In this document: piece by piece, positions 1-64,000 of the stretch
Numbering within the stretch: the first letter of the stretch is position 1
How the letters are laid out: each line of letters starts with the position of its first letter
Assembly: GCF_039531105.1 (NCBI RefSeq)
Contig: NZ_BAAAPK010000001.1
Coordinates: forward strand, 1,116,001-1,180,000
Source: Microbacterium lacus
GTDB taxonomy: Bacteria; Actinomycetota; Actinomycetes; Actinomycetales; Microbacteriaceae
Length of the DNA: 64,000 nucleotides
Direction: 5' to 3'
Translations under genes and position numbers: made by a program
Notes under the pieces: model-generated
Database searches by the model: none
Seen by the model: the letters and a program-made list of their open reading frames with translations, nothing else
Told to the model about the DNA's origin: nothing

Positions 1-1
1 C

Positions 2-865
2 TACGGGGCTCTCGCCGGCGTGATCGGCGAGCGGGCGGGTGTCGTGAACATCGCGATCGAGGGTCAGCTGCTGGCCGGAGCCTTCAGCGCGGCGGTGGTC
101 TCCTCGCTCACCGGACAGCCGCTGCTCGGTCTCGTCGCGGCGATGTTCGCCGGCGTGCTCGTGGCGTTCGTCCTGGCGGCCTTCGCGATCAGATATCTCG
201 TCGATCAGGTGATCGTCGGTGTCGTCCTGAACGTCCTCGTGATCGGCCTGACGAGCTTCTTCTACTCGCAGGTCCTCCAGCCGAACCAGGCGCTGCTGAA
301 CTCCCCGCCGCGGTTCCCGCGCATCCCGATCCCGTTCCTGAGCGAGATCCCGATCATCGGTCCGGTGCTGTTCCGGCAGACGATCATCGTGTACCTCATG
401 TACATCGCGGTCGCGCTCGTCTGGTTCGGGATGTTCCGCACCCGATGGGGCCTGCGTCTGCGCGCCGTCGGTGAGCACCCGCAGGCGGCCGACACCGTCG
501 GTATCAAGGTCAACCCGACCCGGTTCTGGAACGTCCTGCTCGCGGGCGCGATCGCCGGTCTCGGCGGCACGGTCTTCACGATCGGAAACGGCATCGCCTT
601 CAACAAGGAGATGACGGCGGGTGCGGGCTTCATCGCCTTGGCCGCGGTGATCTTCGGCCAGTGGGACCCGTTCAAGGCGACCCTGGCGGCGCTCCTGTTC
701 GGCTTCGCGTCGAGCCTGCAGAACACGCTCAGCGTGATCGGCTCGCCGGTCCCGAGCGAATTCATGCTGATGCTGCCGTACCTGGTGACGATCTTCGTCG
801 TCGCCGGAGTCGTCGGCCGCTCCCGGGCACCTGCCGCGGACGGCGTGCCCTACATCAAGGGATGA
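2..865 (+). CDS. Nucleoside ABC transporter permease, 5' truncated
   Basis: This is an integral membrane permease of the branched-chain/sugar permease superfamily (BPD_transp_2), most like the YufQ/NupQ-type second permease of BmpA-dependent nucleoside importers. The reading frame is open to the left edge, so the N-terminus lies outside the window; 287 residues are visible. The visible start carries the GERAGVVNIAIEG signature near its beginning, and hydrophobic segments follow throughout, including a conserved loop with GEHPQAADTVGI. The stop is 71 bases before cdd. Its place directly upstream of cytidine deaminase, thymidine phosphorylase and adenosine deaminase supports nucleosides as the substrate. 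The ATPase and first permease are presumably just upstream. The exact substrate range is inferred from context. Confidence 0.9.
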   Translation, partial: YGALAGVIGERAGVVNIAIEGQLLAGAFSAAVVSSLTGQPLLGLVAAMFAGVLVAFVLAAFAIRYLVDQVIVGVVLNVLVIGLTSFFYSQVLQPNQALLNSPPRFPRIPIPFLSEIPIIGPVLFRQTIIVYLMYIAVALVWFGMFRTRWGLRLRAVGEHPQAADTVGIKVNPTRFWNVLLAGAIAGLGGTVFTIGNGIAFNKEMTAGAGFIALAAVIFGQWDPFKATLAALLFGFASSLQNTLSVIGSPVPSEFMLMLPYLVTIFVVAGVVGRSRAPAADGVPYIKG

Positions 866-936
866 GTGCTGCCGCGTCCGGTCCGCCGGGCGCGGCATCC
901 GCTCGTCCGCCGTTCTGATCCATCGGAGGATTCGCT

Positions 937-1338
937 GTGACCGACATCGACTGGGACGAGCTGCGCGCCGCGGCGACCGCCGCGAAGGAGCTCGCCTACG
1001 TCCCCTACTCGCGCTTCAAGGTGGGCGCCGCCGCGCTCGTCTCGGACGGCCGCATCGTGTCGGGCTGCAACATCGAGAACGCCTCGTACGGTGTGACGCT
1101 GTGCGCGGAGTGCTCGCTCGTGAGCGACCTGTTCATGTCCGGCGGCGGCAAGCTCGTCGCGTTCGTGTGCGTGGACGGTCAGGGCCGCACGCTCATGCCG
1201 TGCGGGCGCTGCCGGCAGCTGCTGTACGAACACGCGATCCCCGGGATGCTGCTGGAGACCGTGTCCGGCATCCGCACGATCGACGAGGTGCTGCCCGACG
1301 CGTTCGGTCCGCGCGAGCTCGAAGAGGCGTCGCGGTGA
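937..1338 (+). CDS. cdd: Cytidine deaminase
   Basis: A zinc-dependent hydrolase that deaminates cytidine and deoxycytidine to uridine and deoxyuridine in the cytoplasm. The 133-residue length fits the homotetrameric class. The catalytic Cys-Ala-Glu motif is at residues 56-58 (C56 zinc ligand, E58 proton shuttle). The second zinc motif PCGRCRQ supplies C89 and C92. The substrate-binding stretch SGCNIENASYG precedes the first motif. The start is GTG at 937, preceded by a GGAGG-like ribosome binding site (tcggaggattc). Its last bases overlap the deoA start as GTGA, which implies translational coupling. The gene belongs to a nucleoside uptake and salvage operon. Confidence 0.96.
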   Translation: MTDIDWDELRAAATAAKELAYVPYSRFKVGAAALVSDGRIVSGCNIENASYGVTLCAECSLVSDLFMSGGGKLVAFVCVDGQGRTLMPCGRCRQLLYEHAIPGMLLETVSGIRTIDEVLPDAFGPRELEEASR

Positions 1339-2627
1339 CCGCGCCGGAGCCTTTCGACGCCGTCGACGTCATCCGCGCCAAGCGCGACGGCGGGGTCGTC
1401 CCCGAAGACGCTCTGCGCTGGATGGTCGACGCGTACACGCGTGGCTACGTCGCCGATTCGCAGATGGCGGCGTTCGCGATGGCGGTGCTGCTGAACGGCA
1501 TGGAGCGCTCCGAGATCCGCGTCATGACCGACGCGATGATCGCCTCGGGGGAGCGGATGAGCTTCGCCGGCCTCGGCAAGCCGACGGTCGACAAGCACTC
1601 CACCGGCGGCGTCGGCGACAAGATCACCCTCCCGCTCGCGCCGCTCGTGGCGGCCTTCGGTGTCGCAGTGCCGCAGCTGTCGGGCCGCGGTCTCGGCCAC
1701 ACCGGTGGGACGCTCGACAAGCTCGAGTCGATCCCCGGATGGCGCGCGGCACTGAGCAACGACGAGATGTTCGCGCAGCTGCGTGACGTGGGCGCCGTGA
1801 TCTGCGCCGCGGGCTCCGGTCTCGCTCCCGCCGACAAGAAGCTCTACGCGTTGCGGGACGTCACCGGAACCGTCGAGGCCATCCCCCTCATCGCCTCGAG
1901 CATCATGTCCAAGAAGATCGCCGAGGGCACGGATTCGCTCGTGCTGGACGTGAAGTTCGGCTCCGGCGCGTTCATGCGCGACGTCGACCGCGCGCGAGAG
2001 CTCGCGCGGACGATGGTGGCGCTCGGCACGGACTCCGGCGTCGCGACGACGGCGCTCCTCACCGACATGAACACGCCGCTCGGGCGCACGATCGGCAACG
2101 CGAACGAAGTCCGCGAGTCGGTCGAGGTGCTCGCCGGCGGAGGACCCGCTGACATCGTCGAGCTCACCGTGGCCCTCGCCCGCGAGATGCTGGCCCTCGC
2201 GGGACAGCCCGATGCGGACGTCGAGGCGGCACTGAAGGACGGGCGGGCGATGGACGCGTGGCGCGCGATGATCATCGCGCAGGACGGGGATCCGGATGCC
2301 GCCCTCGCGGTCGCCCGCGAGACCCACACGGTCACCGCACCGTCTGCCGGTGTCGTGAGCCGGCTGGACGCGCTGCCGTTCGGCGTCGCGGCGTGGCGCC
2401 TCGGCGCGGGGCGCGCTCGCGCGCAGGATCCGGTGATCCACGCCGCCGGGATCGACCTGCACGTGGGGCTCGGCGACCCCGTCGCCGCCGGTCAGCCGCT
2501 GTTCACCTTGCTCGCCGATGATGGGTCCCGCTTCGCGCGTGCGCTCGAGGCGCTCGAGGGATCCTGGGAGATCGGGGCCGACGCCCCGGCAGCCCGGCCG
2601 CGAGTACTCGAACGCATCACCGCCTGA
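1335..2627 (+). CDS. deoA: Thymidine phosphorylase
   Basis: Pyrimidine-nucleoside phosphorylase that splits thymidine or deoxyuridine with phosphate to give the free base and deoxyribose-1-phosphate. The protein is 430 residues from the GTG at 1335. The phosphate-binding segment DKHSTGGVGDK is at residues 86-96, and the family signature SGRGLGHTGGTLDKLE begins at about residue 116. The SIMSKKIAEG segment is also present. The frame stays open farther upstream into cdd, but the GTG overlapping the cdd stop (GTGA) gives the right family length. Mammalian-type lid and C-terminal barrel-sandwich regions are present. It acts after cdd on deoxyuridine, in the order cdd-deoA-add also known from M. 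tuberculosis. Confidence 0.95.
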   Translation: MTAPEPFDAVDVIRAKRDGGVVPEDALRWMVDAYTRGYVADSQMAAFAMAVLLNGMERSEIRVMTDAMIASGERMSFAGLGKPTVDKHSTGGVGDKITLPLAPLVAAFGVAVPQLSGRGLGHTGGTLDKLESIPGWRAALSNDEMFAQLRDVGAVICAAGSGLAPADKKLYALRDVTGTVEAIPLIASSIMSKKIAEGTDSLVLDVKFGSGAFMRDVDRARELARTMVALGTDSGVATTALLTDMNTPLGRTIGNANEVRESVEVLAGGGPADIVELTVALAREMLALAGQPDADVEAALKDGRAMDAWRAMIIAQDGDPDAALAVARETHTVTAPSAGVVSRLDALPFGVAAWRLGAGRARAQDPVIHAAGIDLHVGLGDPVAAGQPLFTLLADDGSRFARALEALEGSWEIGADAPAARPRVLERITA

Positions 2628-2688
2628 GGCGGCGGCATCCGCCCCGTTCCACCCCCCACACCGCGCCTCCGGCGCAGAGGAGACCGAC

Positions 2689-3804
2689 ATGCCGATCGAC
2701 CAGCACGGCGACACGAAGCTGCAGGGGCTGTCCCTTCGCGGGCTGCCCAAGATCTCGCTGCACGACCACCTCGACGGCGGAGTGCGGCCCGAGACGATCA
2801 TCGAGCTCGGTGACGAGATCGGACTCGAGCTGCCCGAGTCGGACGGCACCGCGCTCGCGGACTGGTTCGCGCACAAGAGCGACTCCGGATCGCTCGTGGA
2901 GTATCTGAAGACGTTCGACCTGACGACCGCGGTGATGCAGACGCCCGAAGGGCTGACGCGTGTCGCGCGGGAGTTCGTCGAGGACCTCGCCGCGGACGGT
3001 GTGATCTACGGCGAGGTGCGCTGGGCGCCCGAGCAGCACCTCACGCGCGGGCTGTCGCTCGAGGAAGCCGTCGATGCCGTGCAGACCGGCATCGAGGAGG
3101 GTGAGGAGGCCGCCGAGGACCGCGGTCATGACATCCGTGTCGGGCAGCTGATCACGGCGATGCGTCACACCGACCGGTCGCTGGAGATCGCGAAGCTCGC
3201 CGTCTCCTGGCGCGAGCGCGGAGCCGTCGGCTTCGACATCGCGGGGCCCGAGGACGGGTTCCTGCCGTCCCGTCACCGCGCGGCGTTCGACTACCTCGCC
3301 TCGGAGTTCTTCCCGACGACCGTGCACGCGGGAGAGGCCGCAGGCCTCGAGTCCATCCGCTCGGCCATCATCGACGGGCGCGCGCTTCGCCTCGGGCACG
3401 GCGTGCGCATCGCGCAGGACCTGGATATCATCTCCCGCGCCGGCGACGAGGTGCTCGTGCAGTTCGGAGATCTCGCGCGGTGGGTGCGGGATCGGGAGAT
3501 CACGCTCGAGCTGTCGCCCTCCTCGAACCTGCAGACCGGCGCGGTCGCGGCGTGGGGTGAGGAGCTCGGCGACCACCCGTTCGATCTGCTGTACCAGCTC
3601 GGCTTCTCGGTCACCGTGAACGTGGACAACCGCACGATGAGCCGGACCTCGCTCACGCGCGAGCTGGCGCTCTTGGTCGACGCGTTCGAGTACGACCTGG
3701 ACGACCTCGAGACCTTCCAGCTCAACGCCGCCGCCGGTGCATTCCTCCCGATCGAGGAGCGGGAGGAGCTTATCGAGCTCATCGCCGAGGGCTTCGAGCG
3801 GTAG
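2689..3804 (+). CDS. add: Adenosine deaminase
   Basis: Zinc metallohydrolase converting adenosine and deoxyadenosine to inosine and deoxyinosine. The 371-residue protein begins at ATG 2689 after a GGCGCAGAGGAG ribosome binding region; in-frame codons upstream are rejected because they run into deoA. Zinc ligands are in HDHLDGG (H25 and H27). Further family motifs are TVHAGE with the catalytic Glu region, RLGHGVR, and a VNVDNRTMS segment that holds the catalytic Asp in the form usual for actinobacterial enzymes rather than NTDDP. It lies 61 bases after deoA in the same orientation and is probably co-transcribed. The following palindrome (3818-3905) could terminate the operon. Confidence 0.95.
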   Translation: MPIDQHGDTKLQGLSLRGLPKISLHDHLDGGVRPETIIELGDEIGLELPESDGTALADWFAHKSDSGSLVEYLKTFDLTTAVMQTPEGLTRVAREFVEDLAADGVIYGEVRWAPEQHLTRGLSLEEAVDAVQTGIEEGEEAAEDRGHDIRVGQLITAMRHTDRSLEIAKLAVSWRERGAVGFDIAGPEDGFLPSRHRAAFDYLASEFFPTTVHAGEAAGLESIRSAIIDGRALRLGHGVRIAQDLDIISRAGDEVLVQFGDLARWVRDREITLELSPSSNLQTGAVAAWGEELGDHPFDLLYQLGFSVTVNVDNRTMSRTSLTRELALLVDAFEYDLDDLETFQLNAAAGAFLPIEEREELIELIAEGFER

Positions 3805-3817
3805 TCCGCGCGCAGCG

Positions 3818-3905
3818 CCTGCGAAACTCCACGGATCTGATGGTTCACCGGTCGATCAGGACCGCTCTGCGGTTTCGGAGGGATCAATCCGTGGAGTTCT
3901 GCAGG
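3818..3905. repeat. Imperfect palindromic element A beside the DUF559 gene
   Basis: The arms CCTGCGAAACTCCACGGATC (3818-3837) and ATCCGTGGAGTTCTGCAGG (3887-3905) are inverted copies with about two mismatches, separated by a non-repetitive centre of about 50 bases. The right arm lies inside the 3' end of the leftward DUF559 gene and encodes its last residues LQNSTD. A second element with the same arms is at 4842-4927, on the other side of the gene. It could also fold as a terminator for add. Confidence 0.8.
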
Positions 3906-4726
3906 TTTGGTCGTGGTCCATGCGCGACGATGGCCTTCATGAGCTCCACGACGGAAGGCATCCGGTAGAGGATGTCCTCGGCCAGCGGCCGGACTGTGGT
4001 GTATCCGAGCGCGGCGGCCGCGAGATCGCGTGCCCGGTCCCTCTTCTGGGCTTCCCACCCTTCGTGAAAGGCGCGGCTGTCGCACTCGACGATCAGCCAG
4101 CCGTCCACCACGAGGTCGACCCTGCCGACGCCTTCGATCCGCACCTGCACCTGGACCTCTGCGCCGAGCCCGCGCAGGAGAAGTCGCATGAGGGTCTCCG
4201 CTCCCGATTCGCTCCGTCGGTCGAGCAGTCTGCGCAGGCTCCGGTACCGCCGTGGCAATCGTCGGAAGATGTCGCGGAGATCCCCCTCGTCGATCAGACC
4301 GTGGTGCCATGCGCTGTCCAGCGTCGCCACAGCGTCCCGGGGACTCTGGCAGCGGCACGCCTGAGCGAGCGCTTCGACGAGGTCGGCGGCCAGTGCGGTC
4401 GACTCGGCGCGAGAACGTCGCCAATGAGCGACGACGCCCTCCCTCGCCGGAAGTCGTGTGGTCGATGGCTCGAACTGCGCGTGCAGCGGATGGCTGAGTC
4501 GCACGAAGACTCCGAGGGCGGCCAGCAGCGATACGCAGTCCAGGCGCCCGCCGACTCGCCCCGCATCGATGAGCCCGCGGGGTGCCTCCGCGCTCACATA
4601 GCGACCGTTGCGGAGTCGTATCAGCACCCCTCGGCCGACGAGCCCCGCGACGGCATGGCGACTGAGTCCGCGGTCGGCGAGTGCGCTGGGGCTGAGGAAT
4701 GTGGCAGGCAGGATCTGCGCAGCCAT
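3884..4726 (-). CDS. AbiEi-type HTH / DUF559 (Vsr-like) endonuclease-domain protein
   Basis: A 280-residue protein of a family abundant in high-GC actinobacteria. Residues of roughly 10-50 resemble the winged-helix domain seen in AbiEi-type antitoxins (PSALADRGLSRHAVAGL, then RLRNGRYVS). Residues of roughly 190-270 form a DUF559 domain related to very-short-patch-repair nucleases. That domain has a PD-(D/E)xK-like core, GVGRVDLVVDG then LIVECDSRAFH, followed by a conserved RDRARDLAAAALGYTTVRP helix. DNA binding or cleavage is therefore likely, but the role is unknown. ATG 4726 is the start chosen; a GTG six codons upstream is possible. The gene sits alone between two matched palindromes, and its last codons are inside one of them. 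It interrupts a gene order otherwise shared with mycobacteria. Confidence 0.8.
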   Translation of the reverse strand: MAAQILPATFLSPSALADRGLSRHAVAGLVGRGVLIRLRNGRYVSAEAPRGLIDAGRVGGRLDCVSLLAALGVFVRLSHPLHAQFEPSTTRLPAREGVVAHWRRSRAESTALAADLVEALAQACRCQSPRDAVATLDSAWHHGLIDEGDLRDIFRRLPRRYRSLRRLLDRRSESGAETLMRLLLRGLGAEVQVQVRIEGVGRVDLVVDGWLIVECDSRAFHEGWEAQKRDRARDLAAAALGYTTVRPLAEDILYRMPSVVELMKAIVAHGPRPNLQNSTD

Positions 4727-4841
4727 GTGTGCCGGCTTGTCCACTCGGCCAGCCAATCGGATCCGCGCGGGGGTGCACCGGTCCCGTTGACATCTGCGGA
4801 TGAGTTCGGCTCGATTGCCGCCTGGGGAGGAGCCCCCGCGT

Positions 4842-4927
4842 CTGCAGAACTCCACAGATCCGTTCGTCAGCCGGGCGCTTTGGGGGACTTGAAGCGAGAA
4901 AGGCTCCGGATCCGTGGAGTTTCTACG
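4842..4927. repeat. Imperfect palindromic element B beside the DUF559 gene
   Basis: The arms CTGCAGAACTCCACAGATCCG (4842-4862) and CGGATCCGTGGAGTTTCTACG (4907-4927) are imperfect inverted copies separated by about 44 bases. The arms match those of the element at 3818-3905 while the centres differ. The two elements enclose the 280-codon DUF559 gene almost exactly and are similar in size (86 and 88 bases). Confidence 0.8.
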
Positions 4928-4941
4928 ACTATGCGCGCGAG

Positions 4942-5724
4942 TTACTGCCCGAGCAGGAACGGGCCGAGCGCGGCGGTGATCTGCTCCTCGATCTCCGCGG
5001 GCGTGAGGGTCGCCTCGCCGTCGCCGGGTTGCGGGCCGTACGCGCCGAAGCCGGCGTGGTTGCCGCCCTCGATCACCACGAATTCGGTGTCGGCAGGCAG
5101 CAGGTCGGCGGCCTCCTCGATCTTCGCGGGGGTAGACAGGCCGTCCTCGCTGCCCGAGATGCTGAGCACCGGCAGGTCGGTGCCCGACAGGTCGTTGGCG
5201 CAGTAGCTGCCGAAGAGCACGAGACCGTCGGTGTCCTGGGCGAGCTGGCACGCCCGCACTCCGCCGAGGGAGTGCCCGCCGACGAACCAGTCCTGCACGC
5301 CCGGGGCGAGCGCGGTGAAATCGGAGAGCGGACGGAAATCGAAGAACGCCAGGTTCAGCGTCGGCTTGGTGATCACCACAGTGACCCCCTCCTCGGCGAC
5401 ACCCGCGAGGGTCGCGGCGTAGGCGACGGGCTCGACTTTCGCACCGGGGATGAACACCAGTCCGGTCTCGGATTCCCCATCGGCCGGCGCGAGCACCCAC
5501 GCCGATCCTTCATCGGTCAACGTGAGCGCGGCGTTGTCCTCCACCGCGGCCAACGCGTCCGGCTCGGCGGACATCACGCCGATGTTCGCCCACAGGAGGA
5601 ACGCCACGAATGCGATGCCGAGGAGCGCCGCAATCGAGCCGAGCACCCACGCGAGGATTCTCCGGCCGCGGCGCCGGGGCTTCGGTGCGGGAACGTCGAC
5701 GGGATCGTGTGCGCTCGGGGTCAC
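4942..5724 (-). CDS. Membrane-anchored alpha/beta hydrolase
   Basis: A 260-residue alpha/beta-hydrolase-fold protein. A basic N-terminal stretch (PKPRRRGRR) is followed by one hydrophobic helix at about residues 23-46, so the catalytic domain is probably anchored outside the membrane. The nucleophile elbow GGHSLGG puts the catalytic Ser at 152. The likely acid is D194 in SGSEDGLSTP, and the likely His is H223 in EGGNHAGFG. This matches the Abhydrolase_5 type, usually annotated as a carboxylesterase or lipase of unknown substrate. It starts nine bases after the mtlD stop on the same strand, so it may be co-transcribed with the mannitol genes, though no functional link is evident. Confidence 0.85.
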   Translation of the reverse strand: MTPSAHDPVDVPAPKPRRRGRRILAWVLGSIAALLGIAFVAFLLWANIGVMSAEPDALAAVEDNAALTLTDEGSAWVLAPADGESETGLVFIPGAKVEPVAYAATLAGVAEEGVTVVITKPTLNLAFFDFRPLSDFTALAPGVQDWFVGGHSLGGVRACQLAQDTDGLVLFGSYCANDLSGTDLPVLSISGSEDGLSTPAKIEEAADLLPADTEFVVIEGGNHAGFGAYGPQPGDGEATLTPAEIEEQITAALGPFLLGQ

Positions 5725-5733
5725 CGGCCCAGA

Positions 5734-6885
5734 TTACGCGAGCTCGGCCTGTCGGGAGGCGACGACGGCCTCGACGCGGGCGAACAGCGGGTGCGACTCA
5801 TCCAGTCCGGTGACGGATGCCGTCACGGACGCGGCATCCTGCTCCCGCAGAAGCTGCTGCAGCTGCACCGACTGTTCGTCTTCGGCGTCCTCGAACGCGA
5901 GGGCCGCCCCCATCGCCGCCAGGAGCGAGTCCACCGACAGGCCGCGTTCGGCCGCTTCGGCCGCCGGTCCGACGAAGCGCTCGTTGCGGCTGAGCTTGCG
6001 CAGAGGCTGCCGGCCCACGCGCCAGACGGTGTCCGGCAGAGCAGGGTTCTGGAAGCGACGCAGGATCGTCGCGCGATACGCGGCGAGCTCGGTCGGGTCG
6101 AGCCCGTGCTTGGCGACGAGAAGTGCCGAGGTCTCCTCCAGTGTGGCCGCGACGCGGGCGGCGGTGGCTTCGTCGGCGAGCGCGTCGGCAATCGTCTCAT
6201 CACCGGCGGCGGCCCCGAAGTACGCGGTGGCGGCGTGACCGGTGTTGACCGTGAAGAGTTTCCGCTCGATGTAGGGCGCCAGATCATCGACGAAGTGCGC
6301 GCCGGGGATCGTCGGCGGGTCGTCGCCGAACGGGTGCCGCTCGATCGCCCATTCGAAGAACGGCTCGACTGTCACATCGATGCCGCCGCCGGCCGGCTGC
6401 GCGGGCACGATCCGGTCGACGGCGGTGTTGGCGAACACCGCGCGTCCCGCCAGGGCGTCCCAGGCGTCACCGGCGAGCGCGGCGACCTCGTCGCGCAGCA
6501 GGTCGGTCGCATTGATCGCGTTCTCGCAGGCCATGATCTGCAGCGGGGGAGAGGACGGATCGCGCAGAGCGAGCGCCGCGACGACGTGCGGGGCGACGAA
6601 CTTCAGGATCGTCGGTCCGACCGCGGTGGTCAGCACGTTGGCGCCCGCGATCTCCTCGATCACCTCGTCGGGGTGGGTGGCGCTGTTGATCGCGCGGAAG
6701 CCGGTGACGACGGTGTCGCGCGAGTCCTCCCCGACCTCGTGCACGGTGTATTCGGACGCGGCGTTGATCGCGTCCACGAGTGGTGCCGCGACGTCCGAGA
6801 AGACGAGCTCGTAGCCGCCCTCGTGCAGCAGAAGTCCGACGAACCCTCGGCCGATGTTGCCCGCACCGAAATGAACGGCCTTCAT
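5734..6885 (-). CDS. mtlD: Mannitol-1-phosphate 5-dehydrogenase
   Basis: NAD-dependent oxidation of mannitol-1-phosphate to fructose-6-phosphate, the cytoplasmic step after PTS uptake. The 383-residue protein has the Rossmann fingerprint HFGAGNIGRGFVG at residues 5-17. It also has ACENAINATD, and the catalytic Lys region RKLFTVNTGHAATAYFG of the long-chain mannitol dehydrogenase family. ATG 6885 is preferred over the preceding GTG because its A is the last base of the mtlF stop codon (TGATG). It follows mtlA and mtlF in a leftward operon. Confidence 0.95.
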   Translation of the reverse strand: MKAVHFGAGNIGRGFVGLLLHEGGYELVFSDVAAPLVDAINAASEYTVHEVGEDSRDTVVTGFRAINSATHPDEVIEEIAGANVLTTAVGPTILKFVAPHVVAALALRDPSSPPLQIMACENAINATDLLRDEVAALAGDAWDALAGRAVFANTAVDRIVPAQPAGGGIDVTVEPFFEWAIERHPFGDDPPTIPGAHFVDDLAPYIERKLFTVNTGHAATAYFGAAAGDETIADALADEATAARVAATLEETSALLVAKHGLDPTELAAYRATILRRFQNPALPDTVWRVGRQPLRKLSRNERFVGPAAEAAERGLSVDSLLAAMGAALAFEDAEDEQSVQLQQLLREQDAASVTASVTGLDESHPLFARVEAVVASRQAELA

Positions 6886-7322
6886 CACACGCCCGCCGCG
6901 GAGACGAGCCGGTAGAGCTCCTCGGGCGTCTGCGCGCGCTTGAGGTTCTCGACCTCGTCCTCGTCGGAGAAGAGGATCGCGATCTGCGAGAGGATCTCGA
7001 GGTGCTCGTCGCCCTTGCCGGCGATGCCGATCACGAACGTGACGGGCTCGCCGCCCCAGTCCACGCCGCCGTCGTAGCGGACGACCGAGAGCGCGGAGTC
7101 CAGGATCGCGGCCTTCGTCTCGTTCGTCCCGTGCGGGATCGCGAGCTCGTTGCCCATGTAGGTCGAGACGGTCTCCTCGCGCTGCTGCATCGCGTCGAAG
7201 TAGGCGCTGGTGACGGCGCCGACGGCCTCGAGGATGTCGGCGGCCTCCTTCATCGCCTCCTCGCGCGTCGCGCTGCCGGAGTGGATGCGGACTTGGCCGA
7301 GGCTCAGGACGTCACGGGACAT
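6885..7322 (-). CDS. mtlF: Mannitol PTS enzyme IIA component
   Basis: Cytoplasmic phosphocarrier that takes phosphate from HPr-P and hands it to the EIIB domain of MtlA. At 145 residues it is a free-standing EIIA-Mtl domain. The active-site histidine is H64 in GNELAIPHGTNE. The rest shows the family pattern, including VTFVIGIAGKGDEHLEILSQ. ATG 7322 is used. In E. coli this domain is fused to EIICB; here it is separate, as in most Gram-positive systems. It is separated from mtlA by 99 bases that contain a GC-rich stem-loop and is translationally coupled to mtlD. Confidence 0.95.
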   Translation of the reverse strand: MSRDVLSLGQVRIHSGSATREEAMKEAADILEAVGAVTSAYFDAMQQREETVSTYMGNELAIPHGTNETKAAILDSALSVVRYDGGVDWGGEPVTFVIGIAGKGDEHLEILSQIAILFSDEDEVENLKRAQTPEELYRLVSAAGV

Positions 7323-7374
7323 GGTGTTGCCTTTCGTTCGCTTCTGCTTGGTACCGAGTATGCGGGGAAAGCCG

Positions 7375-7406
7375 CGGGGCCGGGGGCATCACGCCGCCCG
7401 ACCCCG
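7375..7406 (-). terminator. Intercistronic stem-loop between mtlA and mtlF
   Basis: CGGGGCCGGG (7375-7384) pairs with CCCGACCCCG (7397-7406), giving a ten-base-pair stem with one non-Watson-Crick pair and a 12-base loop. There is no T-run. It could be a partial terminator or an mRNA-stabilising hairpin that lowers mtlF relative to mtlA expression; the sequence alone does not decide. Confidence 0.4.
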
Positions 7407-7421
7407 CAGCAGTCGATGGGA

Positions 7422-8975
7422 CTAGTTGCCGTGCTGATCCCGCACGAGCTCCACGACCTCGTCGTACCGCGGCGAGTTCATGAAGTTGTCGACCGAGATG
7501 TGCACCGCATCCGGAGTCTGCGCCCGGGCGCGGTCGGTGAGCTGGTTCTGCGTGATGACCAGGTCGGCCGATCCGTCCAGCGCCGCGATGGCCTTGTTGA
7601 CCACGGTGACGTCTTCGATGCCGGCCTTCTTGATCTTGTTGCGCAGGACGCTCGCGCCCATGGCCGACGAACCCATGCCCGCGTCGCAGGCGAACACGAT
7701 GTTCTTGATCTGACGCTCGGTCATCACGGCCGGGTCGATACCGCCGCCCGCCGAGGTCACGGCACCGCCGCGGAGCCCGCCGAGCGCGTCCGAGGACTTG
7801 CCCTTCGCGGCCTCGGTCTGCGTGATCGCCGCACCGAACGCGTCGTCGGTGGCTGCCATCGCGGCAAGGTCGCGCTTGCGCGAGGCCCGCAGGATCACGG
7901 CGGCGATCAGGAAGGTCACCGTCGCGGACAGGATGACGGACAGGATCACCGCGAGGTAGGACCCGCTTGCCGTCTGAGCCAGCACGGCGATGATGCTGCC
8001 CGGCGCCGCCGGAGCCCGCAGCGCGCCGCCCAGCAGCATGTTCGTGGTCACACCGGTCATGCCGCCGGCGATCAGCGCCAGGATCGTGATCGGCTTCATC
8101 AGCGCGTACGGGAAGTACACCTCGTGGATGCCGCCGACGAACTGGATCAGCGCCGCTCCGGGTGCCGACGCGCGAGCGGCGCCGAGGCCGAAGAACGCGA
8201 AGGCGAGCAGCAGGCCGAGGCCGGGTCCGGGGTTCGCCTCGAGCAGGAACAGGATCGACGAGCCCTCCTCGGCGGACTGCTGGATGCCGAGCGGCGTGAG
8301 CACGCCGTGGTTGATCGCGTTGTTGAGGAACAGCACCTTGGCCGGCTCGATCAGGATGCTGGTCAAGGGCAGCAGGTTCGCCTCGACGAGCCAGTTCACC
8401 GCGTTGCTGAGCGTCTGCATCAGGCCGTTCACGAGCCAGGCGACGGGATAGAACCCGACGACGGCCATGACGAAGCCCCAGATGCCGGCCGAGAACATGT
8501 TCACGAGCATCTCGAAGCCGGCCTTGATCTTGCCGTCCCAGAGGCTGTCCAGCCACTTCATGGTGTAGGCCGCCAGCGGCGCCATGATCATCGCTCCGAT
8601 GAACATGTGCACCTGGCCGAGCTGCGAAGCGCCCTCCGGCAGGGTCGCGTTGAAGTCGGCGATCAGTTTGTCCGACCCGGCGATCGCGCCCATCACGGCG
8701 ATCGAGGCGACGACGCCACCGCGGATGCCGTAGACGATGTTGCCGCCGGTGTAGGCGATGATGATCGGCAGCAGGTAGTGGATGAACGGCCCGACGATCG
8801 TCGCGAGGTCGGCATTCGGAGTCCACCCCACGTCGATGAAGAACGCGGTGAAGATGCCCCACGCGATCAGCGCGGGGATGTTCGGCATGATCATGCCGGA
8901 GAGGAACGTGCCGAAGCGCTGGACTCCCACACGCGCCTTGTTGCTGCCCTTCGCGGGCGCAGACGCCGTTGTCAT
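7422..8975 (-). CDS. mtlA: Mannitol PTS enzyme IICB
   Basis: Membrane permease that imports and phosphorylates mannitol. Of 517 residues, about the first 340 form the hydrophobic EIIC domain (FGTFLSGMIMPNIPALIAWG near the start). It carries the GGIHEVYFPY motif of the substrate site. A linker follows, then an EIIB domain whose phosphocysteine is C430 in FACDAGMGSSAMG. No EIIA domain is attached; mtlF supplies it. ATG 8975 is preceded by a purine-rich GAAGGAGA-type ribosome binding site. The start lies 23 bases after the ptsI stop, which suggests one transcript from the orphan EIIB gene through mtlD. Regulation by the PRD protein encoded at 11905 is inferred. Confidence 0.95.
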   Translation of the reverse strand: MTTASAPAKGSNKARVGVQRFGTFLSGMIMPNIPALIAWGIFTAFFIDVGWTPNADLATIVGPFIHYLLPIIIAYTGGNIVYGIRGGVVASIAVMGAIAGSDKLIADFNATLPEGASQLGQVHMFIGAMIMAPLAAYTMKWLDSLWDGKIKAGFEMLVNMFSAGIWGFVMAVVGFYPVAWLVNGLMQTLSNAVNWLVEANLLPLTSILIEPAKVLFLNNAINHGVLTPLGIQQSAEEGSSILFLLEANPGPGLGLLLAFAFFGLGAARASAPGAALIQFVGGIHEVYFPYALMKPITILALIAGGMTGVTTNMLLGGALRAPAAPGSIIAVLAQTASGSYLAVILSVILSATVTFLIAAVILRASRKRDLAAMAATDDAFGAAITQTEAAKGKSSDALGGLRGGAVTSAGGGIDPAVMTERQIKNIVFACDAGMGSSAMGASVLRNKIKKAGIEDVTVVNKAIAALDGSADLVITQNQLTDRARAQTPDAVHISVDNFMNSPRYDEVVELVRDQHGN

Positions 8976-8998
8976 GGCTGTGTCTCCTTCTGTTTCTG

Positions 8999-10681
8999 TC
9001 AGGACTGCACGGCCGCGGGTGCGGCCTGGGTGGTGGCGACGGAGCGAGCCGCCTCCCTGGCGGTGGCCGCACCGTTCGCGGCCAGGGCTGCCTCGGCGAT
9101 GACTCGGGCATCATCGAGGGAGTATTGGAGCAGGGTCGCCCGCACGTCGGCGAGCGCCGTGGGGGCCATCGAGAGCGAGGTCGCTCCGAGACCGACGAGC
9201 ACGACCGCCAGGAGCGGGTCCGCGGCGGCCTCACCGCAGATGCCGACGGGCTTGCCGTGCAGGCGCCCGGCGTCGCCGACCTCGCGGATGAGCCGGAGCA
9301 CCGCGGGGTGCCACGGGTCCTGGAAGCCCGCGACCGAGCCGAGCAGCCGGTCGGCGGCCAGCGTGTACTGCGTGAGGTCGTTCGTGCCGATCGACGCGAA
9401 GTCCGACCCTGCGAGGATCCGGTCGGCCAGCAGCGCAGAGGAGGGCACCTCCACCATGACGCCGGCGGTCTTGATGCCGTAGTCCCGGGCGATCTCGACG
9501 AAGTACTCCGCTTCCTCAACGGTGGCCACCATCGGCGCCATGACCCACAGGTCCGCGTCGGTGGCGGCATCCGCCTCGGCCAGCGCGGTCAGCTGCTCGC
9601 GCAGGATGTCCTCGCTCGCCTGCAGCGCGCGGATTCCCCGAAGCCCCAGGGCGGGGTTCTCCTCGTGCGCATCGTTGAGGAAGGCGAGGGGCTTGTCGGC
9701 ACCGGCATCCAGCACGCGCACGACGACCTTCTGACCGGGGAACGCCGCGAGGAGCTTCGTGTAGGCGGCACGCTGCTGCTCGACCGTGGGCGCCTGATTC
9801 GAGCTCAGGAACAGGAACTCCGTGCGGAAGAGCCCCACGCCCTCCGCGCCGAGTGCGACGGCTTCCTCCGCCCCCTCGGGCTTGCCCAGGTTCGCCAGCA
9901 GCGGCACCGCGGTCCCGTCGGCGAGCGCCCCCGGAGTGAGGGGGGCGGATGCCGCCGATGCGCGATCCGCCGCGCGATTGGCCGCGCGCTCGAGTTCCTC
10001 GGCGCTCGGGTCGGTCGTGACGACCCCGGCGGCGGCATCCACGATCACCGTCTGCCCATCCACCAGGTCCTTCGCGCCGACCGCGCCGACGATCGCGACG
10101 ATCGACTTCTCGCGAGCGAGGATCGCGGTGTGCGAGGTGGGACCGCCCTCGGTCGTGATGAGTCCGAGCACCTTGTCGAGGTCGAGCAGAGCGGTGTCCG
10201 CCGGAGCGAGGTCCTTCGCGACGAGCACGAACGGGTGCCCGGGGTCGGGGACGCCGGGCGCGGCGACGCCGCGCAGCCGTGCGATGACCCGCTGGGCCAC
10301 GTCGTCGAGGTCGGCGGCGCGCTCGCCGAGGTACCCGCCCATCGCGGTGAGCATGTCGCGGAAGCTCGCGAACGCGTCGTGCACGGCGAACTCCGCCGTC
10401 TTGCCGGCCCCGATGCGGGTGTCGATCTCGCTCTCCAGGGACGGGTCCTCGGCCATCATCGCCTGCGCCTCGAGGACGTCCCGGGCGGCGCCGCCGGCCT
10501 GGATGCCACGCTGCTCGAGCTCGCGGGCAACCGCCGCGACAGCCTCACGCACGCGGGCGGTCTCCTCCTCGGTGCCGCGCTCGCTCGGGGTGTCAGTCGG
10601 CGCCGGCAGGGGCTCCGCCATGCGCGCGATCGGTCCCTGGGCGACGCCCAATCCGATTCCGACTCCTCTGATCTCCGTCAT
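8999..10681 (-). CDS. ptsI: PTS phosphoenolpyruvate-protein phosphotransferase (enzyme I)
   Basis: The general PTS enzyme that takes phosphate from PEP and passes it to HPr. The protein is 560 residues from ATG 10681. The catalytic histidine is H184 in EGGPTSHTAILARE. The PEP-binding barrel shows GLFRTEFLFL, the IGTNDLTQYTLAADR segment and GICGEAAADP, with Ile where GMCGE is usual. A GTG two codons upstream overlaps the ptsH stop, but ATG 10681 has GGAG five bases before it and is preferred. The gene is placed between ptsH and mtlA, so the general phosphotransferases are expressed with the mannitol permease rather than from a separate locus. Confidence 0.95.
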   Translation of the reverse strand: MTEIRGVGIGLGVAQGPIARMAEPLPAPTDTPSERGTEEETARVREAVAAVARELEQRGIQAGGAARDVLEAQAMMAEDPSLESEIDTRIGAGKTAEFAVHDAFASFRDMLTAMGGYLGERAADLDDVAQRVIARLRGVAAPGVPDPGHPFVLVAKDLAPADTALLDLDKVLGLITTEGGPTSHTAILAREKSIVAIVGAVGAKDLVDGQTVIVDAAAGVVTTDPSAEELERAANRAADRASAASAPLTPGALADGTAVPLLANLGKPEGAEEAVALGAEGVGLFRTEFLFLSSNQAPTVEQQRAAYTKLLAAFPGQKVVVRVLDAGADKPLAFLNDAHEENPALGLRGIRALQASEDILREQLTALAEADAATDADLWVMAPMVATVEEAEYFVEIARDYGIKTAGVMVEVPSSALLADRILAGSDFASIGTNDLTQYTLAADRLLGSVAGFQDPWHPAVLRLIREVGDAGRLHGKPVGICGEAAADPLLAVVLVGLGATSLSMAPTALADVRATLLQYSLDDARVIAEAALAANGAATAREAARSVATTQAAPAAVQS

Positions 10682-10683
10682 CT

Positions 10684-10959
10684 TCACTCCGCATCGTGGT
10701 CGGTCGAGAGCAGTTCGCTCAGGTGGTCCAGCGTGTTCTCCGCGTCGTCGCCGTCGGCCGTCAGGGTGATGTAGTCGCCCTGCTCGATCCCGAGGGCGAT
10801 CACCCCCAGGATGCTGGCGGCGTTCACCGGCGCTCCGGCATCCTTCGCGATCGTGATCGGGATGCCCGCCTCCTTCGCCGCCTGCGCGAAGAGCTTCGCG
10901 GGCCGGGCGTGCAGACCATGGGCCGAGCCGATGCGTACCGTGCGGGTCGAGAGCGGCAT
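10684..10959 (-). CDS. ptsH: Phosphocarrier protein HPr
   Basis: Small cytoplasmic phosphocarrier between enzyme I and the EIIA proteins. It has 91 residues with the active-site histidine H17 in GLHARPAK. The region equivalent to the regulatory serine reads APVNAASILGV with S49. Lys is absent before it, so regulatory phosphorylation as in Bacillus is not assured. The frame is open upstream, but ATG 10959 gives the standard HPr length and lies one base after the stop of the EIIB gene. It belongs to the EIIB-ptsH-ptsI-mtlA-mtlF-mtlD series. Confidence 0.95.
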   Translation of the reverse strand: MPLSTRTVRIGSAHGLHARPAKLFAQAAKEAGIPITIAKDAGAPVNAASILGVIALGIEQGDYITLTADGDDAENTLDHLSELLSTDHDAE

Positions 10960-10960
10960 G

Positions 10961-11299
10961 TCAGTCCTGTTCCTGTCGGGCGAGGTGGTCGAAGCGGGAC
11001 GCGAGTGCTTCCTGCACGAGGGCGAGCGTTCGCGTGCCCTCACGATCAGTGAAGATGTCGGACGGCAGCAGCACCACGGCCGTCCCTCGCCGCGCCGCGT
11101 CCGCCTCGATCCGCGCGAGCGCGTGAGACAGATGGGGTCCGACGAGGATCACGTCTGCGGCGTCGATGTCCGTCGCGAGAGAGGACGCGGTGCCGGCGAA
11201 GGCGGTGTACGACAGCCCCTGGTGCTCAGCCGCTGCGCGCACTCGCTGAGCGACGAATGTGCTCGACGCACCCGCACCGCAGACCACCAGGATCCTCAT
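10961..11299 (-). CDS. Orphan PTS EIIB-like protein (lactose/cellobiose type)
   Basis: A 112-residue stand-alone EIIB domain. Its beginning, MRILVVCGAGASSTFVAQR, has the phosphocysteine C8 in the P-loop of the lactose/cellobiose EIIB family. The middle VILVGPHLSHAL matches the same fold. No EIIC or EIIA partner of that family is in the window. It is the first gene of the leftward PTS operon, directly before ptsH. It could serve a distant transporter or act as a phosphorylation-state sensor that talks to the neighbouring PRD regulator; both are inferences. The start is ATG 11299. Confidence 0.85.
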   Translation of the reverse strand: MRILVVCGAGASSTFVAQRVRAAAEHQGLSYTAFAGTASSLATDIDAADVILVGPHLSHALARIEADAARRGTAVVLLPSDIFTDREGTRTLALVQEALASRFDHLARQEQD

Positions 11300-11357
11300 C
11301 GACCCGCCTTTCCGATTGCCATTCTTGTGAAAGCGCTGAGAGCCGACAACCAGTTCT

Positions 11358-11414
11358 GTTTCCGGAGGGGCGGAAACACGGATGCCCCGGACCAGACGGT
11401 CCGGGGCATCCGTG
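11358..11414 (-). terminator. Tandem hairpin terminator with 17-bp perfect stem
   Basis: Bases 11377-11393 (beginning CACGGATGCC) are exactly complementary to 11398-11414 around the four-base loop AGAC. A second hairpin, GTTTCCG (11358-11364) with CGGAAAC (11371-11377), follows at once in the leftward direction. They sit nine bases past the stop of the small membrane-protein gene and upstream of the PTS operon, so they probably end that transcript and insulate the PTS genes. Confidence 0.8.
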
Positions 11415-11422
11415 AGCGGTTC

Positions 11423-11770
11423 TCAGCGGAAGAACGCGTTCGCCCGCGAGGAGAACAGGATCGCGAGTCCGATGATCGCGAGGATGCCGGTGATGATCGC
11501 GCTCCAGACGCTCACGCCGATCACGAGCGCCCACACCGCTACGACGAGATTCAGCACGAAGAGGATCGCGAGCAGGATGCGTGCGACGTTGTTGCCGCGG
11601 AAGAGCCCGAGGCTCACCGCGATCGTGAGGATGCCGACGATCAGGGCGACCCAGGCGTTGCCGCCGCCCCCGGCGAGCAGGCTGATCACCGCGCCGATGA
11701 TCTGCACCGCTCCACTGATCCATGCGATGACCGCGACGAGGGTGACGCCTCCGGGTCGTTGTCCTGCCAT
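11423..11770 (-). CDS. Small membrane protein with four hydrophobic segments
   Basis: A 115-residue hydrophobic protein with about four transmembrane helices (VTLVAVIAWISGAVQIIGAV; ALIVGILTIAVSLGLF; ILLAILFVLNLVVAVWALV; ITGILAIIGLAILF). It resembles the DUF7144-like and other short integral membrane proteins common in actinobacteria. No catalytic motif is visible. The start MAGQRPGG is chosen because a purine-rich GAAGGAGAAGG lies just before it, although an upstream GTG at 11818 keeps the frame open. It is a single gene followed by a strong hairpin, and the divergent regulator gene begins about 130 bases away. The function is unknown. Confidence 0.7.
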   Translation of the reverse strand: MAGQRPGGVTLVAVIAWISGAVQIIGAVISLLAGGGGNAWVALIVGILTIAVSLGLFRGNNVARILLAILFVLNLVVAVWALVIGVSVWSAIITGILAIIGLAILFSSRANAFFR

Positions 11771-11904
11771 GTCCTTCTCCTTCTGCGAGGTGTGCCGCAT
11801 CCGCAGCGGCGCCCTCACGGTACCGCCGAGCCGCCGTTGCCGCCATGGGGGATGTCCGCGTGATTGACTGGCGTGACAGATCGCATCGACGCGCAGAGGA
11901 CACC

Positions 11905-13833
11905 GTGACCAGAGCGAGACAGGACCGACTCCTGGGGCTGCTCGTCCGCGACGGTGACTGGCTGACCGCGGCGGCGCTGGCCGACGGTCTCGGGGTGACT
12001 CCGCGCAGCATACGTTCGTACGTGACGGCGATCAACGCGCGCGTGCCCGGTTCGGTCGCGGTCGAGTCCGGCCCCCTCGGCTACCGCGCGGGCCCGGAGG
12101 CGCCGGTGGCGCTGCGCGCAGGCGGGGCGACGGATGCCGGCACGCCGCGCGACCGCCTGCACACGCTCGTACGCGCCCTGCTCGACGAGGACGACGGGAT
12201 CGACGTCTTCGAGACCGCCGACGCGCTGCACGTGAGCCCGGCGACGCTGGACGCCGACCTCGCACGCGTGCGCGGCCTCCTGGGCGGCACGGAGCTGACG
12301 CTCGAGCGTTCGGCATCCCGCGCACGTCTCCGCGGCACCGAGATGGCGCAGCGACGCCTGCTCAGCAGGCTCGCCCACGACGAGATGGATGCCGGATCCT
12401 TCGACCTGGAGGCGCTCCGGCGCACTCTCGGTGAAGGATCCGTCGGGGCGCACGCGTTCGGCCCGTTCAAGACCGAACTGGTCACCGAGCTCAATGCCCT
12501 CGGATACTTCGTGAACGAGTTCGGCATCGCTGACGTCGTCATGCACATCGCGATCGCGGCCGACCGGGTCGCCAGCCACCGCGGCCTGGACGCGGTCGGC
12601 GGTGACGCGTCTCCCGCGCAGGCGGAGGTCGCCGCCATCCTGGGTCGACTCGTCGAGCGTCACGTGGGTGTGCAGCTCGGTGCAGGCGACCTGCAGCATC
12701 TGTCCACGATCGTGCTGACCCGCATCGTCGCACCGGGCGCGGCCGCGCCGGCGGACCATGCGCGCGAGCGTCTCGAACCGGAGGTGGAGGCTGCGGTCCG
12801 CGAGGTCGTCGAGCAGGCGGCCGCGGAGTTCCTGGTCGACATCGCGCACGAGGACTTCATCCTGCGCCTGGCCCTGCACGTGCAGAACCTCCGCCATCGC
12901 GCCCGGGAGCAGGCGTGGTCGCGCAACCCGCTGACCCGGTCGCTCAAATCGACGTACCCGATGATCTTCGAGGTGGCGGTCTTCATCGCCAGCGGGCTGC
13001 AGCATCGGCTCGGCATCCCGCTCCTGGACGACGAGATCGCCTACATCGCGATGCATGTCGGTGGACGCCTGGAGCGGAGCCGTCGCGCCGATCAGCTGCT
13101 CACCGCGACGATCGTGTGCCCGGGGTACTACGAGCTGCACGAGCTGCTGCGCTCGAGCGTGGACCGCTCGCTCGGCCAGGCGATCGAGGTCGTCGGCGTC
13201 GAGACACGTGTGGACCCGGACTGGGCATCGATCGACACCGACCTCGTGCTGACCACGATCGACCCCTCGATATCCGGGGACCGGTTCGTCCGGATCCAGC
13301 CGTTCCTGACGGATGCCGACGTCGACCGCGTGCAGACGGCGGCCGCGCGGATCCGCCGCAGCCGTCGCCTCGCCCGCCTGCGTACCGAGCTCGAGCGGTA
13401 CTTCGTGCCGGGCGCGTTCGTGCGGGGACTGGATGCGGACGCGGGTGAGGAGGCGGTGATCCGGCGGCTCGGAGCGCCCCTGGTGGCCGAGGGTGTGATC
13501 GATGAGGACTACGTCGAGCGCACGATCGAGCGCGAGCGCCTCTCCTCGACCGCCTTCACCGATGCGCTCGCCGTACCGCACGCGCTCGGGATGACCGCGA
13601 CCCGCACGGCGATCGCCGTCGGGATCGCCGACCCGTCGATCCCGTGGGGGGAGGGGCGCGTGCAGGTCGTGGCCGTCGTCGCGTTCTCCGAGTCCGACCG
13701 CGGCGCGTTCCAGACCGTGTTCGAACAGTTCGTGGAGGTCTTCTCCGAGCGTGACAGCGTCCAGCGGATCGTCCGCCGCGCGACCGATTTCCCCGGCTTC
13801 CTCGACGAGCTCGTCGCCGTGATCGACGGCTGA
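11905..13833 (+). CDS. PRD-domain transcriptional regulator of the mannitol operon (MtlR type)
   Basis: A regulator whose activity is set by PTS phosphorylation. The order of domains is an N-terminal helix-turn-helix (LLVRDGDWLTAAALADGLGVTPRSI) and a second HTH-like segment near residues 85-130. Two PRD domains follow (one with FVNEFGIADVVMHIAIA, one with DDEIAYIAMHVGG). Next come a Gat-type EIIB-like domain (IVCPGYYELHELL) and a C-terminal EIIA-like domain with the phosphorylatable His in DALAVPHALG. From GTG 11905 the protein is 642 residues; an ATG 20 codons upstream is possible. GTG is favoured because GCAGAGGAC precedes it. It is divergent from the mannitol PTS genes across the small membrane-protein gene, the expected partner for their control. 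Confidence 0.88.
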   Translation: MTRARQDRLLGLLVRDGDWLTAAALADGLGVTPRSIRSYVTAINARVPGSVAVESGPLGYRAGPEAPVALRAGGATDAGTPRDRLHTLVRALLDEDDGIDVFETADALHVSPATLDADLARVRGLLGGTELTLERSASRARLRGTEMAQRRLLSRLAHDEMDAGSFDLEALRRTLGEGSVGAHAFGPFKTELVTELNALGYFVNEFGIADVVMHIAIAADRVASHRGLDAVGGDASPAQAEVAAILGRLVERHVGVQLGAGDLQHLSTIVLTRIVAPGAAAPADHARERLEPEVEAAVREVVEQAAAEFLVDIAHEDFILRLALHVQNLRHRAREQAWSRNPLTRSLKSTYPMIFEVAVFIASGLQHRLGIPLLDDEIAYIAMHVGGRLERSRRADQLLTATIVCPGYYELHELLRSSVDRSLGQAIEVVGVETRVDPDWASIDTDLVLTTIDPSISGDRFVRIQPFLTDADVDRVQTAAARIRRSRRLARLRTELERYFVPGAFVRGLDADAGEEAVIRRLGAPLVAEGVIDEDYVERTIERERLSSTAFTDALAVPHALGMTATRTAIAVGIADPSIPWGEGRVQVVAVVAFSESDRGAFQTVFEQFVEVFSERDSVQRIVRRATDFPGFLDELVAVIDG

Positions 13834-13837
13834 GGCC

Positions 13838-14419
13838 TCAGCGCGCGAGCCGCGCCTGCAGGCCCAGCCGCACCGCCGGCCACTCGCCCGGCAGGATCGA
13901 GAAGACCACGGTGTCCCGAAGAGTGCCGTCCGGACCCAGGCGGTGGTTGCGGAGAACCCCGTCCTGCTTCGCGCCGAGGCGGGCGATCGCCGCACGCGAC
14001 TGGAGGTTGTGCCAGTGCGTGCGGAACTCCACGGCGATCGCGTCGCAGCGCTCGAACGCATGCCCGAGAAGGAGCAGCTTCGCGGCGGTGTTCACCGCGG
14101 TGCGCTGCGCGTCCACGCCGAGCCAGGTGTGCCCGATCTCGACGTGACGGTTGTCCTGGTCGATGTTGCAGAACGTGGTCTCGCCGACGACGACGCCGGT
14201 GTCGAGCCGCCGCACCGCCCACGGATTCATGTGGTGCTCGTCGCGCCAGGTGAGTCGCTGGGCGATGTCGGCGGCGACGCCGTCCGCGGTCGGGACCGAG
14301 GTGTACCACGCATGCTCCAGGCCCGCGGTCGCGGCCGCGAGCTCCTCGGCGTGCTCCGTACCCAGCGGCTCGAGTCGCACGACCTCGTTCTCGAGGGTGA
14401 TCGCATCGCGCAGCAGCAT
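13838..14419 (-). CDS. GNAT family N-acetyltransferase (RimJ/RimL type)
   Basis: A 193-residue acetyl-CoA-dependent transferase of the RimJ/RimL subgroup, which acetylates protein N-termini or small molecules. It opens with VVRLEPLGTEHAEELA, has the WAVRRLDTGVVVGETTF and HVEIGHTWLGVDAQRTAVNT core strands, and the NLQSRAAIARLGAKQDGVLRN segment typical of the subgroup. Its stop lies four bases from the end of the convergent regulator gene, leaving no room for a separate terminator. It is followed downstream only by that gene and may share a transcript with the phosphomannomutase gene 10 bases upstream. The substrate is unknown. Confidence 0.88.
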   Translation of the reverse strand: MLLRDAITLENEVVRLEPLGTEHAEELAAATAGLEHAWYTSVPTADGVAADIAQRLTWRDEHHMNPWAVRRLDTGVVVGETTFCNIDQDNRHVEIGHTWLGVDAQRTAVNTAAKLLLLGHAFERCDAIAVEFRTHWHNLQSRAAIARLGAKQDGVLRNHRLGPDGTLRDTVVFSILPGEWPAVRLGLQARLAR

Positions 14420-14429
14420 GGTCCGCGCC

Positions 14430-16121
14430 TCAGCCCCGTTCGCTCAGCAGCGCCCGGGCGCCGTCGCTGAGCGTGCTGATCCGCTCGCGGGCATCGTCGG
14501 CCGAGTCGCCGCGGACGTCGAGGTAGACCTTGAGCTTGGGCTCCGTGCCGCTCGGACGCACGATCACACGCGACCCGTCCTGCAGCCACAACCGCAGCAC
14601 GTCGCCGGGCGGCAGGGCGTCGACGCCCTCGAGGAGATCCTCGACGGCATCCACTCGCGTCGTGCCGATCGATTCCGGATGCCGCTCCCGCAGCGACGCC
14701 ATGATCCGGCCGATGACCGAGAGGTCGTCGACGCGGAGGGAGATCTGGTCGCTCGCGAAGAACCCGAAGGTCCGGTCGAACTCGGCGAGCACGTCGGCGA
14801 GGCTCTTCCCGTCGCCCCTCGCGTCGGCGACCAGTCCGAGCATCGCGATCGCGGCCGAGATGCCGTCCTTGTCGCGCACGGTGTCGGGGTTGACGAGGTA
14901 GCCGAGCGCCTCCTCGAACCCGAACACGATGCCGGGTGCGCGCGAGATCCACTTGAACCCGGTCAGGGTCGTGTGGAAGTCCAGGCCGTAGTGATCGGCG
15001 ACGGCCTTCAGGCCCGGGGACGACACCAGCGAGCAGGCGAGAGACGCCCCCTCGCCGGCGTCGGCTTCGCGGGCGAGCCGGGCGGCGCGCCAGCCGAGCA
15101 GCAGGCCGATCTGGTTGCCGGTGAGGCGACGCCATCCACCGGGCGCGTCCGGATCGGGCAGGGCGACGGCGAGGCGGTCCGCGTCGGGGTCGTTCGCGAT
15201 CACGAGCTCGGCGCCGACCTCGCGGGCCCGCTCGAACGCGAGGTCCATCGCCCCCGGTTCTTCGGGGTTCGGGAAAGCAACGGTGGGGAATCCACCGTCC
15301 GGATGCAGCTGCGCGTCGACGGGGATCGGCGCGGGGTACCCGGCGGTCTCGAGGATCCGCGACAGGGTCTCCCACCCGACGCCGTGCATCGCCGTATACA
15401 CCCAGCTCAACCCGTCAGCGCCGGAAGGGGCGGGGGCGACGGCGGCGGTCGCGGCGATGTACGCGTCGAGCACCGACTCCGGCGCGGTCTCGTAACCGAG
15501 CGACCGGGGGAGGGCGCCGACATCGCCGGTGTCCGCGATCCGCTGGATGTGCGCGGCGATCTGCGCGTCGGCGGGCGAGACGATCTGCGCACCCTCGTCC
15601 GCGCCGCCCAGGTACACCTTGTATCCGTTGTCGTTCGGAGGGTTGTGGCTCGCGGTGACCATCACGCCGGCATCCGCCCCGAGGTGTCGCACCGCGAAGG
15701 CCAGCACCGGCGTCGGCAGCAGCCGGGGAAGCAGGATCGCCCGCAGGCCCGCGCCGGCGAACAGCTCGGCGGAGTCGCGCGCGAACACGTCGGAATTGCG
15801 GCGCCCGTCATAGCCGATCACGACGGTCGGCACGCGATCCGTCCCGGCGCGCTCGAGGACGAACGCGGCCAGGCCCGCGGCCGCCTGCGCGACCAGAACG
15901 CGGTTCATGCGGTTGCTGCCGGCGCCGAGCTCACCGCGGAGTCCTGCCGTGCCGAACGCCAGTCGCCCCGCGAAGCGATCGGCGAGGTCGGCGGATGCCG
16001 CCCCCTCGCCCGCGGCGGCACTCGAGATCAGCGCCTCGAGCTCTGCGCGGGTGACCGGGTCGGGGTCCTGCGCGAGCCAGGCGCGAGCGGCGGCGAGGAC
16101 CCCGTCGTCCGGCCCGTTCAC
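14430..16121 (-). CDS. pmmB: Phospho-sugar mutase (phosphomannomutase/phosphoglucomutase)
   Basis: Interconverts hexose- or pentose-1- and -6-(5-)phosphates through a phosphoserine. The protein has 563 residues. The active-site serine is S158 in GVMVTASHNPPNDNG. The metal loop is ANDPDADRLAVA, the sugar-binding loop is GFEEALGYLV, and the phosphate loop is RPSGTEPKLKVY. GTG 16121 overlaps the stop of the upstream nucleoside phosphorylase gene as GTGA. The pairing with deoD copies the pmmB-deoD order of M. tuberculosis. With the phosphorylase upstream it probably converts ribose-1-phosphate to ribose-5-phosphate, although mannose or glucose phosphates remain possible. Confidence 0.93.
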   Translation of the reverse strand: MNGPDDGVLAAARAWLAQDPDPVTRAELEALISSAAAGEGAASADLADRFAGRLAFGTAGLRGELGAGSNRMNRVLVAQAAAGLAAFVLERAGTDRVPTVVIGYDGRRNSDVFARDSAELFAGAGLRAILLPRLLPTPVLAFAVRHLGADAGVMVTASHNPPNDNGYKVYLGGADEGAQIVSPADAQIAAHIQRIADTGDVGALPRSLGYETAPESVLDAYIAATAAVAPAPSGADGLSWVYTAMHGVGWETLSRILETAGYPAPIPVDAQLHPDGGFPTVAFPNPEEPGAMDLAFERAREVGAELVIANDPDADRLAVALPDPDAPGGWRRLTGNQIGLLLGWRAARLAREADAGEGASLACSLVSSPGLKAVADHYGLDFHTTLTGFKWISRAPGIVFGFEEALGYLVNPDTVRDKDGISAAIAMLGLVADARGDGKSLADVLAEFDRTFGFFASDQISLRVDDLSVIGRIMASLRERHPESIGTTRVDAVEDLLEGVDALPPGDVLRLWLQDGSRVIVRPSGTEPKLKVYLDVRGDSADDARERISTLSDGARALLSERG

Positions 16122-16951
16122 ATCGCGCCGATCACTCGCGCCAGCAGTGACGAGATGACCGGGCCGGCGGCCTGCCCGGCCTCCATGACCTCCTGATGGC
16201 TGAGCGGGGTGGTCTGGATGCCGGCCGCCATGTTCGTGATGAGCGAGAAGCCCAGGATCTCCATGCCCGACTGCCGTGCGGCGATCGCCTCGAGCGCCGT
16301 GGACATCCCGACGATGTGGCCGCCGATCGTCTTCGCCCACTGCACCTCGGCCGGGGTCTCGTACTGCGGACCGGTGAACTGGCAGTAGACGCCCTCGTCC
16401 AGGCTCGGGTCGATCGAGCGCGCGAGGTCGCGCAGGCGCATCGAGTACAGATCGGTCAGGTCGATGAACGTGGCGCCCTCGAGCGGGGTCGCGGCGGTGA
16501 GATTGATGTGGTCGCTGATGAGCACCGGAGTGCCGGGCTTCCAGTGCGGCTTGATGCCGCCGGCGCCGTTCGTGAGCACCATGGTGCGCGCTCCCGTCGC
16601 GGCGGCGGTGCGCACGCTGTGCACGACCCGGCGGGGGCTGCGCGTCTCGTAGTAGTGGGTGCGGGCGCCGATGATCAGGACGTTCTTGCCGCGTGGGGTG
16701 CGGACGCTGCGGAGCGTTCCGACGTGCCCTTCCAGGGCGGGCTTGCTGAATCCGGTGACCTCGGTCGCAGGGATCGTCGCGACGGTCTCGCCGATGAGCT
16801 CCGCCGCACCTCCCCAGCCGCTGCCGAGGGTGAGGGCGATGTCGTGGCGGTCGACTCCGGTGAGGCGCGCGATGTCCGCCGCCGCCTGTGCGGCGATCGC
16901 GAACGGGTCTGCGGCGGGGTCGTCGAGCGACGTGGCGAGTGTGTCTGGCAT
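16118..16951 (-). CDS. deoD: Purine-nucleoside phosphorylase
   Basis: Trimeric-class (PNP/MTAP) phosphorylase that splits inosine or guanosine to the base and ribose-1-phosphate. The 277-residue protein shows the phosphate loop TLGSGWGGAAE near residue 43 and the GARTHYYE motif. It also has VLTNGAGGIK, GPQYETPAEVQW, and VGMSTALEAIAARQ with the base-binding region close after. ATG 16951 is used. It is coupled to the mutase gene by a GTGA overlap. The gene is divergent from the LpdA-type gene across about 107 bases in which I see no clear motif. It complements the nucleoside genes at the left end of the window. Confidence 0.94.
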   Translation of the reverse strand: MPDTLATSLDDPAADPFAIAAQAAADIARLTGVDRHDIALTLGSGWGGAAELIGETVATIPATEVTGFSKPALEGHVGTLRSVRTPRGKNVLIIGARTHYYETRSPRRVVHSVRTAAATGARTMVLTNGAGGIKPHWKPGTPVLISDHINLTAATPLEGATFIDLTDLYSMRLRDLARSIDPSLDEGVYCQFTGPQYETPAEVQWAKTIGGHIVGMSTALEAIAARQSGMEILGFSLITNMAAGIQTTPLSHQEVMEAGQAAGPVISSLLARVIGAM

Positions 16952-17058
16952 GCACCCACTCTAGGAACGCGCGCGCCCCGGAGCCACCCGCGACGCGGGA
17001 CGCGGCATCCGATCTCCGCGATGTCGTGGGGGCGGGCCGCTCCTGAAAGGATGGAGGC

Positions 17059-18507
17059 ATGTCTTTGAGCTTCGAGCGCACCCAGAGCGTCGCGATCATC
17101 GGCGGAGGGCCTGGCGGATACGAGGCCGCGATCGCCGCCGCCCAACTCGGTGCGGAGGTCACCGTCGTCGAGCGGGCAGGGATCGGCGGCTCGGCTGTCA
17201 TCACGGACGTGGTGCCGTCGAAGACCCTGATCGCGACGGCCGACGCCGCCGTCGCGATCTCGCAGGCGAGTGATCTCGGCGTGCAGCTGTTCGCCCGCGG
17301 TCAGGAGGGGAAGCCGCTCAAGCCGGAGATCGCGATCAACCTGTCCGCCGTCAACAAGCGGCTCCTCTCGCTCGCGCGTCAGCAGTCCGACGACATGCGC
17401 GCGTCGCTCGTGGAGGCGGGCGTGCGCATCATCTCCGGTCACGGGCGCCTCGACAGCGACAACGCGGTCGTCGTCTCGACCGGCCCGAAGGGCACCGATT
17501 TCGATCGGATCGAGGCGGACACCCTCGTGATCTCGACCGGGTCGTCGCCTCGGATCCTGCCGACCGCCCGCCCCGACGGGGAGCGGATCATGACGTGGAC
17601 CCAGCTGTACGACATGACCTCGGTACCCGAGCACCTCATCGTGGTCGGCTCGGGTGTGACGGGTGCCGAGTTCGCCTCCGCCTACATGAACCTCGGCGCG
17701 AAGGTGACGCTGATCTCGTCGCGCGACCAGGTGCTGCCGGGCGAGGACAAGGACGCGGCCGCGGTGATCGAGAAGGTCTTCAAGCGCGGGGGGATGACCG
17801 TGCTGTCGAAATCCCGCGCCGACAAGGTGGAGCGCACGGAGGACGGCGTGATCGCGACGCTGTCCGACGGGCGCACGGTCGAGGGCAGCCACTGCCTGCT
17901 CGCTGTCGGGTCGATCCCGAACACCGCGGGACTCGGTCTCGAGGAGGCGGGTGTCCAGATGACGGATTCCGGTCACATCCAGGTGAACCGCGTGGCGCGC
18001 ACCTCGGTTCCCAACATCTACGCGGCGGGGGACTGCACGACGTTCGTGCCGCTGGCCTCGGTCGCCTCGATGCAGGGACGCACTGCCGTGTTCCATGCGC
18101 TCGGCGACGTCGTGATCCCGCTCGAGCGGCGGCGGATCACCTCGAACATCTTCACCGCGCCCGAGATCGCCACGATCGGCTGGTCCGAGCAGGACATCGT
18201 CGAGGGTCGGATCGACGGTGTCGTCCACAAGCTCCCCCTCGCGGCGAATCCCCGCGCGAAGATGACCGGCTCGAAGGACGGCTTCGTGAAACTGCTGGCC
18301 CGCAAGGGCAGCGGCACCGTGATCGGCGGGGTGATCGTGGCCCCGCGCGCGTCAGAACTGATCTACCCCGTGGCGATCGCGGTCGAGCGCCGCCTCACGG
18401 TGGATCAGCTGTCGCGCGTGTTCGCGGTGTACCCGTCGCTGACGGGCAGCATCACGGATGCCGCCCGTGCGATGCACATCGTGGACATCGCGAACGAGGA
18501 CGGCTGA
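17059..18507 (+). CDS. lpdA: LpdA-type NAD(P)H:quinone reductase lacking the redox disulfide
   Basis: A 482-residue flavoprotein of the pyridine nucleotide-disulfide oxidoreductase fold. It has an N-terminal FAD loop IIGGGPGGYEAAIAAAQLG at residues 13-31, a central NAD(P) loop VVGSGVTGAEFAS, a second FAD motif YAAGDCT, and a dimerisation domain. Where dihydrolipoamide dehydrogenases have two cysteines (GGTCxNxGCxPSK), this one reads GGSAVITDVVPSK, so disulfide chemistry is impossible. This is the known hallmark of mycobacterial LpdA (Rv3303c), a quinone reductase. The C-terminal His-Glu pair of lipoamide dehydrogenases is also not evident. It is convergent with accA3, and a repeat array fills the gap between them. 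Confidence 0.9.
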   Translation: MSLSFERTQSVAIIGGGPGGYEAAIAAAQLGAEVTVVERAGIGGSAVITDVVPSKTLIATADAAVAISQASDLGVQLFARGQEGKPLKPEIAINLSAVNKRLLSLARQQSDDMRASLVEAGVRIISGHGRLDSDNAVVVSTGPKGTDFDRIEADTLVISTGSSPRILPTARPDGERIMTWTQLYDMTSVPEHLIVVGSGVTGAEFASAYMNLGAKVTLISSRDQVLPGEDKDAAAVIEKVFKRGGMTVLSKSRADKVERTEDGVIATLSDGRTVEGSHCLLAVGSIPNTAGLGLEEAGVQMTDSGHIQVNRVARTSVPNIYAAGDCTTFVPLASVASMQGRTAVFHALGDVVIPLERRRITSNIFTAPEIATIGWSEQDIVEGRIDGVVHKLPLAANPRAKMTGSKDGFVKLLARKGSGTVIGGVIVAPRASELIYPVAIAVERRLTVDQLSRVFAVYPSLTGSITDAARAMHIVDIANEDG

Positions 18508-18526
18508 CCCCGCCGCCTCCGCGCAT

Positions 18527-18698
18527 CCCCCGAGACGGCGGGTTCCCCGCCGAGATGGCGGGTTCCCCGCCGAGATGGTCGGCACCACCTCGGCGGAAGA
18601 TGCACCGTTTCGGCGGAGAGGGCACCATCTCGGCGGGAGGGGCACCATCTCGAGAGGAAACCCACAACCTCGGCGGGGGAGGGCGACCACCTCGCGAC
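18527..18698. repeat. 20-bp-periodic array of CCGCCGAGATGG units with internal inversion
   Basis: Units of the core CCGCCGAGATGG lie at 18527, 18547 and 18567 on the + strand. The complementary core CCATCTCGGCGG, with variants, lies at 18585, 18605, 18625, 18645, 18665 and 18687. Spacing is exactly 20 bases within each set, apart from 18 bases at the inversion and 22 before the last degenerate copy. The array fills the gap between the convergent lpdA and accA3 genes and can fold into many alternative hairpins. It has no unique spacers, so it is not a CRISPR. Confidence 0.9.
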
Positions 18699-18716
18699 GA
18701 GCGGGGAGGGGAGCCG

Positions 18717-20483
18717 TCAGCTGATCGTGAGGAGCTGGTGACCGGCCGACACCGTCGTGCCGGGCGTGGCGTTGATTCCGCCGATCACGCCGTCCTTGTG
18801 GGCCTGGATCGGCTGCTCCATCTTCATCGCTTCGAGCACGACGACCAGATCGCCCTTGACGACCTGCTGCCCGTCCTCAACCGCGAGCTTGACGATCGTG
18901 GCCTGCATCGGCGAGGTCACCGCGTCTCCGGACGCACCGGCGACCACGCTGGTCGCGTGCGAGCGCCGCGATGGCGGGACGGCCGCCGGGCGGGCGGTTG
19001 CGCCGGGCGCCGCGACGATCCGGTCGGGAAGGCTGACCTCCAGGCGCTTGCCCGAGACCTCGACGACGACCGTATGCCGCGCCTCAGCCGGCTTCGGCGA
19101 TTCCAGCTCGCCGTCCCACGGCGGGATGTCGTTCACGAACTCGGTCTCGATCCAGCGCGTGAACACGCCGAAGTTCCCGTCCTCGGCCGTGAACGCGGGA
19201 TCGCGCACCACGACTCGGTGGAACGGCAGCACCGTCGGCAGCCCCGCGACCTCGAACTCGTCCAGGGCCCGTCGCGCCCGCTCCAGCGCCTCGGCGCGAT
19301 CGCGCCCCGTGATGATGATCTTGCCGAGCAGCGAGTCGAACGCCCCGCCGACCGAATCGCCGGCGGTCACGCCCGAATCCAGACGGATGCCGGGCCCGCC
19401 GAAGGTCTTGAACACGTGGATCGGTCCCGGCTGGGGGAGGAATCCGCGACCCGGGTCCTCTCCGTTGATGCGGAACTCGATCGAGTGGCCCACGGGAGCG
19501 GGGTCGTCGTAGTCCAGGATGCCGCCCTCGGCGATCCGGAACTGCTCGCGGACCAGGTCGATGCCGGTGACCTCCTCCGAGACCGGGTGTTCGACCTGCA
19601 GACGCGTGTTGACCTCGAGGAAGGAGATCGTGCCGTCGGCGCCGATCAGGAACTCGCACGTTCCCGCACCGACGTACCCGACCTCGCGGAGGATCGCCTT
19701 CGATGCCTCGTACAGGGTCCGGTTCTGCTCGTCGGTCAGGAACGGCGCGGGCGCCTCTTCGACGAGCTTCTGGTGGCGGCGCTGAAGGGAGCAGTCGCGC
19801 GTGGAGACGACCACGACGTTGCCGGCGGCATCCGCGAGGCACTGCGTCTCGACGTGGCGCGGCTTGTCGAGGTACTTCTCGACGAAGCACTCGCCGCGAC
19901 CGAACGCGGTGATCGCCTCGCGGGTCGCCGACTCGAACATCTCGGTGATCTCGTCGTACTCCCGGGCGACCTTGAGGCCACGCCCGCCGCCGCCGTACGC
20001 GGCCTTGATCGCGATCGGCAGCCCGAACTCCTGCGCGAAGGCGACGACCTCGTCGGCGCCCGACACGGGTCCCGGAGTTCCGGGAGCCAGCGGCGCGCCG
20101 ACCTTCTCGGCGACGTGACGCGCCGTCACCTTGTCGCCGAGCGCTTCGATCGCCTCGGGGGTCGGCCCGATCCAGATGAGCCCGGCATCCGTCACGGCGC
20201 GCGCGAATGCGGCGTTCTCGGCGAGGAAGCCGTATCCGGGATGCACGGCGTCGGCACCGGAGCGTCGCGCGACCGAGAGGATCTTCTCGACCGAGAGGTA
20301 GGTGTCGGCGCTCGTCGCGCCGTCGAGCGCGTACGACTCGTCGGCGAGCCGGGCGTGCAGGGCGTCGCGGTCCTGGTCGGCGTACACCGCGACCGAGGAT
20401 TTGCCCGCGTCGCGGGCGGCGCGGATGATGCGGACGGCGATCTCGCCGCGGTTGGCAACAAGAACCTTGGCGATCTGAGGCAT
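18717..20483 (-). CDS. accA3: Acyl-CoA carboxylase alpha chain (biotin carboxylase + biotin carrier)
   Basis: The biotin-bearing subunit of acetyl/propionyl-CoA carboxylase. Residues 1 to about 450 form a biotin carboxylase beginning [20 protein letters not shown]. It has the ATP-grasp glycine loop [12 protein letters not shown] and [15 protein letters not shown]. The C-terminal 75 or so residues form the carrier domain with the biotinylated lysine K554 in [10 protein letters not shown]. The start is ATG 20483; upstream in-frame codons lack family similarity. The total of 588 residues is typical for AccA3/AccBC. The partner subunits accD and accE are about 12 kb to the right, and birA, which biotinylates it, is next to them. 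Confidence 0.96.
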
Positions 20484-20602
20484 GGATGCCAGCCTACCGA
20501 GGCGCACAGGCGCTCTTTTGAGTGCCCTCCACAAGAAACACCCGCGATCGTGTGGGGGAGTCTACGAGCGGCACCGAGGAGTTCCTCGGATGTCCGAGGA
20601 GT

Positions 20603-21250
20603 TCAGCCGCGGTTCCACAGTTGCGGCCACGACACGTCGAGCGCATTGGTCAGGCGTCGCAGCGTCGACAGCGACATGCCGACGACGGTCGACGGGTCTC
20701 CGTCGATCCGCTCGATGAACGGCCCGCCCAGGCTGTCGACCGTGAACGCGCCGGCGACCTGCAGCGGTTCGCCGGAGGCGACGTAGGCGTCGATCTCGGC
20801 ATCCGTGATGTCGTCCACGAACGTGACGGATGCCGCCGCCACGGCGTGCGCCTCGTCCCCGACCTCGCCCCCGCGCACCCGGATCACGCTGTGACCCGAA
20901 TGCAGGAGTCCGGTCGCTCCCCGCATGCGGTGCCAGCGCCGCGTGGCGACGTCGGGCGTGTAGGGCTTGCCGAGGATCTCGCCGCCGATCTCGAACATCG
21001 AGTCGCCGCCGACCACGATCCCGTCGAAGGCCGTATCGGCGGCCGCGAGGCGCGTGGCGACGTCGGCGGCTTTGCGCCGGGCGAGCACGAGGACGTGTTC
21101 ATCGGCCGGGAGCGTCCGACCCGCAGCAGCCTCGATCCCGCTGATCACCGCCTCCTCGTCGACGTCCGGCGCCAGCGTGAGCGGTTCGATCCCGGCCTGC
21201 CGCATGAGCATGAGTCGGGCGGGGGACGTGGAGGCGAGACAGACCTGCAT
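20603..21250 (-). CDS. maf: Maf-like nucleotide pyrophosphatase
   Basis: A 215-residue Maf/HAM1-fold protein that hydrolyses nucleoside triphosphates, in this family probably dTTP/UTP or modified nucleotides, to monophosphates. It starts QVCLASTSPARLMLMRQAG, the family phosphate-binding opening with the SxSPxR pattern, and continues with VLVLARRKA. The later IVVGGDSMFEIGGEILGKP holds the catalytic Asp. The start is ATG 21250. It lies 119 bases upstream of accA3 on the same strand, and nothing distinctive is seen in that gap. In M. tuberculosis the same gene separates accA3 from accE5-accD5; here about 11 kb of other DNA follows before accE. Confidence 0.93.
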   Translation of the reverse strand: MQVCLASTSPARLMLMRQAGIEPLTLAPDVDEEAVISGIEAAAGRTLPADEHVLVLARRKAADVATRLAAADTAFDGIVVGGDSMFEIGGEILGKPYTPDVATRRWHRMRGATGLLHSGHSVIRVRGGEVGDEAHAVAAASVTFVDDITDAEIDAYVASGEPLQVAGAFTVDSLGGPFIERIDGDPSTVVGMSLSTLRRLTNALDVSWPQLWNRG

Positions 21251-21297
21251 GCGTTCACGGTAGCCGCGCCGACCCGGCGCTGTGGAATGCTCGACGG

Positions 21298-22569
21298 GTG
21301 GATGCCGGAGACGAACTCGACCTCGATGTGACCAGCGTGGCCCACGGCGGTGTGTTCGTCGGCCGGGTCGAGGGGCGCGTCGTCTTCGTTCCGGATGCGA
21401 TCCCCGGCGAGCGGGTGCGCGTGCGACTCACCGACGTCGGCAAGAAGTCGTTCTGGCGCGGCGAGGTGCTCGACGTCCTCGACGCGTCACCGCACCGGCG
21501 CCCGCACATCTGGGCGCAGGCCGATGTGACCGTCGCCCCCGACCGGCGCCCGGGTGGTGCGGACTTCGGTCACATCGAGCTCGCGCACCAGCGTTCGCTC
21601 AAGGTCGAGGTCCTTCAGGACGCGCTGCGCCGATTCGGCGGCGTCGATGCCGGGGACGTGCGGATCAGCGCGGCCGGCGCCGATGAGACCGCCGATGGCC
21701 GCGGGTGGCGCACCCGCATCGGTCTGCATGTGGACGACGCGGGCAACGTCGGCCCGTTCGCCGCGCGCAGTCACACCGTGGTGCCGGTGCGCGACCACCC
21801 GCTGGCGACCCCCGAGGTCGAGGCGGCGGCGCTCGCGCTGGGTCAGGGCGCGCCCGGTCGCATCGACCTGGTGCAGCCGGCGGACGGCCGCGTGCGGGTG
21901 ATCCCGCGACCGGATGCCGGAGCACGGACGCCCCGGGAGGCGCGGGAGGTCGTCGTCGAGCGTGTCGGCACGCGCGAGTTCCGTGTGGACGCCGGCGGGT
22001 TCTGGCAGGTGCATCGCTCCGCGGCGGCGACGCTGGACGCCGCGGTCCGCGGAGCGATCCGGGGCGCCGTCGGTGCGCCGGATGCCGAGGGTCGGCACCT
22101 CGACCTCTACGGGGGTGTGGGCCTGTTCGCGGCCGTGCTGGGCGAGCTCGGGGCCGCGCACATCACCTCGGTGGAATCGGATGCCCGCGCCACGGAGCAC
22201 GCGGGGGAGAACCTCGCGGAATGGGTCGGCGCCCGCGCGGAGACCGCGCGGGTCGACCGCTTCGTCACCCGCCTCCTCGCCGACGCCTCCACCCGGGAAC
22301 GGGAGCGGCTCTCGCGCGGCGTGACGGTGCTGGACCCCCCACGCTCGGGAGCAGGGCGGTCGGTCGTGCAGGCCGTGGCGGCGTTGCATCCGGCGGCCGT
22401 CGTCTACGTCGCGTGCGATCCGGTCGCCCTCGCGCGGGACGTCGCGATCTTCGGTGACGCCGGCTACGAGCTGCGCGCAGTGGAGGCCTTCGACCTGTTC
22501 CCCAATTCCCACCACGTCGAGGCTGTCGCGACCCTCGTGCCCGCGGGCTCCGCCGAACCGCGCGGCTAG
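21298..22569 (+). CDS. TrmA/RlmD-family RNA (uracil-5-)methyltransferase
   Basis: A SAM-dependent tRNA or rRNA methyltransferase of 423 residues. The N-terminal 60 or so residues form a TRAM domain (LDVTSVAHGGVFVGRVEGR then VFVPDAIPGERVRVRL). The SAM-binding loop is HLDLYGGVGLFAAVLGELG, the catalytic region VTVLDPPRSGAGRS, and the nucleophile Cys is in YVACDPVALARDVA. GTG 21298 starts 47 bases from the divergent maf start. No CxxCxxC iron-sulfur cluster is evident. The last ten codons and stop (PAGSAEPRG and TAG) form one copy of a 36-bp direct repeat that recurs 6.6 kb downstream, past the Pse island. Confidence 0.92.
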   Translation: MDAGDELDLDVTSVAHGGVFVGRVEGRVVFVPDAIPGERVRVRLTDVGKKSFWRGEVLDVLDASPHRRPHIWAQADVTVAPDRRPGGADFGHIELAHQRSLKVEVLQDALRRFGGVDAGDVRISAAGADETADGRGWRTRIGLHVDDAGNVGPFAARSHTVVPVRDHPLATPEVEAAALALGQGAPGRIDLVQPADGRVRVIPRPDAGARTPREAREVVVERVGTREFRVDAGGFWQVHRSAAATLDAAVRGAIRGAVGAPDAEGRHLDLYGGVGLFAAVLGELGAAHITSVESDARATEHAGENLAEWVGARAETARVDRFVTRLLADASTRERERLSRGVTVLDPPRSGAGRSVVQAVAALHPAAVVYVACDPVALARDVAIFGDAGYELRAVEAFDLFPNSHHVEAVATLVPAGSAEPRG

Positions 22570-22573
22570 GCTG
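22538..22573 (+). repeat. Left 36-bp direct repeat of the Pse island
   Basis: A 36-base block beginning TGCCCGCGGGCTCCGCCGAA covers the last codons and stop of the RNA methyltransferase gene plus four bases. It recurs at 29128-29163 with a single difference (eighth base G here, C there), which is synonymous in the methyltransferase frame. Similarity stops on both sides of the block. The two copies are 6,590 bases apart and enclose the pseudaminic acid genes. Confidence 0.92.
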
Positions 22574-22579
22574 GATGCG

Positions 22580-23260
22580 ATGAACAGTGCAGTCCACGAC
22601 GAGGTGAGCGCCCAGGAGGAGGCGTACTACGACATCCTGCGACCCCTCGTCTCGACGTACTCGCGAACTCCTCACATCCGATCGGTCGCGGTGGTCGGCA
22701 ATCAGCCCCTCGCTCCGTCAGCTCAGCGCGCCGCGGTCATCGATGCGGCCGATCTGGTCTTCCGAGTGAACGGCTTCCGCCTCGACGAGGACGAACCGAC
22801 GGTCGGACGCCGCGCCGATGTCGTCGTCTTCAACCGCGGCGTTCGCCCGACGCCGTGGTTCTTTCAGGATTACACGCGGCGGCTCTACCTCATGATCGAG
22901 CCGGGCCGGATGCATGAGGAGAACCCGAAGATCCCCGATTTCTGGCCCCGTGACCTCGGCATCGTCACGCTCGCGAACCGCGAAGTGATCGTCCCTCTCA
23001 ATCGCGTGATCGGCCAGCAGAGCGCCGTCGACGGACTGTGGGCGACGACGGGCACGACTATGCTCTGGACGGCGACGCGTCTGTTCCCGAACGCCACGGT
23101 CGATGTCGCGGGTCTGTCCTTCGTGGATGCGCCTGAACAGAGGACATGGAGCCATGCATTCGGAGATCCGTCCGCAGTCGGGCCGGAGCATCTCATCGCC
23201 AACGAAGGCCGCCTGGTCCGCGACTGGATATCCTCCGGGCGCATTCGATTCCACCGTTGA
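22580..23260 (+). CDS. Sialyltransferase-like (GT29 family) protein
   Basis: A 226-residue protein with the pattern of family 29 sialyltransferases. An L-motif-like start, SVAVVGNQPLAPSAQRAA, is followed by IDAADLVFRVNGF. A later S-motif-like TTGTTMLWTATRLFPNATV and a VS-like HLIANE (His, four residues, Glu) are also present. GT29 enzymes use CMP-activated nonulosonic acids. Since the following genes make CMP-pseudaminic acid, a pseudaminyltransferase role is a good inference but is not proven. No signal peptide or transmembrane helix is visible, so it should act in the cytoplasm. ATG 22580 is six bases after the left direct repeat and is the first gene of the island. Confidence 0.7.
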   Translation: MNSAVHDEVSAQEEAYYDILRPLVSTYSRTPHIRSVAVVGNQPLAPSAQRAAVIDAADLVFRVNGFRLDEDEPTVGRRADVVVFNRGVRPTPWFFQDYTRRLYLMIEPGRMHEENPKIPDFWPRDLGIVTLANREVIVPLNRVIGQQSAVDGLWATTGTTMLWTATRLFPNATVDVAGLSFVDAPEQRTWSHAFGDPSAVGPEHLIANEGRLVRDWISSGRIRFHR

Positions 23261-23282
23261 TCACCCTCGTCCCGGGAGTACG

Positions 23283-23672
23283 ATGCTCAACCGTCTGAAG
23301 CGCAGACTCGATCGCGCGGTCCTTCACCGCGTCGAGAAGGAGATGTCCGAACAGCTCGACGCGCAGCTGCAGCGGCGACAGCTCAGCCCGGATTCGGTGA
23401 CGCGCCGTCTTGCCGACTACGAGGCGAGGCTCGGCGGTCTGCAAGCCGACTACAGCTTCCTCCGGTCGGAATTCGATCGGCTGGCCCCGCAGCTGTCCGC
23501 GCTGGAGTACCGCTTCGAGCGGCTCCGGGATCGCGTCGGCGACGACGTTGCCGACGACGGTGCGGCACTCCGGCAGGCGCAACTCGAACATGAGCGCGCG
23601 CGGATCCGGCTCGAACTCGCGTCCCACTACGAGGAACGCCTGCGACGTCTGGAGGGCGGCGCCCATGCGTGA
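23283..23672 (+). CDS. Small coiled-coil protein of unknown function
   Basis: A 129-residue, highly charged protein rich in Leu, Arg, Glu and Gln in heptad-like spacing, predicted almost wholly helical and coiled coil. The basic start MLNRLKRRLDRAVLHRVEKE is followed by long helices (residues about 40-125). No signal peptide, transmembrane segment or known domain is recognised. It is placed between the GT29-like gene and pseB, 22 and 36 bases from its neighbours, so it is almost certainly part of the Pse operon. It might be an oligomerisation or tethering partner of the transferase. I cannot name the family. Confidence 0.65.
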   Translation: MLNRLKRRLDRAVLHRVEKEMSEQLDAQLQRRQLSPDSVTRRLADYEARLGGLQADYSFLRSEFDRLAPQLSALEYRFERLRDRVGDDVADDGAALRQAQLEHERARIRLELASHYEERLRRLEGGAHA

Positions 23673-23708
23673 TGCCCGCACGCAGCACGTCGACGGATCG
23701 AGGTCGGC

Positions 23709-24689
23709 ATGAGCGTCCTGAAGAACAGTTCTGTTCTGATCACAGGAGGCACCGGTTCGCTGGGGAAGGCGCTCACCCGCGAACTGCTGGCCCACCACGA
23801 CGTGGCTCGTCTGGTGATCCTCAGCCGCGACGAACTCAAGCAGTTCGAGATGCGGCAGCAGTTCGGGGACGATCCACGGCTGCGGTGGTTCCTCGGAGAC
23901 ATCCGCGACATCGCGCGACTTCGGCGTGCGATGCACGGTGTGGACTACGTGATCCACGCTGCGGCGCTGAAGCAGGTCGATACGGCCGAATACAACCCCT
24001 TCGAGTTCGTCGAGACGAACGTGAAGGGTTCTCAGAACGTCATCGAGGCGGCGATCGACTCCGGCGTCCGTCGCGTTGTGGCGCTGTCCACTGACAAGGC
24101 GTCCAGCCCGATCAATCTCTACGGAGCGACCAAACTGGCAGCCGACCGGATGTTCATCGCGAGCAATCACTACGCGGCGGCGTATCCGACGCGATTCGCG
24201 GTCGTCCGGTACGGCAACGTGTCGGGCTCCCGGGGCAGCATCGTGCCCAAGTGGCGGCAGATGGCCCGTGACGGCGTCCCGCTTCCGATCACCGACCGAC
24301 GCATGACGCGGTTCTGGATCACGCTGCCGCAGGCAGTCCAGTTCGTCCTCAGCTCCTTCGATGTCATGAGCGGCGGGGAGCTGTACGTGCCGAGGATTCC
24401 GTCCGTGCGGATCACGGACCTGGCCGAGGCTGTCGCGCCGGGAGCAGAGATCGTGGAGATCGGAATCCGACCGGGCGAGAAGCTTCACGAGGAGATGATC
24501 GCCGAGGATGACGCACGCCGCACGCTCATCCTCGGTGACCGATTCCTCGTCCAGCCCCACCTCAGCGGCTGGGGATACCGGGCCCCCGACGCCGCCGATT
24601 CGTTTCCAGAGGGCGTGAGCTACCGCTCTGACCGAAACGATCGGTGGCTCGACGTGGCGGAGTTGCGGACCATTCTGGCTGAGGACTGA
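23709..24689 (+). CDS. pseB: UDP-GlcNAc 4,6-dehydratase / 5-epimerase (inverting)
   Basis: The first step of pseudaminic acid synthesis, converting UDP-GlcNAc to the 4-keto-6-deoxy-L-arabino sugar nucleotide. The soluble 326-residue protein is of the short PseB/FlaA1 type, without the membrane domain of the PglF/CapD class. The NADP loop is LITGGTGSLGKALTREL at residues 10-26. The catalytic region is ALSTDKASSPINLYGATK, in which TDKA is the family signature, and the substrate segment RYGNVSGSRGSIVP follows. The tail IRPGEKLHEEMI is characteristic. ATG 23709 is used. It is followed 11 bases later by pseC. Confidence 0.92.
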   Translation: MSVLKNSSVLITGGTGSLGKALTRELLAHHDVARLVILSRDELKQFEMRQQFGDDPRLRWFLGDIRDIARLRRAMHGVDYVIHAAALKQVDTAEYNPFEFVETNVKGSQNVIEAAIDSGVRRVVALSTDKASSPINLYGATKLAADRMFIASNHYAAAYPTRFAVVRYGNVSGSRGSIVPKWRQMARDGVPLPITDRRMTRFWITLPQAVQFVLSSFDVMSGGELYVPRIPSVRITDLAEAVAPGAEIVEIGIRPGEKLHEEMIAEDDARRTLILGDRFLVQPHLSGWGYRAPDAADSFPEGVSYRSDRNDRWLDVAELRTILAED

Positions 24690-24700
24690 AGGATGATCTC

Positions 24701-25828
24701 GTGATCCCATACGGCCGTCAATCGATCGACGAGTCCGACGTGCACGCGGTGGTCGCCGCCCTTCGCTCGGATTGGCTGACGACCGGCCCGGCCGTGGAGG
24801 CGTTCGAGGCGGCTGTCGCCGATCTCGCCGGCACGGCACGGCCCGCCGTCGCCGTCACCAGCGGGACGGCTGCGTTGCACGTCGCCTACGCGGCAGCCGG
24901 CGTCCGTTCCGGCGTCAAGGTGATCACCACTCCGTTCACCTTCGCGGCGACGGCGTCGACGGCCGCTCTGCTCGGCGGACGGGTCGTCTTCGCGGACGTG
25001 GAGGAGGCGACCGGGAACATCGATGCGGATGCCGTCGAGGCCGAGCTGGACGAGGACACCGCCGTCGTGGCGGGCGTGGATTACGCGGGCGTCCCGATCG
25101 ACGCGGCCCGGCTCCGACCACTCGCGAATGCAGCCGGAGCTCTGCTCCTGGAAGATGCGGCGCATTCGCTGGGGAGCACGCTCGACGGTCGGCCGGTCGG
25201 CTCCCTGGCGGACATCACGACCTTCTCGTTCTTCCCGACCAAGAATGCGACGACTGCCGAAGGCGGAGCGGTTGTCACTGACCGCTCCGATCTGTGGGAG
25301 AGATCCCGCTCCTTCCGAAACCACGGACTCGTCCGTGAACCTTCGCTGCAGAGATACCCCGACGAGGGCGCCTGGCATCAGGAGGTCCACGAGTTCGGGC
25401 TCAACTACCGACTTCCCGACGTACTCGCCGCGCTCGGTTCGAGTCAGCTGCTGCGCCTGCAGTCCTTCAAGGATCGTCGCGCCGCGATTCACGCTCGGTA
25501 TGGGGCGGCGTTCGAGGGTCTGGATGGGGTCGTGCTTCCGTCGGCGCCGCCGCGTGCTGATCCGATGTGGCATCTGTACCCTCTTCGCGTCCCGTCCGAG
25601 CGGCGACGGAACATCTTCGATGCGCTCCGCGCGGACGGTATCGGCGTGCAGGTCAATTACGTACCGGTGTACTGGCATCCCGTGTTCGAAGACCTCGGCT
25701 ACCGGCGCGGCATGTGCCCCGTCGCCGAGGACTGGTACCGCCGAGAGATCTCGCTGCCCATGCATGCCGGACTGAGCGACGACGAGGTGGACCGAGTGAT
25801 CGAGTCCGTCCGGTCGGCGCTTCGCTGA
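24701..25828 (+). CDS. pseC: UDP-4-keto-6-deoxy-sugar aminotransferase
   Basis: A PLP enzyme of the DegT/DnrJ/EryC1 family that installs the 4-amino group on the PseB product. It has 375 residues. The start MIPYGRQSIDESDVHAVV is close to the known PseC opening. SGTAALHVAY holds the PLP phosphate contact, and EDAAHSLGST has the ring-stacking Asp-Ala-Ala-His. The PLP lysine is K181 in FSFFPTKNATTAEGG. The start is GTG 24701, 11 bases after pseB. Its stop TGA overlaps the ATG of the next gene. The nearest alternative, a LegC-like aminotransferase, is less likely given PseB and PseG beside it. Confidence 0.92.
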   Translation: MIPYGRQSIDESDVHAVVAALRSDWLTTGPAVEAFEAAVADLAGTARPAVAVTSGTAALHVAYAAAGVRSGVKVITTPFTFAATASTAALLGGRVVFADVEEATGNIDADAVEAELDEDTAVVAGVDYAGVPIDAARLRPLANAAGALLLEDAAHSLGSTLDGRPVGSLADITTFSFFPTKNATTAEGGAVVTDRSDLWERSRSFRNHGLVREPSLQRYPDEGAWHQEVHEFGLNYRLPDVLAALGSSQLLRLQSFKDRRAAIHARYGAAFEGLDGVVLPSAPPRADPMWHLYPLRVPSERRRNIFDALRADGIGVQVNYVPVYWHPVFEDLGYRRGMCPVAEDWYRREISLPMHAGLSDDEVDRVIESVRSALR

Positions 25829-26568
25829 TGATGCCCGCGCGCGTCGTCGCGATCGTCCAGGCCAGGATGGGATCGACCCGCCTGCCCGGGAAGGTGCTCC
25901 GCCCGCTGCGTGACCGTCCGGTTCTGGCATGGGTGGTCCGCGCCGCGCGGGCAGCCGAGTCTGTTTCCGACGTCGTGATCGCGACCTCCACGGAATCTCG
26001 CGACGACCCGCTGGTCCATTTCGCAGAGGAGATCGGCTGCCGGGTGATCCGTGGCAGCGAGACCGATGTGCTCTCCCGCTTCGCCCTCGCCGCCGACGTC
26101 ACCGGCGCCGACGCGATCGTGCGGCTCACTGCCGACTGTCCTCTGCTGGATCCGCGGCTGATCGACCAGGTCGTGGCGCTCTGGTCGGCTGACCCGCACC
26201 TGGATTACGTGTCGACGACTCTGGTGCGATCTCTGCCTCGAGGGCTCGATGTCGAACTCGTCTCGAGGAGTGCCCTCGACCGTGCCGATGCATCCGCAGG
26301 CTCTCACCACCGTGTGCACGTGACGAGCTGGCTGTATCGCGAGGGCTCGACGGAACGCACGGCAGGGATCGTCGTGCAACCCGATCACTCGCGTCTTCGG
26401 GTCACTCTCGATACAGCGCAGGACGCGGCATTGCTCGATGCGCTCGTTCCCCTGCTTCCCACCGACCGGCCGCCGTCCTGGCGCGATGTCGTGTCCGTTC
26501 TCTCCACACGTCCCGACCTGGTCGCGATCAACGCGGACGTGCGGCAGAAGCCCCTCGACGAAGGATGA
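25828..26568 (+). CDS. pseF: CMP-pseudaminic acid cytidylyltransferase (SpsF/PseF family)
   Basis: Activates the nine-carbon sugar with CTP. The 246-residue protein starts MMPARVVAIVQARMGSTRLPGKVLR, the CTP-binding loop of this cytidylyltransferase family. It then shows LRLTADCPLLDP-like VRLTADCPLLDPRLI, the metal-binding segment. The first ATG (25828) overlaps the pseC stop as TGATG, and a second ATG follows at once; either may be used. The sequence is nearer the SpsF branch than classical NeuA, so the CMP-sugar specificity rests on the surrounding pathway. It ends in a four-base overlap with the PseG-PseH gene. Confidence 0.88.
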   Translation: MMPARVVAIVQARMGSTRLPGKVLRPLRDRPVLAWVVRAARAAESVSDVVIATSTESRDDPLVHFAEEIGCRVIRGSETDVLSRFALAADVTGADAIVRLTADCPLLDPRLIDQVVALWSADPHLDYVSTTLVRSLPRGLDVELVSRSALDRADASAGSHHRVHVTSWLYREGSTERTAGIVVQPDHSRLRVTLDTAQDAALLDALVPLLPTDRPPSWRDVVSVLSTRPDLVAINADVRQKPLDEG

Positions 26569-28049
26569 CCGGTCGGGTCGCGCCGATGACGGCGGTGTTG
26601 TTGCGCTGCGATGCGACGACGGGTGGTGGCCTCGGCCACCTGGCGCGGTGTGTGGCCCTCGCTCAGGCGTTGCGGACACACGGGGTGCACGATATCCACC
26701 TCTCCGGGGCGGTGACGACGGAACTCGGTGAGCGGATGCTGGAGCCAGCGGGCCTGCAGAGGCACGGGCCGATCGACGACCCGGAGCAGTTGATCGCACT
26801 GGCAGAGGACGTCGGCGCCGGTGTGCTCCACATCGATCACTACGGCCCCTTCCCGGGGCTGCGCGAAGCCGGTCGCGCGCGAGGAATAGTGACGTCGACT
26901 GCGGTCGATGACGACTTCGGCAAGCGTCCCGCAGATGTGATCGTCGACGGCTCGCCGCGTGCGCTCGTTCGCTTCGACCCGCTGTACGCCACTTCCTCGG
27001 TCGCGCTCGGCCCGAAGAACCTCGTCATGCGCGAGGGGTTGGGGTCGGCTCGCACCCTGCGCGAGGTCAGGCCCAGACCGCATGTGCTCGTGATGATGGG
27101 CGGAACGGATGCAGGGGGTCACGGTCCGCGCATCGCCTCGTCGATGGCCGCGATTCCGGCCGTAGGACGAGTCGGACTCGTGGCGGACGGGGTTGCCGCA
27201 GCGTCACCTGATTTCCAGGTCGTGGCCCGGAACCCGGACCTGCGGAGTCTCCTGGAGGACTGGGACGTGGTGGTCACGGGAGCAGGCACGACCGTGTGGG
27301 AACTTGCGGCATTGCAGGTGCCGATGGTCGTCGTCGGACTCGTGGAGAACCAGCGCGACCATTACGGCACGCTCGTCGGCTCAGGGCTCGCCGTCGGCCT
27401 CGGCTTCCTGCCCGACGGATCTCCGCTCGCCATCCACGAGGTCGCCGCTGCGATGGCAGACCCGCTTTCCCTGACTCGGATGGCCGAACGCGCCCGTGGT
27501 CTCGTGGACGGGCGGGGAGCGAGGCGTGTCGTTCGGACGTGGAGCGAAGAGCGGATCTCCCGATCCCGCGTCGGACTGCGCGTCCGCCCGGCGTCCGAGC
27601 GGGATGTGGGTCGTCTGTACGCCTGGCGCAACGACCCGGCGACGCGCGCAGCTTCGCGGTCCCAGGAGCCTGTGGGATGGAGCGATCACGTCGTGTGGTT
27701 CGCGGGTGCGCGCGAGGCCACGGATCGCCGCGTTCTGGTCGTCGAGAGTGACGGCGAGCCCATCGCGACGACCCGATTCGACCGACGTGATGCCGATGAG
27801 TGGGAGTTCTCGATCACGCTCGCGCCGGAGGCGCGGGGCCGGGGATGGGCGAAAGCCGTCGTCGCGGAATCCGTGGCGGAATTCCGTTCGCGATCGTCCT
27901 CGACCGCGCTCCTGCTCGCCGACGTCAGGACTTCGAACGATGCCTCGAACGCCGTTTTCCAAAGTCTGGGATGGCGGCCCGGCACCCCCGGCGCCGGATG
28001 GATGCGGTGGAGTCTCTCGGGCTCGGAGGTCAGAGAAGATCCCACCTGA
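26565..28049 (+). CDS. PseG-PseH fusion: UDP-sugar hydrolase and N-acetyltransferase
   Basis: A 494-residue protein that joins two pathway steps. Residues 1 to about 325 match PseG, the GT-B-fold hydrolase that removes UDP from the diacetamido-trideoxy-altrose nucleotide. The motif GGGLGHLARC at residues 20-29 holds the catalytic His, and DVVVTGAGTTVWELAALQVP is the nucleotide-binding end. From about residue 335 a GNAT domain follows (LRVRPASERDVGRLYAWRND, later ITLAPEARGRGWAKAV with the acetyl-CoA loop). It matches PseH, which acetylates the 4-amino group. The fusion would pass product directly from acetyltransferase to hydrolase. ATG 26565 overlaps pseF by ATGA. The 3' end overlaps the convergent pseI by 20 bases. 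Confidence 0.88.
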   Translation: MTGRVAPMTAVLLRCDATTGGGLGHLARCVALAQALRTHGVHDIHLSGAVTTELGERMLEPAGLQRHGPIDDPEQLIALAEDVGAGVLHIDHYGPFPGLREAGRARGIVTSTAVDDDFGKRPADVIVDGSPRALVRFDPLYATSSVALGPKNLVMREGLGSARTLREVRPRPHVLVMMGGTDAGGHGPRIASSMAAIPAVGRVGLVADGVAAASPDFQVVARNPDLRSLLEDWDVVVTGAGTTVWELAALQVPMVVVGLVENQRDHYGTLVGSGLAVGLGFLPDGSPLAIHEVAAAMADPLSLTRMAERARGLVDGRGARRVVRTWSEERISRSRVGLRVRPASERDVGRLYAWRNDPATRAASRSQEPVGWSDHVVWFAGAREATDRRVLVVESDGEPIATTRFDRRDADEWEFSITLAPEARGRGWAKAVVAESVAEFRSRSSSTALLLADVRTSNDASNAVFQSLGWRPGTPGAGWMRWSLSGSEVREDPT

Positions 28050-29070
28050 GCGGCGTGCCCTTGCGGACGTCCGAACGGAATCGCCGCCCCTGCACGCGGT
28101 CCCACTCCGCGGGCGCGAGACCTCCCGCCGGTCGGATCGAACGAACGGTGTCCGAGGTGACCTCTTCGCCTGCGGCGACGTCGCGGACGACCCACAGCGA
28201 CCGAGCAAGACGACGGCTCTCCGATTCGCCCGCCGACACCGCCGGCGTCGCGCTGCCCAAGGATTCCCACACCCGTCGAGCCTCGACGGCCAACGACTTC
28301 ATCTCGCTCGGCTCGAGCGAGAACGCGGCATCGACGCCGCCTTCGGCCCGCGACATCGTCATGTGCTTCTCGATCACCGTCGCACCCATCGCCACCGCAG
28401 CCAGACTGGAACCCAGCCCCGGAGTGTGATCGGAGAATCCGACGGTCACACCGAGAGCATCGCGCAGCACCGGAATGCTGCGCGCATTGACCTCTCGCGG
28501 GTCCGCCGGATACGCGGACACGCACGACAGGAGGATGATCCCGCTTGCCCCCGCGGACGTGAGCGTGTCGATGGCTGCCGTCACTTCCTGCAGTGTCGCG
28601 GCGCCGTTCGACAGCATGACCGGCTTCCCCGTCGCGGCGACAGCGCGGAGGAGACCGGTGTCGCCGATCTCCAGCGAGGCGATCTTGTAGGCCGGGGCTT
28701 CGAGTTCCTCCAGCAGGGTGACGGCCGTCGCGTCGAATGGGCTCGAGAAGGGGATCAATCCCCTGCGGCGCGCGTGCCGGAACAGCTCCGCATGCCAGTC
28801 CCACGGCGTGTGCGCCTCCGTGTAGAGGTCGTAGAGGGTTCGTCCGCCCCAGAGGCCGTGGCCGTCGGAGATTCGGAAGGCTGCCGTGTCGGCGTCGATC
28901 GTGATCGTGTCCGCCGTGTACGTCTGGAATTTGACCGCGTCGACTCCCGCGTCCGCCGCGGCGTCGATCAGCTCCAATGCCCGGGAGAGTCGACCTCCGT
29001 GGTTGCCGGAGATCTCGGCCACCACGAACGGCGGTGATTCGGTCCCGATCGTTCGGCCTGCGATTCTCAT
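28030..29070 (-). CDS. pseI: Pseudaminic acid synthase
   Basis: Condenses the PseG product with phosphoenolpyruvate to give pseudaminic acid. The protein has 346 residues. The NeuB-type barrel begins at PPFVVAEISGNHGGRLSRAL, with AVKFQTYTADTITI, IPFSSPFDATAV and APAYKIASLEIGDTGLL. The metal and substrate loops are VGFSDHTPG and IEKHMTMSR. The last 60 or so residues are a SAF antifreeze-like domain (ARSLWVVRDVAAGEEVT). ATG 29070 is chosen over an upstream in-frame codon because it gives the family's start. Unlike the other island genes it is leftward, so it needs its own promoter near the right repeat. Its end overlaps the PseG-PseH gene tail to tail. Confidence 0.92.
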   Translation of the reverse strand: MRIAGRTIGTESPPFVVAEISGNHGGRLSRALELIDAAADAGVDAVKFQTYTADTITIDADTAAFRISDGHGLWGGRTLYDLYTEAHTPWDWHAELFRHARRRGLIPFSSPFDATAVTLLEELEAPAYKIASLEIGDTGLLRAVAATGKPVMLSNGAATLQEVTAAIDTLTSAGASGIILLSCVSAYPADPREVNARSIPVLRDALGVTVGFSDHTPGLGSSLAAVAMGATVIEKHMTMSRAEGGVDAAFSLEPSEMKSLAVEARRVWESLGSATPAVSAGESESRRLARSLWVVRDVAAGEEVTSDTVRSIRPAGGLAPAEWDRVQGRRFRSDVRKGTPLRWDLL

Positions 29071-29127
29071 GTTTCCCCTGCGCCTTCTTGCTGACCATTC
29101 AGGATACCGAGGCATGACTCACGCGCC

Positions 29128-29163
29128 TGCCCGCCGGCTCCGCCGAACCGCGCGGCTAGGCTG
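29128..29163 (+). repeat. Right 36-bp direct repeat of the Pse island
   Basis: A copy of 22538-22573 with 35 of 36 bases identical. Read in the methyltransferase frame it still encodes PAGSAEPRG followed by TAG, so it is a displaced 3' end of that gene with no gene body attached. It stops five bases before the start codon of the response-regulator gene, which suggests that in an uninserted chromosome the methyltransferase stop lay directly beside that regulator. Confidence 0.92.
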
Positions 29164-29168
29164 AACCC

Positions 29169-29843
29169 ATGACGCGCGTCGCCCTCATCGACGACCACGA
29201 ATCCGTTCGGCTCGGACTCGAGGCGGCCTGTGCGCGCGCCGACAAGGACGTCGTGTTCTCCGGCAGCAGCGTCACCGGCTATCTCGAGTGGCGCGCCTTC
29301 AGCGCGGCGCCGCCGGCCGATGTCGTGGTCCTCGACTTGACGCTCGGCGACGGCACCACCGTGACCGAGAACGTCCGCCGTCTGGTCGTCGACGGATCCA
29401 GTGTCATCATCCACAGTGTCGCCGACCGCCCGGCCGCCGTCCGAGAGGCGCTCGCGGCAGGCGCTGCGGGTGTCGTGAGCAAGGCGTCGCCGATCGGCGA
29501 CGTGATCGCCGCGGTCCGCACGGTCGCCAGCGGTGAGCCGTTGAACAACGTCGAGTGGGCGAGCGCGGTCGAGGGCGACCGGGCGTTCGCCGACGCCCAG
29601 CTCTCGGCCCGTGAGCGCGACGTGCTCCGTCTGTACGCCGCAGGTCTTCCGCTCAAGGTCGTGGCCGACCGCCTCGGGGTCGCGTACTCGACGGCGAAGG
29701 AGAACATCACCCGCGTGCGGGTCAAGTACGTCGAGGTGGGAAGGCCCGCGCCGACGAAGGTCGATCTCCTCCGCCGGGCGATGGAGGACGGGATCCTCTC
29801 CGAGCCGAACGACAGCGAGGGCGTCGGTGGTGTCGGAGCCTGA
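29169..29843 (+). CDS. NarL/LuxR-family response regulator
   Basis: A 224-residue DNA-binding response regulator. The receiver domain spans about residues 1-120, with acidic pocket residues in LIDDHESVR and the phosphoacceptor D56 in VVVLDLTLGDG. The conserved Lys is in GVVSKASP. The LuxR-type helix-turn-helix covers about residues 147-205, starting LSARERDVLRLYAAGLPLKVVADRLG. It overlaps the histidine kinase gene by about 14 bases. The start codon ATG 29169 lies just after the right island repeat, so any native upstream promoter region was either displaced by the island or lies within it. The target genes are unknown. Confidence 0.92.
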   Translation: MTRVALIDDHESVRLGLEAACARADKDVVFSGSSVTGYLEWRAFSAAPPADVVVLDLTLGDGTTVTENVRRLVVDGSSVIIHSVADRPAAVREALAAGAAGVVSKASPIGDVIAAVRTVASGEPLNNVEWASAVEGDRAFADAQLSARERDVLRLYAAGLPLKVVADRLGVAYSTAKENITRVRVKYVEVGRPAPTKVDLLRRAMEDGILSEPNDSEGVGGVGA

Positions 29844-31086
29844 GAGCACGCGCGCGATCCTCGACGACGCGTGGGGGCACATCCCGCACTCGCGCGAGAC
29901 GACGGCCGGGCTCGGATCGTTCACACGTCTACGCATCGAGCGCATCCTGTCGCTCGTGGTCGCCCTCGGCGGCCTCGCGCTCGGCGCCCAGGCCTTCCTG
30001 AACGCGCTGGGTCCGTACCAGGAGACGCCGCAGTGGCACGTGCCGCTCATGCTGATGACCTTCGTGCCGCTCGGGGCGATGCTGCTCGCGTGCGCGATCG
30101 GCCGGGGTGTGCGCCTGTTCGCGGGCATTTTCGCGGTGATCTACCCGATCACTCTCCTGCTCTGGCCGATGGCGACGGCGGGCGGGGATGCCGACCCCTC
30201 GGTCGAGCCGTGGATCTGGTACCTGGTCAACGTCGCGACCGTCGCAAGCGTGCTCGCCTTCCCGCTGATCCTGCAGGTCGTCTGGACGGTGATGGTGCCG
30301 CTGCTGTTCGGGGCGGTGCGGATGATCCAGGCAGGGTTCGCGCCGGAGTACTGGTACTCCGTGAGCCTGGACGTGTCGTTCGCCCTCATCCTCGGCGGGA
30401 TGCTCACGACGCTCGGGTGGGTCTTCCGGTCGGTCGCGGCCAACGTCGACGAGACCCGGGCGCGCGCGGTCGAGTCGTATGCGGACGCCGCAGCAGCGGA
30501 TGCCGCCGAACAGGAACGCGTCGCCGTGGCGGCGCTCATGCACGACAGCGTTCTGGCGGCACTCATCGCCGCGGAGCGCGCGCACACCCCGCGCGAGCGG
30601 ACCCTGGCCGTCGCGATGGCCCGCGAAGCCCTCACCCGCCTCGCCAACACCGAGCAGGGGTCCGAGGAGGGCAGTGACGAGCCGCGCGACCCGGAGAGCC
30701 TCGCGGACGGCATCGAGCGCTCGGCTCTCGAGCTCGGCGTCCGGCTGACGATCGAGCGCGACATCGAGCCGCTCACGCCGGCGATGCCCGGTCGGGTGGC
30801 GCGGGCACTCGTGCTCGCGTCCGCTCAGGCGATCGCGAACGCCGCACAGCACGCCGGCGGCGCGGGCCTCGCGGTGAGCGTGCGAGGGCGTGCCCGCCCC
30901 GCTCAGACGCTCATCACCGTCCGCGACACCGGTGCCGGATTCGACCTGGAGCGCGTGCCGCAGGACCGGCTCGGCATCCGTGCATCGATCTTCGCCCGCG
31001 TCGCGGCGGTCGGCGGCACGAGCGAGATCCAGTCCGACGCGCAGGGCACGACCGTGTGGCTCGAGTGGCGGGAAGGCACATCGTGA
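29830..31086 (+). CDS. Sensor histidine kinase (HisKA_3/NarX-like)
   Basis: A 418-residue membrane kinase partner of the preceding regulator. The N-terminal half has about five to six transmembrane helices (residues about 36-200) with very short loops, so it probably senses a membrane-linked or intramembrane cue. The phosphorylated histidine is H238 in VAALMHDSVLAALIAAER. The ATPase domain shows AQAIANAAQHAGGAGL (N box), VRDTGAGFDLERVPQDRLGI (G1) and a closing GTTVWLEW. GTG 29830, with GAGGG upstream, is chosen inside the regulator's 3' end. It overlaps the next membrane-protein gene by GTGA. The stimulus is not evident. Confidence 0.9.
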   Translation: MSEPESTRAILDDAWGHIPHSRETTAGLGSFTRLRIERILSLVVALGGLALGAQAFLNALGPYQETPQWHVPLMLMTFVPLGAMLLACAIGRGVRLFAGIFAVIYPITLLLWPMATAGGDADPSVEPWIWYLVNVATVASVLAFPLILQVVWTVMVPLLFGAVRMIQAGFAPEYWYSVSLDVSFALILGGMLTTLGWVFRSVAANVDETRARAVESYADAAAADAAEQERVAVAALMHDSVLAALIAAERAHTPRERTLAVAMAREALTRLANTEQGSEEGSDEPRDPESLADGIERSALELGVRLTIERDIEPLTPAMPGRVARALVLASAQAIANAAQHAGGAGLAVSVRGRARPAQTLITVRDTGAGFDLERVPQDRLGIRASIFARVAAVGGTSEIQSDAQGTTVWLEWREGTS

Positions 31087-32144
31087 TCAGCGTTCGCAGG
31101 ATCATCGTCGGCATCGCCCTCGCCTTCACGGGCTATCTGGCCCTGCGCGGACTCTGGTGGACCGAGCCGCCCGTGCAGCCACTCGTGATCGTGGCGGCGC
31201 TCAGCCTCTATCTGGTCACGATCTGGCTCTGCATCTTCTGGGAGCCTCGTCGCGCACAGATCCCCTCGCCCGTCGACGGTCCTCCCACCGGCCTCATCGG
31301 CGGTTCGCGGACCCGCCTTCCGCGCTGGGCCGGTGTCATGGCGCTCGCCTCCGCCTTCATCGTCCCGACGGCGATCGCGGTGGCTGTCCGTCCGGAGGAT
31401 CGCACCGACCCCTTCGCCACGTGGTATCTGGGCGGCATCGGCGTCCTGATGGTCATCGTGATGGTGCGCCGCCGCCCGTGGGTCGCGTGGATCGGCATCG
31501 CCGCGCTCGCCGTCGGCTCGATCTACTGGATGGGCCTTGTCAACGCGATGAGTCTCGGGCTCGTCGGGTCGATCGTGTGGGTGGCGGCGACGCAGCTCAT
31601 GCTGCTGTCGATCGATCGCGCGGCGCGAGACACCGCCCAGCTCGCGCAGCTGCAGCGCGCGGCATCGGCGTGGCAGGCCTCGCAGAGCGGACGTCAGCGG
31701 GAGCGCCGGATCCAGGTGCAGCGCGCCCTCGCGGTCGCCGGGCCGGTGCTGACCCGCACGGTGGCCACCGGAGGTGCACTCACCGACGAGGAGCGCACCC
31801 AGGCGCATCTGGCCGAGGGTCGCCTGCGCGATGAGATGCGCGGTCCCCGGCTGCTCGACGACGCCGTGCACGCTGAGCTCGAGCGGGCCCGCCGGCGCGG
31901 GGCGAGCGTGACCGTGCTCGACGAGGGCGGCTTGGACGGACTCGACGAGGCCGCGCTCGGGGTGATCCGGGCTGAGCTCGCGGAGACGCTGCGTTCAGCA
32001 CGGTCGGACCGCCTTTACATCCGCACCTCGCCCGATGAGCGCGTCGCCGTGACGGTCGTCGGGCGATCGGCCTCGGGTGAGACGCTCTCGGACGAGGATG
32101 CCGTCGACCTCTGGCGCGAGATCGACCACCCGCCCACGCGCTGA
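31083..32144 (+). CDS. Membrane protein, third member of the two-component operon
   Basis: A 353-residue protein. The N-terminal half has about six hydrophobic helices (for example IIVGIALAFTGYLALRGLWW and VGSIVWVAATQLMLLS). The C-terminal soluble half, from about residue 180, is helical and charged and ends in a small alpha/beta segment (RLYIRTSPDERVAVTVVG). No kinase motif is seen: there is no H box or N box. It is therefore not a second kinase, although the layout resembles a degenerate one. GTG 31083 overlaps the kinase stop. Such a coupled partner often modulates or senses for the kinase; that is inference. A strong hairpin ends the operon 20 bases later. Confidence 0.75.
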   Translation: MISVRRIIVGIALAFTGYLALRGLWWTEPPVQPLVIVAALSLYLVTIWLCIFWEPRRAQIPSPVDGPPTGLIGGSRTRLPRWAGVMALASAFIVPTAIAVAVRPEDRTDPFATWYLGGIGVLMVIVMVRRRPWVAWIGIAALAVGSIYWMGLVNAMSLGLVGSIVWVAATQLMLLSIDRAARDTAQLAQLQRAASAWQASQSGRQRERRIQVQRALAVAGPVLTRTVATGGALTDEERTQAHLAEGRLRDEMRGPRLLDDAVHAELERARRRGASVTVLDEGGLDGLDEAALGVIRAELAETLRSARSDRLYIRTSPDERVAVTVVGRSASGETLSDEDAVDLWREIDHPPTR

Positions 32145-32164
32145 GCCGGCGTCGCGGAAAGAGT

Positions 32165-32213
32165 TTTCGCTCCCCGTCCCGGCGGGGGAGGGGAGCCGGG
32201 GCGGGAAGCGAAA
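32165..32213. terminator. Strong bidirectional hairpin after the two-component operon
   Basis: TTTCGCTCCCCGTCCCGGC (32165-32183) pairs with GCCGGGGCGGGAAGCGAAA (32195-32213), 17 Watson-Crick pairs of 19 with a G-rich 11-base loop. Each arm carries three T or A at its foot. It lies between the + strand operon ending at 32144 and the - strand accD-accE genes ending at 32428, so it can serve both. Confidence 0.8.
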
Positions 32214-32223
32214 GTGGGAGATG

Positions 32224-32254
32224 GTGGGGGGCGGCGAAGCCGCCTACCCCCCAC
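32224..32254. terminator. Second GC-rich hairpin
   Basis: GTGGGGGGCGGC (32224-32235), loop GAA, then GCCGCCTACCCCCCAC (32239-32254) with a small bulge. There is no T-run. It backs up the hairpin at 32165. The rest of the gap to 32427 contains no open frame I can support; it is less GC-rich than its surroundings and shows no further structure that I recognise. Confidence 0.55.
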
Positions 32255-32427
32255 CGGGCGGACAGTTACCCGAAAACCGTCCGCGTGGCCGAACCTGGGC
32301 TGTCACGAATGAGCAGCAGGTCGACCGAACGCATGATGCGTTCCAGCCCTACAAGTATGCGCAGGCCCGCGAGAAGTCGTCTGTAGGTATTTCGGGGGAC
32401 ACGCATACGTGCGAATGGATGCCGGAC

Positions 32428-32655
32428 TCAGCCGAATCTTCCCCAGCCCAGGTCGCGCCGCAGCGGCGCGCGGAGCCCGCGCTGCGACAGTGCCCAGCCC
32501 GAACGGGACGACGTGTCATCGGCGGTCGCGCCGGCGGCCTCCTCGGCATAGGCCTCGCTGACGACCGCGACCAGGGCGGCGAGCTCCTCCGGGGTCGGAT
32601 CGCCCCGCAGGAGCTCGACCCGCATCTGATCGACGGCGTCCTCCTGCTCGCTCAC
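32428..32655 (-). CDS. accE: Acyl-CoA carboxylase epsilon subunit
   Basis: A 75-residue protein typical of the small epsilon subunits found only in actinomycete acyl-CoA carboxylases, which join the alpha and beta subunits and raise activity. The signature is [20 protein letters not shown] at about residues 12-31. A short variable stretch follows, then the usual tail with Trp and repeated Arg and Leu ([19 protein letters not shown]). GTG 32655 overlaps the accD stop by GTGA, so translation is coupled. The gene is easily missed because a longer unrelated frame covers it. Confidence 0.9.
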
Positions 32656-34241
32656 AGCGGGATGTTCCCGTGCTTCTTGGGCGGCAGGCTCGCGCGCTTG
32701 CCCCGCAGCGCGCGGAGCGCCTTCGCGACGGCGACGCGGGTCTGCGCCGGCTCGATGATGCCGTCGAGCTCGCCGCGCTCGGCCGCGAGGAACGGGGACG
32801 CCACGTCGTACGTGTACTCGTTCGCCAGGCGCGTGCGGACGGCGGCGACGTCCTCTCCGGCGTCCTCGGCCCGCTTGATCTCGCCGCGGTACAGGATGTT
32901 CACCGCGCCCTGGCCGCCCATCACCGCGATCTCGGCGGTCGGCCACGCCAGGTTGATGTCGGCGCCGAGCTGCTTGGACCCCATCACGATGTACGCGCCG
33001 CCGTAGGCCTTACGGAGGATGACCGTCACGAGCGGCACGGTCGCCTCGGCATACGCGTACAGCAGCTTGGCACCGCGGCGGATCACGCCTTCCCACTCCT
33101 GGTCGGTGCCGGGCAGGTAGCCGGGGACGTCGACGAGAGTCAGGATCGGCACGGAGAACGCATCGCAGAAGCGGACGAAGCGACTGGCCTTCTCGCCCGC
33201 CTGGATGTTCAGCGTGCCGGCCATCTGCGAGGGCTGATTCGCGATGATGCCGACCGTGCGTCCCTCCACGCGTCCGAACCCGATGACGATGTTGGGGGCG
33301 AAAAGGGGCTGCACCTCGAGGAACTCGCCCGCGTCGACGACGTGACCGATCACCTGATGGATGTCGTAGGGCTGATTCGCGGAATCCGGGACGATCATGT
33401 TGAGCGTGCGGTCGGCATCCGTCGTCTCGAACTCGAACGTGTTCTCGTAGACCGGCAGCTCCGCCATGTTGTTGTCGGGCAGGAAGCCCAGCAGAGTGCG
33501 CGCGTAGTCGATCGCGTCCTCTTCGTCCTCCGCGAGGTAGTGCGCGACGCCCGAGCGGGTGTTGTGCGTGTACGCGCCGCCGAGCTCCTCCATGCCGACG
33601 TCCTCGCCGGTCACGGTCTTGATGACGTCCGGACCCGTGACGAACATCTGCGAGGTCTTGTCGACCATGATCACGAAGTCCGTGAGTGCCGGCGAGTAGA
33701 CCGCGCCGCCCGCGGCCGGGCCCATGATGAGCGAGATCTGCGGGATCACTCCGGAGGCCTGGGTGTTCAGGCGGAAGATCTCGCCGTACTTGCCGAGCGC
33801 GACGACACCCTCCTGGATGCGCGCGCCGCCGGAATCGAGGATGCCGATGATCGGCATCCCACCGCGCAGGGCGAACTCCATGATCTTGATGATCTTCTCG
33901 CCCGCGACCTCGCCGAGGGAGCCGCCGAAGGTCGAGAAGTCCTGCGAGTACACCGCGACGGTGCGCCCGTGGATCGTGCCGACGCCGGTGACCACGGAGT
34001 CGCCGTAGGGGCGGGAGCGGTCCATCCCGAACGCCGTGGTGCGGTGGCGGACGTACTCGTCGAATTCGACGAAGCTGCCCGGGTCGACGAGCTGCTCGAT
34101 CCGCTCGCGTGCGGTGCCCTTGCCTTTCGCGTGCTGCTTGGTCTGCGCGGTCTTCTCGGCGTCGAGAACGGCCTCCTGGAAGCGCGAGCGGAGGTCGGCG
34201 ATCTTGCCGGCGGTGGTCGAGAGATCGGGCTGTTCGGTCAC
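32652..34241 (-). CDS. accD: Acyl-CoA carboxylase beta chain (carboxyltransferase)
   Basis: The carboxyltransferase subunit that moves the carboxyl group from biotin to acetyl- or propionyl-CoA. It is 529 residues from GTG 34241. It contains the crotonase-like N and C halves, with [18 protein letters not shown], the oxyanion loop [10 protein letters not shown] and [13 protein letters not shown] in the first. [33 protein letters not shown] and [11 protein letters not shown] are in the second. The frame is open far upstream, but similarity starts at VTEQPDL. It resembles AccD5/PccB. It is divergent from birA and forms the enzyme with accE and the distant accA3. Confidence 0.95.
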
Positions 34242-34328
34242 CCGTCCCACTTTATCGGCGGGGGGCGGATCCGAGTTGGAGAGTTCGCACAAGCGGGCGC
34301 GCGGCGGGCTGTCGCTAGGGTGACACAC

Positions 34329-35123
34329 ATGTCGATTCCTGATGAGGGCTACCCGCTCGCCGCCGCCGTGTCCCCGCGCCTGCAGGTGACCGAGACCACC
34401 GACTCGACCAACGCCGATCTGGTGAAGGCCGTCGCGGCCGATCCGGAGCAGTGGCCGCACCTCTCGCTGATCCTGACCACCGATCAGCGCGCGGGTCGCG
34501 GACGCCTGGACCGGACGTGGACGGCCCCGCCCGGTACGGCTCTGGCGGTATCCGTGCTCGTGCGGGTCGACGGTCTGCCCGTCGCCGCACGCGGATGGGT
34601 TCCGCTCGTGGCCGGTGCGGCGATGACGCGGGCCGTCCGCGACCAGCTGCGCGGGACGCCCCATCGCGTGACCGTCAAGTGGCCGAACGACGTGCTGCTC
34701 AACGGCGGCAAGCTCTCCGGGATCCTCGCCGAGGTCGTCCCGGGTCACCCGGATGCCGTCGTGATCGGCGTCGGCGTGAACACGCGCATGAGCCTCGCTG
34801 ATCTCCCGGTCGAGACGGCGACCTCGTTCGCCGCCTCCGGTCTCGAGGTCGACGAGGACCGTCTCCTTGCCGCGTTCCTGACCGAGCTCGACGCGCAGCT
34901 GACGGCGCTGCTCGCGGCGGGGGGAGACGCCGGGGCCGCCGGCGTCGCCGCCGACATCGTCGCGCTGTGCAGCACCGTGGGGTCGGACGTCGATGTCGCG
35001 CTTCCCGACGGCAGTCACCTCGTCGGACGCGCCGACGGCATCGATGCCGAGGGGCGCCTCGTGGTCGTCGCGGACGGCGTCCCGACTCCCGTCGCGGCGG
35101 GAGACGTCGTCCACGTGCGCTGA
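34329..35123 (+). CDS. birA: Biotin-[acetyl-CoA-carboxylase] ligase, monofunctional
   Basis: Attaches biotin to the carrier lysine of AccA3 through biotinyl-AMP. At 264 residues it begins directly with the catalytic domain, so the DNA-binding repressor domain of E. coli BirA is absent. The motifs TDSTNADL, the biotinyl-AMP loop [13 protein letters not shown] at about residues 55-67, and [18 protein letters not shown] with the catalytic Lys are all present. The C-terminal cap domain follows ([19 protein letters not shown]). ATG 34329 is chosen. It is divergent from accD across 87 bases. Confidence 0.95.
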
Positions 35124-35173
35124 CTGCGGGCGTGGCAGCCGCCGACGTCGGCGGCGACCCGCACAATGGGAGC

Positions 35174-35737
35174 ATGACCCAGCCGACCACATACGGCGGC
35201 CGTCCGCCCATGGTGGTCCCGGGCGCGCCGACACCCGAGCTGCGCATCGCGCGCTTCCGGCGGCACGCCCGGCGCATGATCTGGCCGGCGCTCATCCTCA
35301 TCGCCGTAGCCGGCGCCGTCGGGTACTTCTACGGCAATCTGCCCGCGCCTTTCGAGGACTGGATGCTGCTGACCGCCGCGGCGGTCGTGGTCGTCTTCCT
35401 CGTCCTGCTGCCGTTCCTGTCGTGGTGGTCGCACGTCTACACGATCACCACGCGGCGCGTGCTGGAACGATGGGGTGTCTTCGGTGTTCGGCGGCGTGAG
35501 CTCAGTCACGTCCGCGGCTACACCGTGCAGGAACGCCGGGGCCTCATCCAGCGGATGTGGGGCGCCGGAACGCTCACGCTGTCCAACGGGGTCGATGAGT
35601 CGCTGCGGATGACGAACATCCCGAGCGTCGCGCTCGTGCACGAGGCGCTCGTCGACCAGGTCGAGGTCAACCAGATCCTCGCTCACCGCGACGCGCAGGC
35701 GATCCCGCCGATGCCGCCCGCGCCGTCCGCCGCCTGA
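35174..35737 (+). CDS. Membrane protein with bacterial PH domain
   Basis: A 187-residue protein with two transmembrane helices (about residues 35-54 and 62-84). A bacterial pleckstrin-homology (bPH2) domain follows, with the strand pattern [30 protein letters not shown]. It matches the Rv3278c family that sits between birA and purK in mycobacteria. The start is ATG 35174 with GGGAG upstream. A membrane-associated regulatory or scaffold role is suggested for the family, with no defined reaction. Confidence 0.88.
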
Positions 35738-35807
35738 TCCACCGGGTCGAGCAGGGGAGAGAGCCTGCGCGATGATGGGAGGACACAGAGCGACGGAAGG
35801 GACGTTC

Positions 35808-36944
35808 ATGGCGCTGCGAGTCGGAGTCGTCGGTGGAGGACAGCTGGCGCGGATGATGATCGCCCCCGCGGTGGAGCTGGGCGTGGAGCTGCGCGTGCTG
35901 GCCGAGGAGGAAGGCATGTCGGCCTCGCTCGCCGCGACGGCGGTCGGCGACTACCGCGATGCCGAGACCGTGCTCGCGTTCGCCCGCGACGTGGATGTGG
36001 TCACGTTCGACCACGAGCACGTGCCGCAGGACGTGCTCCAGACGCTTGTCGACGCCTCCATCCCCGTGCACCCCGGTCCGCACGCGCTGCGCTTCGCCCA
36101 GGACAAGCTGCAGATGCGCGCGCGACTTCAGGAGATCGGGATGCCGCAGCCGGAGTGGGCGGCGGTCACGAGCCGCGAAGAACTGCAGGCGTTCCTCGAC
36201 GGCCACGGCGGCAGTGCGGTCGTGAAGACCCCCCGCGGCGGATACGACGGCAAGGGCGTGCGCGTCGTCCACGCGGCGACGGAGGCCGATGACTGGTTCG
36301 CCGCGCTCGCCGAGGACGGCCGTGGTGGCGCGCTGCTGGCGGAGGAGCTGGTCGACTTCTCCCGGGAGCTTGCGCAGCAGATCGCCCGGCGACCGTCGGG
36401 CGAGGTGCGCGCGTATCCGGTGGTGGAGACCGTGCAGCGCGACGGAGTCTGCGCAGAGGTCATCGCGCCCGCGCCCCGCTCCAGCGGGCGGATGGCTGAC
36501 GTCGCCGCCCGCATCGGTATCGGGATCGCGGAAGGACTGGATGTCACCGGAATGCTCGCGGTCGAGCTCTTCGAGACGACCGACGAGCGACTGCTCGTGA
36601 ACGAGCTGGCGATGCGCCCGCACAACAGCGGGCACTGGAGTCAGGACGGCGGTGTCACGAGCCAGTTCGAACAGCATCTGCGCGCCGTCCTCGACCTGCC
36701 GCTCGGCGACCCGGAGCCGCGAGCCGAGTGGTCGGTCATGGTGAACATCCTCGGCGGCCCCGCCGAAGGCGCACTGGAGGACCGGTTCGCGACGGCGATG
36801 GCGGCCCACCCGATGGCGAAGGTGCACACGTACGGCAAGGCGCCGCGTCCGGGACGCAAAGTGGGGCACGTGAACGTCGCCGGGGAGGACCTGGACGAAG
36901 CCGTCTATCAGGCCAGGGCGGCGGCATCCGTCTTCCTGGATTGA
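35808..36944 (+). CDS. purK: 5-(carboxyamino)imidazole ribonucleotide synthase
   Basis: An ATP-grasp enzyme of purine synthesis that makes N5-CAIR from AIR, ATP and bicarbonate. The 378-residue protein begins LRVGVVGGGQLARMMIAPA. It has VKTPRGGYDGKGVRVV for ATP binding and AVELFETTDERLLVNELAMRPHNSGHW for metal and substrate. ATG 35808 is selected over one 12 codons earlier because GAAGGGA precedes it and the family starts there. It is followed 67 bases later by purE, its pathway partner. Confidence 0.95.
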   Translation: MALRVGVVGGGQLARMMIAPAVELGVELRVLAEEEGMSASLAATAVGDYRDAETVLAFARDVDVVTFDHEHVPQDVLQTLVDASIPVHPGPHALRFAQDKLQMRARLQEIGMPQPEWAAVTSREELQAFLDGHGGSAVVKTPRGGYDGKGVRVVHAATEADDWFAALAEDGRGGALLAEELVDFSRELAQQIARRPSGEVRAYPVVETVQRDGVCAEVIAPAPRSSGRMADVAARIGIGIAEGLDVTGMLAVELFETTDERLLVNELAMRPHNSGHWSQDGGVTSQFEQHLRAVLDLPLGDPEPRAEWSVMVNILGGPAEGALEDRFATAMAAHPMAKVHTYGKAPRPGRKVGHVNVAGEDLDEAVYQARAAASVFLD

Positions 36945-37011
36945 CCGTCGTATCGGCGCTCCGGCCGCGCCGTTGCGGGGATCTTCCAGGCGGGCGCCCT
37001 AGCCTGGATCG

Positions 37012-37542
37012 GTGACTGACTCGACCGCGCGCGTGCCGCTGCATTCGTCCGACGCGCCGCTGGTCGGCGTCGTGATGGGTTCGGATTCGGACTGGCGCGT
37101 CATGAGCGACGCGTCGCAGCTGCTCACCGACTTCGGCGTCCCGCACGAGGTCGAGGTGGTCTCGGCCCACCGGACGCCCGACAAGCTCCTCCGCTACGGT
37201 CGCGAGGCGCGTGCGCGAGGCCTCCGCGCGATCATCGCGGGCGCGGGCGGCGCGGCTCATCTTCCGGGCATGCTCGCATCGGTCACGGCGCTGCCGGTCA
37301 TCGGCGTCCCCGTGCAGCTGGCGACCCTCGACGGCCTGGACTCCCTCCTGAGCATCGTGCAGATGCCCGCCGGCATCCCGGTCGCGACCGTCTCGATCAA
37401 CGGCGCGAAGAACGCAGGTCTGCTCGCCGTCCGCATTCTCGGGTCGGCGGATGCCGCGCTCGGCGACCGGGTCGAGCACTTTGCGCGAGACCTCGAGCAG
37501 CAGGTGGAGGAGAAGAACCGCCGCCTCAAGGAGTCGCTATGA
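37012..37542 (+). CDS. purE: N5-carboxyaminoimidazole ribonucleotide mutase
   Basis: Class I PurE, converting N5-CAIR to CAIR, the next step after PurK. The 176-residue protein has [17 protein letters not shown], the active-site SAHRTP, and [15 protein letters not shown]. The start is GTG 37012, with about 18 residues before the conserved core. Its final bases overlap the following LCP gene as ATGA, so this purine gene is translationally coupled to a cell-wall polymer gene. Confidence 0.95.
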
Positions 37543-39020
37543 GCGTCGCGAGTCCGCCGCGGCCGGCATCCGTCCGCAACGTCTCGTCGAAGGTCGTCGA
37601 AGACCGGCCGATGCGGTACCCCGACACGTCGTCGCGCGAGGTGATGACGCGTCGAGGCTGGTGGCTCGTCCTGCTGAACTTCCTCGTTCCCGGTTCGGCG
37701 CAGGCCGTCGCCGGCAATCGGCGCCTCGGCAAGATCGGGCTCGGCGCGACGCTGGGGCTCTGGATCGCCGTGATCCTCGGCGGGCTCGGACTGCTGCTGT
37801 GGCGGCAGGGCACCGTGAGCATCATCACCGGCGCGTGGCTACCGGACTGGCTCGGGCTCCTGCGCGCCGGACCCCTCACGATCATCCAGATCGCGCTGCT
37901 CGCGTACGCGGTGCTCTGGATCGTGCTCACGGTCGACACCCTGCGTCTGGTCCGACTGGTCAAGACGGGCACGATCGCCCGGTTCGGCATCCTGCTCCTG
38001 GCCGTCGTCCTCCTGGTCACGGGCACCGGAAGCGCGGTGTACGCCTCGCAGATCGCCGGCACGACCCGTGACACGCTCGGCGCGATCTTCGGCGCGAGCG
38101 GACCCTCGGTGCCGCCGAGCGACGGCTACTACAACATCCTGTTGCTCGGCGCCGACAGCGGCGAAGGCCGCGACTCGATGCGGTTCGACAGCATCTCGGT
38201 CGTCTCGGTGAACGCCGAGACCGGTGCGACCACGATCACCGGCATCCCGCGCGACATGCCGAACGTGCCGTTCTCGGCGGGCCCGATGCAGGACAAGTAT
38301 CCGAACGGCCACACCGGCTTCGCGAACGCGACGTGCGGGTGGGGGAGCGGCATCAATCAGCTCCGCACCGAGGTGGAGGTCTGCCAGGACGGCAACGCCC
38401 TCTATCCCGACGCGAAGGCCAACGGCTCCGAGCCGGGAATCGAAGCCACGAAGGACGCCGCGGAGGGCATCCTCGGGATCGAGATCCCCTACTACGTCTT
38501 CGTCGACATGCACGGCTTCGCCTCGCTCGTCGACGCGCTCGGCGGCGTCGACATCAACGTCGTCGAGCGACTGCCGAAGGGCGGCCCGCCCGAGGGCGTC
38601 GACCCGAACGACGTGGACAGCTGGGCGATCGGCTGGATCGAACCCGGACAGCAGCACATGGACGGCGACACCGCGCAGTGGTACGCCCGGTCCAGGTACA
38701 CCACGAGCGACTTCGACCGCATGAAGCGCCAACGCGAACTGCAGGAGGCGATCCTCGCGCAGTTCACCCCCGACGTCGTGCTCACCCGCTTCAGCGATGT
38801 CGCGGCCGCCGGGCAGGATCTGATCCAGACCGACCTGCCGCAGTCGCTGCTGCCGTTCCTGGCAGAGCTCGCGCTCAAGGCCAAGGAGCAGCCGGTCACG
38901 ACGATCGAGCTCACGCCCGAGGGCGGCATCGACGAATACGACCCCGACTTCGCCTACATCCAGCAGCTCGTGCAGCAGACGCTGCACCCGCCGACGCCGA
39001 CGCCGACCCCCGAAGGCTGA
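37539..39020 (+). CDS. LytR-CpsA-Psr (LCP) family wall-polymer ligase
   Basis: Transfers undecaprenyl-linked glycopolymers onto peptidoglycan outside the cell. The 493-residue protein has a cytoplasmic N-terminus of about 45 residues and then about four hydrophobic segments up to residue 185. The extracellular LCP domain starts near residue 200 with [20 protein letters not shown] and [20 protein letters not shown]. It holds the conserved Asp and Arg residues of the pyrophosphate site, and [21 protein letters not shown] proline/threonine-rich tail ends it. The multi-helix N-terminus is longer than in single-pass LCP proteins, a form known from Microbacteriaceae. It opens the polysaccharide region. 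Confidence 0.92.
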
Positions 39021-39025
39021 ACCCC

Positions 39026-40123
39026 ATGACCGCCACACTCCGGTTCATGCTCGATCAGCTCGTCGCGCCCACCGATCCCGATCTCGAAACGGCGTCTCGT
39101 GAGCTGGCGACCGCCCTGATCGACCGCGCTCCCTCCGGTTGCGAGGTCGCCGGAATCGCGCCCGCAGGTTCTCCCGCCGTCGAGATCGCCGGTCTCGCCG
39201 AGGTGCGCCGCAGCCCGCTCGCTCGTCGTGAGCTCGCGGGTGCGCTGCAACTCGGCGTCGCGAGCGGCATCGGCGGCGGCATGATCCACTCGCCGACCCT
39301 GTTCGCACCGCTGGTGAAGCACGATCGTGTTCACGACCACGACCAGACCGTCGTCACGATCTGGGATCTCGGGCCGTGGGAAGCCCCGGGCGAGTATCCG
39401 AAGGCGAGCGTGGCGTGGCAGAAGGCGATGCTGAAGCGCGCGGTCAAGCACGCCGATGCGGTCGTCGTGCCGACGCACGCGATGGCGGTGCGACTCGCTG
39501 AGATCGCGAAGCTCGGTGAGCGCATCCGCGTGATCGCGGGAGCGGCCCCCGAAGGATTCGCCGTGCCGCGCGATGATGTGGGACGCCGGCGCGAGCTCGA
39601 CCTGCCGGAGGGGTTCGTGCTGCTCTCCGGGCATCACGGCGAGTCCCTGGGCGCGGGACTTGCCGCGGTCGCCCGATCGGGTGTCGACCTTCCGGTGGTC
39701 GTGATCGGCGCTGCCGAAGGCGAGGAACCGACGATCGCGGATCAGGCTTCGGCGGCGGGTATCCCCGAACGGAGCCTGCACGTGCGCGGCGCGCTCTCCG
39801 GTGCTGACCGCGCGGCGGTCTTCGCAGGAGCGGTCGCGTTCGTCGTCGCCGATCAGCGATTCGGGCTGCCTTGGCGTGTGCTCGAGGCGTTGGCCCTCGG
39901 AGTTCCCGTGGTGGCGGCATCCTCGCCCGTGAACGACGAGGTCATCGTCGACGGCGGAGCCGTGGTGGATGCCGACCCCGAGGCACTCGGTGCGGCTCTC
40001 GCCGACGCGCTCGGGACGACTGCCGCCGCCACGCGGCTCGGCGTGCTCGCGGCCGACCGTGGCCGCGCGTTCTCGTGGCTCGGAGCCGCCGACCGGGTGT
40101 GGCAGCTGCACGCGGAGCTGTAG
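39026..40123 (+). CDS. Glycosyltransferase family 4 (GT-B)
   Basis: A 365-residue retaining GT-B-type transferase. The N-terminal half recognises the acceptor. The C-terminal half has the nucleotide-sugar pattern, with ALSGADRAAVFAGAVAFVVADQ, FGLPWRVLEALALGVPVVA and SPVNDEVIVDGG. The usual catalytic EX7E motif is modified (the first Glu is replaced within RFGLPWRVLEAL), so activity or mechanism may differ. ATG 39026 lies five bases after the LCP stop. It ends two bases from the convergent ABC ATPase gene. The donor and acceptor are unknown. Confidence 0.85.
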   Translation: MTATLRFMLDQLVAPTDPDLETASRELATALIDRAPSGCEVAGIAPAGSPAVEIAGLAEVRRSPLARRELAGALQLGVASGIGGGMIHSPTLFAPLVKHDRVHDHDQTVVTIWDLGPWEAPGEYPKASVAWQKAMLKRAVKHADAVVVPTHAMAVRLAEIAKLGERIRVIAGAAPEGFAVPRDDVGRRRELDLPEGFVLLSGHHGESLGAGLAAVARSGVDLPVVVIGAAEGEEPTIADQASAAGIPERSLHVRGALSGADRAAVFAGAVAFVVADQRFGLPWRVLEALALGVPVVAASSPVNDEVIVDGGAVVDADPEALGAALADALGTTAAATRLGVLAADRGRAFSWLGAADRVWQLHAEL

Positions 40124-40125
40124 CG

Positions 40126-40866
40126 TCAGGCCCTCATCATCGCAACGGCCTCTTTCGAGTCGCCGTCGAACGCCACCTTGCCACCGCGGAGAAGGATGCC
40201 GCGTTGGCAGAGGTCGGAAACCATGTTGAGGTCGTGGGAAACCACCACCAAGGTCTTGCCGGCACCATGCAGTTCGCGGATCCTCGCCAGGCACTTGCGC
40301 TGGAAGGGTTCATCGCCGACCGAGAGGATTTCGTCGATGAGCAGCACGTCGACTTCGGTGTGGATCGCGACGGAGAATGCCAGACGAAGGAACATTCCAG
40401 AGGAATAGTGCTTGACCTCGGTGTCGATGAACTTCTCGATCTCGCTGAAGGCGACGATGTCGTCGAATCGAGCGTCGATCTCCTTCTTGCTCATGCCGAG
40501 TATCGCCGCATTGAGGAAGATGTTCTCGCGACCGGACAGGTCCGGGTGGAATCCCGCGCCGACTTCGATCAGGCCGGCGACGCGGCCGCGTGTGAGCACT
40601 TTCCCACTGTCGGGTGTCAGCACCCCGGAGATGAGCTTGAGCATGGTCGACTTGCCGGAGCCGTTGAAGCCGAGAAGTGCCACCGCTTCGCCCTCCGCGA
40701 TCGTGAACGACGTCCCGTCCAACGCGTGGAAGTCCGTTGTCAACGGTTTGCGGCGCACGGCCGCCACGAAGGTCTCCTTTATGGAGTGCGTGTGGCGGAG
40801 CTTGAAATCTTTGTGAACGTCATCCACCACGATGCTGGGGGTCGAGACGTCAGAGATCCTGGGCAA
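40126..40866 (-). CDS. Polysaccharide ABC exporter, ATP-binding protein (TagH/Wzt type)
   Basis: A 246-residue ATPase of the polysaccharide/polyol-phosphate exporter family. The Walker A loop is LLGFNGSGKST, the signature is HYSSGMFLRLAFSVA, Walker B is VDVLLIDEILSVGDEPF, and the switch His is in VVVSHDL. It ends right after the ATPase core, so it lacks the C-terminal carbohydrate-binding domain of E. coli O9a-type Wzt. That suggests export not gated by a chain-end modification. It overlaps the permease gene by 17 bases. Together they resemble Rv3781/Rv3783, the mycobacterial galactan exporter. Confidence 0.93.
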   Translation of the reverse strand: MPRISDVSTPSIVVDDVHKDFKLRHTHSIKETFVAAVRRKPLTTDFHALDGTSFTIAEGEAVALLGFNGSGKSTMLKLISGVLTPDSGKVLTRGRVAGLIEVGAGFHPDLSGRENIFLNAAILGMSKKEIDARFDDIVAFSEIEKFIDTEVKHYSSGMFLRLAFSVAIHTEVDVLLIDEILSVGDEPFQRKCLARIRELHGAGKTLVVVSHDLNMVSDLCQRGILLRGGKVAFDGDSKEAVAMMRA

Positions 40867-41716
40867 AACGACCCTCCAGACGACGGAACACGGACTGGCC
40901 GATCACCAGGAGAACGAGGGCGAGGGCGAGGGCGATGATCGAGAAGAGAGCGAGATCCGGCAGGGGCTGCGCCCCGCCCGGATCAAGGGGAAACCATATG
41001 CCGTAGTGGAACAGCTCCACCGCGGGTGTGAGGGGGTTCAAGCGATACAGGACGAACAGCCAGTTCGGCACGGCATCGGCGACCATCTCCCACTGATACA
41101 TGACCGGTGAAGCCCAGACCGCCATCATCACGATGATCTCGACGAAACTCTGCGCGTCACGGAAGGTCACGTTGATCGCCCCGAAGAGAAGCCCGAGGCC
41201 GGTCGCGAGCACGGAGACGATCAGAAGCGCGAGCAGTATCGCACCGATCTGGATGGCGGATGGCGCCCACCCGAAGAACAGAGCAATGACCACGACGACG
41301 ATGATCTGGGGAATCGTGTTGACGGCAGCGATGAGCATGCTCGAGACGGGGAACATCTCGCGCGGAAGGTAGATCTTCTTGATCAGCGCGGCGTTGTCCA
41401 CGAGCGATCGGGTGCCGTTCGAGAAAGCCTCGTTGAAGAACGTGACCACCGTGATGCCCGCAAGCAGGTAGATCGGAAAGAAGTCGACCCGGCTGTTCAT
41501 CCCCAGGAAGACGCCGATCGCGACGTAGAAGACGACGAATTGCACGAGCGGCTTGACGTACGACCACATCCAGCCGAGAACGGACCCGCGGTACCGGATC
41601 TGAACTTCCTTGCGCACGATGAGGGAGAGCAGATAGCGGCGGTGGAAGACATCCAGCAGGCCGAGGTTACGTCCTGGCTGCTCGAGCGCGGACGACTCGG
41701 GCGAAACGCGGGACAT
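40850..41716 (-). CDS. Polysaccharide ABC exporter, permease (TagG/Wzm type)
   Basis: A 288-residue ABC-2 membrane protein that moves lipid-linked polysaccharide across the membrane. The amphipathic start SLIVRKEVQIRYRGSVLGWMW is the gate-helix signature of this family. Six hydrophobic segments follow, ending VIGQSVFRRLEGRFAQDL. LYRLNPLTPAVELF is a conserved periplasmic motif. ATG 41716. It is the first gene of a two-gene leftward operon, divergent from the glycosyltransferase at 41906, so one control region between them may serve both. Confidence 0.93.
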   Translation of the reverse strand: MSRVSPESSALEQPGRNLGLLDVFHRRYLLSLIVRKEVQIRYRGSVLGWMWSYVKPLVQFVVFYVAIGVFLGMNSRVDFFPIYLLAGITVVTFFNEAFSNGTRSLVDNAALIKKIYLPREMFPVSSMLIAAVNTIPQIIVVVVIALFFGWAPSAIQIGAILLALLIVSVLATGLGLLFGAINVTFRDAQSFVEIIVMMAVWASPVMYQWEMVADAVPNWLFVLYRLNPLTPAVELFHYGIWFPLDPGGAQPLPDLALFSIIALALALVLLVIGQSVFRRLEGRFAQDL

Positions 41717-41905
41717 TGCCCTCCTTCAGGCGTGGGTCGGGTGGCCCGGGGCGGGCGGATTTCATCTTAGTCGCGGGTCGCATCACAGATCCTGGGAGCG
41801 GCTCCGCACGCCGCTCACGGGTTGCTCCAAGACCACGTTGATAGCATCTGACTGCTCCGTCACTCGGCGGGCCGCTCCTCAGATCTCTCAGGGAACACCC
41901 GCATC
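41717..41905. promoter_or_regulatory. Divergent intergenic region of the exporter and glycosyltransferase genes
   Basis: These 189 bases separate two outward-facing operons and must hold both promoters. A perfect seven-base inverted repeat, GAGCGGC (41796-41802) and GCCGCTC (41810-41816), lies near the middle. The section after it (TTGATAGCATCTGACT, around 41837) is AT-richer than the surroundings and is a plausible -10 area for the rightward operon. No match to a named operator is claimed. Confidence 0.4.
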
Positions 41906-43591
41906 GTGATTCAGACTGTGCTCGGACAGCCGGCCGTATTCCGCATCACGAACGACTCCGACGTCCTCTCGGAGTTCTCGCTGCGCGAACGGCGACTCCT
42001 CGTGGGCGCCCTCAACTTCCATGCGCTGATGGCACCGGGGCGCGATCTGATCGTGCACGGCTACGACGGCGATTGGACGACCCTTCCGCGCACGACCGAC
42101 GACGCGACCTTCGATGGCATGTCGCGCCAATTCCGTCGGCGGGTCTTCACCATCGGAGCGGCCAGCGAGATCTCTCCATCTTCGGGAGAGGGCGCTGAGG
42201 CATCAGCGATGGCACGAGCGCTCGCCGCCGGAGCGGTCCGGCATGTGCACGTCTCGCGAGACGAGGTGCTGGATTTCGACCCGCCGCGCGATCAGTCCAC
42301 CAGCGTGGTGCGACGAGCGCTCCGAGCGGTGCGAGCCCGCACGCCGCTCCTCTACGACGAGGCGCGTGACGTGGAGTTGCTCAGGCATCGGCGGGCCATC
42401 ACCCACCCCGCGCAAAGACGGCGCTTCGCGGAGGAGTTCTCGCCGGGGGGTATCCATGAGGACGGCGAGCTTGTCCCGGCGACGCGCCCACCAGCGCAGG
42501 CGCCGCGGGCAATCGTCATCGGAATGCACTGGTTCGAGTTGGGCGGTGCTGAACGTTGGGCTTTCGAAACCGTCAAGCTCGTCCGGGACGCGGGGTTCCT
42601 TCCCATCGTCTTGACCAACAGAGATTCCCACCATCCGTGGATCGGACGCCCGGAGCTGGACGGTGCCCTTCTGATTCCGTTCTCCGAGCCGACGGTGCGG
42701 TCGCAGACACCCGGTGTGGAGGAGCTGCTGAGTGCCATTCTGCGCACTTTCGATGTGCGTGGCATCGTCGTCCATCACAACCAATGGCTCTACGATCGGC
42801 TGCATTGGGTGGCGATGTCCCGGCCGGAGATCCCCATTATCGACTCGACGCACATCGTCGAGTACCGCGGTGGCGGCTTCCCCCACAGCAGTGTCCGGGT
42901 GGAGGATGTCATCACGCGGCACCACGTGATCTCGCCGACGCTACGCCACTGGATGGTGGAGACGCAGGGCGTGGCCGCGGAGAAGGTCGTCATGGCGCCG
43001 TTGGCGGGGTTGACCGTCCAGAGCGTCGAACCCACCTTCCGATCGCGAGGCGAGTCGGAGCCTTTCACGGTGGCCTTCGTCGGACGCATGGCGCGCCAGA
43101 AGGCGCCCGAAGTCTTCCTCGCGATGGCCCACCGTCTTCGTTCGGACCAGGCGCCGCTGCGCTTCATCATGCACGGCGACGGCGAGTTGTCGTCATGGGC
43201 CGATGACCTCATCGCGGCGTACTCGCTCCAAGGCATCGTCGAGAGGCGCGACTCGGATGTTCCGGTCGAGCACACGCTGGCCGAGGCCCACGTCCTCGTC
43301 GTGACATCGCACAACGAGGGCCTCACCCTCACGACTCTCGAGGCCATCAGCCACGGTGTCCCGGTGATCTCGACCGACGTGGGCGCGCAGTCCGACATCA
43401 TCCCGTCGCGGGCGCTCGTCAGCCGCAACGTGCATCTCGCCGTCCGCCAGGCCGCCCGAAAGGTCGCATGGCTCGCCGGCGACGAGAGCGCGCGCGAGGA
43501 GCTCTGGCGCGACGAGCGGCACGCGGAGCAGAAGCTCCTGTCCGCAACACCGGCAAGCGAATGGTTCACACAGGAGGTGGGATCGTGGTGA
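41906..43591 (+). CDS. Two-part glycosyltransferase family 4 protein
   Basis: A 561-residue protein. Residues of about 200-560 form a GT-B transferase (GMHWFELGGAERWAFETVKL for the acceptor side, then VAFVGRMARQKAPEVFLAMA and HNEGLTLTTLEAISHGVPVISTD for the donor side). The EX7E motif is visible as E-GLTLTTL-E. The first 190 residues have no recognised domain; they include several Arg-rich segments and could be an accessory domain specific to this polymer. The start is GTG 41906. It is coupled to the next gene by overlap. The sugar is unknown. Confidence 0.85.
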   Translation: MIQTVLGQPAVFRITNDSDVLSEFSLRERRLLVGALNFHALMAPGRDLIVHGYDGDWTTLPRTTDDATFDGMSRQFRRRVFTIGAASEISPSSGEGAEASAMARALAAGAVRHVHVSRDEVLDFDPPRDQSTSVVRRALRAVRARTPLLYDEARDVELLRHRRAITHPAQRRRFAEEFSPGGIHEDGELVPATRPPAQAPRAIVIGMHWFELGGAERWAFETVKLVRDAGFLPIVLTNRDSHHPWIGRPELDGALLIPFSEPTVRSQTPGVEELLSAILRTFDVRGIVVHHNQWLYDRLHWVAMSRPEIPIIDSTHIVEYRGGGFPHSSVRVEDVITRHHVISPTLRHWMVETQGVAAEKVVMAPLAGLTVQSVEPTFRSRGESEPFTVAFVGRMARQKAPEVFLAMAHRLRSDQAPLRFIMHGDGELSSWADDLIAAYSLQGIVERRDSDVPVEHTLAEAHVLVVTSHNEGLTLTTLEAISHGVPVISTDVGAQSDIIPSRALVSRNVHLAVRQAARKVAWLAGDESAREELWRDERHAEQKLLSATPASEWFTQEVGSW

Positions 43592-44487
43592 CGGTCGCCG
43601 CAGTCATCGTCACGTTCAACCGACTCGAGAAGCTCAAGAGCGTGATCGCCGCGCTTCAGGCCCAGACTCTAGCGCCGGCGACGCTGCTCATCATCGACAA
43701 CGCCTCGACCGACGGAACGGCAGATTACCTCGCGGGCCTGCGGCATGACCCTCGCATCGACGTGGTCACGATGGCGACGAACACGGGGGGAGCGGGCGGC
43801 TTCGCCGAGGGGATGCTGCGCGGTTACGCGACCGGCGCGGACCACGTGTGGATCATGGACGACGACTGCTACCCGCAGCCGACCGCGCTGGAAACGCTCG
43901 TGCGCGGATTCGACGAGGCCGTCGCCGAACTCGGCCCCGATGTGCCGTTCGCGTGCTCGGTCGTGAAATTCACGGACGATTCGATCTGTGAGATGAACAA
44001 CCCGGTCCCGACATGGGACTGGGGTCGCCTGATGGTCAAGGGCCAGCGCAACGTCATGGTCACCGCATGCTCGTTCGTGTCGGTGCTGATCCCTCGCTGG
44101 GCGATCGCCCGCTACGGCCTGCCCTACCGTGACTACTTCATCTGGTTCGATGACCGCGAGTACACCCTCCGCCTCACGAAGGTCTGCCCGGGCGTCCAGG
44201 TCCTCGACAGTGTCGTCATCCACGACATGGGCGACAACCGCGGGGTGAACTTCGCGATGGTGGATGCGAAGAGTCTCTGGAAGTTCGAGTACGGGGTGCG
44301 CAATGAGGCGTCCTATCAGTTGCACCACCGCGGCCTGCTCTACTTCCTCGAATTCGGCGCACGCCTGTTCGTGAGCCTGCACCGCGGCCGGGTACCGCTG
44401 CGCCTGCGCGCACGACTTCTGCGCAAGTGGCTGGCGGGAGTGACGTTCAACCCGTCCGTCGAGTTCCCCGAGCAGGTCGCCCGATGA
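43585..44487 (+). CDS. GlfT1-like galactofuranosyltransferase (GT2)
   Basis: A 300-residue GT-A transferase that begins VAAVIVTFNRLEKLKSVI. It has DNASTDGTADYL, an NTGGAGGFAEGM segment, the metal motif in WIMDDDCYPQP, and a WFDDREYTLR catalytic acid motif. This combination is characteristic of rhamnosyl- and galactofuranosyltransferases such as mycobacterial GlfT1 (about 304 residues). The UDP-galactopyranose mutase gene at 61662 would supply UDP-Galf, and the adjacent exporter resembles the one next to glfT1 in mycobacteria. GTG 43585 has AGGAGG seven bases upstream. Confidence 0.88.
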   Translation: MVTVAAVIVTFNRLEKLKSVIAALQAQTLAPATLLIIDNASTDGTADYLAGLRHDPRIDVVTMATNTGGAGGFAEGMLRGYATGADHVWIMDDDCYPQPTALETLVRGFDEAVAELGPDVPFACSVVKFTDDSICEMNNPVPTWDWGRLMVKGQRNVMVTACSFVSVLIPRWAIARYGLPYRDYFIWFDDREYTLRLTKVCPGVQVLDSVVIHDMGDNRGVNFAMVDAKSLWKFEYGVRNEASYQLHHRGLLYFLEFGARLFVSLHRGRVPLRLRARLLRKWLAGVTFNPSVEFPEQVAR

Positions 44488-44524
44488 CTCGCGCGACCGC
44501 TCGGAAGCGACGGATCCCCGGCAC

Positions 44525-46459
44525 GTGAACTGGCTCGCCATCGTCCCCGCCCTGCTGGCGGCGACGGCACTCCTCGCACTGCCCGGTGGGCTGGTGGCGT
44601 ACCTTCTGCGACTCCGAGGGCTGTGGCTCGTGGGAATCGCCGCTCCGCTGTCGGTGTCGCTCGTGGCCGTCTCGTCGCTCATCGGCGGGTGGACCGGAAT
44701 ACCGTGGAGCCCGTTTCCGCTCCTGGTCCTGACGGCCCTCGCCGCTCTCGCGGCGCTCGCCTGGTCGCGTTGGGTCGGCATTCCGGGCTCGCCGCGCCGC
44801 GCATCGCGTTCCCGGCTCCCGCAGATCCTGTCGGTGGCCGTTCCTGCGGTCGTGATCGGGTTCGTGCTCATGCGCAGCATGGTCTCTCCCGAGTACTTCG
44901 CGCAGCGGTACGACAACTTCTTCCACCTCAACGCCGTCCAGTACGTGCTCGACACCGCGAACGCGTCGCCGCTGTGGGTCGGGACGATGACGAGTGCCGA
45001 GGGTCTTCCGTTCTACCCCTCGGCGTGGCACGCAGTGGTTTCGCTCGTTGTCATGCTCTCGGGGGCGTCCGTCGTCGTCGCGAACAACGCCGTGATCATC
45101 GTCGTAGCGGCACTCGTCTGGCCCATCGGCGCCGTGCTGCTGACACGCACGCTCGTCGGGGCCGACAGGGTCGTCATCGTCGCCGCCGGTGTCCTGACCG
45201 CCGCGTCTCCGGCGTTCCCCTACCTCCCGCTGCACTACGGGGTGCTCTATCCGCTCTTCCTCGGACTCGCCTGCCTGCCCGCGGGTCTTGCGGTCGCCTA
45301 CCAGGCGCTGCGGCCCGAGCGCGTGGCACGACGACACGATGCAGTCCTCCTGCTCGTGCTCGCCGTACCGGGCATCGGTGTGGCCCACCCCGGCGCGCTG
45401 ATCGGCCTCCTGGCGCTGACGCTCCCCATGGTCGTCGGGACCCTTGCCGACCGGATCGCCCGGGCGTCGGGAGGACGAGCGCGTCTCCTCTGGGCGTCCG
45501 CGCTCGTCGGCTACTTCGTCGTGGGTCTCGTCCTCCTGCAACGCGTGCGCCCGCCGGCCGACCAGATCTACTGGCCCGTGATCGCGAGCCTGCCGCACGC
45601 CATCGGCGAAGTCGTCTCGGCCGCGGTATACCAGTACCCCATCGCTCCCGTACTGGCGGCAATGCTGATCATCGGCGCCTACTCGATCGTCCGCCGACCG
45701 ACGTACGGTCGCTGGATCGTTCTGGGCACGGCCGCTGTGGGCTCCGTCCTCTACATCACGGTGGCGGGGTCGCCGGTAGAGCTCCTCCGCACCTGGCTGA
45801 CGGCACCGTGGTACAACAACGCTCCCCGGCTCGCCTCCCTGTGGATGGTGGCCGTACTGCCCCTCGCGGCCGTCGGCACCACTGCTCTCGTGCGGTGGAT
45901 GATGCGGCGCGCGTCCCGGCTGCGCACATTCTCGTCGCGCTTCCCTGTCGTGGCGCTGGTCGTCTTCGCTGTGGTCCTCACCGTCACGACGCAGGGCACC
46001 GCGGTGCGGCAGGCGGCCGCGGACATCGAGTACACGTACAAGATGCGCTCCGACGCGCCGATCATCACTCCGGACGAGCTCGCACTCATCGACCGACTCG
46101 ACGAGCTGGTACCCGAGGGGGCCGTCATCGCCGGTGACCCCTGGACGGGGACGTCGTTCGCGTACGGCCTGAGCGGACGCCCGGTCCTGATGCCGCACCT
46201 GCTGATGGACGAGACCGAAGCCGCGCGCATCATCAACACGCGGCTGGACACGGACGGCGATTCGCCGGCTGTGTGCGACGCACTCGAGGAGACCGGCGTG
46301 CGCTACGTGCTCGACTTCGACCGCGGAGGGGACTTCATGGACAACGGCGGCGACTTCTCGGGGCTGGATCGGCTCGCCGACTCGCCCTACACCGAACTCG
46401 TCGCGGAAGAGGGCGGCGCCCAGCTCTTCCGGATCATCTCGTGCGGACTGACGTCATGA
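44525..46459 (+). CDS. Multi-pass membrane protein of the DUF6541 type
   Basis: A 644-residue protein with about 12-14 transmembrane helices and one larger extracellular C-terminal domain after about residue 500. It resembles the actinobacterial DUF6541 family, seen in polysaccharide loci and thought to be GT-C-like membrane glycosyltransferases. The first loop contains YFAQRYDNFFHLNAVQYVL with acidic residues, as in GT-C enzymes. That role is an inference. The tail holds PEGAVIAGDPWTGTSFAYGL. The start is GTG 44525. It overlaps the next glycosyltransferase as ATGA. Confidence 0.8.
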   Translation: MNWLAIVPALLAATALLALPGGLVAYLLRLRGLWLVGIAAPLSVSLVAVSSLIGGWTGIPWSPFPLLVLTALAALAALAWSRWVGIPGSPRRASRSRLPQILSVAVPAVVIGFVLMRSMVSPEYFAQRYDNFFHLNAVQYVLDTANASPLWVGTMTSAEGLPFYPSAWHAVVSLVVMLSGASVVVANNAVIIVVAALVWPIGAVLLTRTLVGADRVVIVAAGVLTAASPAFPYLPLHYGVLYPLFLGLACLPAGLAVAYQALRPERVARRHDAVLLLVLAVPGIGVAHPGALIGLLALTLPMVVGTLADRIARASGGRARLLWASALVGYFVVGLVLLQRVRPPADQIYWPVIASLPHAIGEVVSAAVYQYPIAPVLAAMLIIGAYSIVRRPTYGRWIVLGTAAVGSVLYITVAGSPVELLRTWLTAPWYNNAPRLASLWMVAVLPLAAVGTTALVRWMMRRASRLRTFSSRFPVVALVVFAVVLTVTTQGTAVRQAAADIEYTYKMRSDAPIITPDELALIDRLDELVPEGAVIAGDPWTGTSFAYGLSGRPVLMPHLLMDETEAARIINTRLDTDGDSPAVCDALEETGVRYVLDFDRGGDFMDNGGDFSGLDRLADSPYTELVAEEGGAQLFRIISCGLTS

Positions 46460-47349
46460 ATCGCGTCGAGATCGTCGTCCCGTTCTGGGGCGAGCCCGGT
46501 CTGCTCTACGAGACCGTCCGTTCCGTGCAAGCCCAGACCGTCCGCGAGTGGCGGCTCACGGTCATCGACGACTGCTACCCCGACCCTGCTGTGAGCGAGT
46601 GGTTCTCGCAGCTCGACGACAGCCGCATCACGTACATCCGGAACGAGGTGAACCTCGGCATCACGGAGAATTACCGGGAGGCCATCCGGCGCGCACGAGG
46701 CGAGTACCTGACGATCCTGGGTTGCGACGACCTGCTGCACCCCGGCTATCTCGAGGTGGTCGGTCGGACGATCGACGCCGTGCCCGATGCCGACGTCATC
46801 CAGCCAGGAGTCCAGGTGATCGACGAGCACGGGACGCCGGTGCTCCCGCTTGTCGACCGGGTGAAGCAGCGCATGCTCGCGCCGCGCGGCGGGAAGGGGA
46901 TCGCGGTGCTGCGCGGTGAGCGCATGGCGACGAGCCTCATCCGCGGTGACTGGCTCTACTGGCCGTCTCTCACCTTCCGCACTGACACCCTGCGGCGGAT
47001 CGATTTCCGCGACGGCTTGCCGATCATCCAGGACCTCGCGCTCCTGATGGACATCGCGTTCGAGGGCGGGAGTCTGGCTTACAACCCCACACCGGCGTTC
47101 TCCTACCGTCGGCATGGGGGGAGTGCCTCGCAGAAGACCCTGCTCGATGGTCGCCGCTTCCGCGACGAGCGCACCTACTACGCCGAAGCGGGCGCCCTCG
47201 CGCGGGCGATGGGGTGGGATCGCACCCAGCGCACGGCGAGGCTGCGCGTCATGTCGCGCCTGCACGGCATCGCCGAGCTGCCCGGAGTCCTCCGGCACGG
47301 AACACGTGCCGGACTACAATCGACACTCGCGCACATCTTCGCTTTCTGA
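46456..47349 (+). CDS. Glycosyltransferase family 2 (GT-A)
   Basis: A 297-residue inverting transferase. It begins NRVEIVVPFWGEPGLLYETV, then TVIDDCYPDP (nucleotide-binding Asp), NLGITENYREAIRRARGEYL, and LGCDDLLHPGYLE (DxD-like metal site). FRDGLPIIQDLALLMDIAF is the catalytic base region. It is soluble and works in the cytoplasm. ATG 46456 overlaps the upstream gene. The donor is not predictable, but the sequence resembles rhamnosyl- or galactosyltransferases of wall polymers. Confidence 0.88.
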   Translation: MNRVEIVVPFWGEPGLLYETVRSVQAQTVREWRLTVIDDCYPDPAVSEWFSQLDDSRITYIRNEVNLGITENYREAIRRARGEYLTILGCDDLLHPGYLEVVGRTIDAVPDADVIQPGVQVIDEHGTPVLPLVDRVKQRMLAPRGGKGIAVLRGERMATSLIRGDWLYWPSLTFRTDTLRRIDFRDGLPIIQDLALLMDIAFEGGSLAYNPTPAFSYRRHGGSASQKTLLDGRRFRDERTYYAEAGALARAMGWDRTQRTARLRVMSRLHGIAELPGVLRHGTRAGLQSTLAHIFAF

Positions 47350-47398
47350 CCCGCGCGGGCTCCACCGAGCCACTCGCCCCACGCTCTGGAGAATCTGC

Positions 47399-48535
47399 AT
47401 GCCCGAACACGTGCTCATCACCGGTGGTGCCGGATTCATCGGCACGCGCGTCGCGCGCCGCCTCGTCGACGCGGGGCACACCGTCACGGTGCTCGACTCC
47501 CTGATCGCCCAGGTCCACGGGGACGACCCTGAGGTCACCTCGCCGCTGCTGCGGTCGCTGGACGGGGTCGCCGACGTCGTCCGGGGGACGGTGACCTCGG
47601 CCGACGACCTGCGGCGCGCTCTGACCGGTGCCACCCTCGTCGTACACCTCGCCGCCGAGACCGGCACCGGGCAGTCGATGTACGAGATCGACCGCTACGT
47701 CGAGGCGAACGTCGGCGGCACCGCGAAGCTCCTCGACATCCTCGCAAATGAGAAGCACGATGTGCGCCGGATCGTCGTGGCATCGTCGCGCTCGATCTAC
47801 GGCGAAGGGTCCTATCGAACCGAGGACGGGCGGGTCGTCCATCCACCACACCGTGCGGATGCGGCTATGGCGGCAGGCGACTTCGACGTGCACATGCCGG
47901 GCGAGGGCCCGATCACCGTGATCCCCACGGATGAGTCCGCGAAGCTGCATCCCTCCTCGGTGTACGGCATCACCAAGCAGGTGCAGGAATCACTCATCAT
48001 GACGGTCGCGCCCACGATCGGCATCGAGCCGGTCGCGTTGCGCTATCAGAACGTCTACGGTCCCGGGCAGTCCCTCAAGAACCCCTATACCGGCATCCTC
48101 TCGATCTTCTCCACGCTCATCCGACAGGGCAAGGAGATCAACATCTTCGAGGACGGACTCGAGAGCCGTGACTTCGTGTACATCGACGACGTCGTCGAGG
48201 CCACGTTCCGCGCGGCGACCGTCGCCGATGCGGCCGGCGGGGTCTTCAACGTCGGCTCGGGTGTCGCCACGACGGTCCGTGAAGTCGTCGACGCGCTGTT
48301 CAGCGCTTTCGGCAGCGAGGTGCCCACGCGGGTGTCGGGCAACTACCGTCTCGGCGACATCCGCCACAACGTCGCTGACACCACACGTCTGCGCGACGTG
48401 CTCGGCTACGAGCCCGAGGTGGCGTTCCGCGACGGCGTCGCACGGTTCGTCGAATGGGTGCTCAGCGAGCCCCTCGAAGGCGACTCATACCAGCGCTCTC
48501 TCGATGAGATGGCCTCGCGGAATCTGCTGAAGTGA
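47399..48535 (+). CDS. NAD-dependent sugar-nucleotide epimerase/dehydratase
   Basis: A 378-residue extended short-chain dehydrogenase. The NAD loop is [20 protein letters not shown] at residues 5-24. The catalytic pattern is Ser in VASSRSIYGEG and YGITK as YxxxK. RYQNVYGPGQSLKNPYTGILS is a substrate segment often found in dTDP-L-rhamnose 4-epimerases and related enzymes. With rml genes downstream, a dTDP- or UDP-hexose 4-epimerase converting a rhamnose-type sugar is plausible. ATG 47399. It overlaps the acyltransferase gene by four bases. Confidence 0.86.
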   Translation: MPEHVLITGGAGFIGTRVARRLVDAGHTVTVLDSLIAQVHGDDPEVTSPLLRSLDGVADVVRGTVTSADDLRRALTGATLVVHLAAETGTGQSMYEIDRYVEANVGGTAKLLDILANEKHDVRRIVVASSRSIYGEGSYRTEDGRVVHPPHRADAAMAAGDFDVHMPGEGPITVIPTDESAKLHPSSVYGITKQVQESLIMTVAPTIGIEPVALRYQNVYGPGQSLKNPYTGILSIFSTLIRQGKEINIFEDGLESRDFVYIDDVVEATFRAATVADAAGGVFNVGSGVATTVREVVDALFSAFGSEVPTRVSGNYRLGDIRHNVADTTRLRDVLGYEPEVAFRDGVARFVEWVLSEPLEGDSYQRSLDEMASRNLLK

Positions 48536-49617
48536 CTGTGGGCCTCGCGCTCGCCGGTGCCCCCTTCCCCTATCGCGCCAACAGCCTCAACCTCTTCCGC
48601 TTGATCCTGGCGGCGATGGTGCTCTTCGCGCACTCGTTCTACATCGTGGGCGAAGGGGAAGGTCCGAAGATCCAGGGGGAGAACCTGGGTGGGTGGGCGG
48701 TCGCGGGATTCTTCGTGCTGAGCGGATTCCTCATCACCCGGAGCCGACTGCGGACCGCGCCCGGGGAGTACCTTTTGCACCGCATCGCCCGCATCTTCCC
48801 GGGCTTCCTGGTGTGCCTGATCGTCACCTCGTTCGTGTTCGCCCCGATCGCGGCGCTGATCGAGCACGGCACCCTCGCGGGCTTCATGAGCACCCCCATC
48901 ACGCCCCTGCAGTACGTCTGGTCGAACCTCACGCTGTACATCGACAGCTACACGATCGGCACGACGCTGGAGTCGGTGCCGTATCCGGGCGTCTGGAACG
49001 GTTCGCTCTGGACCCTGTTCTACGAGTTCCTGTGCTACATGCTCGTCTGGCTCCTGGGCGGGATCGCGCTGTTCCGCCGCAACGGATGGATGGCTGGCGC
49101 GGTGTTCGTGCTGAGCCTGTTCGTGTGGATCGGCGCCTCGCTCGCGGAGCGATGGGGGCTCGACGCGAGCTTCCTCCTTTTCGCCAAGCTCGCGCCTTTC
49201 TTCCTCGGTGGCGCGCTCGTCTTCTTCATCGTCGAGCGCTCGGGGATCAACGCGATCGTCGCCGTCTTCTCGCTGACGATCGCCGTCGTGCTCATCGTCG
49301 CCGTCCCGCGCTGGGGTGGTCAGGCATCCGCGCCTTTCCTCGCGTACGGTCTGCTGTGGCTGTCCTCCGTCGTTCCCCAGCCGCGCTGGGTGGCCCGCAA
49401 CGACGTCAGCTACGGCTTCTACATCTACGCCTGGCCCATGCAGCAGATCGCCGTCCTGCTGGGTGCAGCGGCGCTCGGTCTGCCCGTGTACATCCTCATC
49501 GCGGCCGTCATGACGTTCGTCCTCGCCTGGCTCAGCTGGGTGGTCGTGGAACATCGCGCGATGGAATGGGCCCGCCCGCGCGCTGGGCGGCTGCGCCCCA
49601 CTCCCGTCGGTCCGTGA
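48532..49617 (+). CDS. Acyltransferase family 3 membrane protein
   Basis: A 361-residue membrane acyltransferase with about ten helices that adds acetyl or another acyl group to surface sugars. The opening NSLNLFRLILAAMVLFAHSF has the family's conserved catalytic-type His, and FFVLSGFLITRSRLRT and RIARIFPGFLVCLIV follow. There is no SGNH domain. The start is GTG 48532, overlapping the epimerase stop. Its acceptor is probably the polymer made by the neighbouring transferases. Confidence 0.9.
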   Translation: MTVGLALAGAPFPYRANSLNLFRLILAAMVLFAHSFYIVGEGEGPKIQGENLGGWAVAGFFVLSGFLITRSRLRTAPGEYLLHRIARIFPGFLVCLIVTSFVFAPIAALIEHGTLAGFMSTPITPLQYVWSNLTLYIDSYTIGTTLESVPYPGVWNGSLWTLFYEFLCYMLVWLLGGIALFRRNGWMAGAVFVLSLFVWIGASLAERWGLDASFLLFAKLAPFFLGGALVFFIVERSGINAIVAVFSLTIAVVLIVAVPRWGGQASAPFLAYGLLWLSSVVPQPRWVARNDVSYGFYIYAWPMQQIAVLLGAAALGLPVYILIAAVMTFVLAWLSWVVVEHRAMEWARPRAGRLRPTPVGP

Positions 49618-49647
49618 CCGCATCGACCCTTCAGATCTGGATTCCCC

Positions 49648-50748
49648 ATGCCCCGCGTCCTCGTCGATCTCCTCTCCTACACCGGTACGAAAGGGGGGAT
49701 GGAGACCTACACGCGCGATCTTTACCGTGAGCTCGGGCGGCTGGAGGACGACTACGACTACATCGGCTTCGTGAGCCGGGAGGGGGCCGATCTCGACCTG
49801 TCGTGGTTCCCCGGGCCGATCGTGCGCTCGGGCATCAGTGGCGAGAACCGGTTCGTATGGGCGTGGGGCGAGCTGACCCAAGTCGCCCGCGCCGCCGTCC
49901 GGCACGACGCGGACCTGGTGCACGCCCCGGCGACCTTAGGCCCACGTAAGACGCGCATGCCCACGGTCGTGACAATGCACGACATGCTCTATTGGAGCCA
50001 TCCGGAGTACATGAGCACACCGCTCTACACTGCGCCGGTCAAATGGATGGAGAAGGTGGCGGCCCGCAACGCGCGGCGCGTGATCACGATCAGCCCGGAC
50101 TCCGCCACCGAGATCGCGAAGTACCTCGGCGTGAGGGACGACAGACTCGACGTCGTGCCGCTGGCAGGGTCGTCGCCCGCGGGGGTCGACCGGCGCCGGG
50201 CGGGCGAGGATGGTCCGCTCATCCTCGCCATGGGCAATCGCCGCCCGCACAAGAACTGGGCTGCGCTCATCCGGGCCTCCGCGCTGCTGCCGCTCGAGCG
50301 TCGACCCCGCGTCGTGATCACCGGGGGTCGCGGAGAGGATCCTCTGGCCGAGGTCGCGCGCGAGTACGACGTCGCCTCGACGGTCGAGCTGCGCGGATGG
50401 GTGGATGACGCGGAGGTCCGCGACCTCTACTCCACCGCGACGGCGCTCGCGATCCCCTCGCTCGCCGAGGGCTTCTCGCTCCCGGCGCTCGAGGCGATGG
50501 GCGCCGGTGTTCCCGTGCTGCTCAGCGACATCGGCGTCCACCGGTATGTCGGCGGCGAGGCGGCGCGCTACTTCGACCCGCACGACGACGAGGCGCTGGC
50601 TGAGCTGATGGACGCTGTCGTGGGGGATGCCGCCCTCCAGGCCGAACTCAGCGCAGCGGGTCTGGCACGGGCGGCCGAATTCACCTGGACGCGGACCGCG
50701 CGCGAGACGCGCACGTCATTCGACCGGGCGCTCGGCATCTCCCGCTGA
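49648..50748 (+). CDS. Glycosyltransferase family 4
   Basis: A 366-residue GT-B transferase of the mannosyltransferase-like group. It begins PRVLVDLLSYTGTKGGMETY, and then shows TMHDMLYWSHPEYM and NARRVITISPDSATEIAKYL. The donor part has LAMGNRRPHKNWAALIRASA and AIPSLAEGFSLPALEAMGAG, with the EX7E motif starting at the Glu of AEGFSLPALEAM. ATG 49648. Its last 33 bases overlap the convergent flippase gene. Confidence 0.9.
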   Translation: MPRVLVDLLSYTGTKGGMETYTRDLYRELGRLEDDYDYIGFVSREGADLDLSWFPGPIVRSGISGENRFVWAWGELTQVARAAVRHDADLVHAPATLGPRKTRMPTVVTMHDMLYWSHPEYMSTPLYTAPVKWMEKVAARNARRVITISPDSATEIAKYLGVRDDRLDVVPLAGSSPAGVDRRRAGEDGPLILAMGNRRPHKNWAALIRASALLPLERRPRVVITGGRGEDPLAEVAREYDVASTVELRGWVDDAEVRDLYSTATALAIPSLAEGFSLPALEAMGAGVPVLLSDIGVHRYVGGEAARYFDPHDDEALAELMDAVVGDAALQAELSAAGLARAAEFTWTRTARETRTSFDRALGISR

Positions 50749-52008
50749 CGGGCCGCCGCCGGTCCTCCGACGACGGACCGCGGAACCGGCTGCGTGCGTG
50801 AGAACGCCCGCCGCCGGCGCGGCGAGGATGGCCGTCAGCACCCGTGCGGGGTCTTCCCACGGGAGGAGTAGCCCACCGACCAGCACGGCGGAGGCGACGG
50901 CCCATCCGGCGAGGTAGACGCCGTGTCGTCCGGAGGCCAGTACGGCGGGACCCGTGATGCACAGCAGTCCGGTGAGTCCGGCGCTCGCGACGATCAGCGC
51001 GTACGCGGCGGCAGGCAGCTCGTAGCGATCGCCGTAGAGGAGCACGATGATCCACGGTCCGACGAAGAGCGCGAGCACCGACAGCACCCCGGTGAGCGCC
51101 AGCAGCGCGCCGCCCAGTCGGAGCACGCGGCGCCGAACGGCGTGGGCATCGTCGCGGAACGTCACGACCAGATAGCTCTGCAGGGCGAGCAACGGGATCA
51201 CCAGAGGCGCTCGCGTCAGAGTGATGACGAGGATGAGCGACGCGAGCAGGGCGCCGTTCGTGCGCGGTGAGGTGAGTCCGAGCAGGAAGGGCAATCCGCT
51301 GATCATCAGACCGGTCGCGGCGGCGGCGGCGACCGTCGTCAGGCTGTTGCGGCCCAGGGCGCCGATCCCGGTGTCGAGGTGGAGGGTGGCGCGGATCGAT
51401 CGTGCCGACAGCGCGAGCACTCCGACGAACGCGAGGAGGAAAGGGACGGCGACGGCCCAGCCGAGCGCGACCATCCCTCCGCCGAGCGCGAGCGCGGCAG
51501 TGACCGCGATCAGGCGGAGGGCCGAATCACTCACGGTCATCGTCGCCACGGCGGGCCAGTTGCGCACGCCGTACAGAGCGCCGCTGAGGACGGCCACCAT
51601 CGTGTAGCCGAGCGTCGCCACGGCGACCGCAGCCACGAGCATCGCGACGTCCGCGGCGAACACAGCCGGTGCCCACAGGGGCGAGGTCGCGACGACCGTC
51701 GGCACCGCGACGGCGGCCGCGACTCCTGCGAATCCCCAGAGGCTGCGCCAGCCGGAGCCCTTCCGGTCGGCGGTGGGATGTGCGGCGCGGGTCAGTTCGT
51801 TCTGGATGCCGGACAGGGCGGAGACGATGAGATAGACCACCGACCAGAAGACGCTGAACGCGATGTACTCGTCGGTGCCGGTGAAGGCGGGGACGACCGC
51901 TTGGATCACATACCCGATGGCGCCGGCGACGACCGTGGCGCCCAGGACGTAGGTCAGGCCGCGATCCCGTGCCGGCGGGCGCGCTCCGGTCAGGTCAGAT
52001 GCGCTCAT
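50716..52008 (-). CDS. Polysaccharide flippase-like membrane protein (Wzx/MATE-like)
   Basis: A 430-residue protein with about 12 transmembrane helices in the layout of lipid-linked oligosaccharide flippases of the polysaccharide biosynthesis (MVF/MATE-like) group. It opens GLTYVLGATVVAGAIGYVIQ after a short polar N-terminus, and several helices carry Arg or Lys at their ends. ATG 52008 is used; in-frame codons farther upstream are in the next gene. It overlaps the DUF2304 gene by 14 bases. Its presence beside an ABC exporter suggests that two lipid-linked glycans are handled, or that this one moves a smaller glycolipid. Confidence 0.8.
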   Translation of the reverse strand: MSASDLTGARPPARDRGLTYVLGATVVAGAIGYVIQAVVPAFTGTDEYIAFSVFWSVVYLIVSALSGIQNELTRAAHPTADRKGSGWRSLWGFAGVAAAVAVPTVVATSPLWAPAVFAADVAMLVAAVAVATLGYTMVAVLSGALYGVRNWPAVATMTVSDSALRLIAVTAALALGGGMVALGWAVAVPFLLAFVGVLALSARSIRATLHLDTGIGALGRNSLTTVAAAAATGLMISGLPFLLGLTSPRTNGALLASLILVITLTRAPLVIPLLALQSYLVVTFRDDAHAVRRRVLRLGGALLALTGVLSVLALFVGPWIIVLLYGDRYELPAAAYALIVASAGLTGLLCITGPAVLASGRHGVYLAGWAVASAVLVGGLLLPWEDPARVLTAILAAPAAGVLTHAAGSAVRRRRTGGGPSAGDAERPVE

Positions 52009-52405
52009 CGCCGTCGACTCGCGGCGACCCCTCCGGCTGCGCGGCATCCGAGTCCAGAACATCCACCCGCGCGCGCAGGAGGTCGAGGTCGGCATGCAGG
52101 ATCGCGATCTCCTCGGCGGTGCGGCGAATCTCGTCTTCCGCCTGCGAGAGCTCCCACGACAGGTGCAGGCTCACGGCGAGGAGCAGAACGATCGCGAGCG
52201 AAAACAGCAGGTTCGCGGGCAGCTGGACCCCGAGGACGGCCGTCAGCCAGAGGAGGAGCTGCGGGAAGACGCCGAGGATCAGGACGGCGAGGCCGATCAC
52301 CAGCCAGAGGACGGCGTACTTCTCGCGGAGGCGCCGGGTGAGCAGCATCCACATGACGAGGATGAGGATTGCCAGCGCGAGGAGGATGCCGCCGAGGACG
52401 ATCAT
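51995..52405 (-). CDS. DUF2304 membrane protein
   Basis: A 136-residue protein with three hydrophobic helices (IVLGGILLALAILILVMWML, AVLWLVIGLAVLILGVFPQL, LLFSLAIVLLLAVSLHLSWE). A charged coiled-coil tail of about 45 residues follows. The pattern fits DUF2304, which in many genomes is coded beside a polyprenyl-phosphate glycosyltransferase. That is so here, with a GTCATG overlap of four bases to the GT2 gene upstream. It may help anchor that enzyme. The function is otherwise unknown. ATG 52405. Confidence 0.82.
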   Translation of the reverse strand: MIVLGGILLALAILILVMWMLLTRRLREKYAVLWLVIGLAVLILGVFPQLLLWLTAVLGVQLPANLLFSLAIVLLLAVSLHLSWELSQAEDEIRRTAEEIAILHADLDLLRARVDVLDSDAAQPEGSPRVDGDERI

Positions 52406-53148
52406 GCCGTGCTCCCGTCCGCGATGCTGCGTCGGTCGGGACGGGCCCGGCGCATGACGGCCAGGCTCAGTGCGAAGACCGAGCGCAGGAGATAGACGGT
52501 GGAACCGATGGATCCCTGACTCGGGCGGCCGTGCGCACGCGGTCGCATCGCGACGGGAACCTGCGTGACGGTCAGACCGGCGTGGCACGCGGCGACCAGA
52601 GAGTCGAGGGTGTCTCCCAGATACTCGGCCGGGTAATAGCTGATGTACTGATCGATCGCGCGCGGTCCGGCCGCGCGGAAGCCACTGGTCACGTCCGTCA
52701 ATCGCGTATGTGCGACGCGCGAGAGCACCGACGCGAGGAAGACCATCGCCCACCGGCGCGGGCCGTGGACCTCGTAGTCCCCGACGTCGCTGAACCGCGC
52801 GCCTATGGAGATGTCCGCGTGCTCGAGCCCTGCGAGGACGCGGTCGATGTCTGAGGGGTTGTGTTGCCCGTCCGCGTCCACCTGGATCGCACGGCGGTAG
52901 CCGTGCCGCTGCGCGTATGTGAACCCCGTGCGCATCGCGCCTCCGACCCCAAGATTGAACGGCAGACTGAGGACGATTGCGCCCGCTTCGCGAGCGGCCT
53001 CTGCCGTGCCGTCGGTGGACCCGTCGTCTATGACGGCGACGTCATAGGCCTCGCCGGCCCGGAGGATCTCACGCACCGTCGTTCCCACGTTGCGCTCTTC
53101 GTTCCATGCGGGCACGATCACCAGCACGGCGTCAGGGGAGGAGGTCAT
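52402..53148 (-). CDS. Polyprenyl-phosphate-type glycosyltransferase family 2
   Basis: A 248-residue GT-A transferase of the dolichyl-phosphate mannose/glucose synthase type. It begins VLVIVPAWNEERNVGTTVRE, then AVIDDGSTDGTAEAA, FNLGVGGAMRTGFTYAQRHG, and the metal-binding QVDADGQHNP. It lacks the C-terminal membrane helices of DPM1-like long forms, though the DUF2304 partner may supply them. It would charge a lipid carrier with a hexose for use outside the cell by GT-C enzymes such as the DUF6541 protein. ATG 53148 starts a three-gene leftward operon with the DUF2304 and flippase genes. Confidence 0.88.
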   Translation of the reverse strand: MTSSPDAVLVIVPAWNEERNVGTTVREILRAGEAYDVAVIDDGSTDGTAEAAREAGAIVLSLPFNLGVGGAMRTGFTYAQRHGYRRAIQVDADGQHNPSDIDRVLAGLEHADISIGARFSDVGDYEVHGPRRWAMVFLASVLSRVAHTRLTDVTSGFRAAGPRAIDQYISYYPAEYLGDTLDSLVAACHAGLTVTQVPVAMRPRAHGRPSQGSIGSTVYLLRSVFALSLAVMRRARPDRRSIADGSTA

Positions 53149-53189
53149 GGTGTCAAAAGCGTAGCAACCGCGGGCGCCGCCTCCCGCCG

Positions 53190-55898
53190 TTACTCCACGA
53201 GGTACGTGCCGTTCGCCAGCAGTACGAGGGTGCCTCCCTGGAAGCGCTGCTGCCAGCGGCCCTCACCGGTTGTCTCGTTGCCGAGCGGCCAGCCCAGCGC
53301 GCCCGACGGTCCGCCGCGGCGCAGGTACTCCGCCCCGAGAGCGCCGCGCGTGAGGAACGCGCCGGTGGACGAGACCAGAACAGTTCCACCGGCGAAGTCC
53401 TGTCGGTAGCCTCCGGCGGTCGCGAACTCGTTCTGCTTCGGGATGCCCAGTACGCCGCCCGGCCCTCCCCAGCGCTCGTGGAACGTGCGGATATAGCCCC
53501 GGGTTTCGGCGGTGCCGGTCGACGAGGCGAACACCGTCGCGTTCTGGAACTGCTGCACGATCGCTCCGCTGATGGTGCTCGCAGGCGCGGTCGCGAAGCC
53601 GTACGTCGCCATCCCGCCGCCGGCTGCGAAGTGAGTGAACACCGCGCCCGTCGCGGCCGACGCGGTCCCGCTGCGGGGCACGAACACGATCCCGCGGGCG
53701 AAGGACTGCGACCAGCCGGCCGGCGACTCCTGTTCGGCGCCGGTCGGTACGCCCAGTATGCCGATCCCTCCTGCCCTCCGCGCGGTCTGAAGCACGGCGC
53801 CGACGACGGGCGCTCCGGTCGTCCCGTCCGCACTCGTCCAGATCTCGCCGCCCTGGAACGGCTGCCGGATGCTCAGGCCGTCGGAGACCGCCGGTCCGAC
53901 GGGCCAGCCGAGGCGTCCCGTCACGCCGCCGGCCGCATCGAGGATGCGGGCCGCAGCCGTCGACACGGAGGTCGTGGCGACCGCGCTGCAGTAGATGCGC
54001 CCGTTCTCGAAGCTCTGAAGGAAGCCGCTCTGGAGACCGCCCTCCGCCGAGGTCGCCGCGCCGAGTGCTCCGCCGGCTCCACCGAGGCCGCGGTACGTGC
54101 GACCGATCACCCCGGTCACTCCGAACACGCCGGCCGGAGAGGTCGTCAGGGTGGTCGGACCAAAGTCTTGGGACAACGACGCGCCAGAGCCGAGCTGCGG
54201 ACCGGTCGGGTAGCCGATACGCGCGACGCCGCCGAACGCGGTCAGGGCCGCGCTCAGCCCTGTCACAGCGAATGTCCCTCGTGAAGTCGCGTAGACAGTT
54301 CCGCCCTGGAAGCGCTGCGAGAATCCGTCGGCTTCCGTCCGTTCACCCTCAAGCGGCGCGCCGAGCGTCCCTGTGATGCCCCCAGCGGCGGCGAACCCGC
54401 GATAGACCTCTCCGCGGACGGTGATCGCGGTCCCGCTCGTCGGGCGGTGGATCAGGCCCGCGGTGAACTGTGCGTGGGTGCCCGTGGAGGTCGTGCCGGT
54501 CGTGACCGGCCATCCGACTGCCGACGGCCCGCCTGTCGCGAGGTACGCGGAGGTCCACGCCGTGTCGAGCGGCGCGACGGTCGACGGACCTTGGAAGACG
54601 CTGCCCTTCGCGAAGTCCTGACGGGACCCGGCGTCGAAGCGGTACGCACGGCTGGTGGGCCATCCCAGCGCGCCGTTGATGTTGCCGGCGGCTTCGTACA
54701 CCTCGTTGATCGGCGACGCGACCGCATATCCGACTCCGTCGGCCGGGCGGACGTAGATGCGGCCGCTGACGAAGTCTTGATACCAGCCGCCGGCCGCCGC
54801 CAGCACGGGACCGCGCGGCCATCCGAGTCCGCTCTGCACCTCTCCGACGATCCGGTACTCGACCTGCGTGCCGCCGATCGTGGCGCGGACGGTCGACTGG
54901 TCGGCTGCGAGATAGAGGTCCGCCTTCGAGAAGCGCTGAGACCAGCCTTGTCCGTTCCAACCACGCATGGGCGCGATGGGAGCGCCGATCCAACCGGTGG
55001 CTCCGCCCTGCGACTGCCAGTAGTCGTACAGGGCACCCGTCACCTGGATCGACGGTGCGCCGAACCAATCCACGAAGCGCTGGTAGAAGTTGCGGTTGCC
55101 GTACGTGGAGCAGCCGTCGCCCTGCCCGTATCCCGCTCGCAGAGAGGCCGCATTGGGCTGGTATGGCGTGTAGTAGTAGAGGTTCGCGGTGGCCTGGTTC
55201 TCGATGTATACCGGCGAGGACCCGCAGGAGGCGTCAGGACTGAACCGGATGTTCCACGTCTTTCCCGGGGCGTAGTAAGTGAAATACCGGCCCTCGGTGT
55301 AGATCTGAAATTGGCGCGCGGCGCCATACACCTGATTGAAGAATCCGTAGTATCGCGTATCGCAGGCCGCTGTGTCGGGGCACCCCTGACCCATCGCGAT
55401 CGTGTACCGCCAGTCCGAGGGCCAGGTGTGGGTGACGAGACCCTGCTCCTTCTCGAGGGTCACGATGAGCACCTGCGGGTTGATCCCGCACGCCAGCGCG
55501 ACCTTGTAGATGATCCGGGCCGCGGATTCGGACGAACCACCCTGATACTCGGCGCAGTATCGGTCGGCTGCCCGCGTGTTCGTGGTTTGTCGGAAGTCCT
55601 TCAGGCACGTGTAACCGGATCGGCACGTGGGAACGCGTTCGCGCAGGAAGGCGTCGATCTGTGCTTCATTCATGGATGCGGTGTCGAAGAACCGCTCATC
55701 GGAGATGATGTTGCCGGGCCGGAACTGACTCAGATCCGCTGCGCGGACGATGCCGGTGTCGACCATCGCCTGTGTCGCGACGGGCGCATTGAGCGGCGCG
55801 GCGGTCGCCGGCGCGGTGACCAGCGACCCGAGCATGAACGTCGCCACCACGAGCAGAGCGGTCAGTCGGGGGACGCTCCGCGTGTCGAATCGAGTCAC
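53190..55898 (-). CDS. Secreted LGFP-repeat cell-wall protein
   Basis: A 902-residue exported protein. GTG 55898 gives a signal peptide with basic start, hydrophobic core LLVVATFMLGSLV and cleavage near ATA/APL. The next 225 or so residues form a domain common in actinobacterial wall proteins (FFDTASMNEAQIDAFLRERV, NPQVLIVTLEKEQGLVTHTW, YYGFFNQVYGAARQFQIY). It has paired cysteines and resembles lysozyme- or glucosaminidase-like folds. The rest is about twelve LGFP-type repeats of 50 or so residues, each with a GxxGxP core such as NGALGWPT, GTLGAP, GRLGWP. LGFP repeats are thought to bind the cell wall. The last residues end within the final repeat. It is divergent from the rml operon. Confidence 0.88.
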   Translation of the reverse strand: MTRFDTRSVPRLTALLVVATFMLGSLVTAPATAAPLNAPVATQAMVDTGIVRAADLSQFRPGNIISDERFFDTASMNEAQIDAFLRERVPTCRSGYTCLKDFRQTTNTRAADRYCAEYQGGSSESAARIIYKVALACGINPQVLIVTLEKEQGLVTHTWPSDWRYTIAMGQGCPDTAACDTRYYGFFNQVYGAARQFQIYTEGRYFTYYAPGKTWNIRFSPDASCGSSPVYIENQATANLYYYTPYQPNAASLRAGYGQGDGCSTYGNRNFYQRFVDWFGAPSIQVTGALYDYWQSQGGATGWIGAPIAPMRGWNGQGWSQRFSKADLYLAADQSTVRATIGGTQVEYRIVGEVQSGLGWPRGPVLAAAGGWYQDFVSGRIYVRPADGVGYAVASPINEVYEAAGNINGALGWPTSRAYRFDAGSRQDFAKGSVFQGPSTVAPLDTAWTSAYLATGGPSAVGWPVTTGTTSTGTHAQFTAGLIHRPTSGTAITVRGEVYRGFAAAGGITGTLGAPLEGERTEADGFSQRFQGGTVYATSRGTFAVTGLSAALTAFGGVARIGYPTGPQLGSGASLSQDFGPTTLTTSPAGVFGVTGVIGRTYRGLGGAGGALGAATSAEGGLQSGFLQSFENGRIYCSAVATTSVSTAAARILDAAGGVTGRLGWPVGPAVSDGLSIRQPFQGGEIWTSADGTTGAPVVGAVLQTARRAGGIGILGVPTGAEQESPAGWSQSFARGIVFVPRSGTASAATGAVFTHFAAGGGMATYGFATAPASTISGAIVQQFQNATVFASSTGTAETRGYIRTFHERWGGPGGVLGIPKQNEFATAGGYRQDFAGGTVLVSSTGAFLTRGALGAEYLRRGGPSGALGWPLGNETTGEGRWQQRFQGGTLVLLANGTYLVE

Positions 55899-56030
55899 GT
55901 CTACATTGTGGCGGAAGTTGGGTGCCGTTACCACTGTGACTATTGAGAACAATGTGACACGCCGTACCTGAAGCCGATTTGCGGAAATGTCCGGCCCGAG
56001 TGCGGGTTGCCCCTGTGACACGATTGACGG
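55899..56030. promoter_or_regulatory. Divergent region between the LGFP gene and rmlA
   Basis: A 132-base gap that must hold promoters for both outward genes. An inverted pair, ACATTGT (about 55903-55909) and ACAATGT (about 55950-55956), flanks a comparatively AT-rich stretch (TTACCACTGTGACTATTGAG). This could be an operator or overlapping promoter elements. No named regulator is matched. Confidence 0.35.
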
Positions 56031-57898
<1,868 letters not shown>

Positions 57899-57904
57899 CC
57901 CCTG

Positions 57905-59317
57905 ATGACGGAGTTCGGCAAAGCCCTGACGCGCACGCAGACCCCGATCCCGGGGCTGGTGGTGTTCGACCTGCCCGTGCACGGCGATAACCGGGGCTGG
58001 TTCAAAGAGAACTGGCAACGGGAGAAGATGCTCGCCGAAGGCCTGGAAGATTTCGGGCCGGTGCAGAACAACATCTCCTTCAACGACGCTGTCGGCACCA
58101 CCCGCGGCATCCACGCCGAACCGTGGGACAAATGGGTCTCCGTCGCCACCGGCCGGATCTTCGGCGCCTGGGTCGACCTCCGCGAAGGTGACACGTTCGG
58201 GACCGTGTTCACCACCGAACTGGACCCGTCCACGGCGATCTTCGTGCCCCGCGGGGTGGGGAACTCCTACCAGACCCTGGAACCCGACACCGCGTACACG
58301 TACCTCGTCAACGACCACTGGTCCCCGAACGGGGAGGGGTACTCGTTCCTGAACCTCGCCGACGAGACCGCCGGAATCGACTGGCCCATCCCTCTGGATG
58401 AGGTCGAGATCTCCGCGAAGGACCTCGCCCACCCCCGCCTGAAAGACGTCACCCCCGTCCCGCCGCGTAAAACGCTCATCCTGGGCGCGAACGGGCAACT
58501 CGGCAGAGCTCTCCGTGACGAGTTCGGCGACCACCCCCACATCGAATACACCACCCGCGCGGAACTGGACATCACCGACCCGAACCTCGCCTCCGCACGC
58601 CGGTGGCGGGACTACGACACGATCATCAACGCCACCGCCTACACCGCCGTCGACACCGCCGAAACCCCCACCGGCCGCGCCACCGCGTGGGCCGTGAACG
58701 TCACCGCCGTCGCCACCCTCGCCCGCATCGCCACCGAAAACCGGATCACCCTGGTCCACGTCTCCTCCGACTACGTCTACGACGGCACCAAACACGGCGA
58801 ATACACCGAGAACGATCCCACCTGCCCGCTCGGGGTCTACGGGCAGACCAAAGCCGCCGGCGACGCGATCACCACCACCGTCCCCCGCCACTACCTCATC
58901 CGCACCAGCTGGGTCATCGGCGACGGCAACAACTTCGTCCGCACCATGGCCACCCTCGCCCAACGCGGCATCAACCCGAAAGTCGTCAACGACCAGGTAG
59001 GACGCCTCACCTTCACCACCACCCTCGCCGAAGGCATCCACCACCTCCTCAACACCCGCCCCGAATACGGCACCTACAACCTCACCGGAACCGGCGAACC
59101 CACCACCTGGGCCGACATCGCCCGCCACGTCTACGAACTCACCGGCCACGACCCCAACCGCATCACACCCGTCACCACCGACGAGTACTTCGCCGCCGCC
59201 ACCACACCGATCGCCCCCCGCCCCCACAACAGCACCCTCAACACCACCAAAATCACCACCACCGGATACACCGCACCCCACACAGCGGACTCACTCGCGA
59301 CCTACCTTCATCCCTGA
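57905..59317 (+). CDS. Fused dTDP-4-dehydrorhamnose 3,5-epimerase and reductase (RmlC-RmlD)
   Basis: A 470-residue bifunctional protein for the last two steps of dTDP-L-rhamnose synthesis. Residues 1 to about 185 form the RmlC cupin, with DNRGWFKENWQREKM, GTTRGIHAEPWDKWVSV (catalytic His) and TAIFVPRGVGNSYQTLEPD. Residues of about 190-470 form RmlD, with KTLILGANGQLGRALRDEFG for NADPH, NATAYTAVDTAE, VSSDYVYDG and YGQTKAAGD with YxxxK. Such fusions occur in several Microbacteriaceae. ATG 57905. Wobble positions become almost uniformly C toward the 3' end. Confidence 0.95.
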   Translation: MTEFGKALTRTQTPIPGLVVFDLPVHGDNRGWFKENWQREKMLAEGLEDFGPVQNNISFNDAVGTTRGIHAEPWDKWVSVATGRIFGAWVDLREGDTFGTVFTTELDPSTAIFVPRGVGNSYQTLEPDTAYTYLVNDHWSPNGEGYSFLNLADETAGIDWPIPLDEVEISAKDLAHPRLKDVTPVPPRKTLILGANGQLGRALRDEFGDHPHIEYTTRAELDITDPNLASARRWRDYDTIINATAYTAVDTAETPTGRATAWAVNVTAVATLARIATENRITLVHVSSDYVYDGTKHGEYTENDPTCPLGVYGQTKAAGDAITTTVPRHYLIRTSWVIGDGNNFVRTMATLAQRGINPKVVNDQVGRLTFTTTLAEGIHHLLNTRPEYGTYNLTGTGEPTTWADIARHVYELTGHDPNRITPVTTDEYFAAATTPIAPRPHNSTLNTTKITTTGYTAPHTADSLATYLHP

Positions 59318-59480
59318 CACGGGAGGGTTCGGGTGTCCTTCAGATGGCACGTGACCGCCACGCCTACACTGGGGCCGGGCGCGGAGTGCGGTTCCCTCGG
59401 ATGAGGGCGGATCTCCTCCGGTGCCGGCCACGACCCGTGGCGCACCGTTCGTTCCACGATCGCCCCCGCACAGAGCACCC

Positions 59481-61601
59481 ATGACCAGCCAGATCACGAC
59501 AGCTGCCGCCCCGACGCCCTCTACGAGACGTCCCTTCCGCACCGACATCCAGGCGCTGCGGGCACTCGCCATCGCCGCGGTCGTCCTCAATCACCTGTGG
59601 CCGGCCCGCGTGACTGGCGGGTACATCGGCGTGGATGTGTTCTTCGTCATCTCCGGCTTCCTGATCACAGGCCACCTGTTCAACGAGATCTCGCGGACTG
59701 GTCATGTCCGACTGGGCGCGTTCTATGCGCGACGCATCAGGCGCCTGCTGCCGGCGGCGCTCCTGGTCCTCTTCGTGGCCGGAATACTTGTCATGGTCTT
59801 CCTCCCATACCCGCGCTGGGAACGGAACGCTCTGGAGATCGCATCCAGTGCGCTCTATGTGGAGAACTGGTTCCTCGCGGCGATGTCGGTCAATTACTCG
59901 GCACTGAACGACTCGGCCAGCGTCGCACAGCACTACTGGTCGCTCTCGGTCGAGGAGCAGTTCTATCTGGTCTGGCCCATCCTGATGATCGCCGCAACCC
60001 TCGTCGGAGCGCGTCTCACCGGCAGCTCCTCCATCCGTCGGCGGGTGCTGGTCGCGCTCTCGGTGGTCGCTGGTTCGTCGCTGACGGCAAGTGTGTTCTT
60101 CACCGCCGCCTCTCCGAACCAGGCGTATTTCGTGACGTACACCCGCGCCTGGGAGTTTGCTGTCGGCGGTCTTCTCGCCCTGCTCGGCCACCGCGTCGTG
60201 CTCAACCGTTTGTCCGCCAACGTGCTGTCAGTCGTCGGCTTCGCATCGATCTTCGTCGCGATGCTCACATTCGGTGAACGAACACCCTTCCCGGGCGTCG
60301 CCGCACTCCTCCCGGTCCTGGGAACCGCCGCCATCGTCGCGGCCGGGGGCCGCCACGACAGCTTGTGGCACGGGCGGCTGAGTGCAACGCGCCCGGTCCA
60401 GTGGCTTGGCGGTGTTTCGTACTCCTTGTACCTCTGGCATTGGCCGCTCATCGTCGTTGCCCCCTTCGCACTGGCCACAGAGTCGACGACAGCACTCAAG
60501 GTCGGTGTCCTGGGCGCCGCCCTCCTGCTCGCGGCTGCGACGAAAACGTGGATCGAGGATCCCGGACAACGCTGGGCGGGATGGGTGAGCGTCAGGCGTT
60601 CGCTGTTCGGCATGATCGCGGGTGTCGTGGTCGTCCTCTTGGCGGCCGGAGCGCTACTCGTCGGTCAATCACTGAGATCCGCCGCCGATGCGCCGACAGC
60701 ACCATTGCCTACCGGCGCCTGTGTGGGGCCGGCGGCCATGGCGCAGGCGGAGGCATGTCCCGAACGGTTCAGCAAGGTGGGATCTCCTGTGATGGCCGCG
60801 AAGAACGAGTACTTCTACACACCACCGGTGTGCGGGGACTTCCTCGACGAGCTGTCCTACGGCGACAAGAAGACGACACGCGTGTGCGACTACTCCCGCG
60901 GTGCGGAAGATGCCGAGGACGTGTGGCTGATCGGCGACTCGCATGCACAGCAGTGGCAAAGTGCGATCTTCGACATCGCGCGAGAACGTCATTGGAGACT
61001 GACCCTCAGCTTCTATGGCGGGTGCCCGCCGGCCGACGTGGCATTCACCGGTTTCCGCGGTGCGTGGGGACAGGCCGACGTCGATCAGTGCCGGCGCTGG
61101 TCACGGGAAGTCTCGGAAAAGGTGGCCGCAGCCGCGCCCGACCTCGTGCTGACCTCCATGGCAGCCCGGCTTCAAGAGGTCGACGACGGGTCCGCTCGGT
61201 CGGAGACCGACCAGTTCGCCGACGGTCTTCTCCGCGACTGGGCACGATGGACTGCCGTCGGAGCCGAAGTCGTCCCGATCGTCGATACCCCGCTGAATGC
61301 CGAGGTGCGAGAGCCCGACTGTCTGCTTCTGAACGGCCGAGACCCGCTGGCGTGCGCTCGTCCGCGTGCTGAGGCGCTCCCTCCGGATCCGATAGCGATC
61401 GCAGCCGCCCGGAGCGCCGATCCGCACGTCCGAGCGATCGACCTCTCGGACAGCTTCTGCGACGCCGAACGCTGCTATGCGGCCGTGGGCGGCATTCCGG
61501 TGTACTTCGACGGCGACCATCTCAACAGGGAGTATGTCCGGATGCTCGCTCCGACCATCGGTGAGGCGATCGATCAGGTGTCGGCTGGACTGCCCGAGTA
61601 G
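59481..61601 (+). CDS. OatA/OafB-like acyltransferase with SGNH domain
   Basis: A 706-residue surface-sugar O-acyltransferase. Residues of about 20-400 form the membrane acyltransferase-3 domain (RTDIQALRALAIAAVVLNHL, GVDVFFVISGFLITGHLF, RRIRRLLPAALLVLF, HYWSLSVEEQFYLVWP). A linker follows. Residues of about 450-706 form an extracytoplasmic SGNH hydrolase-like domain with VWLIGDSHAQQW (Ser) and DGDHLNREYV (Asp and His). The two-domain form transfers an acyl group across the membrane and then onto a polysaccharide or peptidoglycan. ATG 59481. The 163-base gap before it holds only a weak inverted repeat. Confidence 0.93.
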   Translation: MTSQITTAAAPTPSTRRPFRTDIQALRALAIAAVVLNHLWPARVTGGYIGVDVFFVISGFLITGHLFNEISRTGHVRLGAFYARRIRRLLPAALLVLFVAGILVMVFLPYPRWERNALEIASSALYVENWFLAAMSVNYSALNDSASVAQHYWSLSVEEQFYLVWPILMIAATLVGARLTGSSSIRRRVLVALSVVAGSSLTASVFFTAASPNQAYFVTYTRAWEFAVGGLLALLGHRVVLNRLSANVLSVVGFASIFVAMLTFGERTPFPGVAALLPVLGTAAIVAAGGRHDSLWHGRLSATRPVQWLGGVSYSLYLWHWPLIVVAPFALATESTTALKVGVLGAALLLAAATKTWIEDPGQRWAGWVSVRRSLFGMIAGVVVVLLAAGALLVGQSLRSAADAPTAPLPTGACVGPAAMAQAEACPERFSKVGSPVMAAKNEYFYTPPVCGDFLDELSYGDKKTTRVCDYSRGAEDAEDVWLIGDSHAQQWQSAIFDIARERHWRLTLSFYGGCPPADVAFTGFRGAWGQADVDQCRRWSREVSEKVAAAAPDLVLTSMAARLQEVDDGSARSETDQFADGLLRDWARWTAVGAEVVPIVDTPLNAEVREPDCLLLNGRDPLACARPRAEALPPDPIAIAAARSADPHVRAIDLSDSFCDAERCYAAVGGIPVYFDGDHLNREYVRMLAPTIGEAIDQVSAGLPE

Positions 61602-61655
61602 AATCGGCGGGGCCGCGAAGGATTCTGGCCACCCCTGCACCCGAACCCCAAGTGA

Positions 61656-64000
<2,345 letters not shown>

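Follow-up and report, generated by a model that had tools for sequence, protein, structure and literature searches.

The locus of interest raises a question of entry: how did a block of predicted pseudaminic acid (Pse) genes come to lie between an RNA methyltransferase gene and a response regulator gene, flanked by two near-identical direct repeats, one of which is the end of the methyltransferase gene itself? The locus lies in a 64 kb window (the whole stretch of DNA analysed) of the genome designated G000, and consists of the following features.

21298–22569 (+): RNA methyltransferase gene (TRAM domain, RlmD/TrmA type), whose last codons and stop form the left repeat copy
22538–22573 (+): left copy of the 36 bp repeat; the lone copy in the empty site of genome G087 has the same sequence
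22567–22572 (+): TAGGCT, a −10-like box within the left copy, 7 nt upstream of the GT29 start codon (putative promoter)
22580–23260 (+): GT29-family (sialyltransferase-fold) protein gene, 226 amino acids (PF00777, structural model, Foldseek)
23283–23672 (+): small gene, 129 amino acids, without a family match
23709–24689 (+): pseB (TIGR03589, 462.6 bits; cut-off 407.75)
24701–25828 (+): pseC (TIGR03588, 403.6 bits; slightly under the cut-off of 423.5)
25828–26568 (+): pseF-like cytidylyltransferase gene (PF02348, 99.6 bits; TIGR03584, 33.5 bits, under the cut-off of 205.7)
26565–28049 (+): fused pseG-pseH-like gene (TIGR03590, 76.6 bits, and TIGR03585, 31.9 bits, both under cut-off; GNAT, PF13302)
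28030–29070 (−): pseI, convergent with the other island genes (TIGR03586, 429 bits; cut-off 340.25)
29128–29163 (+): right copy of the 36 bp repeat, at −41 to −6 relative to the regulator ATG
29157–29162 (+): TAGGCT, a −10-like box 6 nt upstream of the regulator ATG
29169–29843 (+): response regulator gene (receiver and LuxR-type HTH, by domain matches)
29827–31086 (+): sensor histidine kinase gene (HATPase_c, 29.9 bits, cut-off 26.4; MacS-family model under its cut-off)

The best NCBIfam match of the methyltransferase is RlmD (TIGR00479) at 142 bits, under its cut-off of 183.55; the Pfam families TRAM and tRNA_U5-meth_tr are both over theirs.

A 36 bp direct repeat encloses the Pse genes

Comparison within the window shows that positions 22538–22573 and 29128–29163 agree at 35 of 36 bases. 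The single mismatch (G at 22545, C at 29135) is synonymous in the methyltransferase frame (GCG to GCC, Ala). The left copy consists of the last methyltransferase codons, the TAG stop (22567–22569) and GCTG. Between the end of the right copy and the regulator ATG at 29169 there are 5 bp. An extension to 43 bp (91% identity) was not counted, as it adds just four matches in seven bases. The final 28 bases of the two copies are identical and form the longest exact direct repeat of the window, while the longest direct repeats in 20 first-order Markov shuffles reach only 16 to 18 bases. An earlier sequence-only reading had described this repeat, with one synonymous difference, as enclosing the Pse genes and abutting the regulator start. 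Its coordinates, direction and content hold, and GT29, the small gene, pseB, pseC, the pseF-like gene, the pseG-pseH-like gene and pseI all lie between the copies. A dispersed repeat would have told against that reading, and the block is not one: with up to three mismatches allowed, the 28 bp core occurs at two places in the 3.54 Mb genome, both at this locus.

The island does not have the hallmarks of a transposon. None of the 17 inverted pairs listed connects the two island edges as terminal inverted repeats, and a domain search of the island proteins found no transposase. GC content at third codon positions is 0.65–0.84 in the island genes versus 0.88–0.93 in those flanking genes that could be used (accD and BPL were left out of this comparison).

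The cargo is best explained as a set of predicted genes for synthesis of a pseudaminic acid-type sugar, together with a GT29-fold transferase. Like known Pse biosynthesis clusters, the island encodes PseB and PseI proteins that pass curated cut-offs, and the other candidate pathway genes adjoin them (PseC just under its cut-off; F, G and H well under). It differs from such clusters in its fused pseG and pseH functions, in the GT29 gene at its head and in its setting: a flagellin search of 12 genomes found no such gene in 11, all three island-bearing Microbacterium genomes among them. If flagellin is not the acceptor in these bacteria, the sugar must be destined for another site on the cell, and the island may serve in surface-sugar decoration.

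The GT29 protein matches PF00777 at 28.5 bits (cut-off 23), and its predicted structure has a pLDDT of 91.9 (from an alignment of 53 of 120 listed homologues; 253 were found). Foldseek ranks 1–30 are all sialyltransferases, with E values down to 1.1e-07 and query TM-scores of 0.48–0.60. The family match and modelled fold together place the protein in GT29, and it is likely to act as a CMP-pseudaminic acid transferase. It shares match and fold with the bacterial GT29 sialyltransferase-like proteins of PMC5811610, the available part of which names Gram-negative marine bacteria; the island protein differs in being actinobacterial and encoded beside Pse genes. The 129-amino-acid gene is found again next to the GT29 gene in other clusters.

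The same site is empty in a second genome of the species and at most junctions examined in the genus

In G087, which belongs to the same species as G000, the methyltransferase stop lies 9 bp before the regulator ATG, with one copy of the block. This is the arrangement that the sequence-only reading had foreseen, namely a regulator within about 10 bases of the methyltransferase stop. The G000 and G087 flanks are ~99.2% identical. Six differences fall in the final 345 bp of the left flank (1.7%, over the 0.8% average), where a short tract may have been exchanged. The island is accordingly a segment present in one and absent from the other of two same-species genomes, between conserved flanks and with no recombinase; G087 may have lost it or may never have held it.

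A search for the regulator in 366 genomes of the genus gave matches in 353. Of the 150 places listed, 146 were examined as junctions: 110 loci read by script, 35 compared by eye (where a junction-pattern place overlapped a regulator place) and G146. G100, G101, G121, G178 and unlisted regulator matches were left out of the count, as were those junction-pattern matches (found in 101 genomes) that lie elsewhere. Among the script-read loci, 108 contain both methyltransferase and regulator, adjacent in every case, as a check on relatives proposed earlier had anticipated; the G000 and G364 loci stop short of the methyltransferase. Overall, 143 of the 146 Microbacterium junctions are empty. Empty sites are thus common in relatives, and their absence would have overturned the earlier account. 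That account had also suggested a search for other cargo between the same repeats, and none was seen at the 146 junctions.

The two other filled junctions belong to two further species, G146 and G364. Each has an island of the same gene order in this position; direct repeats are absent, and the joints differ, replacing 7 and 15 bp. Duplication is therefore not required for residence at the site. The three islands form one clade, ((G146,G364),G000), which is compatible with the host tree, and the ratio of island to core distance is alike across the three pairs (0.41–0.51). Divergence at fourfold sites is mostly greater in the island than in the flanks, and was not used for dating because both were judged near saturation. 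PseI was detected in 25 of the 366 genomes; the surroundings were inspected in 10 of the 22 besides these three, and matches to the methyltransferase, regulator and kinase are absent there in all 10. In another genus, G536 carries a related island just past the same two-component operon, with no such slot involved.

PseI was also used as a probe for a carrier. None of 94 plasmid records reaches 60% identity (best: Nonomuraea gerenzanensis, 56.9%), just three weak phage records were obtained, and a contig scan with very general patterns gave no Microbacterium title among the 80 loci listed.

The repeat block overlaps a conserved promoter-like motif

A TANNNT motif lies 5–8 nt upstream of the regulator ATG in 106 of 108 genus loci, versus 10 of 5500 random positions. 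In 37 of the 108, the methyltransferase stop codon overlaps this box. The regulator retains the box in all three filled loci; in G146 and G364 a box also lies 9–10 nt upstream of the first island gene, a looser spacing. According to the part of PMC3160421 available, leaderless-type promoters carry TANNNT ~12 bp upstream of the start codon. By its sequence, then, the regulator is preceded by a leaderless-type promoter motif kept across relatives, and the repeat block is likely to be the regulator's core promoter region as well as a gene end. Both copies of the block may be active as promoters. The sequence-only reading had missed this second role.

Probable entry into a narrow slot by duplication

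On balance, we think it probable that the island is a presence/absence cassette that has no integrase and occupies a narrow slot, and that in G000 its joining duplicated the slot, by short-homology or illegitimate recombination or by crossover of a circle. The slot would span ~40 bp, from the conserved methyltransferase core up to the regulator's −10 box. In the empty state, the methyltransferase tail and stop would double as the regulator's core promoter region. In G000, the joining of foreign DNA would have copied the slot (36 bp) rather than deleted from it; neither the methyltransferase tail nor the regulator promoter would then be lost, and the first island gene would acquire a copy of that promoter. 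The joints point to (i) short-homology or illegitimate recombination, or (ii) a single crossover of a circle bearing the slot, as the most likely modes of entry. The repeat would also permit exact loss, giving an empty site like that of G087.

There are precedents for each mode. In the available part of PMC3240628, entry of a circle with homology to its target gives mostly duplications, which at 109–950 bp are much longer than the 36 bp seen here; illegitimate recombination has been proposed for variable segments with short flanking repeats (PMC2884548, as far as the text available extends). The Pse island resembles the variable segments in these accounts in its absence from one same-species genome, its lack of a recombinase and its short flanking repeat, and resembles single-crossover entry in that target sequence is duplicated. 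It differs in that the duplicated piece is a gene tail plus the next gene's promoter region, and in that 6.6 kb of sugar-pathway cargo fills the site in three species.

An unlikely alternative is that the island is old and vertically inherited, with empty sites (including that of G087) arising by repeated exact deletion, and with exchange between filled and empty alleles keeping the two block copies of this species alike. A single island clade also fits one old insertion that was inherited vertically and lost at least 15 times, or a filled allele that has spread. Agreement with the host tree and the similar distance ratios are in keeping with long residence, the repeat would make deletion exact, and one mismatch in 36 exceeds expectation for an insertion younger than the G000–G087 split. 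However, on a 72-tip tree this account needs at least 15 losses, against three gains, the overlap of stop and −10 box in 37 of 108 loci of empty lineages would need to be restored by deletions, and the island's third-position GC content is still below that of its flanks.

Spread of the filled allele between species, through homologous recombination within the flanking methyltransferase and regulator genes, seems to us quite improbable, even though the same site is filled by one clade in three separated lineages. Identity plots along the flanks, each against the nearest empty genome, show no drop beside the joints in G364/G220 or G146/G245, and none that is clear in G000/G087, indicating that no tract from a diverged donor stayed in the flanks; a same-species or very near donor would leave none in any case. 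Transfer from a diverged species via the flanks was set aside on these plots, and with it the earlier proposal of recombination with a homologous gene end, as far as this concerns a diverged donor, for which no clear foreign tract is seen beside the joints.

Site-specific integration was considered first, and had been the other mechanism put forward from the sequence. Here the 36 bp copies would be attL and attR, the methyltransferase 3' end attB, and the integrase lost or supplied in trans. The presence of a gene's 3' end at either edge, together with an exact empty site, recalls PAISt at bacA in Streptomyces (PMC4057263), and seven integrase-family places in the genome could act in trans. 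PAISt, too, is an island of an actinobacterium that lies at the 3' end of a gene and is bordered by direct repeats; in the available part of that paper it is described with a tyrosine recombinase gene and an 8 bp palindromic site. By contrast, no recombinase domain was found among the Pse island proteins (as the sequence-only reading had noted of integrases), the nearest integrase-family (PF00589) place is 178 kb away, and the two other filled loci lack the repeat and have different joints. The element thus has neither a recombinase gene in or beside it nor edge repeats in all insertions. In addition, the block occurs nowhere else in the genome, a 27 bp piece of it is absent from all viral contigs searched, and the surveyed junctions hold no second kind of cargo. 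We consider this mechanism very unlikely and have set it aside; of the earlier interpretation, the predicted empty site stands, and neither site-specific integration nor diverged-donor recombination is supported. Finally, an assembly artefact is scarcely credible: although the G087 assembly is a draft of 340 contigs with 86% completeness, the G000 locus lies within a 3.28 Mb contig, the matching G087 contig extends ~6 kb left and ~11 kb right of the joint, and two other species carry the same gene order at the same place in a genus where empty junctions are the norm.

Implications

Entry by duplication of the slot may be one instance of something broader. We raise tentatively, as a possibility that we hold at well short of even, that overlap of a gene tail with a promoter is a recurrent docking slot for integrase-free cassettes. 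Joinings would be tolerated only if they preserved or copied the slot; a copied slot would place both resident regulator and first cargo gene under twin promoters, and the repeat would offer clean loss. The Pse cassettes at this operon in three Microbacterium species, and just past it in G536, would be one instance of regulator-linked switching of surface sugars through gene gain and loss.

The filled and empty alleles within one species illustrate how foreign DNA can enter a tight junction with both neighbours unharmed, by copying of the stretch that ends one gene and probably serves as promoter of the next. The cargo hints at pseudaminic acid-type decoration by a sialyltransferase-fold enzyme in bacteria without a detected flagellin. 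If the promoter reading is true, insertion by duplication would in a single step bring new cargo under the promoter of a resident regulator.

The island and its repeat

The pseudaminic-acid (Pse) island lies between an RNA methyltransferase gene and a two-component response regulator gene, with a 36-bp direct repeat (the block) at its edges:

22538-22573: left copy of the block
22580-23260: first island gene (GT29 family)
23283-23672: small gene
29128-29163: right copy of the block
29169: regulator ATG

As the sequence-only reading had described, the two copies agree at 35 of 36 positions, and the sole mismatch is synonymous in the methyltransferase frame. Their final 28 bases match exactly, making up the window's longest exact direct repeat (16-18 bases in 20 first-order Markov shuffles). 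This 28-base core occurs at two places only in the 3.54 Mb genome, both of them island edges, and hence the block is not a dispersed repeat. The copies enclose seven genes, in the order GT29-family transferase, small gene, pseB, pseC, a cytidylyltransferase gene at the place of pseF, and a fused pseG-pseH-like gene, followed by pseI in convergent orientation. PseB and PseI score above curated cut-offs and PseC slightly below; the pseF-position and pseG-pseH-like calls are weaker, drawing on weaker scores together with gene order.

An empty site in the same species

The empty site had been predicted to read methyltransferase stop, then regulator within about 10 bases. This arrangement is present in G087, a genome of the same species (draft assembly, 86% complete), where the regulator ATG follows the stop after 9 bp and the single block copy is identical to the left copy of G000, the genome holding the window. 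Flank identity is 99.2% across 3,984 bp to the left and 10,997 bp to the right; a farther left stretch (16691-18694) shows 96.9% identity in a gapped alignment. Flank differences are dispersed, with a mild increase on the left (6 within the last 345 bp, 1.7%). Given the empty site, single block copy and near-identical flanks, the island is a presence/absence variation inside one species, with exact edges. G087 represents either the ancestral empty state or a deletion through the repeat.

Two other differences were observed between these genomes. Intergenic region 18527-18676, which contains short GCCGAGATGG-type repeats, both tandem and inverted, differs by gaps. A dense patch at 39985-40108 (about 20 differences in 125 bp of otherwise near-identical flank), situated where an aligned block ends, resembles an exchanged tract.

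Filled and empty junctions across the genus

Methyltransferase-regulator junctions were examined in 146 Microbacterium genomes: 108 via sequence, 35 via a junction pattern overlapping the regulator's place, and three filled (G000 and two other species, G146 and G364). The gap is at most 161 bp in all 108 loci compared by sequence. The possibility that all relatives carry the island is thus set aside by 143 empty junctions, and a search for other cargo between the same genes found none at the 146 junctions.

G146 and G364 carry the island with identical gene order in the same place as G000. No direct repeat was found at their island ends (best ungapped joint-to-joint matches, 8-9 bases). Relative to their nearest empty relatives, about 7 bp are replaced in G364 (versus G220) and 15 bp in G146 (versus G245), with no identity drop next to the joints in either comparison. 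Every filled genome is nested among empty genomes in a 72-tip methyltransferase-plus-regulator tree (pair support: G364-G220, 0.995; G146-G245, 1.0), a distribution that requires three gains, or one gain and 15 losses. In a PseB, PseC and PseI tree the three islands form a clade (support 1.000), adjoined by G634, a further Pse-cluster genome, and G536, from another genus. In G536 (L199, 6790-19991) a Pse island with this gene order follows the same regulator-kinase-third-gene operon and does not precede the regulator; it is bounded by the operon's third gene and accD; PseI of this sort occurs in one of five genomes of that genus. By its clade and its G536 placement, the island family is tied to this gene neighbourhood, but the joints of the filled loci are not ones that a site-specific recombinase would be expected to leave.

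How the island joined

PMC3240628 describes entry of circles carrying target homology, which mostly duplicated part of that homology (109-950 bp). According to PMC2884548, repeats of 5 bp or more flank 10-18% of the variable segments of three species, and illegitimate recombination is proposed for many. By analogy, the island most likely joined through an event of one of these kinds, although the duplications in PMC3240628 span 109-950 bp versus 36 bp here. The methyltransferase tail varies between species, so the duplication either arose in this species or stayed matched via exchange with empty alleles. The single mismatch speaks mildly for an older insertion, provided that joining itself did not create it.

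Site-specific integration, initially offered as a source of the duplication, fits less well: G146 and G364 are filled without a repeat, and their joints are not recombinase-like. Domain searches bear out the earlier statement that there is no integrase inside, with no recombinase domain among the island proteins. Of the genome's seven integrase-family places, the nearest lies at a distance of 178 kb, and no exact match to a 27-bp block piece was found in the viral contigs searched.

The GT29 protein and the sugar

The GT29 protein model has a confident fold (pLDDT 91.9), and structural matches ranked 1-30 are GT29 sialyltransferases (e.g., ST6GalNAc2, ST8SiaIII, ST6Gal1). Homologues are common in Microbacterium and present in other Actinobacteria. 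The gene adjoins Pse genes in G634, G536 and five of ten other Microbacterium clusters; none was found beside Pse genes in four other family clusters examined. Recurrence of this pairing in other Microbacteriaceae clusters suggests that the protein is likely a CMP-pseudaminic acid transferase, a prediction from sequence and model. Judged by title and abstract start, no literature on pseudaminic acid in Microbacterium was found; among the matches listed, no title named a bacterial GT29 sialyltransferase for pseudaminic acid. The neighbouring small gene (129 aa, no family match) stands beside the GT29 gene in the window, G146, G364, G536 and five other Microbacterium clusters, and its product is perhaps a partner protein.

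Among 12 genomes searched, flagellin (PF00669) was detected in G634 alone; G000, G087, G146, G364 and G536 gave no match. A sialyltransferase-fold GT29 thus heads a pseudaminic-acid cluster in a bacterium with no flagellin match. Since there is no such match, the pseudaminic-acid-type sugar is most likely destined for wall glycan, capsule or protein.

A gene tail that probably doubles as a promoter

Of 108 loci, 106 have TANNNT 5-8 nt upstream of the regulator ATG, versus 10 of 5500 random positions, a layout matching the leaderless-type promoter arrangement of Actinobacteria described in PMC3160421. The methyltransferase stop falls 8-10 nt before the ATG, at the position of this box, in 37 of the 108; in the window, the stop codon (22567-22569) coincides with the point where the regulator's -10-like box begins. 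Relative to the regulator ATG the block occupies -41 to -6, and relative to the GT29 ATG, -42 to -7. The conserved box, stop overlap and block position indicate that the slot between the two genes is the methyltransferase tail and, most likely, also the core promoter of the regulator. An insertion would be tolerated only if it left the box beside the regulator and did not break the methyltransferase core; all three filled loci retain both. Because the slot was copied in G000, nothing was lost there, and the first island gene acquired the same upstream sequence, a putative promoter.
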